Part shown: one piece after another, positions 1 to 64,000 of the stretch
Position numbering within the stretch: position 1 is the stretch's first letter
Layout: each line of letters starts with the position of its first letter
Assembly: GCA_040219515.1 (NCBI GenBank)
Contig: JAVJSI010000016.1
Location: 187,390 to 251,389 of the forward strand
Direction: 5' to 3'
DNA length: 64,000 nucleotides
Origin: Acidimicrobiales bacterium
GTDB lineage: Bacteria; Actinomycetota; Acidimicrobiia; Acidimicrobiales; Aldehydirespiratoraceae
Made by a program: the position numbers and the translations under genes
Notes under the pieces: model-generated
Told to the model about the DNA's origin: nothing
The model's database searches: none
What the model saw: only the letters and a program-made list of their open reading frames with translations

Positions 1-1
1 G

Positions 2-142
2 ACCGCCGACTGGCTGCTCGATCTGGGGCCCGAAGGTGGCTCCGGTGGCGGACAGATCCTCGTCGCCGGCACGCCGGAAACGGTCGCAGAGACGCCGGAG
101 AGCTACACCGGCAAGTTCCTCGCTCCGCTGCTCGATTCGTAG
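2..142 (+). CDS. uvrA: UvrA excinuclease ATPase subunit, C-terminal end (partial)
   Basis: Only the last 46 codons are in the window; the gene runs off the left edge. The visible peptide starts [17 protein letters not shown] and ends KFLAPLLDS, which is the characteristic C-terminal strand of UvrA after the second ABC signature/Walker B region, including the conserved D-LGPEGG-x-GG segment. UvrA is the damage-recognition ATPase of nucleotide excision repair. uvrC lies 8.3 kb downstream on the same strand, so the glycan operon sits between two repair genes. Identification is secure although only the tail is seen. Confidence 0.93.
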
Positions 143-156
143 CTGATTGGCCCTCT

Positions 157-1590
157 ATGGGCCTTGAGAACCATCCGCGGGTGCCGATGGGACCCTATGG
201 AACGGTTTCGAACGGCCTGTGGGTCGTCCGCCGCAGCAGGGCGCCCCCTGTGCTGACGCGCCGTTTCGCCTTTCTCGTCACCTACGGCGGTATCGCCGCA
301 GTGGTTCTCGGCCTGTCGAAGGCCCACGCCACGTGGGTCGCCGACCCGTCCTACGACTTCAGCCGTAGCTTTCGGCTTCCGTGGGCCGTGGTGTTCGTCG
401 GCTTCCTGTCCGCCGCGGCCTACTCGGTCGGCCTGCCCGACGTGCCCCGCAAGCTCCGCCAGATCGTCGCCGCATCGATGACGGCGGTCGGATTCGCCAT
501 CGCCGCGGTTTCCGCGTCCCAGCTCGTCGTGGGCAGTGCGCTGATGCCGCGCTTCGTGATCGTCGCCTCGGCGGCCGCCCTGGTGCCCTGGTTCACGATG
601 AGTGCGCTGCTCGCGTCGCGCGGCCATAAGCGGGCCCGTCAGCTGGACCGTGCCGTCGTGATCGGCGCCCAAGAGGACAGCACCTCACTCGTGCACGAAC
701 TGGACGAATACTCCGAGCGCCCCGGCCGGGTGGTCGCGGTGCTGCATCCCGACGAGGCGATGCCGTCGGCCGCCGACCGGTTCCCGGTGCGCACCGCCGT
801 CGAGTCACTGGAAGCCACGGTGGTGGTGCTCGATCGTGACGCCCAATCCAGCCAGGCGATCGTGGACCAGGTCGCCCTCCTGCACGAGCGGGGGATTCGG
901 GTCCGCACGCTTTCGCTGTTCTACGAGCAGTGGCTCGGCAAGCTGCCGATCGGTGAGCTCGAACGGGTGTCGCTCATGTTCGACATCGGCGAGATCCACC
1001 GCCTCCGCTACGGCCGGCTGAAGCGACTGCTCGACCTGTCCGTGGCGGTCATGCTGCTGCCGGCCCTTGCCGTCGCCGTGCCGTTCGTGATGGCCGGGAA
1101 CCTCATCGCCAACCGGGGCCCGCTCTTCTACCACCAGGACCGAGTCGGCAAGAGCGGTGCGGTCTTTCGGATCCACAAGTTCCGGACGATGAGCGGGTCC
1201 GACGCGCCGGCGGTGCCCTCGGAGTGGACCGACGTCGACGACGACCGTGTCACCGGTTTCGGCGCGCTGCTGCGGGCCAGTCACCTCGACGAACTGCCGC
1301 AGATCGTCAACATCCTGCGCGGCGACCTCTCGCTGGTCGGCCCCCGCCCCGAGCAGCCGCACTATGTCGAACAGCTCGCCGCGAAGCTGCCCTACTACGA
1401 GCTTCGTCACCTCGTGCAGCCCGGTCTCACCGGCTGGGCCCAGGTGAAGTTCCGCTACGCCCGCTCCGAGGCCGACGCCCTCGAGAAGCTCCAGTACGAG
1501 TTCTACTACCTGAGGCGACAGGCGCTGGCCGTCGACCTCCGGATCCTCGTTCGCACACTGCGGACGATCGTCCCGATGGGAGGCCACTGA
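157..1590 (+). CDS. Polyprenyl-phosphate sugar-1-phosphate transferase (exopolysaccharide initiation)
   Basis: Up to 477 aa. Initiates glycan assembly by moving a sugar-1-phosphate from a nucleotide sugar onto undecaprenyl phosphate in the membrane. The N-terminal half has several hydrophobic segments (about residues 33-170) and a CoA-binding-like domain. From about residue 286 comes the bacterial sugar-transferase domain (PF02397 type): a membrane-entry helix RLKRLLDLSVAVMLLPALAV, then the KFRTM motif, the E/D-LPQ-x-xNIL-GDLSLVGPRPE block and the PGLTGWAQV block. The ATG at 157 is the longest start; an in-frame GTG at 250 just before the first membrane segment is a credible alternative. The stop overlaps the next start (TGATG). 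First gene of the 157-8406 operon. Confidence 0.9.
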   Translation: MGLENHPRVPMGPYGTVSNGLWVVRRSRAPPVLTRRFAFLVTYGGIAAVVLGLSKAHATWVADPSYDFSRSFRLPWAVVFVGFLSAAAYSVGLPDVPRKLRQIVAASMTAVGFAIAAVSASQLVVGSALMPRFVIVASAAALVPWFTMSALLASRGHKRARQLDRAVVIGAQEDSTSLVHELDEYSERPGRVVAVLHPDEAMPSAADRFPVRTAVESLEATVVVLDRDAQSSQAIVDQVALLHERGIRVRTLSLFYEQWLGKLPIGELERVSLMFDIGEIHRLRYGRLKRLLDLSVAVMLLPALAVAVPFVMAGNLIANRGPLFYHQDRVGKSGAVFRIHKFRTMSGSDAPAVPSEWTDVDDDRVTGFGALLRASHLDELPQIVNILRGDLSLVGPRPEQPHYVEQLAAKLPYYELRHLVQPGLTGWAQVKFRYARSEADALEKLQYEFYYLRRQALAVDLRILVRTLRTIVPMGGH

Positions 1591-2636
1591 TGGCTGTCAC
1601 CGACCATGTCCGACGCGCCGAGGTCACGCCGCCCCGCGAGTCCCGTCCGGCGGAGCCGATCGTCACGATCGCGCTCCCGATGCTGAACGAGAGCCGCTAC
1701 ATCATGGCGTGTCTCGACAGCTTCGCCGCGCAGGACTATCCCCTCGAACTGCTCGACGTGATGGTCATCGACGGGGGCTCCGACGACGGCTGCCGACTCG
1801 TCGTGCAGGCCTACGCCGACGTCAACCCCTGGGTCCGGATCGTCGACAATCCCGAGGGCACGGCCTCGGCCGCCTTCAATCTCGGCATGAACGAGGCCCG
1901 CGGTGAGGTCGTGTGCCTCTTTTCCTCGCACGGCGTCGCCGACCCGAGCTACGTCTCGCGCAGTGTCGCCGCCCTGCACCGCTCGGGCGCGGCCGGTGTG
2001 GGCGGCTCGTACCGCCACGAAGGCCTCGATGCGGCGTCGAACGCCATCGGCCAGGCGATGGTGTCACGTGTCGGCATGGCGTCGCCGCACCGTTTCGCCG
2101 ACGAAGCGCGCGATGTCGACACGATCTCACACCCCATGTACTGGCGCGACGCCATGCTCGCCGTCGGTGGGTTCGACACCGCGCTGTTGCGCAACTCGGA
2201 CTACGAATTCAACTATCGGATGCGGGCCGCCGGGCACCGTCTGCACTTCGACCCGGAGATCGGCTCGGTCTACCGACCCCGGCCGAACCTGAACAGCCTG
2301 TTCCGCCAGTTCTGGTACTACGGCAAGTGGAAGGCGATGGTGGCCGAGCAGCACCCGGCGTCACTGCGACCACGTCACCTGGTCGCGCCGGCGGCTGCGG
2401 CGGGCGCCGCGGTCACGCCGTTGTTGCTGCTGAATCGACGCACGCGACTGCTCGCCGCCGCCGGCTGGGGCACATATGGCGCAGTGATTGCCTTTGGAGT
2501 CGCCGCCGTCGACCGAAAGGAACGGGACGTGTCGCTACCGACACTGGCCGCTGCCTTTCCCGTCATGCACATGGCGTGGGGCGCCGGCTTCATCAAGAGC
2601 GTGATTTCACGGGTCCTGGGAGGGAGCACGAGATGA
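1590..2636 (+). CDS. Glycosyltransferase family 2, membrane associated
   Basis: 348 aa. A GT-A fold glycosyltransferase domain occupies about residues 20-240: IALPMLNES nucleotide-binding strand, VIDGGSDDG, then the acceptor region with GGFDTALLRNSDYEFNYRM, where the D-E pair is in the usual catalytic position. The C-terminal ~90 residues contain two or three hydrophobic segments, so the enzyme probably sits on the inner face of the membrane and adds a sugar to the lipid-linked glycan. The ATG shares one base with the preceding stop and the stop overlaps the next start (ATGA), so translation is coupled. Succinoglycan-type (ExoA-like) GT2 proteins have this layout; the exact sugar cannot be read from sequence. 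Confidence 0.88.
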   Translation: MAVTDHVRRAEVTPPRESRPAEPIVTIALPMLNESRYIMACLDSFAAQDYPLELLDVMVIDGGSDDGCRLVVQAYADVNPWVRIVDNPEGTASAAFNLGMNEARGEVVCLFSSHGVADPSYVSRSVAALHRSGAAGVGGSYRHEGLDAASNAIGQAMVSRVGMASPHRFADEARDVDTISHPMYWRDAMLAVGGFDTALLRNSDYEFNYRMRAAGHRLHFDPEIGSVYRPRPNLNSLFRQFWYYGKWKAMVAEQHPASLRPRHLVAPAAAAGAAVTPLLLLNRRTRLLAAAGWGTYGAVIAFGVAAVDRKERDVSLPTLAAAFPVMHMAWGAGFIKSVISRVLGGSTR

Positions 2637-3658
2637 GCATCGGCATCGCTGTCGTCGGCTACGGCTACTGGGGGGTCAACCTCGCTCGCAACGTCGCGAG
2701 TGCTCCCACCACGGAACTGGTGGGTGTCGTCGACCCGGGCAGCGATCGTCGTGATCTCGCGCATGTCAACCATTCGGGCATCACCTCCTGGGACTCGATC
2801 CACGACGCCCTCGACGACGAACGGGTGCAGGCCATCGTGCTCGCGACACCGGCGAGCACCCACGTCGACCTTGCCCTCGCCGCCCTCGAACGGGGCCGCG
2901 ACATCCTGGTCGAGAAGCCGCTGGCCGAAACCAGCGCCGATGCCGAGAAGCTCTGCAACGTCGCCGCCGACAACGGGCTGATCCTCATGGTCGGCCACAC
3001 GTTCCTCTACTCGCCCACGGTCCTGCGGCTCAAGGAGCTGGTCGATCAGGGCGACCTCGGCGCCATCCAGTACCTGTACTCGCAGCGGCTGAGCCTCGGC
3101 CGCATCCGCCGTGACTGCAACGCGCTGTGGAACTTCGCGCCGCACGACGTCTCGATCATGTTGCACCTGCTCGATGAGCCGGTGGTCGAGGTGACCGCCA
3201 AGGGCTTCTCGTTCATCGAGCCCGGCATCGACGACGTCTGCTTCGCAAGCCTCACTTTCGAGAGCGGGATCGGTGCCAACCTGCACGTCAGCTGGATCGA
3301 CCCTCGCAAGACGCGTCTCACCACAGTGGTCGGCGACGAGAAGATGGCGATCTACAACGACGTGTCCGTCGACCAGCCCTTGTGGCTCGTCGACTCCGGC
3401 GTGGCCAAGGACCGTGACCTCGGCGAATACGAGAGCATGAGCGACTTCCAGTGGCGAACCCGCTCGGGCGACATCCTGATTCCGCGGATCGAGATGTCCG
3501 AGCCGCTCAAGAACGAGCTCACCGCGTTCGGCGAGGCCTGCGCCACCCGTACGCCGCCCCGCACCGATGGCCGGCACGGCCTCGACGTCGTGCGGGTGCT
3601 GGAGACGATCGATCGCTCGGCCCAGGCCAACGGTCGCCCGATGGAGGTCCCGCAGTGA
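2633..3658 (+). CDS. Gfo/Idh/MocA oxidoreductase, probable UDP-N-acetylglucosaminuronate 3-dehydrogenase (WlbA/WbpB-like)
   Basis: 341 aa. N-terminal Rossmann fold with VVGYGYWGVNLARN at residues 6-19 and the family signature EKPLAET near residue 98, whose lysine is catalytic. The C-terminal half is the alpha/beta substrate domain with WNFAPHDVSIMLHLLDEP, matching the conserved H-D pair. In wlb/wbp pathways this enzyme oxidises C3 of UDP-GlcNAcA with NAD before transamination. The next two genes encode exactly the aminotransferase and acetyltransferase of that pathway, which supports the specific assignment. The ATG overlaps the previous stop by 4 bp and the stop overlaps the next GTG. Confidence 0.88.
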   Translation: MSIGIAVVGYGYWGVNLARNVASAPTTELVGVVDPGSDRRDLAHVNHSGITSWDSIHDALDDERVQAIVLATPASTHVDLALAALERGRDILVEKPLAETSADAEKLCNVAADNGLILMVGHTFLYSPTVLRLKELVDQGDLGAIQYLYSQRLSLGRIRRDCNALWNFAPHDVSIMLHLLDEPVVEVTAKGFSFIEPGIDDVCFASLTFESGIGANLHVSWIDPRKTRLTTVVGDEKMAIYNDVSVDQPLWLVDSGVAKDRDLGEYESMSDFQWRTRSGDILIPRIEMSEPLKNELTAFGEACATRTPPRTDGRHGLDVVRVLETIDRSAQANGRPMEVPQ

Positions 3659-4755
3659 GCACCGCCGCCCTCACCGGTGTCGTCCCCTTCCAGGACCTCG
3701 GCCGACTCCACGAATCGATCGTCGACGAACTCAACGAGGCCATACAAGGGGTGATGGCCACGTCGTCCTTCGTGGGCGCCGCCTCGGCCCAGAGCTTCGA
3801 GTCGGCCTTCGCCGCGGCCCACGGGGTCGACCACGCGGTCGGCGTCGGCTCGGGCACGGACGCGCTCGCACTGGCGCTGCGCGGCCTGGGCATCGGCCCG
3901 GGCGACGAAGTGATCGTGCCGTCCATGACGTTCGTGGCGACCGCCGAGGCGGTGGTCCACGTCGGGGCGACCCCGGTCATCGTCGACGTCGATCCTGCAA
4001 CCCTGCTGATCGACGGTGCCGCAGTGGCTGCGGCCCGCACCGCTCGGACCGCGGCGGTCATGCCGGTCCATCTCTACGGCCACGCGGTGCCCTTCGACCT
4101 CATCCGCGAATGGCAGGCCGACGGCCTGAGAGTGATCGAGGACGCCGCCCAGGCCCACCTCGCCACCTGGCGTGGCGAAGGCGTCGGCACCGTGGGCGAT
4201 GTCGCCTGCTTCAGCTTCTATCCGGGCAAGAACCTCGGCGCCATGGGCGACGGGGGAGCGGTCGCCACCAACGACGAGTCGACTGCGCAGCGCATCGCCA
4301 AGCTGCGCGACCACGGCCGCGAGTCCAAGTACCTGCACGACGAGATCGGCTGGTGTTCACGCCTCGACGGGATGCAGGCCGCGATCCTCGAGGTCAAGCT
4401 CCGCCATCTGCCGGAGTGGACCGAGACCCGACGCGTGCTCGCGGAGCGCTACCGGGAACGCCTCGGCGATCGCCTGGTGCCATGGGAACCCGGCGCCGTC
4501 CACCACCTGCTCGTGACCCGACCCGGCGCGTCCATCCGCGACGGGCTCCAGGCCGAGCTGAGCGCGCGGGGGATCGGCGTCGGAGTCCACTATCCGGTGG
4601 CCCTCAGCCAGCAGCCCTCGGTGGCGCAGTACGCCGCATCGCCGACGCCGAACGCCGAGGCCGCGGCGGCCGACATCCTGTCGTTGCCGATGGACCCCCT
4701 GATGAAGCTCACCGAAGTGGAGCTCGTTTGTGACCAGGTCGTCGACTTGTGGTGA
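3655..4755 (+). CDS. DegT/DnrJ/EryC1 aminotransferase, probable UDP-3-keto-GlcNAcA aminotransferase (WlbC/WbpE-like)
   Basis: 366 aa. A PLP-dependent sugar aminotransferase. Seen: VGSGTDALALALRG (phosphate-binding region), PVHLYGH, EDAAQAH (the aspartate that pairs with the PLP pyridine nitrogen) and FSFYPGKNLGAMGDGGA, whose lysine forms the Schiff base. It would convert the 3-keto group made by the preceding dehydrogenase into a 3-amino group. The start is taken as GTG at 3655 because it overlaps the previous TGA; translation reads straight into GVVPFQDLGRLH, typical for the family N terminus. Length is normal. Confidence 0.9.
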   Translation: MSTAALTGVVPFQDLGRLHESIVDELNEAIQGVMATSSFVGAASAQSFESAFAAAHGVDHAVGVGSGTDALALALRGLGIGPGDEVIVPSMTFVATAEAVVHVGATPVIVDVDPATLLIDGAAVAAARTARTAAVMPVHLYGHAVPFDLIREWQADGLRVIEDAAQAHLATWRGEGVGTVGDVACFSFYPGKNLGAMGDGGAVATNDESTAQRIAKLRDHGRESKYLHDEIGWCSRLDGMQAAILEVKLRHLPEWTETRRVLAERYRERLGDRLVPWEPGAVHHLLVTRPGASIRDGLQAELSARGIGVGVHYPVALSQQPSVAQYAASPTPNAEAAAADILSLPMDPLMKLTEVELVCDQVVDLW

Positions 4756-5363
4756 CCGCCCTCGGGCTCCAGCGCGGACTCGCGCCGCTCGGGGGTGACG
4801 CCCGTGCGTTCGTGCACGAGTCGTCCTACGTCGACGACGGTGCCGTTGTCGGCGACGGCACGCGGATCTGGCACTTCTCCCACGTCCTCCGGGATGCCCG
4901 CATCGGCCACGACTGCAACATCGGCCAGAACGTGATGATCGGCGCTGAAGTGGTGGTCGGCGACCGCTGCAAGATCCAGAACAACGTCAGCGTCTACGAG
5001 AACGTCACGCTCGAGGACGGCGTGTTCTGCGGCCCCAGCTGTGTGTTCACCAACGTGATCAACCCGCGAGCCGAGATCGAACGCAAGAACGAACTCCGCC
5101 CCACCCGCGTCGGGCGGGGTGCCTCCATCGGAGCCAACGCCACCATCGTGTGCGGCAACGACATCGGCGAGTACGCGTTCGTCGCTGCCGGCGCGGTGGT
5201 CACGGCCGATGTGCCCGCTCACGCGCTCGTCGTCGGCCTCCCCGGGCGCCGCGTCGGCTGGGTAAGCCGGGCCGGCCACGTGCTCGGCGACGATCTGATC
5301 TGCCCCGAAACCGGTGACCTTCACGTCCTCGCCGCGCACGGCGGCCTCGAGGTCGTCGCGTGA
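4752..5363 (+). CDS. UDP-2-acetamido-3-amino-2,3-dideoxyglucuronate N-acetyltransferase (WlbB/WbpD-like)
   Basis: 203 aa. A left-handed beta-helix acyltransferase made of hexapeptide repeats. The diagnostic stretch is RIWHFSHVLRDARIGHDCNI followed by the NNVSVYENVTLEDGVFCGPS block and FTNVINPRAEIERKNELRPT, which is close to the WbpD/WlbB signature. It acetylates the 3-amino group, completing a UDP-2,3-diacetamido-2,3-dideoxy-glucuronic acid; a WbpI-type epimerase to the manno form is not in the window. Two GTG starts (4749 and 4752) are possible; 4752 gives the usual GTGA overlap. The stop overlaps the next GTG. Confidence 0.9.
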   Translation: MTALGLQRGLAPLGGDARAFVHESSYVDDGAVVGDGTRIWHFSHVLRDARIGHDCNIGQNVMIGAEVVVGDRCKIQNNVSVYENVTLEDGVFCGPSCVFTNVINPRAEIERKNELRPTRVGRGASIGANATIVCGNDIGEYAFVAAGAVVTADVPAHALVVGLPGRRVGWVSRAGHVLGDDLICPETGDLHVLAAHGGLEVVA

Positions 5364-6772
5364 GTCAACCGGAGAACGGCTGGTCGCAGGGCGTCGCGAG
5401 AAAGATCTCCCAGCTTCTCTCGGCCCGGCTCCTCGCGCAGGTGATCGGCATCGGGTGGTTCCTGGTCCTCGCCCGCGTGCTCGACGCCGGCGAGCTTGGT
5501 GTGCTGTCGGCCGGTCTGGTCGCGTTCGCCGCCGTCTCCGTGGTCGCCGACCTCGGCACGACCTGGTCGATCGCCCGCATCGTGACCGCCGACCCCGAAC
5601 AGGCGTGGCCCGTCTACGTGCAGGCCGTCGCCGTGCGTATGACCGCGATCGCGGTCATCGGTTCCGCCATCACCGCAGTTGCCGCGCCACTCGTGGAGAG
5701 CCGGGTTCTCCTCGCCATCGCCATCGGTGTGGGCATCGCGTTCGTCTCGGGACTGGCCGAGCTCGGCATGTCGACGCTGCGCTCCATCGGCGCGATCCGC
5801 CTCGAGTCGCTGGCCCTTCCGGCCGAACGACTGGGCTTCGTCGCTCTGGCGGCGGTCGTCGTGAGCTCGGGCCGCGGCGCCAACGCGGTGCTGCTCGTCT
5901 ATCTCTTCACCAACGGTGTCACCGCCGCGCTGACCTTCCGTCGGCTCCACCGCGACCTTCGACCGGTCCGCCCGGAGAACGTGGCACGCCTCTGGTCGGC
6001 GGAGACCCGTCGCGTCGGTGTGGCGTTCGCCGTACTGGCGCTCGGACCCCGGGCCAACGCCCTGGTTCTCGTCCTGCTCGCCTCGCGTCTCGAGGTTGCC
6101 GACTACTCGGTGGCCGCCCGTCCGGTGGAGCAGCTCGCCCTCACCGTGATCGGGTTCGGCACCACCATGCTTCCGCTCCTGCGCAACGACGCCGAGAGCG
6201 GCGCCGATCCGGGCGCCCGCATCGGCGGTGTGGCCGCCGCCGTCGTGTTGGCCGCCCTCCCGGGCGTCCTGTGGGTCACGCTCGACCCCACGGCCGCCAT
6301 CGAGCTGCTCTACGGCGCCGGACGCTACCCGGGAGCCCCGATCGTCCTGAGCCTCGTCGCCCTGGTGACCATCACCTGGCCGCTGCGCGGTCTGGCCGGC
6401 ATCGTGATGGTGGCCCGCGAGAAGGCATCCGACCTGGCCCGGGTCTCGCTGGCCGGCCTGGTGCTCAACCTCGCAGCCGCGGTTCCGCTGGTGGCCTACC
6501 ACGGCGCGGCCGGCGCCGCCGCCGCCCTCGTGGTCACCGATCTCGTCACCGCAGTGGTGCTCCTCGTGCGGGCCGACGTCGGTGTGCCCGCCGGGTTGGA
6601 ACGTCCCCTGACGCTCGCCGTCGGCATCTCGTTCGTCAGCGGTCTCGTGGCCGCTGCCTCCCCGACGCTGGTCGCCCCACTGGTGGTCGCCATCGGAACG
6701 GTGGCGGCCCTCGGCATCGGCTTGCGCGCCAACCGCAACATCGCCCGGGCGGGAGAAGTCCAATGGGCGTGA
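5360..6772 (+). CDS. Lipopolysaccharide/oligosaccharide flippase (Wzx/MATE-like)
   Basis: 470 aa and almost entirely hydrophobic, with about 12 to 14 predicted membrane helices separated by short basic loops. It begins SQPENGWSQGVARKISQLLS and enters the first helix near residue 25, the usual layout of polysaccharide flippases of the MOP superfamily. It would turn the undecaprenyl-linked oligosaccharide over to the outer face of the membrane. The GTG start overlaps the acetyltransferase stop and the gene overlaps the following ATG by 10 bp, so it is cotranscribed with the glycan enzymes. No Wzy polymerase is recognisable in the window. Confidence 0.88.
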   Translation: MSQPENGWSQGVARKISQLLSARLLAQVIGIGWFLVLARVLDAGELGVLSAGLVAFAAVSVVADLGTTWSIARIVTADPEQAWPVYVQAVAVRMTAIAVIGSAITAVAAPLVESRVLLAIAIGVGIAFVSGLAELGMSTLRSIGAIRLESLALPAERLGFVALAAVVVSSGRGANAVLLVYLFTNGVTAALTFRRLHRDLRPVRPENVARLWSAETRRVGVAFAVLALGPRANALVLVLLASRLEVADYSVAARPVEQLALTVIGFGTTMLPLLRNDAESGADPGARIGGVAAAVVLAALPGVLWVTLDPTAAIELLYGAGRYPGAPIVLSLVALVTITWPLRGLAGIVMVAREKASDLARVSLAGLVLNLAAAVPLVAYHGAAGAAAALVVTDLVTAVVLLVRADVGVPAGLERPLTLAVGISFVSGLVAAASPTLVAPLVVAIGTVAALGIGLRANRNIARAGEVQWA

Positions 6773-8406
6773 CCAGGACCGCAGTGCTCGGCTGGTCCCG
6801 AACCAGGGTCCAGCTCGACGCCGACGCGATCGTGCTCGACGTGGGCGCCGGAGCCTGGCCCAACGACGCGGCCACCATCGCGTGTGACCGATCACTCGAC
6901 GAGGACATCCATCGCACCGGTCGGGCGACGAAGGTCGACCGGCCCTTCGTGATCTGTGATGCCACGGCGCTGCCGTTTCGCGACGGCGCGATCGACTTCG
7001 TGATCGCCAGCCACATCGCCGAGCACATCGACGACCCCGAGGCGTTCTGCGCCGAGCTCGCACGATCGGCGAAGGCCGGCTACATCGAGACGCCGAGTCC
7101 GCTGGCCGACTATCTCCTCGACGAGGAGTACCACCAGTGGCGTGTCGGTGGCGCTGACTCCGACATTCGCTTCGTCCGCAAGCCCGCCAAGCGAGCGACG
7201 ACCAAGTGGCTCACGGACCGGTTCTACCGGGTCTTCTACGCCGGACGGGACACCGGGACGCCGACCTACTCGCTGCCCGGAGGACCGCTCGGGCGGGCGC
7301 TCGGGTTCGTGTTGTATCTGATCCGAGGCGTGCTCAACCGCACCGGGCTGATGCACACGTCGATCCTCTTCTCGGCCGATGCTCCGCTGGCCTGCGAGGT
7401 CGACCGCACGGCGGCGGCATCGCGCCGCGTCGCCATCATCGAACGCGGCCCCCGGAGCGGATTCGTCGAGGGGGACCGTGCCGTGATCGAGACGGGCGCG
7501 GCCACGAGGGTGGTGCGCTACCCCGGATGGCCCTCGCCGCGATTCCTCCTGCAGACCTGGCGGGCGGTGGGCTGGTCGCAGGTCGTCTACACCTTCTTCG
7601 CCTCCGAGCAAGCCGTCGTTGCCGCAGTGGTCGCCCGGCTGCGCCGTCGTCGCTTCGTGGTCTCGGTCGGCGGCTACGACGTCGCCAACGTGCCCGAACA
7701 CGGCTACGGACTCCCGTCACGCTTTCCCCATCGACTCGTGCCCCGCGCCGTCATGGCGCTCAGCGATCAGGTCGTGGCGTTTTCGAATGCAGCCCGCGAC
7801 GAGGCGCTCGCGGCCGGGGCCGACCCCGAACGCACGACGGTGAGCTACATCGGCCTCGAACCGCGTTTCATCGACGCCCCCGCCGGCGTGGAGCGAGATC
7901 CCGAGACCGTCATCACCGTCGCCTACGTCGACGAGGTGTCGTGGTCCCGCAAGGGAATCGACCGCTTCGTCGACGCCGCCCGTAGCGACCCCTCACGGCG
8001 ATATGTGCTGGTCGGAAGGGTTGCTGAGCCCGTACTCGCTGCCGGCCTGGCCGACCCGCCGCCGAACCTCATCATGACGGGGTTCGTCACCGACGAGCAG
8101 CTGCGCGACCTGCTCTGGTCGAGCGGCGTCTACGCCCAGCTCAGTTGGCACGAAGGATTCGGCGTGTCGATGGTGGAGGCGATGCAGGCCGGTTGTCGAC
8201 CGGTCGTCACCACCGTCCCGGCACTCACCGAGATTGCCGGGCCCGGTGCGGTACTCAGCACGGCGCCGAGCGACGATGTGCGGGCCATCGGCCACGCCGC
8301 GGCCGAGCCCGGCGACCGGGCCGAGTGGGCCCGCTGGGCGACCGCCGTTGCGTCCATGGAGGACCGCGCCCGCGGCCTCGAGTCCGCGCTGTTCGCCACC
8401 GACTGA
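6763..8406 (+). CDS. Methyltransferase - glycosyltransferase family 4 fusion protein
   Basis: 547 aa in one uninterrupted frame. Residues 1-~205 are a class I SAM-dependent methyltransferase (IVLDVGAGAWPND is motif I, VICDATALPFRDGAIDFVIA carries motifs II-III, then HIAEHIDDPEAF). Residues ~220-547 are a GT-B glycosyltransferase of the GT4 kind: VVSVGGYDVANVPEHGYGL acceptor region, then LSWHEGFGVSMVEAMQAGCR with the E-x7-E motif that binds the nucleotide sugar. Both activities are normal in glycan clusters but are usually on separate polypeptides. Last gene of the operon; 39 bp separate it from uvrC. No frame break is seen at the domain junction. Confidence 0.85.
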   Translation: MGVTRTAVLGWSRTRVQLDADAIVLDVGAGAWPNDAATIACDRSLDEDIHRTGRATKVDRPFVICDATALPFRDGAIDFVIASHIAEHIDDPEAFCAELARSAKAGYIETPSPLADYLLDEEYHQWRVGGADSDIRFVRKPAKRATTKWLTDRFYRVFYAGRDTGTPTYSLPGGPLGRALGFVLYLIRGVLNRTGLMHTSILFSADAPLACEVDRTAAASRRVAIIERGPRSGFVEGDRAVIETGAATRVVRYPGWPSPRFLLQTWRAVGWSQVVYTFFASEQAVVAAVVARLRRRRFVVSVGGYDVANVPEHGYGLPSRFPHRLVPRAVMALSDQVVAFSNAARDEALAAGADPERTTVSYIGLEPRFIDAPAGVERDPETVITVAYVDEVSWSRKGIDRFVDAARSDPSRRYVLVGRVAEPVLAAGLADPPPNLIMTGFVTDEQLRDLLWSSGVYAQLSWHEGFGVSMVEAMQAGCRPVVTTVPALTEIAGPGAVLSTAPSDDVRAIGHAAAEPGDRAEWARWATAVASMEDRARGLESALFATD

Positions 8407-8445
8407 GGCGATTCGCCATCGGTTCGAGGCCCTAGTCTCGAACCA

Positions 8446-10347
8446 ATGGTCCAACGTCCGCCGGCGGGTTCGATTCCCGACACGCCCGGCTCCTACCAGT
8501 TCAAGGACGCCGACGGTCGGGTGATCTATGTCGGCAAGGCGAAGAACCTGCGCGCCCGCCTGTCGAACTACTTCCAGAACCCGGCGAACCTCCACACCCG
8601 CACCCGCCAGATGGTCGAAACGGCCGACTCGGTCGAGTGGATCCAGGTGGCCAACGAGGTCGAGGCGCTGATGCTCGAGTTCTCGTTGATACAGCGTCAC
8701 AAGCCGCGCTTCAACGTGCGCTACATCGACGACAAGTCGTATCCCTTCCTGTGTCTCACGACGGTCGACGAGTGGCCCCGGGCGATGGTGATGCGGGGCA
8801 AGCGCAAGAAGGGCAACCGCTATTTCGGTCCCTACGGGCAGGCCTACGCCATCCGCGACACGCTCGACCTGCTGTTGCGCACCTTTCCGATCCGGACGTG
8901 CACCGACAACAAGTTCCGCCATCACGAGAAGCTCGGCAAACCCTGTCTGCTCTTCCACATCGAGAAGTGCGCCGGCCCCTGCGTCGGCGAGGTGTCCAAG
9001 GACGACTACGACGGCATGGTCGCCGACCTCGCCTCGTTCCTCGAGGGCGACACCGACGAGATCATCGCCAAGCTCGAAGCCCAGATGCAGACCGCGTCGG
9101 CCGAGCTCGAGTTCGAGTTCGCCGCCCACCTCCGCGACCGGCTCTCCGCCGTGCGCAAGGCGGTCGAGAAGCAGCAGATGGTCTTCAACCGCAACGAGGA
9201 CGTCGATGTGATCGGGCTGCACGACGACGATCTCGAGGCCGCCGTGCAGGTCTTCTACGTCCGCAAGGGCCGCGTGATGGGTCGCCGCGGGTTCGTGGTC
9301 GACAAGACGGAGGAACTCGACCGGCCCGAGCTGGTGAGCCGGGTGCTCGAGCGTCTCTACTTCGAGGACAACCCGGTCGGTTCGCCGAAGGAAGTGCTGG
9401 TGCCGGATCTGCCCAGCGACCCAGCGCTCTACGAGGAATGGCTCACGGCCGCTCGTGAGTCGCGCGTGCAGATCCGGGTGCCGCAGAGGGGCGACAAGCG
9501 GGCGCTCCAGGCCACCGTCACCCAGAACGCGCAGGAGTCGTTCAACCGCCATCGGCTCAAGCGCACCAACGACCACAACAGCCGGGCCCGAGCGTTGCGC
9601 GAGCTGCAGGACCACCTGGACCTGCCGGTCGCGCCGCTGCGCATCGAGTGCTACGACATGAGCCACATCCAGGGCACCGACTATGTGGGCTCGATGGTGG
9701 TCATGGAGGATGGGCTCCCGAAGAAGTCCGACTATCGCCGGTTCAAGATCCAGACCGTGGACGGCAACGACGACTTCGCGGCCATGGAGGAAGTACTCAC
9801 CCGCCGGTTCACGGCGTATCTGAAGGATCGTGAGATCCCGGTGGAGGAGCGCGAGGGCCGCTTCTCGTACCCGCCGCAGTTGTTGGTGGTCGACGGCGGC
9901 AAGGGCCAGCTCAGCGTGGCCACCCGGGTGCTGGACACCCTCGGGCTCCGCGACGAGATCCCGGTGGTGTCGTTGGCGAAACAGTTCGAGGAGGTGTTCG
10001 TCCCGGGTCGGAGCGACTCGATCCGGCTGCCCCGCCAGTCCGAGGCGCTCTACCTCCTCCAGCGCATTCGGGACGAGAGCCACCGCTTCGCCATCACGTT
10101 TCATCGTCAACTGCGTGACAAGCGCATGACGAAATCGGCCCTCGACGGCATCGAGGGTCTCGGTCCGGCCCGCAAGAAGCGGCTCACCAAGGAACTCGGT
10201 GGGGTCAATGCGGTCAAGAACGCTGCGCTGGATGACCTCAAGAACCTGTCCTGGTTGCCCGACGAGGTAGCGGAGAACGTTTTTCGCAGTCTCCACCGTG
10301 AGACGACGAGAAATCGACGTCCACCACCCGCAGCGGGCGCCGACTAG
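8446..10347 (+). CDS. uvrC: UvrC excinuclease subunit
   Basis: 633 aa, normal for the family. Makes both incisions around a lesion bound by UvrB. Domains in order: GIY-YIG nuclease (about residues 12-90; GSYQF and VIYVGKAKNLRARL), a cysteine cluster (C-x7-C-x3-C in LFHIEKCAGPCVGE), the UVR/UvrB-binding motif (about 200-235), the RNase H-like 5' nuclease (DMSHIQGT with its Asp, LLVVDGGKGQL with its Asp), and a helix-hairpin-helix region at the C terminus (IEGLGPARKKRL). The ATG at 8446 gives the standard N terminus. It is separate from the upstream glycan operon and is followed after 34 bp by an unrelated membrane protein. Confidence 0.97.
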   Translation: MVQRPPAGSIPDTPGSYQFKDADGRVIYVGKAKNLRARLSNYFQNPANLHTRTRQMVETADSVEWIQVANEVEALMLEFSLIQRHKPRFNVRYIDDKSYPFLCLTTVDEWPRAMVMRGKRKKGNRYFGPYGQAYAIRDTLDLLLRTFPIRTCTDNKFRHHEKLGKPCLLFHIEKCAGPCVGEVSKDDYDGMVADLASFLEGDTDEIIAKLEAQMQTASAELEFEFAAHLRDRLSAVRKAVEKQQMVFNRNEDVDVIGLHDDDLEAAVQVFYVRKGRVMGRRGFVVDKTEELDRPELVSRVLERLYFEDNPVGSPKEVLVPDLPSDPALYEEWLTAARESRVQIRVPQRGDKRALQATVTQNAQESFNRHRLKRTNDHNSRARALRELQDHLDLPVAPLRIECYDMSHIQGTDYVGSMVVMEDGLPKKSDYRRFKIQTVDGNDDFAAMEEVLTRRFTAYLKDREIPVEEREGRFSYPPQLLVVDGGKGQLSVATRVLDTLGLRDEIPVVSLAKQFEEVFVPGRSDSIRLPRQSEALYLLQRIRDESHRFAITFHRQLRDKRMTKSALDGIEGLGPARKKRLTKELGGVNAVKNAALDDLKNLSWLPDEVAENVFRSLHRETTRNRRPPPAAGAD

Positions 10348-10381
10348 CTCTCGAAAGTTGTTGCGGGACGAGGAGTCCTCC

Positions 10382-11944
10382 ATGAACGACGAAGCTCACG
10401 GGAACCCGTCGGACGCCACCCCCGACAGCGTGCTGCGTCCGTTCGAGCCGCCCGCTCAGGCGCCGCTTCCCCCGGTCGAACCGTCCCGCGTCGTACCGCC
10501 CCCGCCCGTGATCCCCGCGCCGCCCGTGGATGCCGACGACGAGCCCGAGGTCGCCGCCGACGCATTCCTGGCCGCCGACCAGTCGCCCGCGGCCGACGCC
10601 TTCTTCGCCGACCACGACAGCGACACGTCATCGCCCGGCCCCGACCCCGAACCGCCCGCCGCTGACTCGAAAGCAGATGAGCTCCTGACCGAGCCCGCCG
10701 AGGTCGCCGTCCCCGTTGCCGAGGCCGAAGCGGCCTCGCCGACCGTCACGCTGCCGAAGACGGTGTTCCTCGTCGGGTTGGGCGCCCTGCTCGCGGTCAT
10801 CGCGGTGTTGGCCGTGCTGTGGCAATCGAGCGCCGACGACGATCCTGCGACCGTCTCGGCCGACGATGTCACGAGTGATGGCGACTCTGCCGACACAGTG
10901 GACGAGTCGCCCGACACCACGGTCGACCTTGCGCCCGTCGATGACCCCGACACCGTGCCGTTGGCCGATCTCGACGCCGCCGAGGCCGATCTCGACGCGG
11001 TGTCCGCCGACCTGGCCACCGCCACTGCCGAGGTCGCCAGTCTCCAGTCGACGGTGGAGACGCTCGAGGCCCGACCGCCGGCGCCGCTGCCCGGCTCGTC
11101 CCTCCGGCGCATCGTCATCGGCTCGGACGCCAAGTACATCAGCACGCTGCCCACGTCCGTGGCCGTCGTCGGTGCGTTCGGCGGCGTCTCGCTCATCGAT
11201 CCCGAGACGAACCGCGTCGTCGCGAATGCCAACATCGCCAACACCGCCACGCGGGTCCTGCGAACCTCCACGTCGGTCTGGCTCACCGACTACGCCGACA
11301 GTCTGCTGATCCGCGTCGATCCGGTCACGAACGCGGTGGCCGCGTTCTACCCGTTCCCCGGCCCCGACGGCATCGAGAAGGACGGCGACTCGCTCGTGGT
11401 CGCGTCGTTCGACCAGAGCTTCGTTGCCCGAGTCGACCCCAACGATGGCACGATCGTCCAGCGGGTCGACGTGGGCGGGAAGCCCACCGACATTCTGTCG
11501 CACCCCGATCACGGCCTGTGGGTCGCCCTGTTCGACACCGGCGAGATCGTGCAGATCGATCCGACGTCGTTCGAGGTCGTCGCCCGGGTCACCGTCGGTC
11601 AGGGGCCGGTCGGGCTGGCCGCCGGGCCCGCGGCGATCTGGGTCACCAACAACGAAGAGGGCACAGTGGCCAAGGTCGATCCGGCGACGGGTGAGGTCCT
11701 CCTCACCACACCGGTCGGCAACGGGCCGACCGATGCCGTGGTGGCCAACGGCTCCGTGTGGATCACGGTCACCGACGACGGCGCGCTCGCCCAGGTCGCC
11801 GCCGTCGACGGCACGGTCGAGAGCATCACGCCGCTCGGCGGCGCCAGTGCCGGCGGCGGGCCCACCGGTATCGCCGCAACCGAAGGATCGCTCTGGATCG
11901 CGATGCAGGGCGAACAGTCGGTCGTGCGGGTCGGCCTTCCCTGA
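10382..11944 (+). CDS. Membrane-anchored extracytoplasmic beta-propeller protein
   Basis: 520 aa. The N-terminal ~125 residues are a Pro/Ala/Asp-rich cytoplasmic tail, then one membrane helix (about 126-147, VFLVGLGALLAVIAVLAVLW), an acidic linker, a short coiled-coil (AEADLDAVSADLATATAEV) and about 250 residues of YVTN/Vgb-like blade repeats (GPVGLAAGPAAIWVTNNEEG, GPTDAVVANGSVWITVTDDG). Such propellers bind ligands or proteins on the outer side of the membrane; no enzyme motif is seen, so the function is unknown. The ATG at 10382 follows a good GAGGAG ribosome site; reading further upstream enters the uvrC end and has no support. Confidence 0.8.
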   Translation: MNDEAHGNPSDATPDSVLRPFEPPAQAPLPPVEPSRVVPPPPVIPAPPVDADDEPEVAADAFLAADQSPAADAFFADHDSDTSSPGPDPEPPAADSKADELLTEPAEVAVPVAEAEAASPTVTLPKTVFLVGLGALLAVIAVLAVLWQSSADDDPATVSADDVTSDGDSADTVDESPDTTVDLAPVDDPDTVPLADLDAAEADLDAVSADLATATAEVASLQSTVETLEARPPAPLPGSSLRRIVIGSDAKYISTLPTSVAVVGAFGGVSLIDPETNRVVANANIANTATRVLRTSTSVWLTDYADSLLIRVDPVTNAVAAFYPFPGPDGIEKDGDSLVVASFDQSFVARVDPNDGTIVQRVDVGGKPTDILSHPDHGLWVALFDTGEIVQIDPTSFEVVARVTVGQGPVGLAAGPAAIWVTNNEEGTVAKVDPATGEVLLTTPVGNGPTDAVVANGSVWITVTDDGALAQVAAVDGTVESITPLGGASAGGGPTGIAATEGSLWIAMQGEQSVVRVGLP

Positions 11945-11980
11945 CGTCGCCCCGACGTCGCTCCCCGGCATCCTTGACGC

Positions 11981-12739
11981 ATGACCGAACCGAAGTGGGA
12001 CGAGCACGCCGACTGGTGGCAGCGGGAGTTCACTGACGGGGTCGACCCCGAGTACGTGGAACAGATCATCCCGCTCGCAAGGGAGCACCTCGCCGGCTTC
12101 GGCCGGGTGCTCGACGTGGGCACCGGTGAAGGCCAGATCGCCCGCGCCCTCGCGGCGGACGGCGCCGAGGTCGTCGGCCTCGACCCGACCACATCGCAGA
12201 TCCGGATGGCGATCGACCGCAGTGGGGGACCGGCGTACTCCCTGGCCGGTGCCGATGGCTTGCCGATCCGCGACGCGAGCGTCGACGCGGTCGTGGTGTG
12301 TCTCGTCTTCGAACACGTCGACGGTCTCGACGAGGCGCTCGCCGAGGTCGCCCGTGTGCTGCGTCCCGGAGGTCGCTTCGTGCTGTTCCTCAACCACCCG
12401 CTTCTCCAGACTCCCGACAGCGGGATGATCGTCGATCACATGATCGAGCCGCCGGAGACCTACTGGCGTATCGGCGCCTACCTTCGCGAGGCGGTCACCG
12501 TCGAAGAGGTCCAGAAGGGCGTGTTCGTGCGCTTCGTCCATCGGCCGCTCAGCCGCTATGTCAACGGCATGCTGCGGGCCGGCATCGATCTCGTCGAGAT
12601 GGTCGAGCCCGCGCCGCCACCGGGCTTCCTGGCCAAGGCGCCCGAGTACGAGGAGGACGTGGTGGTGACCACGCCGCGCCTTCTGTGCCTGGTGGGCGAT
12701 CGGCGCGCCGACGCGACACTACGATCGGTGACGACGTGA
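11981..12739 (+). CDS. Class I SAM-dependent methyltransferase
   Basis: 252 aa. Methyltransf_11/25-type fold: motif I VLDVGTGEGQIARAL, the acidic ribose-binding end of strand 2 (VVGLDPT), motif II/III GLPIRDASVDAVVVCLVFEH and LRPGGRFVLF. The substrate is unknown. The stop codon overlaps the GTG of rapZ (GTGA), so it is cotranscribed with rapZ-yvcK; this is a lineage-specific addition to an otherwise conserved neighbourhood. The start ATG at 11981 is the first in frame and reads MTEPKWDEHADWWQREF, a usual N terminus for this group. Confidence 0.85.
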   Translation: MTEPKWDEHADWWQREFTDGVDPEYVEQIIPLAREHLAGFGRVLDVGTGEGQIARALAADGAEVVGLDPTTSQIRMAIDRSGGPAYSLAGADGLPIRDASVDAVVVCLVFEHVDGLDEALAEVARVLRPGGRFVLFLNHPLLQTPDSGMIVDHMIEPPETYWRIGAYLREAVTVEEVQKGVFVRFVHRPLSRYVNGMLRAGIDLVEMVEPAPPPGFLAKAPEYEEDVVVTTPRLLCLVGDRRADATLRSVTT

Positions 12740-13593
12740 GCGAACTGGTGGTGATCGCCGGGATGTCGGGCGCGGGACGCACCGTGGCCGCCGACAATCT
12801 CGAGGACCTCGGCTGGTTCGTCATGGACAACCTGCCGCCGGCGCTGATTCCGAAGGTGGCGGAGCTGGCCGACGGTTCGTCGAGTGCCGGCGACCGACTC
12901 GCCCTCGTGGTCGGCTCCGGTCGCTACCACGAGGAGATGGCGCCACTCGTGTCGCTCCTTCGGTCGAAGTTCAACCGGGTGCAGCTGATCTTTCTCGACG
13001 CATCCACCGAGGTGTTGATCCGCCGCTACGAGTCGAGTCGACGGGTCCATCCTTTCGGCAGCCCGGGAGCGGGCACACTGGTCGAGGTGATCGAGGCCGA
13101 GCGTGTGGCCCTCGAACCCCTGCGGGCCGGCGCCGACCTGGTGCTCGACACCTCTGATCTGAACGTGCACCAGCTTCGCGAGCGGATGGTCGATGCGTTC
13201 AGTGACGGTGGCGCCGGCCACACGATGCACACGACGGTCACGTCGTTCGGCTACAAGCACGGACTGCCGCTCGACGTCGACATGGTCATCGACTGCCGCT
13301 TCCTGCCCAACCCGCACTGGGTCGACGAGCTGCGTCCGCTCACCGGGCTCGACCAGGCGGTGTCCGAATACGTGCTCGAACAGTCGGTGACCGGCGCGTT
13401 CCTGTCGCGTCTCGAGCGCCTGCTCGCGCTGATCCTGCCCTTCTACGTGCAGGAGGGAAAGTCCTACCTGACGATCGCCTTCGGTTGCACCGGCGGACGG
13501 CACCGCTCCGTGGCCATCGCCGAACAGATGGCGACCGTGCTCGAACAGCTCGGACACGCGCCGGCCGTCGTCCACCGGGACGTGGGCAAGTGA
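12736..13593 (+). CDS. rapZ: RNase adapter protein RapZ family (YvcJ-like nucleotide-binding protein)
   Basis: 285 aa. P-loop NTPase domain at the N terminus with Walker A GMSGAGRT (the lysine is replaced by arginine, as in other actinobacterial members such as the mycobacterial homologue), NLEDLGWFVMDNLPPALIPK, RRYESSRRVHPF, and the C-terminal domain with SFGYKHGLP, DCRFLPNPHWVDELRPLTG and AFGCTGGRHRSVAIAE. In E. coli RapZ controls GlcN6P synthase mRNA through a small RNA; in Gram-positives the role is less clear but tied to cell-wall precursor supply. The GTG start overlaps the previous stop and the stop overlaps the yvcK start. Confidence 0.95.
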   Translation: MSELVVIAGMSGAGRTVAADNLEDLGWFVMDNLPPALIPKVAELADGSSSAGDRLALVVGSGRYHEEMAPLVSLLRSKFNRVQLIFLDASTEVLIRRYESSRRVHPFGSPGAGTLVEVIEAERVALEPLRAGADLVLDTSDLNVHQLRERMVDAFSDGGAGHTMHTTVTSFGYKHGLPLDVDMVIDCRFLPNPHWVDELRPLTGLDQAVSEYVLEQSVTGAFLSRLERLLALILPFYVQEGKSYLTIAFGCTGGRHRSVAIAEQMATVLEQLGHAPAVVHRDVGK

Positions 13594-14459
13594 GCGGTCC
13601 GAAGGTCGTCGCAATCGGTGGCGGGCACGGTCTGGCGATGTCGCTCGAGGCCATGCGTGACGTAGCCGAGGACCTCACGGCGGTGGTGTCGGTGGCCGAC
13701 GACGGGGGCTCCAGCGGCCGGCTCCGTCGAGAACTCGGCATCATGGCCCCCGGCGACATGCGCCGTTGTCTCGCCGCGCTCACCCCACCGGGGCTGGTGC
13801 GCGACGCCATCGACCATCGTTTCGCTTCGGGGGCGCTCACCGGCCACTCCGCCGGCAACCTGCTCCTTGCCGCGCTGATCGAGAACGCGGAAGACCCGGT
13901 CGCGGCAATGGACGCCGCGGTCGCGATGGTGGGCGCTCGCGGGCGGATCCTGCCGGCCTGCCACTCACGGATCGACCTGCTGGCCGAGACCGGTCGCGGC
14001 GTCGTGCGCGGCCAGGTGGCCGTGTCCCGCTCCGGCGACATCCGTCGTCTCTACACCTCGCCGGCCGATCCACCGGTGCCGCTCGAGGTCGAGGCGGCCA
14101 TCGCCGGCGCCGACGTGATCCTCGTCGGGCCGGGTTCGCTCTACACCTCGGTGCTGGCCGCCGCGGTGCCCGGTGTGCGGCGGGCAATCGACGCCGCCGA
14201 TGGGTTGGTGGTCTACATCGCCAACCTGGGGCCCGAGTCGGGCGAGACCGACAGCTACACGCTGGCCGATCATGTCGAGGTGGTGCGGTCCCACGGGATC
14301 GAACCCGATGTCGTCCTCGCCGACACGGGCTGTGCGGTCGACACCCACATCCGTGACGTGGTCGTCACCCGTCCGCTGTGCGTGGCCGGAAGCCTCACCC
14401 ACGCACCCGAACTCGTGGCGTCGGCGGTGTCGGACTTGCTCAGTGGCGTTCGCGCCTAG
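13590..14459 (+). CDS. yvcK: YvcK/CuvA family gluconeogenesis and cell-envelope factor
   Basis: 289 aa, slightly short for the family. Related to 2-phospho-L-lactate transferase (CofD fold). Seen: VVAIGGGHGLAMSLEAMRDV at the N terminus, VADDGGSSGRLRRELGIMAPGD, the GALTGHSAGNLLLAALIE segment, GPGSLYTSVLAAAVPG and YIANLGPESGETD. Homologues bind UDP-sugars and are needed for morphogenesis or growth on gluconeogenic carbon. It is coupled to rapZ by a GTGA overlap. In most actinobacteria whiA follows directly; here 104 bp lead straight to gap. Confidence 0.94.
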   Translation: MSGPKVVAIGGGHGLAMSLEAMRDVAEDLTAVVSVADDGGSSGRLRRELGIMAPGDMRRCLAALTPPGLVRDAIDHRFASGALTGHSAGNLLLAALIENAEDPVAAMDAAVAMVGARGRILPACHSRIDLLAETGRGVVRGQVAVSRSGDIRRLYTSPADPPVPLEVEAAIAGADVILVGPGSLYTSVLAAAVPGVRRAIDAADGLVVYIANLGPESGETDSYTLADHVEVVRSHGIEPDVVLADTGCAVDTHIRDVVVTRPLCVAGSLTHAPELVASAVSDLLSGVRA

Positions 14460-14563
14460 TCTTGTTCGCAGTTCCCAGGGGCAGAGCATCGCATGACGGC
14501 GCCAATTGTGGTTCCATCTGGCGTGGCTGAAACGCCCAGTACTCAACCAATGGAGTCCCCAAC

Positions 14564-15694
14564 ATGACCGTACGCGTCGGCATCAACGGCTTTGGCCGCA
14601 TCGGCCGCAACTTCTTCCGAGCTGCCAAGGCAGCAGGCGCCGACATCGACTTCGTCGCCGTGAACGACCTCGGATCACGCGAAACGATGGCGCACCTGCT
14701 CGCCAACGACTCGGTCCACGGCAAGTTCGGCGGCAAGATCCGGGCCACCCGCGACGGCATCAACGTCGACGGCGACGTGTTGAAGGTACTGTCCGAGCGC
14801 AACCCCGAGGACCTGCCGTGGGGCGACCTCGGTGTCGACGTCGTCATCGAGTCGACCGGTTTCTTCACCTCGAAGGAAGGCGCGGGCGGACATCGCAAGG
14901 CCGGCGCACCGAAGGTGATCATCTCGGCACCGTCGGGCGACTGCGATGCCACGTTCGTCGTGGGCGTCAACGAGGACACCTACAACCCCGCTCGTCACCA
15001 CGTCATCTCCAACGCCTCGTGCACGACCAACTGCTTCGTGCCGATGATCAAGGTGCTCGACGACGCGTTCGGCGTCCAGCAGGGTCTCATGACCACCACC
15101 CACGCCTACACCGGCGACCAAGCGCTGGTCGACGGTCCCCACAGCGATCTTCGTCGGGCCCGCGCCGCGGCCGTCAACATCGTGCCCACCTCCACCGGTG
15201 CCGCCCGGGCCACCGGCCTCGTGATGAAGAAGATGCAGGGCAAGCTCGACGGCACCTCGCTGCGGGTGCCGATCCCCGATGGCTCGATCACCGACTTCAC
15301 CGGAATCCTGAAGAAGGACGTCAGCGTCGACCAGATCAACGCCGCCTTCAAGAAGGCCGCCACCACCGGCCCGCTCAAGAACGTGCTCGTCTACTCCGAG
15401 GACCCGCTCGTCTCCTCCGACATCGTCGGCTCGCCGGCCAGCTGCACGTTCGACTCGGGCCTCACCATGGCCCAGGGCTCCCTCGTCAAGGTCTTCGGTT
15501 GGTACGACAACGAGATGGGCTACTCGAACCGTCTCGTCGATCTGGCCGTGCTCGTCGGGAGCAAGAAGGCACCGGTCAAGAAGGCCCGCACCGTGAAGAG
15601 CAAGGGTCCCATCGCCAAGAAGCCGGCCAAGAAGGTCGCCAAGAAGTCGACCAAGAAGACCGCCAAGAGGCCGGCCAAGAAGTCCGCTGCGTAG
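14564..15694 (+). CDS. gap: Glyceraldehyde-3-phosphate dehydrogenase with lysine-rich C-terminal tail
   Basis: 376 aa. Residues 1-~333 are a complete type I NAD-dependent GAPDH: INGFGRIGRNFFRA (NAD fold), VNDL with the Asp selecting NAD, SNASCTTNC with catalytic Cys153, TTTHAYTGDQ, LRRARAAAVNIVPTSTGAA and the C-terminal WYDNEMGYSNRLVDL. After that the protein should end, but about 43 further residues follow (about 334-376), made of KK-P/S/T-A-KK units such as AKKPAKKVAKKSTKK. The tail is in frame, shares the gene's codon usage and ends two bases before pgk starts. The tail resembles those of actinobacterial HU and H1-like proteins. The ATG follows GGAG at 10 bases. Confidence 0.95.
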   Translation: MTVRVGINGFGRIGRNFFRAAKAAGADIDFVAVNDLGSRETMAHLLANDSVHGKFGGKIRATRDGINVDGDVLKVLSERNPEDLPWGDLGVDVVIESTGFFTSKEGAGGHRKAGAPKVIISAPSGDCDATFVVGVNEDTYNPARHHVISNASCTTNCFVPMIKVLDDAFGVQQGLMTTTHAYTGDQALVDGPHSDLRRARAAAVNIVPTSTGAARATGLVMKKMQGKLDGTSLRVPIPDGSITDFTGILKKDVSVDQINAAFKKAATTGPLKNVLVYSEDPLVSSDIVGSPASCTFDSGLTMAQGSLVKVFGWYDNEMGYSNRLVDLAVLVGSKKAPVKKARTVKSKGPIAKKPAKKVAKKSTKKTAKRPAKKSAA

Positions 15695-15696
15695 CG

Positions 15697-16830
15697 GTGA
15701 GCAACGTTCCCCGGCTCGAAGACCTGGGTGATCTCAACGGGAAGTCGGTCCTCTTGCGGGCCGATTTCAACGTGCCGATCGCCGACGGCGACATCACCGA
15801 CGACCTGCGCATCCGCGCCGCGCTGCCCACCATCCGGTGGCTGCTCGATCAGGGCGCGTCGGTCACCGCGTGCACCCATCTCGGGCGCCCCAAGGGCGCG
15901 CCCGATCCCGCGTATTCGGTGGAACCCGTGCGGGCCCGTCTCGCCGAGCTCGTGCCGGGGGTCGAGCTGCTCGACAACCTGCGCTTCGATCCGGGGGAGA
16001 CGGCCAACGATCCGGCGTTCGTGGCCCGGCTGATCGAGGGCCACGACGCCTACGTCAACGACGCGTTCGGTGCATCGCATCGAGCCCACGCTTCCATCGT
16101 CGGTCCGCCGCAGTTCCTGCCGTCGGCGGCCGGGCGACTCCTGCACCGTGAGGTGGAGGTGCTCGGCGGCCTGCGGGACAACCCCCGCAAGCCGTTCGTG
16201 GCGATCATGGGTGGCTCGAAGGTGAGCGACAAGCTGGCGGTGATCGAGGCGTTGCTCGGTTCGGTCGATTCGCTCATCGTCGGCGGCGGGATGTGCTTCA
16301 CGTTCCTCAAGGCGCAGGGTCACTCGATCGGTGCGTCGCTGTGCGAGGACGACATGGTCGACACCTGCGCCCGCTTGTTGGAGCAGCCCAAGCCCATCCA
16401 CCTGCCCTACGACATCACCGCACTGGGCCCGGGCGGCAAGCTGTTCGAGCCCGAGGCCGGGGGAGAGGTGCGCCAGATGGGTGCCAACCTGCCCGACGGT
16501 TGGATGGGCGTCGACATCGGCCCCGGCTCGGCCGCCCAGTTCGGCGACGTCATCCACGAGGCCGGCACGGTGTTGTGGAACGGGCCGATGGGCGTGTTCG
16601 AAGACCCCCGCTTCGGCGGTGGCACGGGCGCCGTCGCCCAGGCCATGGCCGACACGAAGGCGTTCACCGTGGTCGGTGGCGGCGACAGCGCAGCGGCGGC
16701 CAAGCAATTCGGTGTAGAGAAGGACATGGATCACGTCTCCACCGGAGGGGGTGCCTCGCTCGAGCTGATCGAGAAGGGCGACCTCCCGGGTCTGGAGGCC
16801 CTACGAGGAGCTCCCAACAGTCATGGCTAA
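15697..16830 (+). CDS. pgk: Phosphoglycerate kinase
   Basis: 377 aa, at the short end of the family. Transfers phosphate from 1,3-bisphosphoglycerate to ADP. Seen: LLRADFNVPI substrate loop, THLGRPKG, DAFGASHRAHAS, IMGGSKVSDK, the GPMGVFEDPRFGGGT hinge region and the ADP-binding VVGGGDSAAAA, with the C-terminal HVSTGGGASLELI. The GTG start is two bases after the gap stop and gives VSNVPRLEDLGDLNGKSVL, the expected N terminus. The end overlaps tpiA by 8 bp. Part of the gap-pgk-tpiA-secG operon. Confidence 0.97.
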   Translation: MSNVPRLEDLGDLNGKSVLLRADFNVPIADGDITDDLRIRAALPTIRWLLDQGASVTACTHLGRPKGAPDPAYSVEPVRARLAELVPGVELLDNLRFDPGETANDPAFVARLIEGHDAYVNDAFGASHRAHASIVGPPQFLPSAAGRLLHREVEVLGGLRDNPRKPFVAIMGGSKVSDKLAVIEALLGSVDSLIVGGGMCFTFLKAQGHSIGASLCEDDMVDTCARLLEQPKPIHLPYDITALGPGGKLFEPEAGGEVRQMGANLPDGWMGVDIGPGSAAQFGDVIHEAGTVLWNGPMGVFEDPRFGGGTGAVAQAMADTKAFTVVGGGDSAAAAKQFGVEKDMDHVSTGGGASLELIEKGDLPGLEALRGAPNSHG

Positions 16831-17608
16831 CGCGCGCAAACCGCTCATCTCCGGCAACTGGAAGATGAACCACAACCACTTCGAGGCGATCCAGACCATC
16901 CAGAAGCTCGCGTATGCGCTGACCAGGGACGACTACGAAGAAGTCGACGTCTCGGTCCATCCGCCGTTCACCAATATCCGGTCGATCCAGACCGTGCTGC
17001 AGGCCGACGACGTGCCCATCGCGCTCGGCGCGCAGAACGTGCACCAGGAGGCCGATGGAGCCTTCACCGGCGAGGTGTCGGCCGGCATGCTCGCCAAGCT
17101 CGACGTCACCTACGTCATCGTCGGCCATTCCGAGCGCCGTGAGCTGTTCGGCGAGACCGACGAGGTCGTCAACGCCAAAGCGGTGGCGGTGCTCAAGGAG
17201 AACATGACGCCGATCGTGTGCTGCGGCGAGACGCTGGAAGAGCGCCAGGCCGGGCAGGCCGAGTCGAAGGTGGCCACGCAGATCGCCGGGTCGCTGGCCC
17301 GGCTCACCGCCGAGGTGGTGGGGGAGCTGGTCATCGCGTATGAGCCCATCTGGGCCATCGGCACCGGCGAGACGGCGTCCACCGAGGACGCGCAGCAGAT
17401 GTGTGCCCACATCCGGTCACTCGTGAAGGACCAGTGGGGGGCCGACGCTGCCGCTGCCGTGCGCATCCAGTACGGCGGCTCGGTGAAGCCGGGCAACGCC
17501 CCTGATCTCATGGCTCAGCCCGACATCGACGGTGCCCTCGTGGGCGGCGCGTCGCTCGACGCCGATGACTTCGCCCGCATCGTCAACTATCGGCTCTACC
17601 AGGCCTGA
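16823..17608 (+). CDS. tpiA: Triosephosphate isomerase
   Basis: 261 aa. A TIM barrel interconverting dihydroxyacetone phosphate and glyceraldehyde 3-phosphate. Active-site residues are all visible: NWKMN with Lys14, IVGHSERRE with the catalytic His, [11 protein letters not shown] with the catalytic Glu and flexible loop, and the phosphate-binding YGGSVKPGN and GALVGGASL. The ATG at 16823 lies inside the end of pgk (8-bp overlap), giving translational coupling; secG follows after 35 bp. Confidence 0.97.
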
Positions 17609-17643
17609 CGGTTCCGCCGTGGGCCGCTGCTAACCTTCGCGCC

Positions 17644-17868
17644 GTGATCTGGATCGTTGCTCCCCTGTGGCTCATCTCGGCCCTTCTGCTGATCTTCCTC
17701 GTGCTGCTGCACAGCGGGAAGGGCGGCGGCCTGTCCGACATGTTCGGTGGCGGCGCCGGCGCCGCGGCGGCCGGTTCCACGGTCGTCGAGAAGAACCTCG
17801 ACCGCATCACCGTGATGGCCGCCGTCGTCTTCGGCTTCAGCTCCGTCGCCTACGCCCTCATCTTCTGA
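17644..17868 (+). CDS. secG: Protein translocase subunit SecG
   Basis: 74 aa. Two membrane helices (about residues 2-21 and 52-73) joined by a glycine-rich cytosolic loop with SGKGGGLSDMFGGG, the SecG hallmark. It is the accessory subunit of SecYEG. The GTG at 17644 is used as start; it places the first helix immediately at the N terminus, as in known SecG proteins. Position after tpiA is the conserved actinobacterial order. A hairpin follows 13 bp after the stop. Confidence 0.95.
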   Translation: MIWIVAPLWLISALLLIFLVLLHSGKGGGLSDMFGGGAGAAAAGSTVVEKNLDRITVMAAVVFGFSSVAYALIF

Positions 17869-17881
17869 CCGTTGCACTAGG

Positions 17882-17904
17882 GGAGTTCGGCGCAGCCGAA
17901 CTCC
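17882..17904 (+). terminator. Hairpin after secG
   Basis: A perfect 10-bp inverted repeat, GGAGTTCGGC and GCCGAACTCC, separated by GCA, starts 13 bp after the secG stop. No T-run follows, as is common for actinobacterial terminators. It probably ends the glycolytic operon. Confidence 0.6.
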
Positions 17905-17923
17905 AGCAACGCCCAGCGTTGCC

Positions 17924-17968
17924 GGGGTCAGACCCCCGTTGCATTTGGTGTTAGACCCCCGTTGCATT
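17924..17968. repeat. REP-like palindrome and 16-bp direct repeat
   Basis: GGGGTC-A-GACCCC is a perfect palindrome at 17924-17936. Overlapping it, AGACCCCCGTTGCATT occurs twice (17930-17945 and 17953-17968), 23 bp apart, and the second copy is followed by CGG. A near copy (ACCCCCGTTGC-TTCGG) lies at 59628-59643. The form and its intergenic position resemble REP/RAYT-type repeats. No transposase is in the window. Confidence 0.5.
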
Positions 17969-18019
17969 CGGCTGAACGGCGAACGCTGAAACCTCGGTGC
18001 GTGCTGCCGATGGGGACAG

Positions 18020-19486
18020 ATGCGCCGCCTCTGCCTTGCAGTTCTTGCTGCCCTGTTGCTGTCGACCGGGTGCTCCGGCGAGGACACGGCGGTCAACGAG
18101 GGCGCCGCTCGCGAGGTCGAGTCGGCTGCCGCTGCCGACGTAGACGCCAGCGAACCGGAACCCGCGAAGGTCGACGTGCGCATGGCCGTGCCCGATGTCT
18201 GGTCGCTCGACCCGGCCGATGCCGGACCGGCCTCGATCACGAACCGGGTGATCGCCGACCTGCTCTACGACGGGCTGACCGTGCTGGACAACGGTGGTGT
18301 GCCCGCTCCCGGCCTGGCCGACCGTTGGTTCGTCAGCGACGACCGGCTCGTCTGGACCTTCGTGCTGCCCGACGACCTCGTCGACGGCGCCGGCGGCCCG
18401 ATCACGGCGCGGGACGTGAAGGCCTCGCTCGAACGTGTCGCCGCACGTGGGATCGCTGACCAGGCCGCCACTTCGTTGACCGCCATCAACGGGTGGGGCG
18501 ATCGCATGGCCGGCGAGACCGGGGGCGTGGCCGGCATCTCCGCTCCCGACGCCACCACGCTGGTCATCCGGCTCGACACCCCGTACGAGCTGCTGCTCGA
18601 GGTCCTGGCGTCGCCCGCCTTCGGCGTCACCGGTGAGAGCGACGACAGTGCACTACGGACTACCGGCGCCTTCCGGGCCACCGATGACGAGTTCCGCTTC
18701 GAGGCAATCGACGCCGACGCTCCGGTGGCCGCGATCGAGCTCGTGACGAACGACGCAGGTCCGGCTGCTGCAGTCGCGGCCGGAGACGCCGACTGGGGCG
18801 TGCTGGCCAGCGATGACGAGGCCGCCGGTCGCGATGCCGACGTGATCCGTCAGCCACTCGATCTCCAGCTGGCCATCGTGGCTCGCTCACCCGACCAAGC
18901 CGAACGCATCGGGGTGCTGAACGCGTTGGAGCCGCTCCTGTTGGCGACGTCGGTCGACGGACTGACCGCACGCCCCACACCCGCCTCGTCCGTCGAGGGC
19001 CTACAGCCCGATGAGGTGATGATCGATCTGCCCACCGGCCAGCTCCGAGCGTTCGGCGAGGCCGTCGTGGATCAGCTCGAGGAAGCGGGCGTAGGCGTCA
19101 CCGCGGTGACGTCGAACGGCGCCGACTTCGCGGCCCGCATCGCAAGCGGCGAGGCGGTGCTGTTCCCGATCGTCATCGCTGGAGGTACCGGGCCGGCCAG
19201 TGCCTCGCTGCGACTCAGCGTGCCAGGCGCCAGCGACGACGTCTTCGGTCCGGAGAGCGAGGCACGCGCCGAACTCGCCCGGGCCGTCGTCACTGAACTG
19301 GATCTCGAACAGCGGGCGCTGTTCATCGAAGCGCTCGAACGTTCGCTGATCGACGACGGTCTGCTACTGCCGGTCGGGCAGTTCGAGGTGCGCATCGCCA
19401 TCGGCACACGGCTCGACGGACTCCGCCATCGCACCGACGGCAGCCTGGACCTTTCGGACGTCGCGGTCGCTCCCGCCGCGTCCTGA
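18020..19486 (+). CDS. Lipoprotein, divergent family 5 solute-binding protein-like
   Basis: 488 aa. Signal peptide with a lipoprotein-like cleavage site (LLLSTGC, lipid Cys18), then a fold resembling SBP_bac_5 peptide/nickel-binding proteins: MAVPDVWSLDPADAGPASIT, DLLYDGLTVLDNGGVPAPGLADRW, LVWTFVLPDDLVDGAGGPIT, ARDVKASLERVA. The middle part is acidic and poorly conserved. No permease or ATPase genes are adjacent, so it may act alone or with a distant ABC transporter. The ATG at 18020 directly precedes the basic n-region MRRLCLAV. Function is inferred from fold only. Confidence 0.75.
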   Translation: MRRLCLAVLAALLLSTGCSGEDTAVNEGAAREVESAAAADVDASEPEPAKVDVRMAVPDVWSLDPADAGPASITNRVIADLLYDGLTVLDNGGVPAPGLADRWFVSDDRLVWTFVLPDDLVDGAGGPITARDVKASLERVAARGIADQAATSLTAINGWGDRMAGETGGVAGISAPDATTLVIRLDTPYELLLEVLASPAFGVTGESDDSALRTTGAFRATDDEFRFEAIDADAPVAAIELVTNDAGPAAAVAAGDADWGVLASDDEAAGRDADVIRQPLDLQLAIVARSPDQAERIGVLNALEPLLLATSVDGLTARPTPASSVEGLQPDEVMIDLPTGQLRAFGEAVVDQLEEAGVGVTAVTSNGADFAARIASGEAVLFPIVIAGGTGPASASLRLSVPGASDDVFGPESEARAELARAVVTELDLEQRALFIEALERSLIDDGLLLPVGQFEVRIAIGTRLDGLRHRTDGSLDLSDVAVAPAAS

Positions 19487-19494
19487 AAGGTGGT

Positions 19495-19509
19495 GTGGCT
19501 CCGTGCCAC
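19495..19509 (+). terminator. Short GC hairpin after the lipoprotein gene
   Basis: GTGGC-TCCGT-GCCAC forms a perfect 5-bp stem beginning 9 bp after the stop codon at 19486. No T-run. It may be a weak terminator separating this gene from the tRNA. Confidence 0.35.
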
Positions 19510-19554
19510 GCCCGCTACGATTGCGCTTCGCTTCCGGCTCGTCCGGGGTGCCAC

Positions 19555-19638
19555 GTCGGAGTGGCGGAATTGGCAGACGCGCCAGCTTGAGGGGCTGGTG
19601 CCCTTAGGGGCGTGGGGGTTCAAGTCCCCCCTCCGACA
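19555..19638 (+). tRNA. tRNA-Leu (anticodon GAG)
   Basis: Acceptor stem GTCGGAG (19555-19561) pairs with CTCCGAC (19631-19637). The D arm contains GGAATTGGCAGA. The anticodon stem CCAGC/GCTGG encloses TTGAGGG, with anticodon GAG at 19589-19591. A long class II variable arm (TGCCCTTAGGGGCGT) and the T arm GGGGG-TTCAAGT-CCCCC follow. The 3' CCA is not encoded (ACC follows). A TACGAT hexamer at 19516-19521 is a possible -10 box. Confidence 0.95.
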
Positions 19639-19675
19639 CCGAACAAGTGTTCGATGAGACGCCGTGGCACCTCTG

Positions 19676-20272
19676 CTATGTGAGCGCAGCGTGCCAGTCC
19701 CAGGCGTCGGGGTCGTCGATGTCGTTCCAGCTGTCGGTTTGGGTGGTCGCCCATTGGGCCCAGTCGGCGATCATGTGGTTGTAGTCGAGCTGGAACCGGA
19801 TGGCGATGGCGTTGATGTGGCGGCGTTCGGCGAACGGGTAGTCGGGGTCGTCGGCCGCGGCGATGAGCGCTCGGAGTTCGTCCAGATTCGTTTGGGCGGT
19901 AGTGGCGAGGTCGTCGATTGTGGCTTGGAGCTGGTCGAAGGTGCCGGCGTCGGCAAAGAAGACCCGTACGAGGGCTTCGGCTTCGAGCTTGGGCGGTGCT
20001 GAGTCCTGGTCGAGCCAGCCCTGGAGCGTGCGGCGGCCTTTGGCGGTGATCGTGTAGACGGTCCGAGGCCGGGACCCGGTCGTTTCGGCAGTGGCGGTTG
20101 CGTCGCCGCTTTCGACGAGTTTCTTGGCTTCGTCATAGATCTTGCGTTCGGTGCGGGGCCAGAACCATCCGAGGCTGCGGTCGACCTGTTTGGCGAGCTC
20201 GTAGGTGCTCCAAGGCTGGATGCTGAGCAGGCCGAGGAGGGCTTGGGCTGTGGTGGTGAGCGGTTTCGCCAT
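19676..20272 (-). CDS. PadR family transcriptional regulator
   Basis: 198 aa. Winged-helix N terminus (AKPLTTTAQALLGLLSIQPW, STYELAKQV, then FWPRTERKIYDEAKKLVESG with the recognition helix and RTVYTITAKGRRTLQGWL as the wing) followed by a C-terminal dimerisation part of about 100 residues, the PadR/Vir_act_alpha_C layout. An upstream in-frame ATG at 20296 exists but falls inside the operator palindrome, so the ATG at 20272 is preferred. It is divergent from the PIG-L gene, and two identical palindromes lie between them, which suggests it represses itself and that gene. Confidence 0.88.
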   Translation of the reverse strand: MAKPLTTTAQALLGLLSIQPWSTYELAKQVDRSLGWFWPRTERKIYDEAKKLVESGDATATAETTGSRPRTVYTITAKGRRTLQGWLDQDSAPPKLEAEALVRVFFADAGTFDQLQATIDDLATTAQTNLDELRALIAAADDPDYPFAERRHINAIAIRFQLDYNHMIADWAQWATTQTDSWNDIDDPDAWDWHAALT

Positions 20273-20281
20273 GTGAGAAGC

Positions 20282-20341
20282 TTGACATACTGCCAATGGC
20301 AGTGTCTACTGATTCTCAACTTCGATACTGCCAATGGCAGT
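20282..20341 (+). promoter_or_regulatory. Divergent promoter with two identical PadR operator palindromes
   Basis: ACTGCCAATGGCAGT is a perfect palindrome present at 20289-20303 and again at 20327-20341, 38 bp apart. A rightward promoter TTGACA (20282-20287), 17-bp spacer, TCTACT (20305-20310) wraps the first copy, which fills the spacer; the second copy lies just downstream of the expected start site. This is a classic repression layout. Binding by the adjacent PadR protein is inference. Confidence 0.75.
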
Positions 20342-20368
20342 AATCGACGCATCAAGGGGGGAGTTGTC

Positions 20369-21160
20369 ATGAGTGAGATGTCGGACCGATTGCTGGTGGT
20401 GGTTGCCCACCCCGATGACGAGACATTCGGTTGCGGGTCACTGCTGGCCCACGCACACGCGTCAGGGGTCCCAACGGTTGTTGCGTGCGCGACGAGGGGC
20501 GAGGCAGGTTCGCCAACTCCTGGTCGGGGTCTTGATGACGCCGACATGGCCGAGGTACGGGAGTCCGAGTTGCGTGAAGCGGCCGAACTGGTCGGCGTCG
20601 AGCGGGTCGAGTTGTTCGACTGGGTCGATTCGGGCATGGAGGGTGAACCGACTCCTGGAAGCCTTGTCGCGGCGCCAGTCGCCGATGTGGCATCAGCGAT
20701 CGCCTCGCTGATCGATGAGGTGCGTCCAACAGTGGTGGTGACACTCGATGCCAGCGACGGTCACCGCGATCACGCACACATCCGCGACGCAACGCTCCGC
20801 GCCGTGGAGGTCAGCTCGTGGCGTCCATCAGGAGTCTACTTGCACTGCCTGCCTCAACAGCTCATGCGGAAGTGGGTGGAAGCCCTCGTTCGTGAACAAC
20901 CCGACAGTGAGCACCTCGGTCTGGGAGACCTCGGCACCCCCGAAGACAAGATCACCACAGTTATTGACACCACCGATTTCCTCGAGCTGCGCGAGCAAGC
21001 AATCGCCGTGCACCGCTCTCAGACCTCGCCCTATGAAGTGATGCCTTCCGACCTGCGCCGCGAGTTTCTGACCGCCGAACGGCTCCAGCGGGTCCACCCC
21101 GACTGGGACGGAGGTCCGGTCGAGACAGACATCTTCGCCACAGCCGATGCGTCGTGTTGA
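20369..21160 (+). CDS. PIG-L/LmbE family deacetylase
   Basis: 263 aa. Zinc-dependent N-acetyl deacetylase fold. The metal site VVAHPDDETFGCGS starts at residue 11, with His14, Asp16 and Asp17; the third ligand is likely in DGHRDHAHIRD. Family members deacetylate N-acetylglucosaminyl conjugates (for example MshB in mycothiol synthesis or Mca), but the substrate here is not known. The ATG at 20369 follows AAGGGGGGAG, a strong ribosome site. Expression is probably set by the PadR operators upstream. A broken MBL-fold gene follows. Confidence 0.9.
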   Translation: MSEMSDRLLVVVAHPDDETFGCGSLLAHAHASGVPTVVACATRGEAGSPTPGRGLDDADMAEVRESELREAAELVGVERVELFDWVDSGMEGEPTPGSLVAAPVADVASAIASLIDEVRPTVVVTLDASDGHRDHAHIRDATLRAVEVSSWRPSGVYLHCLPQQLMRKWVEALVREQPDSEHLGLGDLGTPEDKITTVIDTTDFLELREQAIAVHRSQTSPYEVMPSDLRREFLTAERLQRVHPDWDGGPVETDIFATADASC

Positions 21161-21219
21161 CACCCGCTGTGACACCTCGCCTGCCCAAACCCATCTTGCA
21201 CAAGGAGAACCCAGCAGCC

Positions 21220-21520
21220 ATGAAGCAAGCGCAGCCCGCCCTGCCCCGTCACGAACCCCTCCGCATCGCCGATGACACCTGGGTCATCCAGGCCACTCTC
21301 GGCGAAGGCGAAGCCCCCCCTCGTGGTCCATCTCAACTCGATGGTGATCACCGGCGCTGAACCCGTCGTGGTCGACACCGGCGCCCCCATCCACCGAGAC
21401 CAGTACCTAGAAGACTTGTTCGGTATCGTCGATCCCGAAGATGTCCGCTGGGTGTTCATCTCCCATGACGACAGCGACCACCACGGCAACCTCCACGAGG
21501 TCATGGACGCCTGCCCGTAA
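21220..21520 (+). pseudogene. MBL-fold metallohydrolase, frameshifted and truncated
   Basis: The start at 21220 (after AAGGAG) gives a metallo-beta-lactamase/flavoprotein-like N terminus, ADDTWVIQATLGEGEAP. The frame then breaks in a run of seven C at 21314-21320; removing one C restores VVHLNSMVITGAEPVVVDTG, HRDQYLEDLFGIVDPEDVRW and VFISHDDSDHHGNLHEVMDA, which carries the HxDxDH-like metal motif in altered form. A TAA at 21518 ends it after roughly 100 residues, less than half the normal length. It therefore lacks the rest of the metal ligands and is broken at two levels. Confidence 0.75.
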
Positions 21521-21553
21521 TTGGGGAACGTTCCGAACGCTTCGGTGGACCCG

Positions 21554-21724
21554 TTGGTCCACTCCATGAGGAGATTCGTTGTCTGCCCACCCAACGACGC
21601 CCGATCATCGGTTGTCACCCTCAGCCGTGCCGGACGGCGAGTGCTCGGCGCGGCGCAGGGATCGTTCGGCGACGAACTGACAGCCCGGCTCACCTCGTTT
21701 GCGGCACTCGTGCGCGACCTGCGG
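21554..21724 (+). pseudogene. MarR family regulator, C-terminal fragment
   Basis: About 57 residues resembling the wing and C-terminal helix of MarR regulators: VCPPNDARSSVVTLSRAGRR, then VLGAAQGSFGDELTARLTSF. The DNA-recognition helix that should precede it is missing and the fragment runs in frame into an alcohol dehydrogenase piece. Not a functional gene. Confidence 0.6.
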
Positions 21725-22107
21725 CAACAGATCAAGGTCGAAGCATTCGGCCTCAACCAGTCCGAGCGCCACACCTGGCTCGGCCTCGCTGACGGTGTCA
21801 CCTTTCCCCGCTTGCTCGGCATCGAAGCACCAGGCGTTGTTGTCGACTGTCCCAGCGGCGACCTCGCATCCGGCGCACAGGTTGCCGCGTTGATGTGCGG
21901 CCTGGGCCGCACCTTCGACGGCGGGTATCGCCTATGGAGGAGACGCCAGCGATCTCCCGCCTGACGTGCTGCAGGAGTTCCTCGACGCAGTTGCGGCCGA
22001 TGAGGTTCAGGTGCCGATCCACCAGACCTACCGCCTCCGCCAGATCGCGGAGGCCCACGCCGACATGGAAGCCGGTCAGGCCACGGGACAGCTCGTCGGA
22101 GTCAGGA
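21725..22107 (+). pseudogene. Zinc-type alcohol dehydrogenase/quinone oxidoreductase, two joined fragments
   Basis: 21731-21931 encodes an N-terminal piece (KVEAFGLNQSERHTWLGLAD, FPRLLGIEAPGVV, GLGRTFDGGY). In another frame, about 21963-22105 encodes the natural C terminus (LQEFLDAVAADEVQVPIHQT, YRLRQIAEAHADMEAGQATG). The whole Rossmann domain between them is deleted. The end meets the convergent DinB-like gene. Clearly a decayed MDR gene. Confidence 0.72.
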
Positions 22108-22692
22108 GGTCATGCCGCCGAGGCCGACCAGACCGCGAGCGAGCTCGATCTCACCCATGTGCCGCATGCCGTGCTGGTACCACCAGCACTCGATGGCGTC
22201 GAGCACGGTGACGCCGTTCTCACCCGCAACGCGTGCGCTGAAGGTGTCGGCGACCACCGGCGGGAACGGTCGGGGTACGACGAGTCGGTCGAGCTCGGCG
22301 CGCTCGAGTCCGTCGAGCCACGCTTCGGTGCGCTGGTACACGGCGCGCATGTAGTCCTTGAACGCGTCGTAGTCGCCGACGCGCTGGTGGATCATCTCGT
22401 CGACGGTGCGTTCCTTGCCGTGGTCGTTGATGGCCATCTGGACTTTCGACTGCCGCTCGTTGTTCCAGATGGGCGGCTCGCTGGTGAGCACGGTGAAGGT
22501 GACGTCCTGCATGTTGGGGTAGTGGAAGAGCGAGAAGGCGATGGGCAGCACGCCTTCGCGTTCGAAGTGGTTCACGTGCTCGGGGCCCATGGTGTCGACG
22601 GCGTCGTACCAGAGAGTGTGCATGGCGGCCATTCGTCGCCTGAGGGAGTCGAGTAGAAGATCGTCGGTCATGGTTGTGTCGCTTTCTGTCAT
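22102..22692 (-). CDS. DinB-like four-helix protein
   Basis: 196 aa. DinB_2/YfiT-type fold inferred from the helical pattern and histidines positioned as in metal-binding family members, ending YQHGMRHMGEIELARGLVGL, a common DinB_2 C terminus. Related proteins are metal-dependent thiol transferases (bacillithiol or mycothiol) or have unknown function. The start at 22692 overlaps the stop of the 41-codon mini-gene by 4 bp (ATGA), which favours it over the internal ATG at 22671. Third gene of the selenoprotein operon; a thiol link would fit with a Sec-containing partner but is inference. Confidence 0.75.
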   Translation of the reverse strand: MTESDTTMTDDLLLDSLRRRMAAMHTLWYDAVDTMGPEHVNHFEREGVLPIAFSLFHYPNMQDVTFTVLTSEPPIWNNERQSKVQMAINDHGKERTVDEMIHQRVGDYDAFKDYMRAVYQRTEAWLDGLERAELDRLVVPRPFPPVVADTFSARVAGENGVTVLDAIECWWYQHGMRHMGEIELARGLVGLGGMTS

Positions 22693-22814
22693 CGGAGTGC
22701 GGGGAGAACTTCATCGGCGAGGCGGTGCAGGTAGTCCGAGGGTTCGAGGTCGGGATCGTGCCAAGCGGCTCGCCCACCGAGCGGCTCTCGAACGATCGTT
22801 CCTGGTTCAGGCAT
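22689..22814 (-). CDS. 41-residue mini-protein between selenoprotein and DinB genes
   Basis: A short open frame reading MPEPGTIVREPLGGRAAWHD, then PDLEPSDYLHRLADEVLPALR. Its ATG lies 5' of the selenoprotein stop (8-bp overlap) and its TGA overlaps the DinB start (ATGA), so it is wedged between two coupled genes with no spare bases. Codons are GC-rich at third positions. I recognise no family; it could be a small partner or a remnant of a larger gene. Support is positional, from the two overlaps, not from homology. Confidence 0.5.
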   Translation of the reverse strand: MPEPGTIVREPLGGRAAWHDPDLEPSDYLHRLADEVLPALR

Positions 22815-24012
22815 CGGGGGCTCCGTTTGGAAGGGGTCGGACGAGGAGGTCCCAGTGGTCTCGGGGCACTAGTCCGCGATGACCGAGAGTGCGGACCGTC
22901 GGGTCGGGGTGATCGAGCAGGCGGCGCGCGACCCGCCCGATCAGGCGTGCGAGGGCGGTGTCCCGCCAGAACCAGGTGTTGCGGTCGTGGCTCGTGGCCC
23001 GGCCCGGTTGCTGGGCGGCGGCGTGGAGGTACCACGTGTGGGCATCGTCGGCGGCGAGTCGTAGGTCTTGAACGGCAACGTCGTGGCCCCTGGCGGCGGC
23101 GGCGAGCAGATCGACGATCTCGCCAAGTGACCGGCCGCTGTTCGGCGTCGGCGGCAGCGAGAGCTCAGCCCACGGCGCGAGCTGCCCCAGCTCTTGTCGC
23201 GTCGCCTCCACCGCGTCGGTCTGATCGTGGCCGCTCGCCACGAACGAGACCGGGCAGGACCAGGCGGTGGCGTCGTCGGCGGTCCTCGGTGCGTCGTCGG
23301 GGAAGTCCTCGAGAACAACAGGTCCATCGTTTCGCTCGAGCAGTGTGAGCGCCGCCTCGAGCACGCGCCGTTGGAAGTCGGCTTCGTGCGGGGCGCCGAA
23401 GGGTCGGCCGAGCTCGAAGGGGACCCACAGGAACCTCGGCAGGCGCATCGCCTCGGTCTGTTCGCGAACGAGCGATATGCCGGTCGTCGCGATGCCGGCG
23501 GATTCGAGGTGATGGGCGACCGCGCCGACCGCGCGGGTGCAGTTCGGTCAAACGGGAACGAGACAGACGGCGGTGACGCCGTCGGCCTTCAGCATGCGGG
23601 CCAGCTGCTCGCACGTCGAGCCGATCATCGCAGGGGGCCAGCCCGCTCCCATCAATGAATAGTGGCGGTCGGCCACGGAGGCGATGACACCGTCGGCGGC
23701 GAGCTCCCGGAGCCGTTCCAGCGGAAACACGGTGTTGACGTCCTCGCGAAAGGCGCTGCGGTCGAAGCGGACCGATGAGTGGGTCATCGTCAGCGACCCC
23801 AGGTCAGCGTCCCCGCGAATCACGCGATAGCTGAGGTCGACGAAGGAGAAGGCGTCGTCATCGGTGCGGTGGAGACCCGCCGTGGTCACGAGGGCCACGC
23901 GGCGCCCGGTGACTGGTGGGCCGAGTACGAATGGCGTCGAGTCGTACCTCGGGAGCTCCTTCGCCATGATGTGCTCGCGTTCTGCGTCGCTCAAGTCCCG
24001 GAGTCGCACCAT
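22807..24012 (-). CDS. Selenoprotein B-type (GrdB/PrdB-like) reductase with in-frame UGA (Sec155)
   Basis: 401 aa if UGA at 23550-23548 is read as selenocysteine. Before it the frame encodes VALVTTAGLHRTDDDAFSFV, then GSLTMTHSSVRFDRSAFRED and MIGSTCEQLARMLKADGVTA, typical of the glycine/sarcosine/betaine reductase selenoprotein B family. The site reads CLVPV-U-PNCTRAVGAVAH, a Sec-x-x-Cys redox motif. After it the same frame stays open for 247 codons through RLPRFLWVPFELGRPFGAPH. The ATG at 24012 (MVRLRDLSDAEREHI) is preferred to a GTG at 24030. GrdB proteins reduce C-N bonds with electrons from thiols; the substrate here is unknown. Without recoding only a 154-aa stub would be made. Confidence 0.82.
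23520..23550 (-). promoter_or_regulatory. UGA codon with bacterial SECIS-like hairpin
   Basis: On the minus strand the UGA (23550-23548) is followed by 11 bases and then CCGCGC-GGTCG-GCGCGG (23536-23520), a perfect 6-bp stem with a 5-base loop beginning GG. The loop G lies about 17 bases after the UGA, within the spacing described for bacterial SECIS elements that bind SelB. The stem is also coding sequence. Confidence 0.72.
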
Positions 24013-24102
24013 TGGTCCAGCGTGACCCACACGTCAGCTCGTGTCCATGTGCGAGCGCATCATGTGGATACGACTCCGTCTCACCGCACCACCATCGCCG
24101 GG

Positions 24103-24130
24103 CACGCCGGCGGGCGTGATGGCCGGCGTG
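24103..24130 (-). terminator. Hairpin after the propeller lipoprotein gene
   Basis: CACGCCGGC and GCCGGCGTG form a perfect 9-bp stem with a 10-base loop, 13 bp beyond the stop of the minus-strand lipoprotein gene and upstream of the selenoprotein gene. No T-run. Likely separates the two transcripts. Confidence 0.55.
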
Positions 24131-24142
24131 TTGTCGCCGCCG

Positions 24143-25201
24143 TCAGTCCACGAGCACGGGCACGATCTCGAAGGTGTCGACTGCGGGATCAGGTGCCTCG
24201 TCCAGGTGCGCCTGCAGGACGAAGAAGGTGCCTGCCCTGTCGGTCACACTCGTCGGGAACGAGTCACCCACGTCGAACCGGCCGACTTCGGAGACCGTCG
24301 ACCAGTCGTCAGCCGACTCGAAGAGATGAACCGATCCCAGGTTCGACACCACCGCGAGGGTGCCGCCGTCGTCGCTCATGTGCAGACCGTCGATCCTCAT
24401 GCCATCCACGCCGGTCGGTATCGCAGTCGCCTCACCAGGGTTGGACAGAGGGACCCGGAACAGCTGGCCAGATGGGGCGTGGCCAACGATGAGGGCATCG
24501 CCGACGTAGACCAGGCCGTTGAGCCCGGACGCGGTGATGCCCGATCGGTCGGGCTCGAAGGCGTCGTTCTCAGCGAACACGGATGGCGTGTAGGCGGAAT
24601 CGACCGCGTAGATCACGCCGGCACCGGTGTCGGTCACGTAGATGTTCCCCTCGACGTCGACGGCGATGCCGTTCGCAAACCGCCGCTCCTCAGGCAGAAC
24701 GGAGGCGAAGTCGACGAGTTGCAGCTGCTCACCGGAATCCAGGTCGTGGACCGAGAGCTGAGCGACACCCCAGGGAACGCGGGTCACGGCGACGAGCACC
24801 CGATTGCGCTCCACGTCCACCTCGACGCCGGTGAGGTTCGAGCCCGGACTCTCGGCCAAGGTGCTGATCGATCCGTCGTCGTCGACCGCAAGCAGTTCGC
24901 CACCGAGCAACGTCCCGATGATGAATCGATCGCCGACTGGGTCGAAGGTGAGGCCCTCGGGGTAGAGGGCGGGAGCGGTGAGCACGATCGGGCTCGGTGC
25001 GGGGATCGCCACCGATGTCGGAGTCGATTCCTCAGTCGTCGACGGCTCGTCGGCCGGCGCAGCCGTCGGTGTGGTTTCGGCCTCGGCTTCGGCCTCGCTC
25101 GGCGGAGGAGTCTCTGCACTTGTGTCATCGCTGCTTCCGGCGCAGGCACCGAGGGCGAGGGCGGCGACCGTTGTGACCGACACCATTGCGATCCTCGGCA
25201 T
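24143..25201 (-). CDS. Lipoprotein with SMP-30/NHL-type beta-propeller
   Basis: 352 aa. Signal peptide MPRIAMVSVTTVAALALGAC with lipidated Cys20, an acidic Thr/Pro/Glu linker of about 50 residues, then a six-bladed propeller (YPEGLTFDPVGDRFIIGTLL, ANGIAVDVEGNIYVTDTGAG, GLNGLVYVGDALIVGHAPSG). This matches SMP-30/gluconolactonase-like proteins; a lactonase or binding role is possible but the catalytic calcium ligands cannot be assigned. The frame extends 24 codons upstream, but the ATG at 25201 gives a clean signal peptide. Divergent from the AraC regulator. Confidence 0.75.
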   Translation of the reverse strand: MPRIAMVSVTTVAALALGACAGSSDDTSAETPPPSEAEAEAETTPTAAPADEPSTTEESTPTSVAIPAPSPIVLTAPALYPEGLTFDPVGDRFIIGTLLGGELLAVDDDGSISTLAESPGSNLTGVEVDVERNRVLVAVTRVPWGVAQLSVHDLDSGEQLQLVDFASVLPEERRFANGIAVDVEGNIYVTDTGAGVIYAVDSAYTPSVFAENDAFEPDRSGITASGLNGLVYVGDALIVGHAPSGQLFRVPLSNPGEATAIPTGVDGMRIDGLHMSDDGGTLAVVSNLGSVHLFESADDWSTVSEVGRFDVGDSFPTSVTDRAGTFFVLQAHLDEAPDPAVDTFEIVPVLVD

Positions 25202-25386
25202 GCCCACAGTTCTCTGCGCAGCGCCGGCTCTAAGTCCTCGATGGGTCGCAGTGGGGTGGCGGAGTCTGTTCATGGCGCCAGTGTGGGTGGCCGCGGCCGG
25301 GGAACTCCATGTGCGATCACCTCAGTTCCATACGCATTCGTCTCAACAGCTGGCGCGGGCGGGTGCGACGCTCCTACTGTGGGCCG

Positions 25387-26379
25387 ATGGAATCCCAGCG
25401 CTCGTCGCGAGCGACTGTCACCATTCCCGATGGGTGTCGCGACGACGTGGTGCCCCTGTTCGACCATCGAGCGGAGACTCTGGTCAGTGTCGGCGTCACC
25501 CAGGTGGCCCTCAGCGCATTGGTCGCCGGGTTCGACTGGCCTGGCCCGGATCCGCACACGCACCTCGTTCTCGCAACTGTCGAGGGTAGGGGTCGGCTGT
25601 TGCTGGGCGACCGCGAGCACGACCTCGGGCCAGGCACCGTCGCCGTGTGCCCCGCTCACACGGCCCGCCACCAGTGGGCGGACGAGCCCTGGCGACTCGT
25701 CACCATCCGGCTGGCGGAGATCGAGCCATGGCGCCGACTTCAGGAGATGGGTCCGTTCGTACTGGACGCCGAGGACCCGTATCGGTTCGCTGCCCCTGTG
25801 CTGGGGATTCTCGGCGAACTGCCCCCAGCGATGACTGTCGTCTCCGAGGCGTCGCGAGGCCGCGATCCGATCGATGAGTTCCTCAACCGATTCGGGTCAC
25901 GGATGAACCTGGCTTCGAGCGACGCGGGGCCGACTGCTCCCACCGAGCCGTTCTCGCTCTATGCCTTGGTCCTGCGGATCCAGCTCGAAGCACTGCGCAC
26001 CGGTCCTCCCTCGATCAGCGATGCCGAGCGTCACCTGGCCAGCCTGTGGGAGGCCGTACGGCGCGAACCCGGGCGCAACTGGAATGTCGAGTCGTCGGCG
26101 GCGCACCTCAGCGTCTCTCGGGCGACGCTGCATCGCCTCGTGACACGCCATCACCGGAGCAGTCCGGGTGCGATCGTCGAGCGCATCCGAATGGATCACG
26201 CGGCCCATCTGCTCGTGCACGGCGAGTTGCCGGTCAAGGCGATCTCAGCACAGGTCGGCTACGCAACGCCGTACTCGTTCTCGGCCGCATTCCGGCGCGC
26301 CCGGGGTTGCCCGCCCTCGGAGTTCCGTGAACAGGTCGGCCGGTTCGCCGCCGACCAGCGCAGCAGGCTCACCAGCTGA
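25387..26379 (+). CDS. AraC family transcriptional regulator
   Basis: 330 aa. N-terminal cupin-like sensing domain (HTHLVLATVEGRGRLLLGDR, DLGPGTVAVCPAHTARHQWA) and a C-terminal double helix-turn-helix (NVESSAAHLSVSRATLHRLV; then MDHAAHLLVHGELPVKAISA and VGYATPYSFSAAFRRARGCP-PSEFRE). The ligand is unknown. The ATG at 25387 is chosen; a longer frame runs into the divergent promoter region. It shares that 185-bp region with the lipoprotein gene, which may be a target. The MBL-fold gene follows 54 bp downstream. Confidence 0.9.
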   Translation: MESQRSSRATVTIPDGCRDDVVPLFDHRAETLVSVGVTQVALSALVAGFDWPGPDPHTHLVLATVEGRGRLLLGDREHDLGPGTVAVCPAHTARHQWADEPWRLVTIRLAEIEPWRRLQEMGPFVLDAEDPYRFAAPVLGILGELPPAMTVVSEASRGRDPIDEFLNRFGSRMNLASSDAGPTAPTEPFSLYALVLRIQLEALRTGPPSISDAERHLASLWEAVRREPGRNWNVESSAAHLSVSRATLHRLVTRHHRSSPGAIVERIRMDHAAHLLVHGELPVKAISAQVGYATPYSFSAAFRRARGCPPSEFREQVGRFAADQRSRLTS

Positions 26380-26433
26380 AGTCGCGCGCACCACTCGACC
26401 CTTCGACCACAAGAGAGAGGCCCACAACTCGCC

Positions 26434-27255
26434 ATGGACATCGTGCTCACCGGAACCGGCTCACCCCTGCCCGACGCCAACCGGGCCGGGCCATCCGCCC
26501 TCGTCAAGGCAGGCGATACCCACATCCTGATCGACGCCGGAAGGGGAGTGGTCATGCGCATGGCCGGTGCCGGCTCGTTGCCCGGCTTCCTTGCCGCGGT
26601 GCTCATCACGCATCTCCACAGCGATCATGTCTGCGCCCTCAACGACGTCATCACCACCCACTGGGTCATGACCCAGGGCAGCGCTCCGCTGCGGATTCGC
26701 GGCCCGGTCGGCACCGCCGAGTTCGTCGAACGTCAGCTCCACGCGCTCGAGGCCGACATCGGGTATCGCATCGCCCACCACGACGAGTTGACCGGTCCTC
26801 CGGAGGTCGAGCTCGACGACCTCGAACCCGGAGAGTCGTTCACCGTCGCCGATGTGTCGATCACAACTGCGGCGACTGAGCACGCACCCGTCAAGCCGAC
26901 CATCGGCTTCCGCCTCGCGCACGGCGGCGCCAGTGCGGCACTGGTCGGTGACACGATCCCGTGCGCCGGCGTCGACGAGCTGGCTCGGGACGCAGACCTC
27001 TACGTACAGGCGGTCGTCCGTCGGGATCTCGTCGAGGCGATCCCCAACGAGATGATCCAGGACATCGTCGACTACCACTCGAGTGTCATCGATGCGGCGC
27101 AGACGGCCAGCCGGGCCGGAGCGAAGAGGCTTGCGCTCACCCACATGGTCCCTGCGCCCACGCCACAGCAGTATCCGGAGTGGATCGCCCGCGCCGCCGA
27201 ACACTACGACGGCGACATCATCATCGGCGACGATCTCACCACCGTGACGATCTGA
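26434..27255 (+). CDS. MBL-fold metal-dependent hydrolase (RNase Z/arylsulfatase-like)
   Basis: 273 aa. Metallo-beta-lactamase fold of the ElaC/RNase Z-like branch: IVLTGTGSPLPDANRAGPSA, then the di-zinc motif THLHSDHVCALNDV, a third histidine in TEHAPVKPTIGFRL, the Asp ligand in LVGDT and the last His in LALTHMVPAP. These proteins hydrolyse phospho- or sulfo-esters or lactones; no exosite typical of tRNA processing is evident. Same strand as the AraC gene and perhaps its target. Confidence 0.85.
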   Translation: MDIVLTGTGSPLPDANRAGPSALVKAGDTHILIDAGRGVVMRMAGAGSLPGFLAAVLITHLHSDHVCALNDVITTHWVMTQGSAPLRIRGPVGTAEFVERQLHALEADIGYRIAHHDELTGPPEVELDDLEPGESFTVADVSITTAATEHAPVKPTIGFRLAHGGASAALVGDTIPCAGVDELARDADLYVQAVVRRDLVEAIPNEMIQDIVDYHSSVIDAAQTASRAGAKRLALTHMVPAPTPQQYPEWIARAAEHYDGDIIIGDDLTTVTI

Positions 27256-27260
27256 GAGCG

Positions 27261-27506
27261 GTGGTGAGATCAAAGAGTGCTGCTGCGAGCGCCGCGAGCA
27301 ACGTCCGGTCTGCGTCGGGAGGGGCGGAGGTGATCGTGGCGCGTATCGGCCGTCCTGTCGCCAGGATCGTCGCGTGGAAGGCTGCCAGCTCCGCACGCGT
27401 TCCGGGGTCGTGGTCGGGCCGGGTTGCGTACGGCGAGGACCTCGTTGGCCCTGACCCGGACGTCGTGGCGATCTTCGACGAGTCCTCTGACGCTGACGTG
27501 TTGTGA
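27261..27506 (+). CDS. Phd/YefM-type antitoxin, N terminus atypical
   Basis: 81 aa from GTG at 27261. The central part GGAEVIVARIGRPVARIVAW and the C terminus with PGSWSGRVAYGEDL match antitoxins paired with PIN toxins. The first ~20 residues (VVRSKSAAASAASNVRS) lack the usual E-A-K-x-x-L helix of the DNA-binding end, so it may be degraded there or the true start is unclear. The stop overlaps the toxin start by 4 bp, as normal for such modules. Confidence 0.55.
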   Translation: MVRSKSAAASAASNVRSASGGAEVIVARIGRPVARIVAWKAASSARVPGSWSGRVAYGEDLVGPDPDVVAIFDESSDADVL

Positions 27507-27883
27507 GGATCCTTCTGGATAGTCACGTTGCGCTGCGGTGGCTCGATGACAGTGCCGCGATGGGTCCGCATCGTCGTGAACTGATTTCGCACGCTGACGA
27601 GGCCTTCATCTCGTCGGTGACGCCGTGGGAGCTGGGGATCAAACGTGCGCGTGGGAAGTTGACGATGCCCGGGGGGTTGGTCGACGAGCTCGAGTCTGCG
27701 GGTTTCGTTTCGCTGTCGATCATGGCTGCGCATGCTGAGTCGGCGTCTGCGTTGCCGCCTCACCATCGGGACCCATTCGAACGGATGTTGGTCGCTCAGG
27801 CGCAACTCGAAACAGCGGTCGTCGTGACCGCCGACCAGGCTCTGGCCGGCTATGACGTAGAGCGATTCGACGCTCGGAGCTGA
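27503..27883 (+). CDS. PIN-domain toxin (VapC family)
   Basis: 126 aa. Type II toxin ribonuclease with the four-acid PIN site visible: ILLDSHVALRWL (first Asp, residue 6), TPWELGIK (Glu), HRDPFERMLVAQA (Asp) and TADQAL (Asp). VapC toxins cleave tRNA or rRNA when their antitoxin is lost. The GTG start overlaps the antitoxin stop. It is the last gene before the signalling island. Confidence 0.85.
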   Translation: MRILLDSHVALRWLDDSAAMGPHRRELISHADEAFISSVTPWELGIKRARGKLTMPGGLVDELESAGFVSLSIMAAHAESASALPPHHRDPFERMLVAQAQLETAVVVTADQALAGYDVERFDARS

Positions 27884-28280
27884 ACGGCAACGGCGCACGT
27901 CCGGGCCTGTTCGGCCCGCTCAGCCACGTCAACCGGCGCCTCGCGCCACCAGCGCCCCATGGTCGGGCGCGGTCGGCTCGACCACATCGGATTCCACCCC
28001 GGCGATCTCGAGCGGTTCGGAGAGATCCGCAGACGGCTGATGGCCAAGGGGGCTGAACTCGTCGACGAACTGGAGCGCGACGGCGACCTGCGACGCCAAC
28101 GGGAACTCCGACCGAACGGCTACTTCGTCGACCATGACCGGCACCTGCGCCGCCCGCTCGAGGAACACAACCAGATCCCGAAGCTCCTCCATGAGCGGGA
28201 AACGGCATGACACAGATCGGTCATCCCGGTCGACTCGAACGGGTCTGTGGTCACATCGACGTGTTCGGCACCATGGAGTC
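27884..28280. other. Gene-poor stretch with a possible VOC-family remnant
   Basis: No intact gene is convincing over 397 bp. From about 27959 the plus strand can be read as GRGRLDHIGFHPGDLERFGE followed by IRRRLMAKGA, which resembles the middle of a vicinal-oxygen-chelate (glyoxalase-like) protein. The remainder does not continue the match. It may be debris left at the island border. The promoter of the EAL gene is probably near the right end. Confidence 0.35.
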
Positions 28281-30704
28281 ATGGAATTCCTCGATGCCAC
28301 GGCACGACCGACTGGACGGCTCCTCGCCGACGAGACCCTCGTCGTCGACGTCGACGCCGACGGACGGGTGCTCGGGGCGGTGCGAGCACAGCCGGGAGCC
28401 TCGTTCATCGCGTGGAACTTCGATGTGAGCGGTTCCCTGGGCGACTATCGCATCCTCTGCCACCGCCTGTTGGGCGCCGACCGCCCCACGGCGGAACGCA
28501 TCGTTGCCGGGATCCGCGGCGTGCTGGTGGGCCGGATACCCGTGTACGAGACGAGTTTCACGACATCGGTCGGTGGCGCGAGCCGCTGCTTCCTCGTCCA
28601 CGTGGCGCAGGGGTCCGGTGGCGCGGCGGTGGTGGCCCATTCCGACATCAGCACCATCCGGCGGTCGGAGGCGGTCCTCGGCGGCGGCTCGGCCTCAGCG
28701 CAAGCCGAGGTCCTTCTGCTGCTCGATGCCGAAGGGGAACTGCTCGAGGACCGCGGATCGCTTCCATCGGGTCCCATCGCCGACCTGGACCATCTGCGGA
28801 GCGTCCTGCACCCGTCGGATCTCCCGCGGTGCGGTGAGGCGTTCCTTCGGTGTGTGTCCGTCCCCGAAGGGGAGGAACGCATTCTGGTCCGACTCCGTCG
28901 GACGGACGGCGGGTGGGCCCACCTCTCGATCCTGATGACCAACCAACTCCACGCACCGGAGGCCGCGGTGGTCTTCTCCGGCCACGATGTCTCCGCCGTC
29001 GTGCACGCGCGGTTGGCCGAGCATCTGCGCGATGACGTGCTGGCCGACCTGCCCGCGGCGGTGATCGGCACGGATGACGCCGGCGTCGTCGTCGTCTGGA
29101 ACCACGGCGCGAGCGCGCTGTTCGGTCGATCGTCGGCCGAGATGCAGGGACGGACCCTCGAGAGCCTCGCAGTCGTCAACGGCCCATGGTCCGATCCGGA
29201 GGTCGTCGGGGCTGTCAAGGGGTGCGGCAAGTGGTCGGGAACGTTCCCCATCCAGTTCGAGGGCAGCATCGGTGCGTTTCCGATGTGGATCAGCATCCGG
29301 CGGACCACCGACCCCGTGACGGGCCTGGCCTCCTGTGTGCTGATCGCGGTCGACGAGTCGGAGAAGGAGCGCCTGCGCTCGACGTTGGCGCACCGCGACG
29401 ACCACGATCCGCTCACCAACCTGTTGAACAGAGAAGGCCTCCTGTCGGAGCTCGGCCGGGCCATGGCAAACGCCGAGCCGGAGAGCCTGGTCGCGGTGGT
29501 CAGCCTCGACCGGTTCTACGAAGTCAACGCGACGGTCGGGGCGGCGGCGGGCGACCGGGTGCTGCGGCGAGTCGGACGGACGCTCGAGGGTGCCACGAGC
29601 CCGGACGCCGCGGTCGGCCGGCTCTACAGCGACGTGTTCGCGATCGTGACGAGCGACGCATCCGACCCACTCGGTTTCGGCCGCGATGTCCTCGCCTCCC
29701 TGGAGGCCGTCGAGATCGCGCCAGGAACGACGCTGGCGGCCAGCATCGGTGTGCGGGTGATCGAGAACGCGGACACCGACCCCACCGTCGTGCTCGACGA
29801 GGCGCGGGAGGTGGCCACCGCCGTCCGGGCGGCCGGCGGCAACAACGTGTCGATCTTCGAGACGAGTCTGCGCTCATCGATGCTCAGCCGGATCGAGCTG
29901 CAGCACGACCTGCAGAGGGCGCTCGATCGGCGAGAGTTGCGGGTGAAGTACCAACCGGTGATCCGACTCGGCGACGGCGCGGTCGTGGGCGTCGAAGCCC
30001 TGATCCGGTGGCCACACCCGACCCGGGGAATGGTCGGACCCGACGAGTTCATCCCGATTGCGGAAGAGACCGGAGCCATCCACCAACTCGGCGCGTACGT
30101 GCTCGACGAGGCGTGCGCCGAGGCCGCTCGTTGGAGTCGCCTCCGCTCCGGGACCGAGCCTCCGTTTCGGGTGGCGGTCAACCTCTCCGCCGCCCAACTG
30201 GCGGACGAGCGATTCGCCGCCCGGGTCGACATGACGATCGAACGCCATGATCTCGACCCGTCGTCGCTCACGTTCGAGCTCACCGAATCCGTGCTGATGT
30301 CCCGGAGCGACGCGGTTCAACGACTGACCGAACTCAAGGCGGTCGGGGTCCGGATCGCGATCGACGACTTCGGGACCGGCTACAGCTCGCTGTCGCGCCT
30401 CAAGGACATGCCGATCGATGTCCTGAAGATCGACCGGTCATTCGTGGCCGACATCTGCTGTTGCGGCACCGAGTCGGCGATCATCTCGACGATTCTGCAA
30501 CTCGCCTACGCGCTTGACCTCGACGTGGTTGCGGAGGGCGTCGAGACGGAGGAACACCGTGACGTGTTGCACGAACTCCGGTGCCCCAACGGACAAGGCT
30601 TCCTGTGGTCACCGGCGGTCGATCCGAGCGACATCGACCGACTCCTGGCCGAGCGGTTCCCGCCGGCGACTGCCGTCGGCGAGTGTGAGCGGGTGGCGAC
30701 CTAG
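28281..30704 (+). CDS. PAS - degenerate GGDEF - EAL cyclic-di-GMP phosphodiesterase
   Basis: 807 aa, no membrane helix or signal peptide, so cytosolic. Two or three PAS-like sensory regions (about 1-360), one with LADLPAAVIGTDDAGVVVVW. A GGDEF domain at about 370-530 has RLYSDVFAIV where GGDEF should be (about residue 447), so cyclase activity is not expected. The EAL domain (about 550-800) is intact: VEALIRWPHP (Glu about 571), NLSAAQL, FELTESVLM, AIDDFGTGYSSLSRLKDMP, LKIDRSFV, VAEGVETEEH, QGFLWSPA. Likely hydrolyses cyclic-di-GMP. The stop overlaps the convergent kinase stop by 4 bp. Confidence 0.88.
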   Translation: MEFLDATARPTGRLLADETLVVDVDADGRVLGAVRAQPGASFIAWNFDVSGSLGDYRILCHRLLGADRPTAERIVAGIRGVLVGRIPVYETSFTTSVGGASRCFLVHVAQGSGGAAVVAHSDISTIRRSEAVLGGGSASAQAEVLLLLDAEGELLEDRGSLPSGPIADLDHLRSVLHPSDLPRCGEAFLRCVSVPEGEERILVRLRRTDGGWAHLSILMTNQLHAPEAAVVFSGHDVSAVVHARLAEHLRDDVLADLPAAVIGTDDAGVVVVWNHGASALFGRSSAEMQGRTLESLAVVNGPWSDPEVVGAVKGCGKWSGTFPIQFEGSIGAFPMWISIRRTTDPVTGLASCVLIAVDESEKERLRSTLAHRDDHDPLTNLLNREGLLSELGRAMANAEPESLVAVVSLDRFYEVNATVGAAAGDRVLRRVGRTLEGATSPDAAVGRLYSDVFAIVTSDASDPLGFGRDVLASLEAVEIAPGTTLAASIGVRVIENADTDPTVVLDEAREVATAVRAAGGNNVSIFETSLRSSMLSRIELQHDLQRALDRRELRVKYQPVIRLGDGAVVGVEALIRWPHPTRGMVGPDEFIPIAEETGAIHQLGAYVLDEACAEAARWSRLRSGTEPPFRVAVNLSAAQLADERFAARVDMTIERHDLDPSSLTFELTESVLMSRSDAVQRLTELKAVGVRIAIDDFGTGYSSLSRLKDMPIDVLKIDRSFVADICCCGTESAIISTILQLAYALDLDVVAEGVETEEHRDVLHELRCPNGQGFLWSPAVDPSDIDRLLAERFPPATAVGECERVAT

Positions 30705-31858
30705 CGAACCGGGCGCGTCGCCGGGAGGATCAGGGCGATCACGGTACCGCTGCGGTCGCCGCGCCCGACCCGGAGGGAGGCGTCGACGGTGGCGGATCGC
30801 TGCCGCATGCTGGCGAAACCCCGGTGGGCCGGGTCCGTTGAATCGAAGTCGGCCGGTAGGCCGACGCCGTCGTCGGTGACCCGGATCTCGATCGTTCGCG
30901 ATCGGTGGCGAACTGCGACCTCGACGCTACGGGCGCGAGCGTGGTCCCGCACGTTGGCGAGTGCTTCCTGAACGATGCGCTCAGCCGTCAACAGCAGCTC
31001 GAGCGGAAGTTCGTGGGGGGCGCCCTCCTCGCGGAACTTCGGCGTCCAGCCTGCCAGCATCGCATGGGAATCGAGCATCGTCCGGAGCATCGTGTCGAGG
31101 CGCCGATGACCGACGAAGCTGTCGAGGTCGAGGATCAGCTCGCGCAGTTCCTGGCGGGTCTGGTCCGTGTGGGTACCCAGCGCGGCGATCTCCTGCTCGA
31201 GCGCGTCATCCTCGATCAGGTCACGGACGAGTTGGAGGCGCAGCGCAAGTGAGACCAGGGTCTGTTGGGGGCCGTCGTGGAGTCGATTGGCAATGACCCG
31301 GCGGTCCTCTCGTTCCGCGAGGAGTTCCTGGCGCAGAACGTCGTAGCGACTCGCCTCCAGCTCGACGGCGCGTCGGAGCGCCCAGGCCACGCTGGCGATT
31401 CCCTGCGCGATCTCGGAGGCCGCGGGGGAGATCTCGATCGCGCGCTCGTTCTGCTCGATGGTCAGAAATCCGGTCAGGCGCGATCCGTCGGTCATCGGGG
31501 CGAGTGCCATGCTGTGTATCCCCGCGGCGCGGGCCACGGACCGAAGCCCGCTCCGGTTGATGGCGTCGTCGACCACCAGCAGGTCGTGGTGCTCGATCAG
31601 CTCGCGCACGATCGGATTGTCGATCCCGATCGAGAAGCCGGAGAACCGGGCGGCGACGGCCGGGGGGTTGCCGGCGTTGACCAGTGCATGGAAGCGATCG
31701 TCACGCCGGACGAACATGCTCGCCCGATCGCACCCGCAGCACTCACGAGCGACATGGCAGAGCCGTTGCAGCCGCTCGTCGACGGGGGTGTCGGTGTCGA
31801 CGAGGATCGCGCACGCTTCGAGCAACCCGCCGACGAGGTCCGGACCGGCAGGTGTCAT
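30701..31858 (-). CDS. GAF-domain sensor histidine kinase, NarL/LuxR-coupled type (HisKA_3)
   Basis: 385 aa. GAF sensor domain at about 20-165 (LLEACAILVDTDTPVDERLQ, with a CCGCDRASMFVRRDD cysteine cluster), then the HisKA_3 dimerisation helix with the phospho-acceptor in IANRLHDGPQQTLVSLALRL (about His193), and the ATPase domain with IVQEALANVRDHARA and VTDDGVGLP. The NarL-type regulator starts only 26 bp away in the other direction and is the obvious partner. The ATG at 31858 is preferred; a longer frame would overlap that regulator. Confidence 0.88.
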   Translation of the reverse strand: MTPAGPDLVGGLLEACAILVDTDTPVDERLQRLCHVARECCGCDRASMFVRRDDRFHALVNAGNPPAVAARFSGFSIGIDNPIVRELIEHHDLLVVDDAINRSGLRSVARAAGIHSMALAPMTDGSRLTGFLTIEQNERAIEISPAASEIAQGIASVAWALRRAVELEASRYDVLRQELLAEREDRRVIANRLHDGPQQTLVSLALRLQLVRDLIEDDALEQEIAALGTHTDQTRQELRELILDLDSFVGHRRLDTMLRTMLDSHAMLAGWTPKFREEGAPHELPLELLLTAERIVQEALANVRDHARARSVEVAVRHRSRTIEIRVTDDGVGLPADFDSTDPAHRGFASMRQRSATVDASLRVGRGDRSGTVIALILPATRPVR

Positions 31859-31884
31859 GAGGTACGGCAGCGCTGTCGAGTAAC

Positions 31885-32580
31885 GTGGACGCGGTGACGC
31901 AGGAGCCCACTCGGCGCGACGTGGAAACGTCGCCGGTGACGGTAGTCGTCGTCGACGACCACACGATGTTCCGCGAATCCCTGCGCATGGCGCTCTCCGA
32001 CACCGACGGGATCGAGGTGGTCGGCGCGGTCGCATCGCTGCACGAGGCGCGGCGCGAGGTCGACGAGAAGCGGCCCACGGTGGCGTTGCTCGACTACGCC
32101 CTGTCGGATGGCACCGGGGTCGAGCTGGCGACCTGGATCCACGAGCACTGCTCGGAAGTGGCGACCATGGTCCTCACCGCGAGCGAGGGGGTACAGGCGG
32201 CGGCGGAAGCGGTGGCCGCCGGGTGCGGAGGGTTCCTCCGCAAGAGCGCCGATGTGACCGCCCTGCGTTCGGCGTTGCTGCGCGTGGGTGCCGGAGAGGC
32301 GGCGTTCGACGCGCAAACACTCGCCGCGGCGGTCACCTGGCTCAACCAGGCGCCTCCAACTGCACCCGTGCAGTTGTCCGACCGGGAGCAGGAGATCCTC
32401 GAGCTGCTCGCCGAGGGCCGGACCACCGCCGAGATGGCCGATCTCCTGGTACTCAGCCATCACACGGTCCGAAACCACGTCCGTAACCTTCTCGGCAAGC
32501 TCGACGCCCGGTCTCAGCTGGAGGCGTTGGTCCTGGCCGCGTCGATGGGGTTGGTCGAGGTGGGACGCCCGCTCCAGTGA
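31885..32580 (+). CDS. NarL/FixJ family response regulator
   Basis: 231 aa. Receiver domain (VVVVDDHTMFRESLRMALSD; phospho-acceptor Asp70 in LLDYALSDG; TASEG and LRKSAD for the Thr/Ser and Lys) and a C-terminal LuxR helix-turn-helix (LSDREQEILELLAEGRTTAE, MADLLVLSHHTVRNHVRNLL). GTG at 31885 is the longest start; a second GTG at 31894 is possible. Divergent from the GAF kinase and close to two further HisKA_3 kinases, any of which may phosphorylate it. Confidence 0.92.
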   Translation: MDAVTQEPTRRDVETSPVTVVVVDDHTMFRESLRMALSDTDGIEVVGAVASLHEARREVDEKRPTVALLDYALSDGTGVELATWIHEHCSEVATMVLTASEGVQAAAEAVAAGCGGFLRKSADVTALRSALLRVGAGEAAFDAQTLAAAVTWLNQAPPTAPVQLSDREQEILELLAEGRTTAEMADLLVLSHHTVRNHVRNLLGKLDARSQLEALVLAASMGLVEVGRPLQ

Positions 32581-32606
32581 CCCCGTCGCGGCGCCCGGGT
32601 CAGCGC

Positions 32607-33665
32607 TCACTTCGCCGATGCCGCCGGAGTTCTCGGCAGGAGGGCCCGCACGGTGGTGCCCGCGGCATCCGAATCGATGGTGAGTGAGCCGTCGACCGCT
32701 CCGGCCCGTTCCTGCATCGACGTGATGCCGAGGTGACCGGGTCGTAGATCTACGTCACGTGGATCGAATCCGTGCCCGTCGTCGCGGACTGTCACCTCCA
32801 CCGCCGATCCCAGAGAACGCACGAGGACATCGAGTCGCGCAGCATCGGCATGCCGGCGGGCGTTGGCACAGGCTTCGTGGACGATTTCGAGTACCGCCCG
32901 GACGTGGCTCGCCTCGGGCATCCAAGCCAGTTGGACGGTGATACGCCTCTCGAGCTCAGGGGCGAGGTCCATGGCCATCTCCTCGAGGGCCAACCGCAGC
33001 TCCGCTGACGAGCCGGGCGGCGGGCGGACGTCTTCGATCGTCCGGATCGACCGCAGAGCACGGTCGAGATGGCCGAGCGCCCGCTCGACTGCGGCAACGC
33101 CGGTCGGTGAAACGTCGGCCGCAGCCCGTTCGAGGTCGAGCCGGGCCGCGGCCACGGCGTGAAGGGGTCCGTCGTGCAGCGTCTCTGCGACATCGGCATG
33201 GCTGAGATCGCCGTCGAGGAACAAGCGGCGGAGCATCTCCTGCCGGTCGCTCTCCAGCTGCTCCACCCGCCGTCGAGCGATGACCTCGGGCGTGTAGTCC
33301 TTCAGCACGCCGACGAGTCGTCGACCGTCGGGGGCTTCGAACATCTGTGCGACGGTCCGAAGGTGCATCACTGCACCGTCAGCGGGCCGCACGAGCCGGA
33401 ACCGAATGTCGTAGGGCACCTCGCCGGCCAGAGCCTGCGCCCGTCGGTGCTGAAACGCATCGCGATCGTCGGCGTGGACCATGGCGATCAACTCGTCGAA
33501 CGTCGGCGGCGCTCGGCGCGACCATTTCAGCAGGGCGTACACATGGTCTGACCAGTAGACGCCACCGTTGCCGTCGAGGCGAGCTTCCCAGCTCCCCGTT
33601 CCGGAAACCAGCTGTGCCCGGCCGAGTTGGCGGACCTTCTGGCCGAGTACGTCGTCGGTGCTCAT
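32607..33665 (-). CDS. PAS-domain sensor histidine kinase (HisKA_3)
   Basis: 352 aa. One PAS/PAC domain (VSGTGSWEARLDGNGGVYWS, PPTFDELIAMVHADDRDAFQ) at about 15-125, then HisKA_3 with VAETLHDGPLHAVAAARLDL (His about 163), and an intact ATPase domain: IVHEACANARRHADA (N box) and VTVRDDGHGFDP (G1 box), GHLGITSMQERAGAVDG. Soluble. The start overlaps the stop of the next minus-strand kinase gene by 4 bp (ATGA), so both are made from one transcript. Confidence 0.88.
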   Translation of the reverse strand: MSTDDVLGQKVRQLGRAQLVSGTGSWEARLDGNGGVYWSDHVYALLKWSRRAPPTFDELIAMVHADDRDAFQHRRAQALAGEVPYDIRFRLVRPADGAVMHLRTVAQMFEAPDGRRLVGVLKDYTPEVIARRRVEQLESDRQEMLRRLFLDGDLSHADVAETLHDGPLHAVAAARLDLERAAADVSPTGVAAVERALGHLDRALRSIRTIEDVRPPPGSSAELRLALEEMAMDLAPELERRITVQLAWMPEASHVRAVLEIVHEACANARRHADAARLDVLVRSLGSAVEVTVRDDGHGFDPRDVDLRPGHLGITSMQERAGAVDGSLTIDSDAAGTTVRALLPRTPAASAK

Positions 33666-34705
33666 GGCGCGACGTTGTGGGGCAGCACCGATCGGAGCGT
33701 CAACTGGCCCTCGGCGGCGACAACGGTGGCCCAGCCCCCCGCCGAGTGCGCCCGCTCCTCGAACCACAGCATCTCGAGCGGGCGGGCGTCGTGATCGGCC
33801 TGCGACTCGATACGGGCGGAGCCGGAGGCGACGATGGTGAGGGCGAGATCGGAGGGCGACCAGGAGAAGTCGATGTTGATTTTCGTCGCCTCCAAGCGGG
33901 CGCACACGCGGAGCGCGTCGACCACGTGTTCGACGACGGGTCCGGCCGGGCCATCGTCGACGAACTCCCCGGAGACGACGATCTCTGCGGAAGCGTCGGG
34001 CACCAGGTGGGCGACGAGCGCCGAGACGGCGCGGCTGGTGCTCATCGTGCGGAGCGACGCGGGGTCGAGCGCCATGAGCATCGACCGGAGATCGTCGATG
34101 ATGCCGCGGAGCGCGTCGGCCGTGGGGTGCACCACGTCGTCTTCGACGCTGTCGAGTTCGAGTGCGGCGAGGGTGAGATGCTGGATCGGCCCGTCGTGGA
34201 GCCGGCTGGCGAGATCGCGTTGCGCCTTCGCATGCTTGTCGATCAACAGGTGGAGGAGCTCACTGCGCCGGTTCTGGAGCGCCTGCCGCCGCTCCTCCTG
34301 ACGGAGCTGCTCGGTCTGGTCGGAGACCACGCCCACGAGCCGGATCGGTGTACCCGAGGGATCCCGCTCGATCTCGGCCTGTTCGTGCACGAAGCGGACC
34401 ACTCCGTCGGGACGCAGGACGCGATGGTCGACGAGGTAGGGACGCCGGCCGAGGAACGCTTCCTCGTGGGCGATGAAGAACATTGCCCGGTCGTCGGGAT
34501 GGATCGAGGCCACGAAGCGTTCGAACGACGGTTTGGTGCCGGGATCCCAGCCGAAGATCTCGAAGACGTTCGCCGACCATGTGAGCCGGCCCTCGACCAG
34601 GTCGTTGGTCCAGCTGCCCGTTCCTGCGATTCGTTCCGCGGTCTCCAAATGGCGCTCGATCTCGGACTCGTCGTAGATCAGCTCGGAGTTCCGATTCAGC
34701 CCCAT
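33662..34705 (-). CDS. PAS histidine-kinase-like protein with degenerate ATPase domain
   Basis: 347 aa. PAS domain (AERIAGTGSWTNDLVEGRLT, WSANVFEIFGWDPGTKPSFE) and a HisKA_3 helix with LASRLHDGPIQHLTLAALEL (His about 169), so paralogous to its neighbour. But the ATPase region has no N box (VVDALRVCARLEATKINIDF instead of NAxxHA) and no D-x-G-x-G: the G1 position reads VASGSARIES. It is unlikely to bind ATP and may act as a dimer partner or regulator. Start: ATG at 34705 preceded by AGGAAGGGA. The in-frame stretch upstream is a short tandem repeat. Confidence 0.8.
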   Translation of the reverse strand: MGLNRNSELIYDESEIERHLETAERIAGTGSWTNDLVEGRLTWSANVFEIFGWDPGTKPSFERFVASIHPDDRAMFFIAHEEAFLGRRPYLVDHRVLRPDGVVRFVHEQAEIERDPSGTPIRLVGVVSDQTEQLRQEERRQALQNRRSELLHLLIDKHAKAQRDLASRLHDGPIQHLTLAALELDSVEDDVVHPTADALRGIIDDLRSMLMALDPASLRTMSTSRAVSALVAHLVPDASAEIVVSGEFVDDGPAGPVVEHVVDALRVCARLEATKINIDFSWSPSDLALTIVASGSARIESQADHDARPLEMLWFEERAHSAGGWATVVAAEGQLTLRSVLPHNVAP

Positions 34706-34715
34706 GCCGTCCCTT

Positions 34716-34759
34716 CCTGCCCCCGACACGCCTGCCCCCGACCCCCCTGCCCCCGACAC
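34716..34759. repeat. Three-copy short tandem repeat
   Basis: CCTGCCCCCGACA-like units (13-15 bp) occur three times in a row between the start of the minus-strand kinase gene and the palindrome at 34761. It lies in the leader of that gene; slippage could alter leader length. Confidence 0.6.
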
Positions 34760-34760
34760 A

Positions 34761-34778
34761 ATGACACAAGTGTGTCAT
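34761..34778. promoter_or_regulatory. Palindromic operator candidate in a divergent promoter region
   Basis: ATGACACA-AG-TGTGTCAT has perfect 8-bp arms and sits between the divergent kinase-like gene (start 34705) and the receiver gene (start 34814). Its AT content is unusual for this region. The binding protein is not known. Confidence 0.5.
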
Positions 34779-34813
34779 GTGGGCCGGCTCCGGACGTGGT
34801 TCGGTTGAGGGTG

Positions 34814-35230
34814 ATGACCGAGCCTCCCGAGACCGGCCCGTCGCCGGTGACACCGATCCGGGTCGCCATCGCCGACGACAACGCGACCATGCGCGCCACC
34901 CTCGACCGGGTGCTCTCGACGTCGCCGGTGTTCGAGATCGCGTTCACTGCGGAAGACCCGGAGGCGCTGACCGGCGAGCTGACGGCGAACGCGGTCGACG
35001 TGTTGGTGCTCGATCTCCGATTCGGTGATGCCTGGGGGCTCGACCTGCTGCCCCGGATCCGGGCGCTCCCTGACGCCCCGGTCGTGGTGGTGTATTCCGC
35101 CATCGCCAACCCCGCGGTGGCGGCGGAGGTGGGGCAGGCGGGGGTGTTCCGCCTGATCGAGAAGGGTGCTCCGCTGGAGGAGTTGCGTCGCGCCATCACC
35201 GACGCCGCTCGATCGCGATCCGCCTGCTGA
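34814..35230 (+). CDS. Stand-alone response regulator receiver protein
   Basis: 138 aa. A single receiver domain: RVAIADDNATMRATLDRVLS, acceptor Asp67 in LVLDLRFGDAWGLDLL, VVYSAIAN, and Lys in RLIEKGAPLEELRRAI. It stops where a NarL-type regulator would begin its linker to the DNA-binding domain, so it has no output domain. It could pass phosphate, compete for kinases or bind a partner. ATG at 34814. It ends 1 bp before the stop of the convergent REC-PAS-kinase gene. Confidence 0.87.
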   Translation: MTEPPETGPSPVTPIRVAIADDNATMRATLDRVLSTSPVFEIAFTAEDPEALTGELTANAVDVLVLDLRFGDAWGLDLLPRIRALPDAPVVVVYSAIANPAVAAEVGQAGVFRLIEKGAPLEELRRAITDAARSRSAC

Positions 35231-37432
35231 TCATGGCGCATCCTGATGCGCGGCGAGCAAGCCGGTCACGGCGGCCCGGAGCCGCTCGATCGTGAAGGGC
35301 TTGGCGAGAAACTCCGCGGGCGTGCCGAGCACGCGCTCGGGAGGCATGGTGCGGTCGAATCCCGACATGAGCAGCAGGCGCAGCCCCGGATCGATCGCGC
35401 GGGCTGCGGCCGCCAGGTCCAGACCGCTCATCTCGGCCATGGTCACATCGCTGACGAGTAGCGCCGGCCGGTGGGTGGCCACCGCCGCGAGGGCCTCCTG
35501 GGGCGATCCGAAAGCGTGCACCTGAAGGTGGAGCGCCTCGAGACTCCGGCGCACGAGCTCCCGGACGTTCTCGTCGTCCTCGACGACGAAGACGGTCGCG
35601 GCGGGCACCGTCGCCGATGCGGACGGTTCGACCGGCCCAACGTCGGGATCGGCCGACGGCAACAGCACCTCGAATGAGGCCCCCGGACCGCTCCGGACCA
35701 GTCGGACCGAGCCTCCCAGCGCGGATGCCGCGGACGAGGCTGTTGCAAGACCGAGTCCCGTCCCGTCGGGCTTGGAAGAGATGAGGGGCTCGAACAGCGT
35801 GTCGACGATGGACGGGTCGACTCCCGGACCGTCATCGCTCACCTGTACGGTGACATAGGTCCCGGGCTCCACTTCGGCCACCAAGGGATGGCTGCCGGAG
35901 ACGGTGACTTCGTCGACACGGATGGCGATCCGACCGCGGCCGCCGATGGCATCGCGGGCGTTGAGCGCGAGGTTCATGAGTATCTGGTCGAGCAAGGCAC
36001 GGTCGACGCGGACCGTGTCGTGGTCGGTCACGACCGCCACGTCCAAACTGATCTCCCCGCTGAGCACGATCGCCAGCAGTCGAGAGAGGTCCTCGACCGC
36101 GGCGCCCACCGAAACGAGCTCGCTCGAGTCGCCGATCCTGGTGCCGAATGAGAGCAGTGAGGAGGCCAGTCGTGCCGCGCGGTCGGTGGCCTCCGCCAGC
36201 AGATCGAGGTGGGCGATGCGACCCTCGTGATCGAGGTGTGGGCTTCTGAGTTCCTCTTCGTGGCCCCGGATGACGGTGAGGAAGTTGTTGAAGTCGTGAG
36301 TGACCCCGCCGGCAACCCGTCCGAGCTGCTCGAGCCTCAGCGCCCGTCGAAGGCGATTCTCCATCGCGCGTTGGTGACTCACGTCCTCGCCGATCGAGGC
36401 CACGGCGATCGGCTCGTCCCCGTCATGGAGGAACACGCTCGACCAACGCACCTCGAACTCGGTGCCGTCGACTGACCGAAAGTGGTTCGTCCACCCCGGG
36501 AGGATCTCTCCGGTCTCGTAGGTGGCAGCCAGGGCATCCTGGGCGTCGTCGAACGTCTCGACGTGGTCGCGCAGGAACCATGGATCCTTCAGCGCATCCT
36601 CCGTCCGCCCGAGCCGCGTGAGGAGAGCATTGTTGGCGAAGCGGGCACCGCCGTCTGGATCGGTGATGAGCCCGAAGACAGACGTGAGATCCAACAGCTC
36701 CTGGAGCCATTGTAGGGCGGCCTGCAGGGCGCGCTCGCGCTCGGCCCGCCGGGTGGTCTCGACGGCGGTGCCGACCGAGCTGCCCAGACGGCGGCCGGTC
36801 AGGGTCGATGCGGGGTCGACGTAGACGTCCCACCATCGATCACCGTGGGAGAACTCCACGGTCCCGGAGATCCCCGACGCGCCGGCTCGTCGATGAAGCG
36901 AGGCCATCCGGGTCGTCAGTGACGCGCGCATCTCGTCGGGGACGCTGTCGTCCCACTCGAATTGCCCGTACGGATCGACGACCCATGACATGACCGGCAC
37001 CCGATCGACGATGGCGTCGAGCCGGGCCGAGCGCGATTCCAGACGGTTGGTGAGTTCTCCTCGGACCGCGGCGTAGCGGATGGAGCGCTCGATCCTCGTC
37101 GGATCCATCTGGGCTTTCGAAAGTAGCTCGTAGGCACCGAGCTCCAGCGCGCGACGGTCGAGTTCGGCGGACTCGAAGCCGGTGAGGACGACGAAAGGTG
37201 GGAATCGATGGCGGACCCTGGCGTCGCCGAGGAGGTCGAGTCCGTCGCGCGGACCGAGTCGATGATCGAGAACCACCACGCTCCAGGATTCCTTCAGCCG
37301 CTCGACGGCGTCCTCGAACGACGAGGCTCCCTCGACGATCCACCCGGCGCTCCGCGGTTCGAGCGCATCGCGCACGAGGAACACCACGTCGTCGTCGTCG
37401 TCGACGACGAGAACTCGTCGCGGCGTCGTCAT
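35231..37432 (-). CDS. REC-PAS-PAS-histidine kinase-REC hybrid protein
   Basis: 733 aa. N-terminal receiver (RRVLVVDDDDDVVFLVRDAL; Asp in VVVLDHRLGPRDGLDLL; Lys in ELLSKAQ), two PAS regions (about 140-385), HisKA with LGRVAGGVTHDFNNFLTVIR (His about 379), ATPase domain with MNLALNARDAIGGRG, VSDDGPGVDPS and GTGLGLA, and a C-terminal receiver (TVFVVEDDENVRELVRRSLE; Asp in LLVSDVTMAEMSGLDL; FLAKPFTIERL). A cytosolic phosphorelay protein with receivers at both ends. The ATG at 37432 is chosen because it overlaps the stop of the 49-codon gene (ATGA). Confidence 0.88.
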   Translation of the reverse strand: MTTPRRVLVVDDDDDVVFLVRDALEPRSAGWIVEGASSFEDAVERLKESWSVVVLDHRLGPRDGLDLLGDARVRHRFPPFVVLTGFESAELDRRALELGAYELLSKAQMDPTRIERSIRYAAVRGELTNRLESRSARLDAIVDRVPVMSWVVDPYGQFEWDDSVPDEMRASLTTRMASLHRRAGASGISGTVEFSHGDRWWDVYVDPASTLTGRRLGSSVGTAVETTRRAERERALQAALQWLQELLDLTSVFGLITDPDGGARFANNALLTRLGRTEDALKDPWFLRDHVETFDDAQDALAATYETGEILPGWTNHFRSVDGTEFEVRWSSVFLHDGDEPIAVASIGEDVSHQRAMENRLRRALRLEQLGRVAGGVTHDFNNFLTVIRGHEEELRSPHLDHEGRIAHLDLLAEATDRAARLASSLLSFGTRIGDSSELVSVGAAVEDLSRLLAIVLSGEISLDVAVVTDHDTVRVDRALLDQILMNLALNARDAIGGRGRIAIRVDEVTVSGSHPLVAEVEPGTYVTVQVSDDGPGVDPSIVDTLFEPLISSKPDGTGLGLATASSAASALGGSVRLVRSGPGASFEVLLPSADPDVGPVEPSASATVPAATVFVVEDDENVRELVRRSLEALHLQVHAFGSPQEALAAVATHRPALLVSDVTMAEMSGLDLAAAARAIDPGLRLLLMSGFDRTMPPERVLGTPAEFLAKPFTIERLRAAVTGLLAAHQDAP

Positions 37433-37578
37433 GGCGCAGGTGAGAGTCCGGCCATTTGGAGCCGGTCCCGTCCCAGCTGCCGGAGCATGTCGAGATCGAC
37501 GAGCACGAGGCCCGGACGCTCGGAGCCGTCGTCCTCGGCGAACGGGCTCGGGACCAAGGGGGTTCCAGCGGTGCTCAA
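37429..37578 (-). CDS. 49-residue mini-protein with a receiver-like motif
   Basis: Reads MSTAGTPLVPSPFAEDDGSE, then RPGLVLVDLDMLRQLGRDRL and QMAGLSPAP. The TTG start overlaps the stop of the upstream kinase (TTGA) and the TGA overlaps the start of the downstream hybrid kinase (ATGA). RPGLVLVDLDM looks like the phospho-acceptor strand of a receiver domain (P-x-LVL-x-D-x-DM), but the rest of the domain is missing. It could be a vestigial response regulator kept for translational coupling, or a small functional peptide. Support is positional plus this motif. Confidence 0.5.
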   Translation of the reverse strand: MSTAGTPLVPSPFAEDDGSERPGLVLVDLDMLRQLGRDRLQMAGLSPAP

Positions 37579-38651
37579 GGGTGTCCCGGGGGAGTGGTCT
37601 CGAGACGGAACTGCGTTCCTTCATCGGGTGTCGGATGTGCCGTGAGTGTCCAGCCGTGGACTTCGGCGATCCTCCGGCAGATGGCCAGACCGATGCCCGT
37701 CCCCTCGTAGTCGGAATGGGCGTGAAGACGCGCGAACGGCGCGAACACCCGCTCGGCGTACTCGGGGTCGAAGCCGATGCCGTTGTCGGCGACCTCCACC
37801 GTGGTTCCCTCGGCTCGGACGGTGACGTGGAGCGCACGGTGCGCGGACCGGTACTTGATGGCGTTGGAGAAGAGGTTGTCGAACAGCTGCTCGAGTTTCG
37901 TGGGAATGCCCGCGACGACCGGGAGCTGGCCGACGTCGACGGTGCCGCCGACCTCTTCGAGCCGTTGGCGCAGACGGGAACGGGCGGCCTCGGCGACGGT
38001 GGTGAGATCGACTCGCACGGGTGGCGCGGCGTCGCCGTGGAGCCGGGCGTAGGCCAGCAACGCTTCGATGCGACGCGACATCCGCCGGCTCGCGCCGAGA
38101 AGGCGGTCGAGCAGCAGACGGCCGCGTTCGTCGAGTCGGTCGCCGCAATCGGCCGACAGGAGATCACCGAAGGCGTGGATCTTTCGGAGCGGTTCCTGGA
38201 GATCGTGGGCCGCGAGTGCGGCGAACGACTCGAGCTCCAGATTGCTCCGCCTGAGTTCGTCGGCCTCTCTGGTCATCATCACGCGTCGTCGATTCTCCTC
38301 GGTGATGTCCTCGATCACGGCGACGAAGCGACCGGAGTCGTCGAGCCGCTCGGCGGAGACCACGACGCGCAACAGAGCTGAAGGGCCTCCGGCCCTCTCG
38401 TGCGACCCCTCGCGCGTCACGGGAGCCGGGTGTTCGGCCGACAAGGCGGCGACGGCGTCCGCCGCGCCGACATCACGCAGCCAGCCGTCGACTGCCTCGG
38501 GTCCGATCAGACGCTTCGCACTGCGATTGAGGGCGACGACCTCGCCACCGGGGCTCAGGAGTAGGATCCCGACCGGGAGCCGATCGACGATCGCATTGCC
38601 GAATTCGTTCCCGACGATTGTCGCTTTGGTGAGGTCAACGTGGGTCTTCAT
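37575..38651 (-). CDS. PAS sensor histidine kinase (phytochrome-type HisKA)
   Basis: 358 aa. PAS domain (AIVDRLPVGILLLSPGGEVV, ALNRSAKRLIGPEAVDGW) with PAC, then HisKA: LESFAALAAHDLQEPLRKIH (His about 148), and a complete ATPase domain: LEQLFDNLFSNAIKYRSA, VEVADNGIGFDPEYAERVF, FAPFARLHAHSDYEGTGIGL. This HisKA version is shared with cyanobacterial-phytochrome-like kinases. Start at ATG 38651 after AGGGGCG; other in-frame ATGs lie upstream. Coupled downstream to the 49-codon gene and the hybrid kinase, suggesting a three-gene relay operon. Confidence 0.88.
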   Translation of the reverse strand: MKTHVDLTKATIVGNEFGNAIVDRLPVGILLLSPGGEVVALNRSAKRLIGPEAVDGWLRDVGAADAVAALSAEHPAPVTREGSHERAGGPSALLRVVVSAERLDDSGRFVAVIEDITEENRRRVMMTREADELRRSNLELESFAALAAHDLQEPLRKIHAFGDLLSADCGDRLDERGRLLLDRLLGASRRMSRRIEALLAYARLHGDAAPPVRVDLTTVAEAARSRLRQRLEEVGGTVDVGQLPVVAGIPTKLEQLFDNLFSNAIKYRSAHRALHVTVRAEGTTVEVADNGIGFDPEYAERVFAPFARLHAHSDYEGTGIGLAICRRIAEVHGWTLTAHPTPDEGTQFRLETTPPGHP

Positions 38652-38705
38652 ACGCCCCTGACGCTCGAACATAGCACAGGGGGGCGGCCACATATCTCGG
38701 GCGAA

Positions 38706-40988
38706 TCAGTCGAGCAGGCCTCGCACGCGACGCGCCAGATCCTCGTGGCGATAGGGCTTGCTCAGCAGTTCCGCATCCGCGTCGAGGCGGCCCTGTCGGT
38801 CGATCGCGTTCGCCGTATAGCCCGACGTGAACAACACCCGGAGATGCGGGTGCCTGGCCGTCGCCTCGTCGGCCAACTCCCGCCCGTTGAGCCCTCCCGG
38901 CATCACCACGTCGGTGAAGAGCAGATCCACCCGATCGTCCGACTCGAGCATCGCCAGGGCGTCGTGACCATCGCCCGCCGTGCTCACGCGGTAGCCGTAG
39001 CTGCCCAGCACCCGTTCCACGTGGGCCCGCACGAGGTCGTCGTCCTCGACCACCAGGACGTGTTCATCACCGCCCGCCGGAACCGACGGCGGCTCGGAGA
39101 GGTCATCGCCTGGCGTGGTGTCGTCGACCCGGGCCCGAGGGAAGTACATCCGGACGGTCGTGCCCTGTCCGAGCTCGGAGTAGATCCGCACGTCACCGCC
39201 CGACTGATGGGTGAAGCCGTGGACCATGCTCAACCCCAGGCCGGTGCCCACGCCATGCGCCTTGTCCGTGAAGAAGGGCTCGAACGCGCGGCGGCGCACC
39301 TCGTCGCTCATGCCCGATCCCTCATCGCTCACCGCCACGACGACGTACTCGCCCGCCGGGAGCGACTCGAACATATCCCGGTCGTCGTCGTCGACGCGGC
39401 ACATGGCCGTCTCGACCACGAGACGACCTCCGCCGGCCATCGCGTCGCGGGCGTTGACCGCAAGGTTCATCAGCGCCACCTCGAACTGGCTCGTGTCGAC
39501 ATCGACGGGCCACAGGTCGGGATCGGTGCGGACCTCGACGCTGACGTCTTCTCTCAGACCGGAGCGGAGCAGCCGGAGCACATTGTCGACACAGGTGTTG
39601 AGATCGGTGATCTCCGGTTCGAGCGGCTGCTGGCGGGCATAGGCGGCGAGCGACCTCGTGAGGTTCGCGCCCCGCCCGACGGCCGCCCGCATCGGCTCGA
39701 CGAATGCCTCGACCAGGGCAGTGTCGTCCATGACCTCCGCCAGCAGCTCGATGTTGCCGGTGATGACGGTCAGGAGATTGTTGAAGTCGTGGGCCACACC
39801 CGCGGTCAACCGCCCGACCGACTCGAGCCGCTGAACGCGACTGACCCACTCGTCCATCCGGCGGCGCTCGGTGACATCGCGCAGGTAGAGCGCGATTCCG
39901 TCGGGAACCGGGTCGGCACGGACCTCCATCGTGCAACCGAGCGACTCGATGTCGACCGTGAACAGGGCGGATCGACCGCTCTGTGCGGCGCCACGGCACT
40001 GCTCCTCGAATTCGGTCCCCTGCGTGCCGGGGAGGAGGTCCCACAACACGGCACCGTCGATCCGGCCCGACCCGAGACCGAAGAGCTGCCGCAGCTGGCG
40101 GTTGACGTAGGTCACCGTGCAGTCGGGCTTCACGACGACGAAACCGTCGCTGATGAGATCCAGGGTGTGGGCGAGGCGCACGCGGAACTCGTCAGCTGCG
40201 GTGCGAGCCTCCATGAGCTCGGTGACGTCCTGGAACGCGCCGTAGGCACCCACGATCGCCCCACCCTCACTCCGGGCGCGGCCGATGGCACGCACCCAGA
40301 TTTCCCGCCCGTCACCGCGGCGGAGCCGCAGGACCTCGTCGTAGGGTCGACCGGTCGCCATGCACTCCTCGAAGGCCGCCGCGATCCGGTGCTGCGACTC
40401 GGCGGCGTAGAACCCGATTGCGTCGCCGACGCTCGGCGAGTATCCCGCCGGCATCCCGTGGATCGCCGCGGTCGTCTCGTCCCACAGCGCCCGGTCCGCC
40501 CCGACGTCGACCTGCCACCATCCCACCCGGGCGAACTCGTTGGCGATTCGCGTACGTTCACCCATCTGGGCGAGCGCCCGCTCCCGCTCCTCGATGTCGG
40601 TGACGTCGCGGACCGCGCCGACCACCGCAGCCGATCCGTCCGCGTCGACGATCAGCTCGGCTCGGTACTGCACGGTTCGCTCTCCGCCGTCGAGCACGAG
40701 CCGCACGGTCTGGTCGAGCACGTCACCGGGCGCACGGAGCCGGTCGACCGCGGCCCGCAGGATCGGCCGGTCCTCAGCAATCACTGTGTCGAGATGGCGT
40801 TCGAGATCGTGGCCCGGCCTGTCAGAGTCACCACCGAGCATCGACAGCGCATCCGGCGACCAGTCGATCGCGCCGGTGCGACGATCGAGTCGCCATCCCG
40901 CCGAATACGCCATCGCGTGCGCAGCCCGACATTCGGCGCGCTCGTACGCGTCCACGTCGGGCTCGCCCGAGGAACGCGCGTCACCCAC
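38706..40988 (-). CDS. Multi-PAS hybrid sensor histidine kinase with C-terminal receiver
   Basis: 760 aa. Three PAS regions (about 15-380; for example SAGWRLDRRTGAIDWSPDAL and GWWQVDVGADRALWDETTAA and LDLISDGFVVVKPDCTVTYV), HisKA with VGRLTAGVAHDFNNLLTVIT (His about 400), ATPase with MNLAVNARDAMAGGG, VAVSDEGSGMSDEVRR, GVGTGLGLSMV, and a receiver (VLVVEDDDLVRAHVERVLGS; Asp in LLFTDVVMPGGLNGREL; LLSKPYRHEDL). Start: GTG at 40988, eight bases after GAGGAGG and overlapping the upstream gene's stop; a GTG at 41018 would sit inside that gene without a ribosome site. Confidence 0.9.
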   Translation of the reverse strand: MGDARSSGEPDVDAYERAECRAAHAMAYSAGWRLDRRTGAIDWSPDALSMLGGDSDRPGHDLERHLDTVIAEDRPILRAAVDRLRAPGDVLDQTVRLVLDGGERTVQYRAELIVDADGSAAVVGAVRDVTDIEERERALAQMGERTRIANEFARVGWWQVDVGADRALWDETTAAIHGMPAGYSPSVGDAIGFYAAESQHRIAAAFEECMATGRPYDEVLRLRRGDGREIWVRAIGRARSEGGAIVGAYGAFQDVTELMEARTAADEFRVRLAHTLDLISDGFVVVKPDCTVTYVNRQLRQLFGLGSGRIDGAVLWDLLPGTQGTEFEEQCRGAAQSGRSALFTVDIESLGCTMEVRADPVPDGIALYLRDVTERRRMDEWVSRVQRLESVGRLTAGVAHDFNNLLTVITGNIELLAEVMDDTALVEAFVEPMRAAVGRGANLTRSLAAYARQQPLEPEITDLNTCVDNVLRLLRSGLREDVSVEVRTDPDLWPVDVDTSQFEVALMNLAVNARDAMAGGGRLVVETAMCRVDDDDRDMFESLPAGEYVVVAVSDEGSGMSDEVRRRAFEPFFTDKAHGVGTGLGLSMVHGFTHQSGGDVRIYSELGQGTTVRMYFPRARVDDTTPGDDLSEPPSVPAGGDEHVLVVEDDDLVRAHVERVLGSYGYRVSTAGDGHDALAMLESDDRVDLLFTDVVMPGGLNGRELADEATARHPHLRVLFTSGYTANAIDRQGRLDADAELLSKPYRHEDLARRVRGLLD

Positions 40989-41538
40989 CGGAACCGACCT
41001 CCTCGAAACAGTCACCACAGATACCGTGGCTGATATTCACAGCCCGCTCCTCGTCGACCTCTCCGGCGGCGGGGTCGCACCAGGCGCAGATCATCTCCGT
41101 CGCGAACAGGTCCTGCGCGACGGACGAAGTCGTCTCCCGCATCTCGTGGTCCTCCGACGCGTCTTCGAGCCGGCGATGCACCACCAACACCCGAGCCCGT
41201 TCGTCGTGGACGGCACGCGCGGCCACCATCCGGTACCATCGGCGCTCCTCGGGCGAGTGACACGGATACACGACCGAGAACGACGACAGCCCCCCGGACA
41301 GCAGCCCCTCGAGTCCGGCACCGACCCGCTGCGCGAACGGGTCCACACCGTTCCACCGGTCGTAGCGCGACCCGAGCCCGTAGGCCGGATCTGCCAGGTT
41401 GCCGCTGTCGGCGAAATCCCGCCAGGCGGCGTTGACCGCGCGAACGACACCGTGCTCGTCGAGCACCGCCGCACTGGCATCCAAGCGATCGAACGCCGCC
41501 TGCTGGTCTGGGGAGAGAAACGGTTGGTCAGGGTTCAT
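40981..41538 (-). CDS. PAS-domain protein with C-terminal CxxC...CxxC motif
   Basis: 185 aa. A PAS-like domain (AAFDRLDASAAVLDEHGVVR, AVNAAWRDFADSGNLADPAY, VVYPCHSPEERRWYRMVAAR) closely resembling the N-terminal PAS of the 1510-aa protein at 43229. The C terminus reads EMICAWCDPA ... NISHGICGDCFEEV, two C-x-x-C pairs with the SHGIC signature seen at the end of many PAS/kinase proteins, probably a metal or redox site. No catalytic domain. The ATG at 41538 is chosen. The stop overlaps the start of the hybrid kinase, so it likely feeds that kinase. Confidence 0.75.
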   Translation of the reverse strand: MNPDQPFLSPDQQAAFDRLDASAAVLDEHGVVRAVNAAWRDFADSGNLADPAYGLGSRYDRWNGVDPFAQRVGAGLEGLLSGGLSSFSVVYPCHSPEERRWYRMVAARAVHDERARVLVVHRRLEDASEDHEMRETTSSVAQDLFATEMICAWCDPAAGEVDEERAVNISHGICGDCFEEVGSGG

Positions 41539-41902
41539 CTGCGGCGAGGACACGGTGACGGGCGAGACCGATCGTCGGTCACGAAAGCCGATCCTCCCCA
41601 ATTCTGGCTGCCCGGAGGAGGTCCCGACAGACATCGCTGTGTCGTCTCCGATGACGCAGCAGTGTCAGAAGGGCATCCTGGGGACGAGGACTTCCGCAGC
41701 GGCTGCCGCACGCGAGGCTATGCGCCCTGTTCGGGGTTCCGGATGGGGTCACCGGCAGCAAGACCGCGTGCGGTTTCGTCGTCGAGTCGTATGGAGGTTG
41801 GCCGGCCGGCTGTCTGACGTGTCCCATGACGAGCACGGGAGGTCCGACTCTCCGCGCCGGCGAGACTACGTTGGTTCTTTCGGAGCCGATTTCAGAGGTG
41901 TG
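41539..41902. other. Intergenic region between divergent genes
   Basis: 364 bp between the PAS-CxxC gene (minus) and the propeller lipoprotein gene (plus). Open frames here lack family resemblance and ribosome sites. It presumably holds both promoters, but I see no convincing -35/-10 pair or repeat. Confidence 0.5.
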
Positions 41903-43075
41903 ATGTTGGGGTGGATCCGCTCGTCGGTGTCGGAGCAGGGGAGTGTCGCGCCAAGCACGGGGCGCGCGGTGGTGCTGGTCTTCTCGGCACTGTGGGCGCT
42001 TACGGCCTGCGCTGGTGGCGACGACACCTCGACCGAGGACAGCTCCTTGCCATTCGTTGCGACGGGGGAGAGCGAGCCCTACGAGGTCGCGGGCTCCGTC
42101 GAGGGGCTCCATGCCGCGGACGCTCCTGTCGTGGTCGGCGACGAGATCGTGGTCCCGCACTTCGATGGTCTGCTCGAATGGCGCGATCGCACCACCGGCG
42201 GGGTCGTCCGGTCGGTCGACCTGGAGACCACGGTCCACTTCGCCCGCCTCATCCGCGGCGACCTCGTGGTCGGGGCGTCAGATCCCGACTCGCAGGGTTC
42301 GAACGGCGACGTGCTCTTCGTCCTCGATCCGGCGACGGGGTCGAGTCGCTGGGAACTGACACACCCGCAGACATTCGGCGCTCCGGTCGAGGTCGCGGAC
42401 CGTTGGTGGTTCAAAGGCAACGACGAGATCGTCACGGTCGATCCTGCCACCCGGACAGTCACATCGTTCTCCATCGCGTCCGGCACCAGAACGCCGATTG
42501 TCGTGAACGAGCGCGTGGTGATCGTGCACGACGGGCAGGATTCCCTCGAGAGTGTCTTGTCCGTATACGACGCCGAGACCCAGCAGCTGCTCGGCGAGCA
42601 GACCATCGGCGTTCTTGCCGACCAGCCAGCCGTGGCTGATGGGCTGGTGTGGGTCTCGGTCAGGGACCGCGTGGACAATGTCCAAAAGATGCTCCTCATC
42701 GACATCGACCCACTCGAGGTCGTGGACCAAATCCCGCTCGTCGATGCGTTCGATGCCAGTGAGGTGTTCGGCCAGGTCTGGGTGCAGCAGATCGGCGACA
42801 CGCAGGCCATCACCGTTGTCGACCCGGCCTCACGAGAGATCGTTGATCAGCTCCGCTTCGAGGGGAGCGTATTGGATCTCACGGTGTTCGATGGCGGGGT
42901 CGTCGTCTCCGAACTCATCGGCGAGGTCGACGCCCGGTACACCATCTACGACGAGAACCGCACGGAGCTCGCCGTGATCGACCTTCCCGGCCGACCCCAA
43001 CAGCTGACGGTCACCGACACCGCCATCTGGGTGGGGGTCTCCTCGCCATTCTCTCTGATGAAGATCACTCGCTGA
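41903..43075 (+). CDS. Lipoprotein with beta-propeller repeats
   Basis: 390 aa. Signal peptide with lipobox LTAC (Cys36), then about 340 residues of WD/PQQ-like blades (VGDEIVVPHFDGLLEWRDRT, DLVVGASDPDSQGSNGDVLF, ADGLVWVSVRDRVDNVQ, TDTAIWVGVSSPFSLMK). No enzyme motif. ATG at 41903 with AGAGG a few bases upstream. It lies among signalling genes, so it may be an extracytoplasmic sensing or binding component, which is inference. Similar anchored propellers occur at 10382 and 24143. Confidence 0.75.
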   Translation: MLGWIRSSVSEQGSVAPSTGRAVVLVFSALWALTACAGGDDTSTEDSSLPFVATGESEPYEVAGSVEGLHAADAPVVVGDEIVVPHFDGLLEWRDRTTGGVVRSVDLETTVHFARLIRGDLVVGASDPDSQGSNGDVLFVLDPATGSSRWELTHPQTFGAPVEVADRWWFKGNDEIVTVDPATRTVTSFSIASGTRTPIVVNERVVIVHDGQDSLESVLSVYDAETQQLLGEQTIGVLADQPAVADGLVWVSVRDRVDNVQKMLLIDIDPLEVVDQIPLVDAFDASEVFGQVWVQQIGDTQAITVVDPASREIVDQLRFEGSVLDLTVFDGGVVVSELIGEVDARYTIYDENRTELAVIDLPGRPQQLTVTDTAIWVGVSSPFSLMKITR

Positions 43076-43228
43076 GCGTCGCAGGGTACGAAATGAGGCG
43101 CTACCCGCTGCGGCTCTGACTGCGATGGTGCCGTCGGCGGTCCCTGGGGATGCCTCAAAGCCGTCCGACTCCTGCCGATGTTGGGAAGTGAGGGGTGAGC
43201 CTCGACACCGCGGAAGGAGTTGCGACAG

Positions 43229-46200
43229 ATGGCGTCACTCACTGTTGAGAACTCATCCGAGCGACGAGCCACCGCGTTCGACGCGTCGGCGGCGCCCACT
43301 GCAGTACTCGATCGGAATGGCGTCATCGTCGAGACGAACACGGCGTGGCGCCTTTTTGCCCGACTGAACAGCGGCGCGGACGAGACGACCGGCGTCGGGG
43401 CGAGCTACCTGGCGGTCTGCGACCGCGAGCGCGGCGCCGATCCTGTCGCTGAGAGGGTGGCCGATGGATTGCGGGCCGTTCTGGCCGGTGAGCGGACCCT
43501 CTTCGAGCTCGAGTACCCCTGTCACTCCCCGACGGAGGACCGCTGGTACCTGCTCCGCGCCTCCGTCGCACCGGTGGACGGCGGTGTCGGTGTGGTGGTC
43601 CACCACACCGACATCACGGCACGACGACTGTGGGAGCAGGGTGTGGTGCTGGACCGGTCAGCCGGTGAGCGGAGACTCCGTTCACTGTTGCGTAGCGGTG
43701 GGCAGATCCCGGTTCACCTGCTCCTGGTCGATTTCACCGGCCTGGCCGAGATCAAGGAACGATTCGGAACACCGGCTGCCCAGGATGCGATTGCGCATCT
43801 GACGAATCGAGCCAGACGGGTGCTGCGGTCCGATGACGTCTTCTTCAGGCTGTCGGCCTACAGCCTCGGGATGATCCTCCGCGATCTCGACCCCGATGCC
43901 GTCAAAGGGATCGAGCGACGCCTGAGCGAGGTATTCGGCCGGCCCGTCCAGGTGGGGGCAGTGGAGGCGACAATCGCCCACTCGCTCGGTTTCACCGCAG
44001 GTGCAGCGGAGTGTGGAGCATCGGAGCTGGTCGAGCGAGCGAGATCGTCGCTGGTCAAGGCTCGCCCGGCCACGATCGCGGCGACGGCGAAGGAAACGTC
44101 CGGGCCACTTCGAGACGAGGAACCGGCAGGCTCCCTCGAGCCGTGGACAGGCGCACCCGTTGCTTGGCCTCATCGACCGACGACCGGTGCACGGCGCGTC
44201 GAGGTGTTGTTGGTGGAGGACAGCCCCGGCGATGCGAGTCTGATCCGCAGCCAGTTGGGCAGCGAGACGACCGGAGAGGTCCGATCGACGGTGGCGGGCA
44301 GCCTGGCTGAAGCGCTCCAGCAACTCGACCGCGGTCGGTTCGATTGCGTGCTGTTGAATCTGGAGCTTCCCGACGCGAGCGACTTCGAGGGTCTCGAGGC
44401 GATCCTTGCTGCATGCCCAGGGATGCCGGTTGTCGTCTTGACCGGATGGGACGACGACGACACCGCACGAGCGGCGGTTCGCCTGGGGGCGCAGGACTGC
44501 CTGTGCAAGTCCGACCTGACCGCGAAGCAGCTGAACCAGTCGATTGGTTTCGCGATGGAACGTGTTCGGGCCGAGCTGTCGGAGCGACGCCTCCAGGTCC
44601 TGATGACCCGTCCGTCAGACCTCGTGATGGTCGTGGACCCCGCTGGATTGCTCGTCTATGCCAGCCCCTCCATCGAGCGGGTTCTCGGTATGGCCGCACA
44701 CCGAGCCGTCGGTCAACCGCTGGAAGCGCTCGTACGCCATGGCGATCGTGACGCGTTGGCTCAGGCGCTGCGGGCTGCGGCCGGTCGGACCGCTCAGCTC
44801 GTCGCCCGTCTGATGCATGTCGACGGGTCGTTGCGTCACGGCGACATCACCATCGAGGACTGGTCCACGGATCCCGCGATCAGTGGATTGGTGGTCAGCG
44901 TGCGCGACGTCACCGCCCGAGTCGATGCCATCGAGGAGCTGCAGCTCGAGAAGGCCGCAAGGGACGCAACCGTGGCGCAGTCGCTGGACATGGCCATGTT
45001 CTTCCGCCCGGACGGCGAGATCGTATGGGCCAGTCCCGCATCCCGAGCGCTGTTCGGCCTCGAACCCGAGGACCTGATCGGCCGCAACAGTGTGGAGATG
45101 ATCCATCCTGACGACCGCGAACATGTGCTCAGCCGCTTCATGGAAATGCCTGGCCTCGGCGACCACATCCTCGTCGAGTTCCGGGTCATCGACGCCCGGG
45201 GCCGCATCCGCTGGATCGAAGCGGCCGCCACCAACCTGGTCGACGATCCGCTGGTCGGGGTCGTCGTGGGCAACCTGCGAGACGTGTCGGCCCGCAAGTC
45301 GGCTGAGCAGGAATCGAACTTCAAACGCGTCCTGCTCGATGCCGTGGGCCAGTCGGTCATCGCGACCGACCTACAGGGACGAGTCTCCTACTGGAACCAC
45401 GCGGCGGAGGTCCTCTTCGGTTGGGCCGCGGCCGAGGCCATCGGCCGACCGGCCGCCGAGCTTCTTCCCCTCGGGGACAGCGGGCCGGCGCAGTTCGAGG
45501 CGCTCCAGACCATTCGCAGCAAGAACGAGACGGCCAGGGCCGAGCTCGTGTTGCGGCACCGATCGGGCGAGCCGATCCCGGTGGAGGTCACGAAGAGCCC
45601 GGTGTACGCAGACGGCGTGCGCGTCGGCTCCGTCACGGTGTCCAGCGACCTGAGCGAGCGCCGCAAGGCGGCCGCAGCGATGGCACTGCTCGCGGCGGTC
45701 GTCGAGACCTCCGGCGACGCGATCTACTCCAAGGACCTCAGCGGCAACATCAGCACGTGGAACCGTGGCGCAGAGGAGCTCTTCGGCTACGAGGAGTCCC
45801 AGATCATCGGACGACATGTCTCGTGCCTGTACCCCGAGGACCTCGCCGATCAGTCGGAACAGATCCTCTCCGCGGCCCTCGCCGGCGAGACCGTCAAGAT
45901 GGACGACACGCGTCGTGTCACGGCGGACGGCCGAGAGCTGCAGGTCTCGATCACCGTCTCCCCCCTCCGTGACCAGGATGGCTCACTCCTGGGCTCGTCG
46001 GTGATCGCACGCGACATCACCGAACGCGCCGAACTGCTGCGGCGCGTCGCCGAGGACCGACGCCGGCTCGAGGACGCGCAACGGTCTGCCCATCTGGGCA
46101 GCTTCGAGATCGACATGGTCACCGGCGAGGTCGAACGGTCCGACGAGGTGTACCGCATCATCGGGCTCGGTCCAGATGACGTGAAGAGCGGCGTCGACTT

Positions 46201-47761
46201 CGATTTCGTGCACCCGGAGGACGCGGAGGGCGTGCAAGAGCTGCTCGCGGCCGCCGTCGCCGGTGAGCGCGACTTGGCGCTGACCCACCGGATCGTCCGC
46301 CCGGACGGCGAGATCAGGTGGGTGGTCACGCGGTCGAGCATGTTCGAGGATCCCGAAGGACGTGTCCTGTGGGGCACCGTGTTGGACATCACCGAACTCC
46401 ACGAGGCACGCGGCGAGCTCGAACAGCTCGCCTACTACGATGCGCTGACGGGGCTCGCGAACCGGACACTGCTCACGTCGCAGCTCACCGAGGTCCTCGA
46501 CGCTGCAGCCGTGGCGGGTACCAGGACGGCAGTGGGACTCGTCGATCTGGATCGATTCAAGGTGGTGAACGATCGCCTCGGCCATGGCACCGGCGACGCA
46601 GTGCTCCGAGCAGTGGCGGGGCGCTTCTCTGCTCGGCTGGGGGAACGAGACCTGCTCGGCCGCTTCGGCGGCGACGAATTCGTCGTGCTGCGACCCGCGT
46701 GTGACGAGGCCGGGGCGCGGGACCTGGGTACGTCACTGATCGAGGCGCTCGCCGAGCCGATCATGATCGACGGTCGACGGTTCGACATGTCGGCCAGCGT
46801 CGGGGTCGTCGTCGTGGAGCCGGGCGGGAACGCCGAAGACTCGCTGCGCGAAGCCGACGCCACCATGTACCTGGCCAAGGAATCGGGTCGTTCGATGTCG
46901 TTGCTGCTCGATGAGGAGAAGCGTGCCCGAGTCCAACGACGGCTACAGATCGAGGCTGAACTCGGATCGGCCATCGAGCGCGATCAGCTGCGGGTCGTGT
47001 TCCAGCCAGTGGTCGAACTGGAGACCGGTGTTACTCGCGGCCTCGAAGCACTGCTGCGCTGGACGCACCCGGAACTCGGCCACGTGGGACCCGACGAGTT
47101 CATTCCCATCGCCGAGCAGTCCGGCGCCATCTACGCGATGTTCGAATGGGTCCTGCAGCGGTCCCTCGCTCAGGTCGCCGCATGGCGGCTCCAGCCCGAA
47201 CTGTCGTCGCTCTGGGTGGCTGTCAATCTCTCCGGGCACCAGGTCGCGGAGGCCGACATCGTGGAGCGGATCTCGGCCGCCCTGGTTGCTGCCGGTCTGC
47301 CGCCCGAGGCGCTACACCTCGAGGTCACCGAAGGAGTCCTCGTGGACACGGCGCGACAGGGAATCGGCTCGCTGAACTCGCTGCAGGACCTGGGAGTGTC
47401 GATCAAGCTGGACGACTTCGGAACCGGATACTCCTCGCTCAGCTACCTGAAGACATTGCCGGTGGACTCGCTGAAGGTCGATCGGTCCTTCATCGACGGT
47501 CTCGGCTCCGACCCTGACGACACGGCGATCGTGGCAGCGATTCTCTCCATGGCAACGACCCTGGGCCTCTCGGTCGTGGCCGAAGGGGTCGAAACCGCCG
47601 ATCAGCTCGCGGCGCTCCGAGCCCTGGGTTGCGCGGAGGGGCAGGGCTACCTGTGGAGCCCCGGAGTGGATTCCGACGAAGCGACACGGTGGCTGTCCGA
47701 GATGTTGGAGTCGGAGCGACCCCAGGGTGAGCAGGCTCCAGGCGCAGGTCCGCGGGGCTGA
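43229..47761 (+). CDS. Giant PAS-REC-PAS(x5)-GGDEF-EAL cyclic-di-GMP enzyme
   Basis: 1510 aa, cytosolic. Order: PAS (about 10-135), a decayed GGDEF-like domain (about 150-290, LSAYSLGM instead of GGDEF), a receiver (about 325-440; VEVLLVEDSPGDASLIRSQL) in which the acceptor is Asn377 (VLLNLELPD), five PAS domains (about 455-1060), then an intact GGDEF domain (YDALTGLANR, RFGGDEFVVL near 1147) and an intact EAL domain (LEALLRWTHP, Glu about 1272; VNLSGHQV, EVTEGVLV, DDFGTGYSSLSYL, KVDRSFI, EGVET, EGQGYLWSP). Both synthesis and breakdown of cyclic-di-GMP are possible. Start at ATG 43229 after GGAAGGAG. Confidence 0.92.
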   Translation: MASLTVENSSERRATAFDASAAPTAVLDRNGVIVETNTAWRLFARLNSGADETTGVGASYLAVCDRERGADPVAERVADGLRAVLAGERTLFELEYPCHSPTEDRWYLLRASVAPVDGGVGVVVHHTDITARRLWEQGVVLDRSAGERRLRSLLRSGGQIPVHLLLVDFTGLAEIKERFGTPAAQDAIAHLTNRARRVLRSDDVFFRLSAYSLGMILRDLDPDAVKGIERRLSEVFGRPVQVGAVEATIAHSLGFTAGAAECGASELVERARSSLVKARPATIAATAKETSGPLRDEEPAGSLEPWTGAPVAWPHRPTTGARRVEVLLVEDSPGDASLIRSQLGSETTGEVRSTVAGSLAEALQQLDRGRFDCVLLNLELPDASDFEGLEAILAACPGMPVVVLTGWDDDDTARAAVRLGAQDCLCKSDLTAKQLNQSIGFAMERVRAELSERRLQVLMTRPSDLVMVVDPAGLLVYASPSIERVLGMAAHRAVGQPLEALVRHGDRDALAQALRAAAGRTAQLVARLMHVDGSLRHGDITIEDWSTDPAISGLVVSVRDVTARVDAIEELQLEKAARDATVAQSLDMAMFFRPDGEIVWASPASRALFGLEPEDLIGRNSVEMIHPDDREHVLSRFMEMPGLGDHILVEFRVIDARGRIRWIEAAATNLVDDPLVGVVVGNLRDVSARKSAEQESNFKRVLLDAVGQSVIATDLQGRVSYWNHAAEVLFGWAAAEAIGRPAAELLPLGDSGPAQFEALQTIRSKNETARAELVLRHRSGEPIPVEVTKSPVYADGVRVGSVTVSSDLSERRKAAAAMALLAAVVETSGDAIYSKDLSGNISTWNRGAEELFGYEESQIIGRHVSCLYPEDLADQSEQILSAALAGETVKMDDTRRVTADGRELQVSITVSPLRDQDGSLLGSSVIARDITERAELLRRVAEDRRRLEDAQRSAHLGSFEIDMVTGEVERSDEVYRIIGLGPDDVKSGVDFDFVHPEDAEGVQELLAAAVAGERDLALTHRIVRPDGEIRWVVTRSSMFEDPEGRVLWGTVLDITELHEARGELEQLAYYDALTGLANRTLLTSQLTEVLDAAAVAGTRTAVGLVDLDRFKVVNDRLGHGTGDAVLRAVAGRFSARLGERDLLGRFGGDEFVVLRPACDEAGARDLGTSLIEALAEPIMIDGRRFDMSASVGVVVVEPGGNAEDSLREADATMYLAKESGRSMSLLLDEEKRARVQRRLQIEAELGSAIERDQLRVVFQPVVELETGVTRGLEALLRWTHPELGHVGPDEFIPIAEQSGAIYAMFEWVLQRSLAQVAAWRLQPELSSLWVAVNLSGHQVAEADIVERISAALVAAGLPPEALHLEVTEGVLVDTARQGIGSLNSLQDLGVSIKLDDFGTGYSSLSYLKTLPVDSLKVDRSFIDGLGSDPDDTAIVAAILSMATTLGLSVVAEGVETADQLAALRALGCAEGQGYLWSPGVDSDEATRWLSEMLESERPQGEQAPGAGPRG

Positions 47762-47833
47762 CGTCGGTCACAACCGGTGCAGGGGTCGCACGATGCGGAC
47801 GACCACCGGAGCTGCTCCGTGAACAACGAGCTG

Positions 47834-47870
47834 TTGCCCTGGCGAACCAATGTGCTACATTGAAGCACAT
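47834..47870 (+). promoter_or_regulatory. Promoter and palindromic operator of a toxin-antitoxin module
   Basis: TTGCCC (47834-47839), 16-bp spacer, TACATT (47856-47861) is a plausible promoter. The palindrome ATGTGCT-ACATTGA-AGCACAT (47850-47870) covers the -10 box and reaches the antitoxin start codon, the typical place for autoregulation by the antitoxin complex. Confidence 0.6.
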
Positions 47871-48132
47871 GTCGGAAGTTGGAATCCGTGCACTCAAGCA
47901 AAACGCGTCGGCCGTAGTGGCTGAGGCTGCGGCCGGGGAAACGGTCACGATTACTGATCGTGGACGTCCTGTCGCTCGCATGTCCGCGATTCCGACGTCG
48001 CGTCTGCGGGCCTTGATCGAAGAAGGTCACGCTCGCCCCGCGCGTGGCAGGTTGACCGATCTGCCGTTCCCGGAGCCTGGGCCCGTTCTGGCGGACGCTC
48101 TACACGACATGCGAGACGACGAGCGATACTGA
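47869..48132 (+). CDS. Phd/YefM-type antitoxin
   Basis: 87 aa. N-terminal DNA-binding part VGIRALKQNASAVVAEAAAG, then ETVTITDRGRPVARMSAIP, which is the standard Phd/YefM signature, and a C-terminal toxin-binding tail (LPFPEPGPVLADALHDMRDD). The ATG at 47869 is preferred over an upstream TTG because the operator ends there. One base separates the stop from the toxin start. Likely neutralises the PIN toxin next to it. Confidence 0.88.
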   Translation: MSEVGIRALKQNASAVVAEAAAGETVTITDRGRPVARMSAIPTSRLRALIEEGHARPARGRLTDLPFPEPGPVLADALHDMRDDERY

Positions 48133-48133
48133 C

Positions 48134-48526
48134 GTGGCCTTCTACGTCGACACGTCGGCGTTGGTCAAGCTGGTGGTCGCCGAGCCAGAGACGGCAGCAT
48201 TCCGCGCATGGTTGGACGAACCGGGTCGAGAGCCGGTCACTTGCGACCTGGCGCGGACCGAACTGATGCGGGTCGTTCGCAGGGCTGTGCCGGACCGCGT
48301 GCTGCGGGCGCGTGAGGTGTTGGATGCGGTCACTCTGGTCCGTGTCACGCCGGCGGTCTTCGAGAGCGCGGGCAGGCTCGACCCTGCCGGGCTGCGGTCA
48401 CTCGACGCCATTCATCTCGCTGCGGCGCTCGACCTCGGCGACGACCTCGACGGATTGGTCACTTACGACGACCGTCTGGCAGAAGCAGCGGTCGCGAACG
48501 GTGTCGCCGTACTGACACCACGGTGA
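48134..48526 (+). CDS. PIN-domain toxin (VapC family)
   Basis: 130 aa. PIN ribonuclease with the expected acidic residues: MAFYVDTSALVKL (Asp6), RTELMRVV (Glu), SLDAIHLAAAL (Asp) and TYDDRL (Asp). GTG start directly after the antitoxin stop. This subtype differs from the PIN toxin at 27503, so the two modules are not recent duplicates. It marks the right border of the signalling island. Confidence 0.88.
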   Translation: MAFYVDTSALVKLVVAEPETAAFRAWLDEPGREPVTCDLARTELMRVVRRAVPDRVLRAREVLDAVTLVRVTPAVFESAGRLDPAGLRSLDAIHLAAALDLGDDLDGLVTYDDRLAEAAVANGVAVLTPR

Positions 48527-48593
48527 CGGAAGGGTGCGCGCTGTCGACAGCGGTAACGATGCTTGCCGTCGGCGTCGCCGGACGTGGGCGCGG

Positions 48594-48850
48594 TCAGAGC
48601 ACGGTGTAGAGGGTGTCGATGAGGGTTCGGTTGCGGGTGCTCTGCCAGCGGGGGATCACGTCGTTCATCACGTAGCCGAAGGCCACCCCGGCATCGGGGT
48701 CGGCGAAGCCGACGGCGCCACCGGTGCCGAAGTGGCCGAAGCTGCGAGGGTTGGTTCCGAAGGGACGGCGGGCGGTCGTGGGGGTGAACCCCAGCCCGAA
48801 CCCGGCCTCCTCACCGAGGATCGGGCACGGTCCGGTGGCGTGGGGGCGGG
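48594..48850 (-). pseudogene. Serine beta-lactamase-like hydrolase, C-terminal fragment
   Basis: About 85 residues on the minus strand match the end of beta-lactamase/class C-like esterases: GFGLGFTPTTARRPFGTNPR, SFGHFGTGGAVGFADPDAGV, AFGYVMNDVI. The H-x-G triad motif is present, but the S-x-x-K and Y-x-N parts are missing because the gene is cut at about 48850, where an oppositely oriented fragment begins. No start codon context; nonfunctional. Confidence 0.75.
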
Positions 48851-49238
48851 TGGCGATCCGGGTTCGCCTGGCGACTATGCGCCGACGGCGCGTCCCGGAG
48901 CCCGGTTGCCGCACGCGTGGCTTGCCGAGACGGGCGGCCGGTCGACGCTCGACCTCGTACCCATCGACCGGCCTGTGCTGTTCAGCTTCGGTGACCACGA
49001 GGGCTGGGCGAGCACCCTTCGCAACGTCGACACCGCCGCCGAGGTCGCGACCGTGAAGGTCGGCGTCGACACACCAGAACTGGACGCGTGGCGCACGCTG
49101 TGCGAGTTGGGGCCGACCGGCGCGCTGCTGGTCCGGCCCGACCACCACGTCGCCTGGCGCGCCCGCAGTGTCGAAGAGTCGTCGGATCTCGCACGGGCTC
49201 TCGACGCCGTCACCGGAACCACGAACCCGAAGAAATGA
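48851..49238 (+). pseudogene. FAD-dependent aromatic monooxygenase, C-terminal fragment
   Basis: About 128 residues resembling the C-terminal thioredoxin-like domain of phenol hydroxylase/TfdB-type flavoprotein monooxygenases: YAPTARPGARLPHAWLAETG, STLDLVPIDRPVLFSFGDHE, ALLVRPDHHVAWRAR. The FAD and NADPH domains are gone. Reading further left in the same frame only gives antisense of the beta-lactamase piece. It stops 7 bp before the fumarylacetoacetase-family gene, with which it was probably once in an operon. Confidence 0.75.
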
Positions 49239-49245
49239 GACAACC

Positions 49246-50103
49246 GTGAGCTACTCCCTGGCCAATGTGGAAGGCCGAGCCGCACTGGTGGCCGACGGCC
49301 GGTGGTTCGACCTCGAGTCGGTGTCGGGCGGTGAGTTCGGCCCGGACCCCATGGCGGCGCTGTCCGAACCAGACCGCCTCACCATGCTCAGCGCTGAGCT
49401 GGACCGACACGAACCGAACGGCTCGCTCGACCCTGAACGTCTCGGCCCGCCGGTGCCCCGGCCGCGCAACGTGTACGCCGTCGGCCTCAACTACCAGGCC
49501 CACGCCGATGAGGGCGGCATGGATGTGTCCGCCAACCCTCTGGTCTTCGCGAAGTTCCCCTCGTGCCTGGCCGGCCCCACCACGGACATCGAGCTGCGCA
49601 GCGACGCCGTGGACTACGAGGGTGAGCTCGTGGTCGTGATCGGACCGGGCGGCAAGGACATCGAACCCGAGGACGCGTGGGATCACATCGTCGGGCTGAC
49701 GGTCGGTCAGGACATCTCCGACCGAGCGGTGCAGTTCGCCGCCCAGCCGCCGCATTTCGACCTCGGCAAGTCGTTCGACACCTTCGGCCCGATCGGCCCG
49801 ACAGTGGTCTCACCCGATTCAGTCGACCGTGAGCGGCTACGCATCGTCACTGAGGTGAACGGCGAGATCCGCCAGGACGGCACCACCGACGAGATGATCT
49901 TCGACATCCCCATGCTCGTGTCCTACCTGTCCAGGGTCACCACTCTGAGCACCGGCGACCTGATCTTCACCGGCACGCCCGAGGGCATCGGCGTCGCGCA
50001 GGGCAAGTTCCTCGTCGACGGCGACATCCTCACCACCCGCATCGATGGCATCGGGAGGCTCACCAACCGCTGCGTACGACGCAGCGACCACGATGTCTGC
50101 TGA
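49246..50103 (+). CDS. Fumarylacetoacetate hydrolase family protein
   Basis: 285 aa. FAH C-terminal-type fold: RNVYAVGLNYQAHADEGGMD, LVFAKFPSCLAGPTTDIELR, VDYEGELVVVIG (metal-binding Glu pair), DISDRAVQFA, GKSFDTFGPIGPTVV, LIFTGTPEGIGVAQGKFL. These enzymes cleave or decarboxylate acylpyruvates at the end of aromatic-ring pathways. GTG at 49246. The last few residues (RRSDHDVC) run past the usual family end into the adjacent broken gene, so the 3' end was probably altered. The upstream monooxygenase fragment fits an old aromatic-degradation operon. Confidence 0.88.
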   Translation: MSYSLANVEGRAALVADGRWFDLESVSGGEFGPDPMAALSEPDRLTMLSAELDRHEPNGSLDPERLGPPVPRPRNVYAVGLNYQAHADEGGMDVSANPLVFAKFPSCLAGPTTDIELRSDAVDYEGELVVVIGPGGKDIEPEDAWDHIVGLTVGQDISDRAVQFAAQPPHFDLGKSFDTFGPIGPTVVSPDSVDRERLRIVTEVNGEIRQDGTTDEMIFDIPMLVSYLSRVTTLSTGDLIFTGTPEGIGVAQGKFLVDGDILTTRIDGIGRLTNRCVRRSDHDVC

Positions 50104-50648
50104 CGGCAGCGAGACGGCGGGCGAGTCGGTCGACCACTCGGCGAAGTAGGCGCGGCCGAGGAGATCGACGGGAAGCCAGGCGTCCAGTGATCTCGTCCAC
50201 AGCTGACCCGACTCGGGGTCGTATTCCGCGGGCAGTCGGACGATGTCGGGTACGACGGCGTCGAGTCCGAGTTTGTCCGCCACGAGGAGAGTGCCGACCG
50301 CGAGCCGATCGAAGGTGACGATACCGGCGCTTCCTCCAGGAAATCGGCGCCGATCTCGGCGATGGCGCGGTTCACCGGCCCCGGCTCGAGGACCTCGATC
50401 GGTGGCGGTGTGTCGGTGAGGTCGAAGGATGCAATGTCCGATGCGGGGTCGATGCGGAAGCCCCACGAGAACAGCCACAGTGAGTCGATCTGGTCACCGG
50501 CGGCACGGTCGGGCGTATAGCCAAGGGCTGGGCTGTGCTGGAGGTCGCCGTTGGTGACGTCGATCAGCTTGTCCAGGACGGTCTGTTCGGGCACATCGGC
50601 AGGGAGGCGGATGGAGGACTGCAGAGCCGCTGGGTAGGGTCCAGGCAT
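50104..50648 (-). pseudogene. Unknown gene, frameshifted and 3'-truncated
   Basis: Minus strand. From 50648 one frame gives MPGPYPAALQSSIRLPADVP, then LIDVTNGDLQHSPALGYTPD, DSLWLFSWGFRIDPASDIAS and NRAIAEIGADFLEEAP. At about 50330-50345 it must shift frame to continue as GIVTFDRLAVGTLLVADKLG, VPDIVRLPAEYDPESGQLWT and SLDAWLPVDLLGRAYFAEWS. It then collides with the end of the fumarylacetoacetase-family gene. Its ATG overlaps the SDR start on the other strand. I do not recognise the family. Confidence 0.55.
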
Positions 50649-51399
50649 GAAGGGAGTCACAGGGCGCAGAGTTGTCGTGACCGGGGGAGCCTCGGGTATC
50701 GGACTGGCAACGGTGCGCTTCCTCCAGAACGAAGGTGCTGCCGTCGCGATCATCGATCGCGACGCAGAGGGGGCTGAGGCCGTGGGCGTGCCCTGGGTAG
50801 AAGCCGACCTGGCCGATCCGAATGGTTGGCGGGCCGCCGTCGTGCAGGCGGCCGGCGAGCTCGGTGGCATCGACGGGCTGGTGAACAACGCTGTTTCGGT
50901 CGTCGGGGGCCCGGCCTCCCTCGCCGAACAGAACCTCGACGATTTCTCGGCCACCCTGGCCATGAACGGCACCAGTGTGCTGGGTGCCACCCAGGCAGCA
51001 GCCGACCTGATGGACGGGCCCGGAGCCGTCGTCAACATCGCTTCACTTCAGGGCACGAACGCCTCACCGGGGCTCTATCAGTACGGCGCAGCGAAGGCGG
51101 CGGTGATCCATCTCACCAAGTCCCTGGCCCTCGAGCTCGCCCCACGCCAGATTCGGGTGAATGCCGTGGCTCCGGCGATGACCCTGACCCCGGCGGTGAT
51201 GCGCGGGGTGAGCGCCGAGCGTCGCGCCGCGAGCATCGCGGCCATTCCGCTCGGCTACGCGGGCGAACCCGACGACATCGCCGGCACCATCGGCTTCCTC
51301 CTCAGCGACCTCGCCCGGTTCATCACCGGGCAGCTGCTCATCGCCGACGGGGGCCTCAGTCTCACCACCGCCCGCCCTCATCGAGGCGAGTTGCCGTAG
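50647..51399 (+). CDS. Short-chain dehydrogenase/reductase
   Basis: 250 aa. Classical SDR: VVVTGGASGIGLATVRFLQN (NAD(P) binding), a VNNAVS variant of the NNAG motif, NIASLQG with the catalytic Ser, and LYQYGAAKAAVIHLT with the Tyr-x3-Lys pair, plus PAMTLTPAVM. The acidic residue in AIIDRDAEG suggests NAD preference. Substrate unknown. The ATG at 50647 falls directly after the broken minus-strand gene. An epoxide hydrolase follows 73 bp downstream on the same strand. Confidence 0.9.
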   Translation: MKGVTGRRVVVTGGASGIGLATVRFLQNEGAAVAIIDRDAEGAEAVGVPWVEADLADPNGWRAAVVQAAGELGGIDGLVNNAVSVVGGPASLAEQNLDDFSATLAMNGTSVLGATQAAADLMDGPGAVVNIASLQGTNASPGLYQYGAAKAAVIHLTKSLALELAPRQIRVNAVAPAMTLTPAVMRGVSAERRAASIAAIPLGYAGEPDDIAGTIGFLLSDLARFITGQLLIADGGLSLTTARPHRGELP

Positions 51400-51472
51400 G
51401 ACGGCCGGCGTGTCCGGCAGCGGCGCGAGCACTCGCTACGCTCGGCGGCTGCAGACGTGGGAGCCGCCGACA

Positions 51473-52630
51473 ATGCCGATTGAGGAATTCCGGGTACACG
51501 TGCCCGATGTCGAGATCGAGGATCTGCACCGTCGGCTCGGGACGGCGCGGCTTCCCGACCAGCTCCCTGGCTCGGGCTGGAGCTACGGAACCGATCGCGA
51601 CACGCTCGAGGAGTGGGTCGCCCATTGGCGCGAACACTTCGACTGGCGGGCGGTGGAAGCAAGGTTCAACGCGTTCGAGCAAGGCGTGACGGAAGCTGCC
51701 GGCGAACGCGTCCATTTCGTCCACGCACGCTCCCCGGAGCCCGACGCCGTACCGCTTCTCATCACCCACGGATGGCCGGGCAGCGTCGTCGAGTTCCTCG
51801 ACATCATCGAACCGCTCCGCGATCCAGGCGCCTTCGGTGGAGATCCGGCGGATGCCTTCCACGTCGTGTGCCCGCACATCCCCGGGTTCGGGTTCTCCGG
51901 TCCGACGAAACACCCCGGCTTCCACGTCGGCCGAGCGGCAGCCGCGATCTCCGATGTGATGCACGAGATCGGCTATCCGCGCTACATCGCCCAGGGCGGG
52001 GACTGGGGAGCGATCATCACCCGCCACCTGGCCGAATCGCACGCCGATGACCTGATCGGCGCTCACTTCAACATGTTGTTCGCGTTGCCCGAGAACCCGT
52101 CGGCGCCCGAGTCCTGGGAGGGCGTGACCGACGACGAACGAGCGGCCTTCGCCACCGCAGCCTCCCGGATGGCCGACGGTGTGGGCTACAGCGACATCCA
52201 GGGCACGAAGCCACAGACCCTCGCCTACGGCCTCCACGACTCTCCGGTCGGGCTGTTGGGCTGGTTGCTGGAGAAGTTCCACGCCTGGAGCGACGCAGGC
52301 ATCGACGCGGCGTACCCACGAGACCACGTCCTCGCGAACGTTGCGCTGTACTGGTTCACACAGACCGCCAACTCCTCCGCTCGCCTCTACTGCGAGTCCC
52401 GACGCGCGGGCAACTATTCCACGGATCATTGGGACGGGCGGATCGACGTTCCCACCGGGTACTGCCGCTACCCCGGCGAATTGCTGCAGACCCCGAGGGT
52501 GTGGGCGGACGCGCGCTACCGCAACATCGTGCATTGGACCGAGGCCGATCGCGGCGGACACTTCGCCGCATTCGAGAACCCCGAGTTCTTCGTGGAGGAC
52601 CTACGCGCCTTCGGGCGAGCGGTGCGGTAG
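51473..52630 (+). CDS. Epoxide hydrolase (EHN-type alpha/beta hydrolase)
   Basis: 385 aa. N-terminal EHN domain (IEEFRVHVPDVEIEDLHRRL, LPDQLPGSGWSYGTD) and the alpha/beta hydrolase core: LLITHGWPGSVVEFLDII (oxyanion HGWPGS), AQGGDWGAIITRHLAE with nucleophile Asp177, and the C-terminal GGHFAAFENPEFFVEDLRAF with the catalytic His. Related to microsomal and juvenile-hormone epoxide hydrolases. Follows the SDR gene and may share its transcript; the two together would suit degradation of a hydrophobic epoxide, which is inference. Confidence 0.92.
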   Translation: MPIEEFRVHVPDVEIEDLHRRLGTARLPDQLPGSGWSYGTDRDTLEEWVAHWREHFDWRAVEARFNAFEQGVTEAAGERVHFVHARSPEPDAVPLLITHGWPGSVVEFLDIIEPLRDPGAFGGDPADAFHVVCPHIPGFGFSGPTKHPGFHVGRAAAAISDVMHEIGYPRYIAQGGDWGAIITRHLAESHADDLIGAHFNMLFALPENPSAPESWEGVTDDERAAFATAASRMADGVGYSDIQGTKPQTLAYGLHDSPVGLLGWLLEKFHAWSDAGIDAAYPRDHVLANVALYWFTQTANSSARLYCESRRAGNYSTDHWDGRIDVPTGYCRYPGELLQTPRVWADARYRNIVHWTEADRGGHFAAFENPEFFVEDLRAFGRAVR

Positions 52631-52639
52631 CCGTCGCTC

Positions 52640-52656
52640 CCGGCTTTGTACGCCGG
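52640..52656 (+). terminator. Short hairpin after the epoxide hydrolase gene
   Basis: CCGGC-TTTGTAC-GCCGG forms a perfect 5-bp stem 10 bp after the stop. No T-run. Weak terminator candidate. Confidence 0.35.
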
Positions 52657-52729
52657 AGAACTGGACCCGAGACAGGACACCACCGAAGCGGCTCAGTCGC
52701 ACCCGCCGCCAGACACCGGCCCCGGTGCC

Positions 52730-52759
52730 GTGACACCCACAGCCTCTTCCCGGTGTCAC
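52730..52759. repeat. Inverted repeat upstream of the HNH gene
   Basis: GTGACACC (52730-52737) and GGTGTCAC (52752-52759) are perfect inverted arms around 14 bases. It lies about 75 bp before the earliest start of the DUF222/HNH gene and could be an operator or an end of a mobile unit; nothing decides between these. Confidence 0.4.
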
Positions 52760-52832
52760 ACCCCCTTCGTAGGGTGGGTTCTGCTCGGTCAACGGCCCCG
52801 AGTGCGTGTTCCAGGAATACCTTCGGCCGTTC

Positions 52833-54044
52833 ATGTCTGCACTTCCCCGTGTGATGACTCGGCCTTCTGTGGCTCGAGCGGAAGGGGAGCGAATCGTGTT
52901 CGAGCCGTGGCTTGCTGAGCTGAACGTCATGCCGCTCGCCGGCCTCGATCGTCACCGATTGTGCGATGCCGCCACTGCGTCCGGACGTCTGCGCTCGGCG
53001 CTCGATGCGTTCGACGCACGCATCGCTGCCGCCGTCGACAAGCTCGCCGACAACGGCCCGGGCGCGTCGACCGTCCTGCGGGGCGCCTCGAAGTGCTCGC
53101 AGCGGGAAGCCGACAAGCGAACCCGGCGAGCCGAGGCGCTGCAGGCGATGCCGTCTGCCGCCGATGCTCTGGCGACAGGATCGATCACCGCCGAACACGT
53201 CGACGCCCTCGCACGCGCCGCCGACGCCACCTCCGCAGCAGCGGTCGAGCAATCGGACCTGCTCGCCAAGGCGAAGTGCCGTCCCGCAGATCTGCTCGCC
53301 AACGACACGCGTGAGTGGACGCGTCGGCATCAATCCCAAGCCGATCTCGAGGCGAAGCAGCGACGCCAGGTCGAGGCACGCCGTTGCGTCATCTTCGAGG
53401 GCGACGACGGTATGACCGTCCTTCACGCCGAGTTCGACCCGGTCACCGGCGCCCGCGTCCGCTCGGTTCTCGAGACGGCGTGCGACCGGTTGTACCACGC
53501 CGACGGCGGCAGGGACGCCGCAGCGGGAAGCCGGACTCCCCAGCAGCGCCGTGCCGACGCCCTGGCCGACCTCCTGACCGGCGCCGCAGCCGGAGACGGC
53601 ACTCGATCCGGACCGGTCCGCACACAAATGCTCGTGATCGCCCACGCCGACGGCACGGCCGAGATCCCCGGCACCGGACCGATCCCCGCCACCCAACTGG
53701 CCGAACTCGCCTGCAACGCCGACCTCTTCGGACTCGTCTTCGACACCGATGGCCAGCCGCTCTGGCACGGCACGAGAATCCGGCTTGCCGACGACCACCA
53801 ATGGAGGGCGCTCATCGCCCGCGATGGCGGCTGCGTCATCTGCAACGCGCATCCGTCGAAGTGCGAAGCCCACCACATCGAGTTCTACGGACCGCCCACC
53901 CACGGCCCCACCGACATCGAGAACCTCGCACTCGTCTGCCGCCACGAACACCACCTCATCCACGATCAAGGCCATCAACTCCGTCGGCGAGCCGATGGCA
54001 GCTGGGAACTCCGTCCGCCAGACCAACCACGGGCAGGACCATGA
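52833..54044 (+). CDS. DUF222 / HNH endonuclease domain protein (13E12-repeat type)
   Basis: 403 aa from the ATG at 52833; a GTG at 52806 is possible. The N-terminal ~290 residues are the helical DUF222 domain (SARAEG-like start, ASGRLRSALDAFDARIAAAV, ALATGSITAEHVDALARAAD). The C terminus is an HNH nuclease with zinc cysteines: CVICNAHPSKCEAHHIEFYG, IENLALVCRHEHHLIHDQG. This family is highly repeated in actinobacterial genomes and is linked to mobile elements (REP13E12 in mycobacteria). Its role is not established; it may be a homing-type nuclease. Confidence 0.88.
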   Translation: MSALPRVMTRPSVARAEGERIVFEPWLAELNVMPLAGLDRHRLCDAATASGRLRSALDAFDARIAAAVDKLADNGPGASTVLRGASKCSQREADKRTRRAEALQAMPSAADALATGSITAEHVDALARAADATSAAAVEQSDLLAKAKCRPADLLANDTREWTRRHQSQADLEAKQRRQVEARRCVIFEGDDGMTVLHAEFDPVTGARVRSVLETACDRLYHADGGRDAAAGSRTPQQRRADALADLLTGAAAGDGTRSGPVRTQMLVIAHADGTAEIPGTGPIPATQLAELACNADLFGLVFDTDGQPLWHGTRIRLADDHQWRALIARDGGCVICNAHPSKCEAHHIEFYGPPTHGPTDIENLALVCRHEHHLIHDQGHQLRRRADGSWELRPPDQPRAGP

Positions 54045-54085
54045 CCGGCTCGGTCCGACGGCCGGACCAACACCCGGATCGAGGG

Positions 54086-55279
54086 CTACCAGTGAAGGCG
54101 CATCTGGTAGCCGACGCGGCGTCTGCTCAGTGCCGCTTCGCGCTCCTCGGGCGTGTAGGCGGGCGTCTCCGCCGGCAGGTGGTCGCGCACGTCGTCGACC
54201 TTGCAGCGGGTGACCACGGGATCCGGGGCGTCGCTCGGCAGCTTCCACCGCAGCTGGATGATCCCCCAGGGGTTGTCGGTCTTGTCGAGCCAGTTCTGCA
54301 CGCCAGGATCGCGCCTCGAGATCACGGCGCGTAGTTTGCCGTCGGCGTCGAGGCGGGCCTGCGACTCGTTGAGACTCGACTGGTGGTTCGCCCAGTCGAT
54401 CGTGCTGAATCGGTCGTCGGCCACGAGAATCGACCAGTAGAGCGACTCACGCGGCAGGGCGGTCTCGACCACCAGTGCCTCGTCGTCGTCGATCTCAAAG
54501 GCGCCGTCGTAGTAGACCTGGTTCGGCATCCCGCCGATGCTCTCGATCTTCTTCGAGCGAGTGAGCACGTTGACACCGTGGTTCTCCCGGTACCAACGGG
54601 CCAGGTCGATGTCGAAGCGCACCATGCCCTCGGCCCACCGCCCGAGGTTGGCGATGCGGCGGTCGATCTCGGCTTTCGACGTCGGCGGCGCATCGTCGAG
54701 ACGTTCGATCGCCAGGCGGGCATCGACCTCCTCGATCCAGTCGACGGCGCACTGCCGAAGGAGGAGACGCACGGTCGTCGGCCGGAGCTCCCACCAGTCT
54801 CCCTCGTAGCCATCGGGGCGCTGGGGGCTGAGGATCACGCTGCAGCGGCCCTCGGCGTCGAGGGTGACGTCGGCGAGGCTGTTCTGAACGGGCGCGACCG
54901 ACGTGTCGCCCTCGTGGCCGAGCAGCTCGTAGCTCTGCTGGCTGATCTCGACGAAGCGTGTCGTGCCGCGAGTCCCCGAGATCCGGTACGTCCCCTCCGG
55001 ATCCACGTCGGTCGTGCGGTAGGTGTAGTCCGGGCACGGGCCGCCCATGTTCATCGAGATGTTCCAGCACGGAGTCCACGTCGGCCGCCTCGGATCGAGC
55101 GCCACGTGCGACAGGTAGCCGTTCGCGACGGCGGACAGCGCCAGACGCAGGAGGTCGCGGCGATCGTCGGCGGAGGGGCTCTCTCGGCCCCATCGATTGA
55201 TCAGCTGATCGCCGACGGGTGACAGGTGCTCGAGCAGCTCGCGCCACTCGGGCAGGTCGAGCGAGGCGGGTTCGGTCAT
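54086..55279 (-). CDS. DUF1214 domain-containing protein
   Basis: 397 aa. N-terminal ~150 residues describe a helical region and a beta domain (ISMNMGGPCPDYTYRTTDVD), and the C-terminal ~120 carry the DUF1214 pattern: LYWSILVADDRFSTIDWANH, then DPGVQNWLDKTDNPWGIIQL-RWKLP. DUF1214 proteins occur with DUF1254 in lipid and steroid loci; the biochemical role is unknown. The ATG at 55279 overlaps the stop of the epimerase gene (ATGA). Last gene of a four-gene minus-strand operon. Confidence 0.85.
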   Translation of the reverse strand: MTEPASLDLPEWRELLEHLSPVGDQLINRWGRESPSADDRRDLLRLALSAVANGYLSHVALDPRRPTWTPCWNISMNMGGPCPDYTYRTTDVDPEGTYRISGTRGTTRFVEISQQSYELLGHEGDTSVAPVQNSLADVTLDAEGRCSVILSPQRPDGYEGDWWELRPTTVRLLLRQCAVDWIEEVDARLAIERLDDAPPTSKAEIDRRIANLGRWAEGMVRFDIDLARWYRENHGVNVLTRSKKIESIGGMPNQVYYDGAFEIDDDEALVVETALPRESLYWSILVADDRFSTIDWANHQSSLNESQARLDADGKLRAVISRRDPGVQNWLDKTDNPWGIIQLRWKLPSDAPDPVVTRCKVDDVRDHLPAETPAYTPEEREAALSRRRVGYQMRLHW

Positions 55280-56244
55280 GGTCGATCCTCTTGTTCGTTG
55301 TCGGAATGGGCGGATGCGGTGGCGATGCGATCCGGATGGAGCTGGTCGAGCACACGCCGGAGGCCGTCGCGCCAGGAGACGCGGCACGGCCCGGTGAGCT
55401 CGATTCGCCGCGCCGGATCGGCGACCGAGCCGATCGACGCGCCGGGGACAGGCTGGACCGCGACGCTCGCATCGACACCCAGCAGCTGCGCGCCGTACTC
55501 GGCCATCTCCTGGATGCTGGCGGCCTCGTCGCCCGCCCAGTTGACGATGGTGGCCGGTGTGCCCGCCGCAGCGAGCAGTGGTCCGGTCTGGGAGAGGATG
55601 TCGTCGTCGTGGATCGGGCTGTAGGGGCAGGGATCCCATCTCGTCACGACAGCTTCTCCAGCGGCGACCGACTGCATTGCGTAGACGGGCAGGCCGCCGC
55701 GCGGCCCGTATGAGGCCCCCATGCGGGCGATCGTGATCGGGATCCCGAACTGCCTTGCACAGAAGCGGGCCACCGCCTCCGTCGCGATCTTGCTGATGCT
55801 GTAGCTCGGGGCGAAGCCCAACATGATGTCGCCGAGCGGATCGTCCTCACGAAACGCGTGCCACGGATCGGCGTGCGGCTTGTAGACCGAGACCGTCGAC
55901 ATGACGAGCGCGGCCTCGACGTTGCGGCAATGGGCGAGGAGAAGCCCGGTGCCTTCGGCGTTGACCCGAAGCGCCTGGTCGTAGTCGTCGCCGGCGATGG
56001 ACGCCGCCAGGTGCAGCAGGTGGGTGAAGTCGCTCGGCATGTCGGAGAAGTCCGGGTCGCCGAGATCAATGCTGAGAGTGCGGATGCCGGCGTCCTCGAC
56101 CTCCCGACGACTCACCGGGTCGCTGAAGCGGGCGATGCCCCAGACCTCGTTGTGACGCGCGAGCTCCCGGGCGAGAGGGAAGGCGATCTGCCCGGCCGGC
56201 CCGGTCACCAGGATCTTGCGATCCTCCAGCGACGTTTCACTCAT
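55276..56244 (-). CDS. NAD-dependent epimerase/dehydratase family protein
   Basis: 322 aa. Extended SDR: KILVTGPAGQIAFPLARELA (GxxGxxA-type NAD motif), LLHLAASIAGDDYDQALRVN, STVSVYKPH with the Ser/Thr, and YSISKIATEAVARFCARQFG with Tyr-x3-Lys, then IARMGASYGPRGG. Probably acts on a nucleotide sugar or a steroid-like ketone. Both ends overlap neighbouring genes by 4 bp, so it is translationally coupled to the sulfotransferase above and the DUF1214 protein below. Confidence 0.88.
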   Translation of the reverse strand: MSETSLEDRKILVTGPAGQIAFPLARELARHNEVWGIARFSDPVSRREVEDAGIRTLSIDLGDPDFSDMPSDFTHLLHLAASIAGDDYDQALRVNAEGTGLLLAHCRNVEAALVMSTVSVYKPHADPWHAFREDDPLGDIMLGFAPSYSISKIATEAVARFCARQFGIPITIARMGASYGPRGGLPVYAMQSVAAGEAVVTRWDPCPYSPIHDDDILSQTGPLLAAAGTPATIVNWAGDEAASIQEMAEYGAQLLGVDASVAVQPVPGASIGSVADPARRIELTGPCRVSWRDGLRRVLDQLHPDRIATASAHSDNEQEDRP

Positions 56245-57413
56245 CGTGGTCCGCCCGGCAGCGCCGGTTCGAGGAGACCGGTGCGCAGGTAGAAGTCGTA
56301 GTCGTCACGGATCTGATCGACTCGCAAGCCGAACTCCTCGGGCGTGTAGCGATGGGCGCCATGGGTGCCCGACGCGTGCTTCGCCCGCCACGCTTCGAAC
56401 GCGGTTCGGGTCTCCTCCGTCAGCGGTAGACCGAGCCAGCCGTAGATGCGTTCGAGCACGTCGAGTGGCCGCTCGACGAACTCTGCGTGCTGGACGTCGA
56501 AGAAGCGGTCCGGTCCGAGCTTTTTCCTGGCGGCCATTGCCTGTTGCATACCCGTGAGCAGGTGTCCGTGGATCTCGCGCCCGATCTTCTCCTTGCCGAT
56601 CCGCTGCACGACCTCGTCCGGGTACAGCGACGTCACGAAACTCGCGTACGACGGCACCGACGTCGCCGGATCGCGATGGGTGAACACGAAGCGGATGTCG
56701 GGGTAGGCATCGAGCATGTGATCGAGGTGGAACTTGTGGTGCGGCGCCTTGAAGAGCCAGCGGTTGGGCGGCCGGTGGGCCTGGAGAAGCCGGGCGACCC
56801 GGGCGTGGTGACGGAACGTGTCACGCATGTCGCCCTGGCGCCACCACGCGTGATAGCGCCAGATCGGCATCGTCATCTGCTGCGACCGGAAGCTGAGACC
56901 GAGGATCTCGGTGTCCTCCATCGTGGCGTCGGGTTCCCAGATGTGCATCGCCCCCTGGGCCGGGTCGTCGCGCAGCATCGCCTCGATCCGCTCGACATAG
57001 GCGACGCGACGCGGGTCGTTCGTTTCGTCCTCGAGGCGCGGCGGGGGACAAGGCTGTTCCTGCTCCCACGGCCGGAGCGGACGGAACCGCGGGTCGAGGG
57101 ACATCATGTTGCCGAGCGCAGTCGTGCCTGTGCGCGGCAGGCCCACGATCGAGACAGGTTCTCGTATCGGCGCGGCGGCCTCGGCCGGGTGACCGGCGAG
57201 CCACGCCTCCACCTGGAGACGATTGTCGAGACGTCGCTCGATCAGGGCCAGGGCTGCGGCGCGGCCATCGGGACCGTACGGCGCGTCGACGGCGAGGCTC
57301 TCGAGCATCATGTCGAGCCCGTCGCGGAAGTCGGACGTCCCGAAGTCATCGAACCCCGTCCGCTCGACCGCGTTGGCCAGCAGCTCGTCCACAGCGGGGT
57401 ACGCGTCGGTCAT
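56241..57413 (-). CDS. Sulfotransferase family protein
   Basis: 390 aa. PAPS-dependent sulfotransferase fold (Sulfotransfer_3 type): the 5'-phosphosulfate loop SIVGLPRTGTTALGNMMSLD, the long GWLGL and LFKAPHHKFHLDHMLDAYPD region, and the 3'-phosphate motif RFVFTHRDPATSVPSYASF. It would transfer sulfate to a hydroxyl or amine; the acceptor is not known. The ATG at 57413 overlaps the stop of the TIM-barrel gene (ATGA) and its own stop overlaps the epimerase start. Confidence 0.9.
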   Translation of the reverse strand: MTDAYPAVDELLANAVERTGFDDFGTSDFRDGLDMMLESLAVDAPYGPDGRAAALALIERRLDNRLQVEAWLAGHPAEAAAPIREPVSIVGLPRTGTTALGNMMSLDPRFRPLRPWEQEQPCPPPRLEDETNDPRRVAYVERIEAMLRDDPAQGAMHIWEPDATMEDTEILGLSFRSQQMTMPIWRYHAWWRQGDMRDTFRHHARVARLLQAHRPPNRWLFKAPHHKFHLDHMLDAYPDIRFVFTHRDPATSVPSYASFVTSLYPDEVVQRIGKEKIGREIHGHLLTGMQQAMAARKKLGPDRFFDVQHAEFVERPLDVLERIYGWLGLPLTEETRTAFEAWRAKHASGTHGAHRYTPEEFGLRVDQIRDDYDFYLRTGLLEPALPGGPR

Positions 57414-58210
57414 GCGCCCAGCTCCTCGAGTCGTTCGCTCAGCCAGTCGGCGCTGCGTCGCAGTGCCGATTCGGGACCCTCCCGATCGATACTCGGCCCG
57501 ATCACCTCGATGTCGAAGAGGCCGTCGTATCCCGCCTCGAGCAGTGACTCGAGCATCCATACGAGCGGCATCGACCCGTCGCCCAGCACTCGCCGATTCA
57601 GCCGCAGGTCCTCGCCGACCAGGAAGTCGCTGACCTGAACGATCCCGATGCGGGCGACGTGGTCGCGAAAGAGCTTCGGCAGCTCACGCTCGTACCAGCA
57701 GTTCTGCAACTCCAGACAGATCTGAAGCCCGGTTTCCTCACAGATTCGGATCGTGTCCACCAGGGTGTGGACGAAGCCGAGCGAACGATTCGTGACACTG
57801 TTGTTCTCGATCGCAAGGGTCACGCCCTTGTCTCGTGCGTATGCGATCGAAGGGGGTAGCGCAGCTGCGAGTGCCCCGCAGGCCTCGTCGGTGGACATGT
57901 GGTCGGGTGTCGTTCCCGATGTGAAGTAGCAGAGCGGGCTCCCCAGCGCGTGGGCGACGTCGATCGCCGGAGCGAGCGCCACGAGGGCGTCGTCGGAGGT
58001 CAGCATCGACGCGTTCGCCGTCGACGCCGCGACGCACGCCACTGGTCGGCCATTCAGACGGATCCTCTCGATGCCAGAGGTGACGTCGTTCTCGATCTTC
58101 AGCAACGGGAACCCGAAGTAGGACGCCTCGAGCCGCTCGAGCATCGCCAGATCGTCGTCGAGAGCCCAGCTCAGCGAGCTGATGGTGTTCAGCGAGATGC
58201 GAGGGTGCAC
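57410..58210 (-). CDS. Sugar phosphate isomerase/epimerase-like TIM-barrel protein
   Basis: 266 aa. Xylose isomerase-like AP endonuclease fold: HPRISLNTISSLSWALDDDL at the start, VTLAIENNSVTNRSLGFVHT (metal-binding Glu), QICLELQNCWYE (second Glu/His region), IVQVSDFLVGEDLRLNRRVL-GDGSMP, and YDGLFDIEVIGPS at the end with the last Glu. Typical roles are keto-sugar or inositol epimerisation. GTG at 58210 is chosen; the frame continues upstream through low-quality sequence. First gene of the four-gene operon with sulfotransferase, epimerase and DUF1214. Confidence 0.82.
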   Translation of the reverse strand: MHPRISLNTISSLSWALDDDLAMLERLEASYFGFPLLKIENDVTSGIERIRLNGRPVACVAASTANASMLTSDDALVALAPAIDVAHALGSPLCYFTSGTTPDHMSTDEACGALAAALPPSIAYARDKGVTLAIENNSVTNRSLGFVHTLVDTIRICEETGLQICLELQNCWYERELPKLFRDHVARIGIVQVSDFLVGEDLRLNRRVLGDGSMPLVWMLESLLEAGYDGLFDIEVIGPSIDREGPESALRRSADWLSERLEELGA

Positions 58211-58386
58211 GACGGAGATCCTGAAGTTCGGCTGGGTATGAGGGGTCGGACGCCGTGGCGGGGCGGGTCGGGCACATCGCGGAGGGTGATCTCGCAACCC
58301 CGCCGCGGCTGTCACCACGCTGAACGTACCGGAACACCGGCGGGCATCCGCTGACCCGGACGCCGCGGGGTCTAGCGTGCCGTTCC

Positions 58387-59541
58387 GTGGGTACTCGTGT
58401 CCTGGTCGCGGCGTCCGTCATTCTCGGCCTTCTCGGCGTCGGCACGATCGCTGCAACGAGCAGCGTCAACGCCGCCGTCCCCGATGCATCGGCGTTCTTC
58501 ACCGGGCCGATCGGTGGTCCCGTAGGCGCCGGAACGAGCAACGAGGCAACCGTGCAGTTCTCGCTGGCCAGCGATGTCGGCCCGATAGTGGTTGCCGTGC
58601 AGGCCTACACGTCGACCAATACGGCGACGCTGACCTTCGATCCTGCGAACACCAGCTCCGAACTGAGCGGGTGCGACGACTCGATCGACCTGACGATCAC
58701 GTGCGACTGGGACGGTGTGAGCGCCAACAGTCCTCAGACACTCGCGTTCATCCTCGAGGTCGACCCCGATGCGCCGCTCGATGAGGGGTTCGGGATCGAG
58801 GCAACGGTTGATTCGTTGTCCGACGACGATCCGCCGCAATCCGTGGCCAGCAGCGGTGTCTACGTCACGCCGCCGGCCGGCAGCACCGTGCTCTCGGGCC
58901 GGGTGATCACTGACGACGGTGCGCCGGTGCCGGGCGCGTGCATCTTCGTCCTCACCCCGTCGTTCGTGTATCCCGTGGTCGCCGATGCCGACGGCGAATG
59001 GTTGGTGGCCGAGCTTGCCGATGACTTCGAGGCCGTGCTGGGCATCTTCGACGCGTTCTCATCGGCATCGGGCCCGTGTCAGACCGAGGACGGGCCACCG
59101 CCCGCGGCGGCGCCGGGCGAGCTCCAACCCGTGTTCCACGAGAACGTTTGGCTCGACATCGAAGACCCCGACCTCGGCGGCGAGAACGGGAATCCCTTCG
59201 CTTACGGTGTGGCGAGCGGAGCGACTCTTCTCACCGGGACCACCTCCGGGATCGTCACCTGTCTCACGGACGCTCCGCCGAATGAGGTCCCCCGACCCGA
59301 CTGCGTCCTGGAGGTCACCGACGCGCCCACGACGCCCACTACAACCACCGCGAGTGCGTCCACTACGAGCACGTCCACTACGACGACTGCGCCGGTGACC
59401 ACCACGACCGAGGACCCGGACCAGGCCGTCCTCGCCATCACCGGATCCCAGCATGCGCCGCTGTTCTCGGCCGTGGCGATGGGACTGATCATGATCGGCA
59501 TTGCCACCGTCGTAGGATCCCGACGGCGCTCGGCTTCCTGA
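58387..59541 (+). CDS. Cell-wall-anchored surface protein with LAxTG-type sorting signal
   Basis: 384 aa. Signal peptide (about 1-29, VLVAASVILGLLGVGTIAAT), about 270 residues of beta-rich extracellular sequence with a carboxypeptidase-regulatory-like segment (SGRVITDDGAPVPGACIFVL), a Thr-rich stalk (TTTTASASTTSTSTTTT), and a C-terminal sorting signal: LAITG, hydrophobic helix LFSAVAMGLIMIGIATVV, then GSRRRSAS. LAxTG is the motif of class E sortases in high-GC Gram-positives. No sortase is in the window. GTG start at 58387. Ligand or function unknown. Confidence 0.82.
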   Translation: MGTRVLVAASVILGLLGVGTIAATSSVNAAVPDASAFFTGPIGGPVGAGTSNEATVQFSLASDVGPIVVAVQAYTSTNTATLTFDPANTSSELSGCDDSIDLTITCDWDGVSANSPQTLAFILEVDPDAPLDEGFGIEATVDSLSDDDPPQSVASSGVYVTPPAGSTVLSGRVITDDGAPVPGACIFVLTPSFVYPVVADADGEWLVAELADDFEAVLGIFDAFSSASGPCQTEDGPPPAAAPGELQPVFHENVWLDIEDPDLGGENGNPFAYGVASGATLLTGTTSGIVTCLTDAPPNEVPRPDCVLEVTDAPTTPTTTTASASTTSTSTTTTAPVTTTTEDPDQAVLAITGSQHAPLFSAVAMGLIMIGIATVVGSRRRSAS

Positions 59542-59559
59542 GGGAGCGACGGCCATCAT

Positions 59560-59583
59560 CCGGAACGCCCACGAGTGTTCCGG
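59560..59583. terminator. Bidirectional hairpin between convergent genes
   Basis: CCGGAAC and GTTCCGG form a perfect 7-bp stem with a 10-base loop, 18 bp after the surface protein stop and 40 bp beyond the stop of the convergent gene. Candidate shared terminator. Confidence 0.5.
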
Positions 59584-59623
59584 GCGCGTCAGGTCCCTCA
59601 CCACGGAGACGAACAGGGCGGCC

Positions 59624-60169
59624 TCAAACCCCCGTTGCTTCGGTGGCCCGCTCACCCAAGGCCGCGACGAAGTCGTCGGCATTCGATCCCAGTCGTCGGC
59701 CCAAGGCCGCCAGACCGGTGTAGTCCGCCCGCCAACGACCGTCGCCGAAGTCGGTGACGAAGTGCCGATGCAGGTTCCCGGCCCCGGCATCATGGTCGAA
59801 CCACCACACCCGAACCCCATCGACGGGAGCTGAGTGCAAGAGGTCCTTGGGTCGGTTCCGCACCGAGGAGCGAGTGCCCAGGGCGAGGCGTTGCTCGGTG
59901 AGGACGAAGAACGTCGTGCCGTAGCCGGCGCCGGTGATGCCGTCGGGATCCAGCGCCAGCTGCTCCACGAGCAGGCGACGGCGTCGGTCCTCCGGCGAGT
60001 TGTAGTAGCCCGCATTGCCGTTGCCCTGACCGGTGGGCACGAGGCTGACCAGGCGCTCGCCGGGGAACGTCGAGGTCGTCCAGGCTTCGACTTGTGCGCG
60101 TTTGAAAGCCACGGGCGACCAATGTAACCGGCTCACAGCGGCGGTCGCCGACGTGATCTCGCCGAACAA
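59624..60169 (-). CDS. Protein of unknown function
   Basis: Up to 181 aa. I recognise no family. The frame has good coding character: KRAQVEAWTTSTFPGERLVS, GYYNSPEDRRRRLLVEQLAL, TGAGYGTTFFVLTEQRLALG, VWWFDHDAGAGNLHRHFVTD. No signal peptide or membrane helix. The start is uncertain: TTG at 60169 is the longest, a GTG at 60112 (MAFKRAQVEAW) begins where the well-formed sequence starts. The stop codon lies inside a copy of the ACCCCCGTTGC repeat, so the 3' end may have been altered by insertion of that element. Confidence 0.6.
   Translation of the reverse strand: MFGEITSATAAVSRLHWSPVAFKRAQVEAWTTSTFPGERLVSLVPTGQGNGNAGYYNSPEDRRRRLLVEQLALDPDGITGAGYGTTFFVLTEQRLALGTRSSVRNRPKDLLHSAPVDGVRVWWFDHDAGAGNLHRHFVTDFGDGRWRADYTGLAALGRRLGSNADDFVAALGERATEATGV
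59628..59643. repeat. Second location of the ACCCCCGTTGC repeat
   Basis: ACCCCCGTTGCTTCGG matches the unit at 17955-17971 (ACCCCCGTTGCATTCGG) with one deleted base. It overlaps the 3' end of the minus-strand unknown gene. Confidence 0.4.
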
Positions 60170-60260
60170 TGTCAGGCTTCCGACCGCGAGGAGAGCGATG
60201 AGCGGCGTCGGCAGTCCACACTCTAGAAGGCCTGAAACTGTGGGCTGGCTGGAATCGTCC

Positions 60261-61883
60261 CTACAACTCGGCGTTGGCGCGTAGGAACCGCGCCAGGAAC
60301 GCAGCCATCTGCTCGCGCGTCACCGGATCCTGCGGCGAATAGGCCGTGGCCGACGTTCCGGTCGTGATCCCGAGGTTGAAGATGCAGGCGATGTCGGCGC
60401 CGGCGAACGACGTCGGCGACACGTCTCGGAACGGTGACGCCGCCCCAGGACAGGGGTTCCCGACCGCTCGCCAGAAGCGGGCGATGAAGGCGGCCATCTG
60501 TTCGCGGGTGACCGGGTCATTGGGCGAATACGTCGTCGCCGACGTTCCGGTCGTGATCCCCGCACCCTTGATGCACGAGATGAAGGGACTCGCAAAGGAC
60601 GAGTCCGCCACATCGACGAACCCGTGCGGCACGGTCGGGCAATTGGCGATCAGTCGACCGATGAACGCGGCCATCTGCTCACGCGTCACCGGATCCTGCG
60701 GTGAATACGTCGTCGCCGACGTCCCCGTCGTCACTCCGAGTTGGTAGATGCAGGCGATGTCGGCGGCCGCGAACGACGACGAGATGTCGGTGAACGGTGT
60801 TCCTCCCGATGGGCACGGCCCGTCGGGGCTGTCGGGCGGCATCGTGGGAATCACCGGCCGCGTCGCTTGGGTGGTCGTCGTGGTGGGGAGCGCCGTCGTC
60901 GAGGTGGTCGTCGAGGTGGTCGTCGGGGTGGTCGGCACGCGAGTCGTTCCGGACACGCCTGGTGCCTGTTGGATCGGTCGTGTCGCCGTCACCGCGTTGA
61001 ACCAGGGGAAGTGCTCGGCGACGGGCTGGGCCCCGTCGAGCCGGTCGGACGCGCCGCAGTTCGCCAGGCCGAGGTCGGTGGCCGGTGCATACGACGCGAC
61101 CGCCTGGAGTTTGCCCGCGGCGACGAACCCACCACCGCTGTCACCGGTGCAGACGCGTGGCGTCGCCCCGCTCACGTCGCCCCCGACACAGAGATCGTCC
61201 GCGACCCCGGTGAGGCAGTTGGTGGTGTCGACGTGGGTGAAGAGACCGTACTGAAGTGTGGTCGGACGGGTCCCGTTGTTCGCCAGCCGGCCCCATCCAC
61301 GGAAGTCCATCTGCGTCCCGAACGCCGGTTTGGCGGTGTCCGACTCGATGGCGACGGTCACCGCGTCCGGCACGGCCGACGGAAGTTGGATGACCGCCAG
61401 ATCCACCACTCGGTCGATGGGCGCGGTCGGGCTGAAGAACGGGTGTCGCACGATGGCCGTCGGCCTCATCTCTCCAGCGGTCTGGCTGTTCAACTCCGCG
61501 ACGCCCTGGGGCTCGTTGTTCGGCACCGTCGACGCGCCGATCGCGCCGACCCTGATCTGGTCGAGCGTCAGGTACGGGAAGCCGTCGACGAACGGATTCT
61601 GCGTGCAATGTCCGGCCGTCACCACGATGTCCGGAGCGACCAACGTGCCCGTACAGAACAGGCGAGCGCGGGGCGCGGCACCAAACGAATGGTCAGTGAG
61701 CAAACCCTTCGAGTACGCGGCCGAGATGAAGATACCGACCACCGATCCCGGGTTCGTCGTGTCGCTACCGCCGATGACGGCGTCGGCCTCCGGTGTCTCC
61801 ATAGCTGCGAACAGGCCGACACCGAGCAGGCAGGCGACAGTGGCGGCAACGATCTTCCGGCTGAATGAGTGAGTCGTGGTCAT
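60261..61883 (-). CDS. Secreted trypsin-like serine protease with three SLH-type repeats
   Basis: 540 aa. Signal peptide (about 1-36), propeptide cut probable before VIGGSDTTNPGSVVGIFISA, then an S1 protease: catalytic His in VVTAGHCTQ, Asp in VVDLAVIQL, Ser in CTGDSGGGFVA, with paired cysteines. A Thr/Pro linker (TTPTTTSTTTSTTALPTTTT) leads to three repeats of about 60 residues, each ending TTGTSATTYSPQDPVTREQM or a close variant followed by AAFIGR/AAFLAR. Such S-layer-homology-like repeats are common in Acidimicrobiia surface proteins and probably bind the cell surface. Paralogue of the next upstream gene, 51 bp away. Confidence 0.9.
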   Translation of the reverse strand: MTTTHSFSRKIVAATVACLLGVGLFAAMETPEADAVIGGSDTTNPGSVVGIFISAAYSKGLLTDHSFGAAPRARLFCTGTLVAPDIVVTAGHCTQNPFVDGFPYLTLDQIRVGAIGASTVPNNEPQGVAELNSQTAGEMRPTAIVRHPFFSPTAPIDRVVDLAVIQLPSAVPDAVTVAIESDTAKPAFGTQMDFRGWGRLANNGTRPTTLQYGLFTHVDTTNCLTGVADDLCVGGDVSGATPRVCTGDSGGGFVAAGKLQAVASYAPATDLGLANCGASDRLDGAQPVAEHFPWFNAVTATRPIQQAPGVSGTTRVPTTPTTTSTTTSTTALPTTTTTQATRPVIPTMPPDSPDGPCPSGGTPFTDISSSFAAADIACIYQLGVTTGTSATTYSPQDPVTREQMAAFIGRLIANCPTVPHGFVDVADSSFASPFISCIKGAGITTGTSATTYSPNDPVTREQMAAFIARFWRAVGNPCPGAASPFRDVSPTSFAGADIACIFNLGITTGTSATAYSPQDPVTREQMAAFLARFLRANAEL

Positions 61884-61933
61884 GGTCTACGCCCCGGTTC
61901 GAGTGGCGTCGAGTGTCTCACGGTCCCGCCGCC

Positions 61934-63697
61934 CTAGCCACCGACCGTGGCGGCGGACGACACCGTCCAGCCAGTCGAACCCGATGTGAGTTCGAGCTCG
62001 AAGTCCGTCTCGGAGAAGGGCTGGCCGATGCCCACCCGGGCGCGACCCGGGGTGTAGACCAGGCCCGAGATGCAGTAGGCCGCGGTGTTGCTCGTCACCG
62101 ACCCGCACGAACCCACGAACGGCAACGAACCCGGAGTGTTGCTCGCCAGCCACGCGACGACGGCGTTCTGCAGGCTCGCGGTCTGTCGACTCTGGTCGAG
62201 TCGCCACACACGGGCGACGAAGGCGGCCATCTGTTCGCGCGTGACCGTGTCCTGCGGTGAGTAGGTCGTCGGCGAGGTCCCGGTGGTGATCTCGAGGCAC
62301 TTCAGGAACTGGATGAAGTTCTCGGCGAACGACCCTGCGATGTCGGTGAATCGGACGGGTTCGCTGAGGTCGCACGACGTCACCCCGACCCACCGCAGTG
62401 TCCGGCCGATGAAGGCGGCCATCTGCTCGCGGGTCACCGGGTCCTTCGGCGAATACGTCGTCGACGACGTGCCGGTCGTGATGCCCAACCCGTAGATGCA
62501 GGCGATGTCGGCTTCGGCGAAGGATCCGGCGATGTCGACGAACGGCCCGGCCCGGCCCGTGCAGGTGGCCCCGAAGAGACGCACCGTACGAGCCAGGAAC
62601 GCCGCCATCTGCTCGCGGGTGACCGGGTCCTTCGGCGAATACGTCGTCGGCGATGTCCCCGTCGTGATCCCCAGCTCGAAGATCGCCCCGATGTCGCAGG
62701 TGGCGAACGACCCGGCGATGTCACCGAACGGCGCCGGCGCGAAGTCACACGACCCGCTTGGGGGCGGGGTGGACGGGGGCGGAGTGGACGGAGGCGGAGT
62801 GGTCGCAACGCGACTGGAGCCGCGAACGCCGGGGGCTTGTTGAATCGGCCGCGTGGCGGTCACGGCGCTGAACCAGGCCGCGTGCTCGGCGACGGGCTGC
62901 GCGCCGTCGAGCTGTCCGGTCGCCCCGCAGTTCGCCAGCCCCCCGGGCACGGCCGGAGCGTACGACGACACTGCCTGCACCTTTGCATTCTGGACGAACG
63001 CCCCGCCGCTGTCGCCGCCGCAGATCCTCGGCGTCGCGCCGTTGGCCGCGCCGCCCACGCACAGATCGTCGGTGTCGGACCCAGAGAGACAATTGGTCGT
63101 GTCGACGTTCTCGAAGCGCCCGTACTGCAGAACGTCGGGGAAGTCACCGGCGTTCGCGAGCCGGCCCCACCCGTAGAAGTCGAGTCCGCTGCCGGCGCTC
63201 GGACGAGAGGCGTTCGATTCGACGCCGACGGTCACGGCGCCCGGGACGGGCTCGGTGAGCTGGATGATGGCGAGATCCACCCCCAGAGTGTCGATGTCGA
63301 AGAAAGGATGCATGACGATCGCTTCGACACCGAAGACGACATCGTCGGTCATCTCGCTGGCCCGGGACTCGCCGCTCGCCGCCACGACGATCTGATCGGG
63401 CGTCCGCAACGGATTGGGGAAGTCGGCGGACTGGATGCAGTGTCCCGCGGTCAACACGATGTCGGCCGCCACCAGCGCACCTGCGCAGGTGAGCCGGACC
63501 CGCGGGCCAAAATCAGGCACGGACGCACTCGAGTCGAGGATCCCGACGACCCAACCGGGATTGGTGGCCTCGGTACCACCGATCACCGCAGACGCGTCGG
63601 GCGCCTCCGTGACGGACAGCGTCGCCGCGCCCAGCAGCAGGGCCACCGTGACCCAGAGGAGACGCAGCAGGGAGAATCTGTCGCGAACAGTGGTCAT
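61934..63697 (-). CDS. Secreted trypsin-like serine protease with three SLH-type repeats and a C-terminal extra domain
   Basis: 587 aa. Same plan as the neighbouring protease: signal peptide (RLLWVTVALLLGAATLSV), activation site before VIGGTEATNPGWVVGILDSS, catalytic His in VLTAGHCIQ, Asp in GVDLAIIQL, Ser in CGGDSGGAFVQ, a PPPSTPPPSTPPP linker and three repeats (TTGTSPTTYSPKDPVTREQM and variants). It differs by a C-terminal ~90 residues with two cysteines (SGLVYTPGRARVGIG, SETDFELELTSGSTG), unlike anything I recognise. Start: ATG at 63697 sits nine bases after AAGG; ATG 63706 is too close to it. Confidence 0.9.
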   Translation of the reverse strand: MTTVRDRFSLLRLLWVTVALLLGAATLSVTEAPDASAVIGGTEATNPGWVVGILDSSASVPDFGPRVRLTCAGALVAADIVLTAGHCIQSADFPNPLRTPDQIVVAASGESRASEMTDDVVFGVEAIVMHPFFDIDTLGVDLAIIQLTEPVPGAVTVGVESNASRPSAGSGLDFYGWGRLANAGDFPDVLQYGRFENVDTTNCLSGSDTDDLCVGGAANGATPRICGGDSGGAFVQNAKVQAVSSYAPAVPGGLANCGATGQLDGAQPVAEHAAWFSAVTATRPIQQAPGVRGSSRVATTPPPSTPPPSTPPPSGSCDFAPAPFGDIAGSFATCDIGAIFELGITTGTSPTTYSPKDPVTREQMAAFLARTVRLFGATCTGRAGPFVDIAGSFAEADIACIYGLGITTGTSSTTYSPKDPVTREQMAAFIGRTLRWVGVTSCDLSEPVRFTDIAGSFAENFIQFLKCLEITTGTSPTTYSPQDTVTREQMAAFVARVWRLDQSRQTASLQNAVVAWLASNTPGSLPFVGSCGSVTSNTAAYCISGLVYTPGRARVGIGQPFSETDFELELTSGSTGWTVSSAATVGG

Positions 63698-63725
63698 GGT
63701 GCTCATCCTTGGGGTCGGAAGGTCG

Positions 63726-63995
63726 TCATTCTCCGATGGACCCGAACTCGAACGCCACGACCGTGACCTCGAACTCGTAGCCCTCGGCCGCGTTCGAATA
63801 CATGTAATTCGGGTAGCCCTCAGGCGCGAACGACACATTGCCGCCATCGGCGAGCACCTGAGCCGCCCAGTCGAAGAGTGCCAGGACGCTGACCGGATCG
63901 GCGAAGTCGTCGGCGAACCGCTGGCCGTCGGCACACTCGGCGAGGAGGCCCCCGCCGGCGGCGATGAGGTCGTCGGCTGCCGGGTCGTCGGTCAC
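63726..63995 (-). CDS. Unknown protein, possibly 5'-truncated at the window edge
   Basis: 89 aa from a GTG at 63995, but the frame remains open to the window edge, so the real start may be outside. Ends MYSNAAEGYEFEVTVVAFEF-GSIGE. Acidic, Gly/Ala-rich, one weakly hydrophobic segment. No family recognised. It precedes the two protease genes on the same strand with 28 bp between, so it probably belongs to their transcript. Confidence 0.5.
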   Translation of the reverse strand: MTDDPAADDLIAAGGGLLAECADGQRFADDFADPVSVLALFDWAAQVLADGGNVSFAPEGYPNYMYSNAAEGYEFEVTVVAFEFGSIGE

Positions 63996-64000
63996 GCCGC

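Follow-up and report, generated by a model that had tools for sequence, protein, structure and literature searches.

The minus-strand gene at 22807-24012 of the window (the whole stretch of 64,000 nucleotides of Acidimicrobiales DNA analysed here) is, judged from its sequence and those of its relatives, almost certainly an intact, full-length selenoprotein gene in which the UGA at 23550-23548 is decoded as selenocysteine (Sec), because the genome carries the Sec machinery, relatives have TGA at the same column and a conserved hairpin follows the codon. The best explanation overall, a full-length Sec protein that consists of a PrdB-like core and a helical C-terminal domain and acts partner-free, is very probably correct. 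The features concerned are the following.

22807..24012, minus strand: selenoprotein gene, 401 aa, Sec as residue 155; Pfam GRDB E 9.9e-9; NCBIfam PrdB E 1.2e-28, below the cut-off
23548..23550, minus strand: in-frame UGA codon, read as Sec (U155 of VPVUPNCT); TGA at this column in 78/80 and 58/61 homologous loci
23539..23541, minus strand: codon of Cys158, the likely resolving partner in U-x-x-C; invariant in 41/41
23520..23536, minus strand: bSECIS-type hairpin; covariation against a codon-preserving null
23254..23256, minus strand: codon of Cys253, another invariant Cys (41/41), located where the C-terminal domain starts
22810..23262, minus strand: C-terminal all-helical domain, no Pfam family; AlphaFold2 pLDDT 90.2
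22689..22814, minus strand: truncated TauD-type dioxygenase remnant (the "mini-gene"); first 32 aa 62.5% identical to those of the L111 gene, E 1.7e-6
22102..22692, minus strand: DinB-superfamily protein, 196 aa, overlapping the stop of the remnant; Pfam DinB_2 E 3.1e-5, 24.9 bits against 24.8

The frame has start codons at 24030 (GTG) and 24012 (ATG) and ends at 22807. Translation confirmed the sequence-only reading of two minus-strand segments that share one frame and are split only by the TGA: read through from 24012, the product has 401 residues and VPV-U-PNCT occupies residues 152-159, in the context CLVPV-U-PNCTRAVGAV. A usable start codon lies 150-160 residues before the motif in 37 of 40 relatives, the start having been chosen near that value.

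Domain architecture and candidate chemistry

The protein combines a PrdB-like core (residues about 34-227) with a helical C-terminal domain. In the AlphaFold2 model, which has a pLDDT of 89.6 as a whole, strand 148-152 is followed by helix 156-171. Cys158 and Cys253 are invariant in all 41 aligned members of the family, and S80, D84, D91, N93, R100, D144 and R193 are the invariant polar residues. For the C-terminal 150 residues, Pfam gave nothing in the protein of the window, and the matches of single relatives were weak and discordant (best E 0.01). No solved structure matched the protein by sequence. Foldseek searches of the PDB, with the whole model (best E 0.036) and with the C-terminal domain alone (best E 4.0), returned nothing at E <= 0.001, and the viral library was equally free of matches at that threshold. 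With VIA-align, the highest Z was 8.4 for residues 32-243 (a LacI-type regulator, 140 residues at 3.5 A) and 4.4 for the C-terminal domain; neither likeness was taken as a functional clue, the match of residues 32-243 being to a common alpha/beta arrangement.

Our best guess is that the protein is a partner-free Sec oxidoreductase. On comparative evidence, the UGA is decoded through the hairpin that spans 11-27 nt past it, together with the SelA, SelB, SelD and tRNA-Sec of the genome. Sec155, at the start of the helix that follows the strand, would be the nucleophile towards the substrate; Cys158 would then resolve the resulting selenide-sulfide intermediate, and Cys253 or an external thiol would re-reduce the enzyme, whose role would be that of a partner-free reductase or thiol oxidoreductase. 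For the chemistry assigned here to Sec155, Cys158 and Cys253, the chances of being right and of being wrong appear about equal.

It is unlikely that the Sec/Cys pair, instead of taking part in small-substrate catalysis, acts in redox or electrophile sensing or in a chaperone-like role. In two homologues, from genomes with no SelA match, the Sec column is occupied by Ala, so the fold can persist without the redox residue, and the family has no general operon, which would both suit such a role; the invariant polar residues, however, fit an enzyme pocket, and the nearest characterised relatives are enzyme subunits. Because of the two Ala homologues, some lineages may use the protein in a role that does not need Sec. 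Both of them (L085 and L086, in genomes G194 and G158 of one genus, 64% and 80% complete) keep Cys158, and the protein has perhaps outlived the loss of Sec decoding there. In a short-type homologue (L099), UPLD replaces UPxC, so that Sec is kept and the resolving Cys is lost.

Family placement and partner proteins

By model score the protein is nearer to PrdB than to GrdB, and it is neither of these proper. It exceeds the gathering cut-off of Pfam GRDB (PF07355; 35.4 bits against 22), whereas with the NCBIfam models, among which PrdB (TIGR04483) comes first and is followed by GrdF, GrdH, the general subfamily and GrdB, it stays below both the PrdB equivalog cut-off (100.1 bits against 300) and that of the glycine reductase selenoprotein B subfamily (TIGR01918; 44.1 bits against 65.45). 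The description as "GrdB-like" misses the greater nearness to PrdB. The term itself reportedly appears in work on fluoroacetate use by Synergistota. The same five NCBIfam models match all 41 aligned members; since none of the five reaches its cut-off here, annotation pipelines may truncate the gene.

The Sec column is shared with the GrdB, GrdF and GrdH proteins (PF07355, TIGR01917/01918, NF040794/5), as seen in four GrdB-type proteins of a SAR202 genome (L190-L193, G761) that align their own UGA at residue 155; the equivalent of Cys158 is present in three of these and is Ser in the fourth. Unlike GrdB, our protein lacks the second Cys of UxxCxxC, and with the GrdB models it matches in the second half only. 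With PrdB it shares the U-x-x-C motif (that of PrdB as given in the accessible part of PMC9312934) and an alignment of residues 34-227 to positions 27-220 of the 238 in TIGR04483; the C-terminal domain of some 150 aa is an addition.

The second kind of difference concerns the partners, and the negatives given here hold within the sensitivity of the searches. The genome of the window (4.02 Mb, 99.98% complete, 4.96% contamination) contains no match to the GrdE family PF09338, which we take to cover PrdA as well as GrdE, and neither do 21 of the other 22 genomes with the long form. The one positive genome, from SAR202, gave eight matches and served as the positive control, which an earlier PF09338 search had not had. 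GrdA was likewise not found in the genome of the window, and one of seven genomes, the same SAR202 genome, was positive. The PrdA model (TIGR04480) had no match in the genome of the window, and its sole match among the 11 genomes searched was far below the cut-off. It is highly probable that the protein works partner-free.

These data also bear on the idea that the host is unusual and the protein itself an ordinary, canonical subunit of D-proline or glycine/sarcosine/betaine reductase. The closest curated models are indeed PrdB and GrdF/GrdH/GrdB, the Sec column is common to GrdB-type proteins, and the long form and GrdE-type genes do occur together in one of the 23 genomes; the low model scores, the failure to find GrdE-family and GrdA genes in the genome, the extra domain with its own invariant Cys and the absent second Cys of UxxCxxC nevertheless make a canonical subunit very unlikely, and we retain the partner-free reading. 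In the SAR202 genome the long form (L148) is found together with GrdE and GrdA genes, so a link to those partners is possible there. Genome G761 has a large glycine-reductase-type repertoire: besides GrdA and the eight GrdE-family matches, it encodes four or more GrdB-type UGA proteins. The genome of the window itself has a second UGA-containing PrdB-like gene (L077, at C5:135387-136139), of another subfamily and with the motif UPLCTRTV.

The in-frame UGA and its distribution

The sequence-only reading had taken the UGA for a Sec codon, and the search for selA, selB, selD and tRNA-Sec that it called for found all four in the genome of the window. The tRNA-Sec is located at C18:131974-132065 (64 bits; ARAGORN: tRNA-SeC, anticodon tca), selA (393 bits) and selB (276 bits) adjoin at C18:155490-157726, and selD (362 bits) lies at C16:95480-96403, on the same contig as the window; its product is of the Sec type, with its own in-frame TGA in HGAGUGCK. 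Since the models of tRNA-Sec, selB and selD gave low-scoring matches in all 14 control genomes, only matches over the cut-off were counted, as all of these are. Among genomes of the same class, 124 of 395 match the protein at E <= 1e-10, and SelA (E <= 1e-40) is present in 110 of these 124 against 149 of the 271 without a homologue (Fisher p 7e-12, uncorrected for kinship). The 14 genomes with a homologue but no SelA match include both Ala genomes (G158 and G194), and ten of the other 12 are below 90% complete, the remaining two being G234 (90%) and G292 (96%).

Two sets of homologues were read at the Sec column. In the class, 61 loci were read, the window included (best rows, a selection of lower ones and all three stop-free rows), and these comprise 58 TGA, two Ala (L085, L086) and one Cys (L106). 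The second set comes from a scan of a named collection, in which a broad profile of all subfamilies (A1) gave no usable stretch and the narrower profile A2 was used instead: at least 595 stretches matched, and at least 330 of them code for a relative. Retaining the best 80 biases these loci to near relatives. In the best 80 of these at least 330 relatives, 78 have TGA and two have Cys (L154, Limnohabitans; L176, Halieaceae); the record names include Acidimicrobiia, Acidobacteriota/Thermoanaerobaculia, Alpha-, Beta- and Gammaproteobacteria, Desulfobacteraceae/Geobacteraceae, Chloroflexi/SAR202 and others. TGA is thus found in 136 of the 141 homologous loci read. The proposed alignment of relatives therefore places Sec in this column, as in the GrdB-type proteins, and the claim that many aerobic relatives use Cys is not borne out by two Cys among the 80 collection loci and one, with two Ala, among the 61 class loci. 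Contrary points are the 110 Cys against 235 Sec homologues given in the accessible text of the GOS survey (PMC2398784), and one genome (G418) without TGA inside the match, from a wider draw in which 11 of 396 genomes of the phylum match at E <= 1e-40.

In a FastTree tree of 138 sequences, the gene of the window groups with L111, L110 and L114 (records named Ilumatobacter, Acidimicrobiia and Actinomycetota), and this group then joins three Acidobacteria loci (support 0.995). The enclosing clade of 85 sequences (support 0.992) contains all 80 collection loci, which had been selected for their resemblance to the A2 profile with the window first, and just four other class loci; L077 falls outside. 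The clade spans Acidimicrobiia, Acidobacteriota, Proteobacteria, Desulfobacteria and Chloroflexi, Sec being nearly fixed among the loci read, and gene transfer between phyla appears likely from the tree.

The hairpin that follows the UGA consists of the stem CCGCGC (23536-23531) and GCGCGG (23525-23520) with the loop GGTCG (GGUCG in RNA, 23530-23526), and begins 11 nt after the codon. The 6-bp stem and GG-starting loop at bSECIS spacing described earlier are therefore present, and it is the family that lends them weight. By itself the hairpin of the window is not unusual against codon-preserving shuffles (p = 0.18), and 40 of the 58 class TGA sequences, that of the window among them, singly fall short of p 0.05, because GC-rich codons pair easily. 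The family test was anchored at the UGA and gap-free, with 50 distinct sequences (of 58) and shuffles that keep the protein and the codon use of the gene. The stem at 11-16/22-27 nt past the UGA has 93% of its cells paired (n=50) against 55.8 +/- 2.3% in the null, a value reached in 0 of 500 shuffles; this placement ranks first of 264, and the best placement in 100 shuffled sets stays at or below 71.3%. Compensatory pairs occur at 14-24 (C-G, G-C, U-A) and at 15-23 (A-U, U-A, G-C). Six, five and four of the six stem pairs are formed in 51, 22 and 5 of the 78 TGA collection loci. Among the non-Sec homologues, those with Cys keep four (L154), one (L176) and five (L106) pairs and the Ala pair keep three each, while three pairs or fewer are found in two of the 50 distinct TGA class sequences and in none of the 78 TGA collection loci. 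The bacterial SECIS rule asks for G within the first two loop bases, and in the loop, 17-21 nt after the UGA, every loop type of the 50 class and 78 TGA collection sequences has G at base 1 or 2.

That the UGA is a real stop, in a decaying pseudogene or between two separate proteins, is in this light highly improbable. The second half does contain an internal ATG (23448), the open frame before the TGA is complete, and the TauD stub and other gene pieces nearby suggest local decay. Conservation at the protein level, however, continues across the codon: compared with L111, differences at codon positions 1/2/3 number 6/12/31 in the 100 codons before the TGA and 7/6/29 in the 94 codons after it. 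The same TGA in nearly all homologous loci, the covarying hairpin and the full Sec machinery point in the same direction. Decoding as a non-Sec residue, for example Trp or Cys by read-through, would likewise keep the frame open, and can hardly be credited given that the five replacements are Cys or Ala, never Trp, and that the UGA is linked to selA and to the hairpin.

Earlier records and gene neighbourhood

The sequence-only reading had called the selenoprotein unrecognised, which is too strong for the family, since Sec-containing PrdB-type (PF07355) proteins already stand in surveys from 2006 and 2008, going by their accessible text (PMC1794560, PMC2398784). A Sec "proline reductase" is listed for Anaeromyxobacter and Geobacter in the available part of PMC1794560. 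The GOS marine survey gives the counts cited above for PrdB/PF07355 proteins with UxxC; its "Proline reductase PrdB" selenoproteins resemble ours in Pfam family and UxxC, with Sec outnumbering Cys, and differ in that the accessible text counts them as a family, without domain layout, partner analysis or function (PMC2398784). Going by the description in that text, the GOS set very likely includes the present clade. What would be new, on the sequence comparisons, is the long, partner-free form. In the open-access literature, no description of this form or its function was found, and "PrdB-like" name variants were also absent.

Judging oxygen habits from lineage names, the clade includes usually aerobic lineages (Ilumatobacter, Reyranella, SAR116) and anaerobic ones (Desulfobacteraceae, Geobacteraceae); the homologue of Reyranella soli (L143) has UGA at the Sec column. 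Aerobic bacteria are said, in the accessible portion of PMC13188914, seldom to retain selenoproteins. Sec in nearly all loci read, across phyla with usually aerobic lineages included, in a protein that lacks the partners characteristic of its studied relatives points to an as yet undescribed Sec-dependent reaction. Tentatively, and with the balance tilting somewhat against it, we propose that the long PrdB-like clade is a separate class of partner-free Sec reductases over many phyla, in which the helical domain and Cys253 would replace the pyruvoyl subunit, which in places would work with a TauD-type dioxygenase, and which would explain the marine "proline reductase" selenoproteins. If this is true, marine surveys carry a misleading label; the name "proline reductase" should not pass to the long-form protein.

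The mini-gene and the DinB gene that had been noted beside the selenoprotein gene are present as described, but the former does not represent a separate kind of gene. Its ATG and the stop of the selenoprotein gene share the sequence ATGccTGA, the same overlap in L110 and L111 begins an intact 347-aa gene (TauD family in L111, E 1.9e-33), and its match to that gene ends after 32 residues; because of this, the mini-gene is identified by sequence as a remnant of a TauD-type dioxygenase gene, of which it retains the first 32 residues. The DinB-like protein reached 39 bits against a cut-off of 170 with the mycothiol transferase model (E 6.8e-10), and its gene is probably on the same transcript.

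TauD genes adjoin other family members on the same strand, 46 nt after the selenoprotein gene in L118, 60 nt before it in L123 and 370 nt before it in L119. TauD is the commonest neighbour family (5 of the 87 neighbours scanned, two of which, L111 and L118, were added because TauD had already been seen there); SelB-type proteins account for 3/87 and SelA for 1/87. To arrive at these 87, the 80 loci were thinned, 99 neighbours were picked from them, 14 of those were discarded, and L111 and L118 were added. A profile built from the first tblastn TauD matches re-found the same set, six of the 80 collection loci and two class loci. All eight TauD genes share the strand of the selenoprotein gene, three are more than 1.5 kb away (L124, L066, L080), and that of L124 is a piece. 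The genome of the window has 11 other TauD-family matches. A link between TauD and the selenoprotein family is suggestive, and the presence of TauD-type genes next to some members may point to the catabolism of a small polar compound. No general conserved operon was found in the 61 class loci (with a rough gene caller) or in the 80 collection loci.

Several minor observations concern the neighbourhood. In Reyranella-type loci (L143, L146, L151 and others), the selenoprotein gene is immediately preceded, on its own strand, by a gene of about 129 aa that looks DUF1330-like by eye. The plus strand of the window holds an 82-aa piece of a metallo-beta-lactamase-fold gene (21272-21520) and a frame that covers just the N-terminal portion of an alcohol dehydrogenase (21521-21964); these two pieces and the TauD remnant are possible signs of gene decay in this stretch. 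Also on the plus strand, at 20243-21160 and near the DinB/mycothiol-transferase-like gene, is a PIG-L deacetylase that resembles MshB/Mca of mycothiol metabolism, below the cut-offs of those models.
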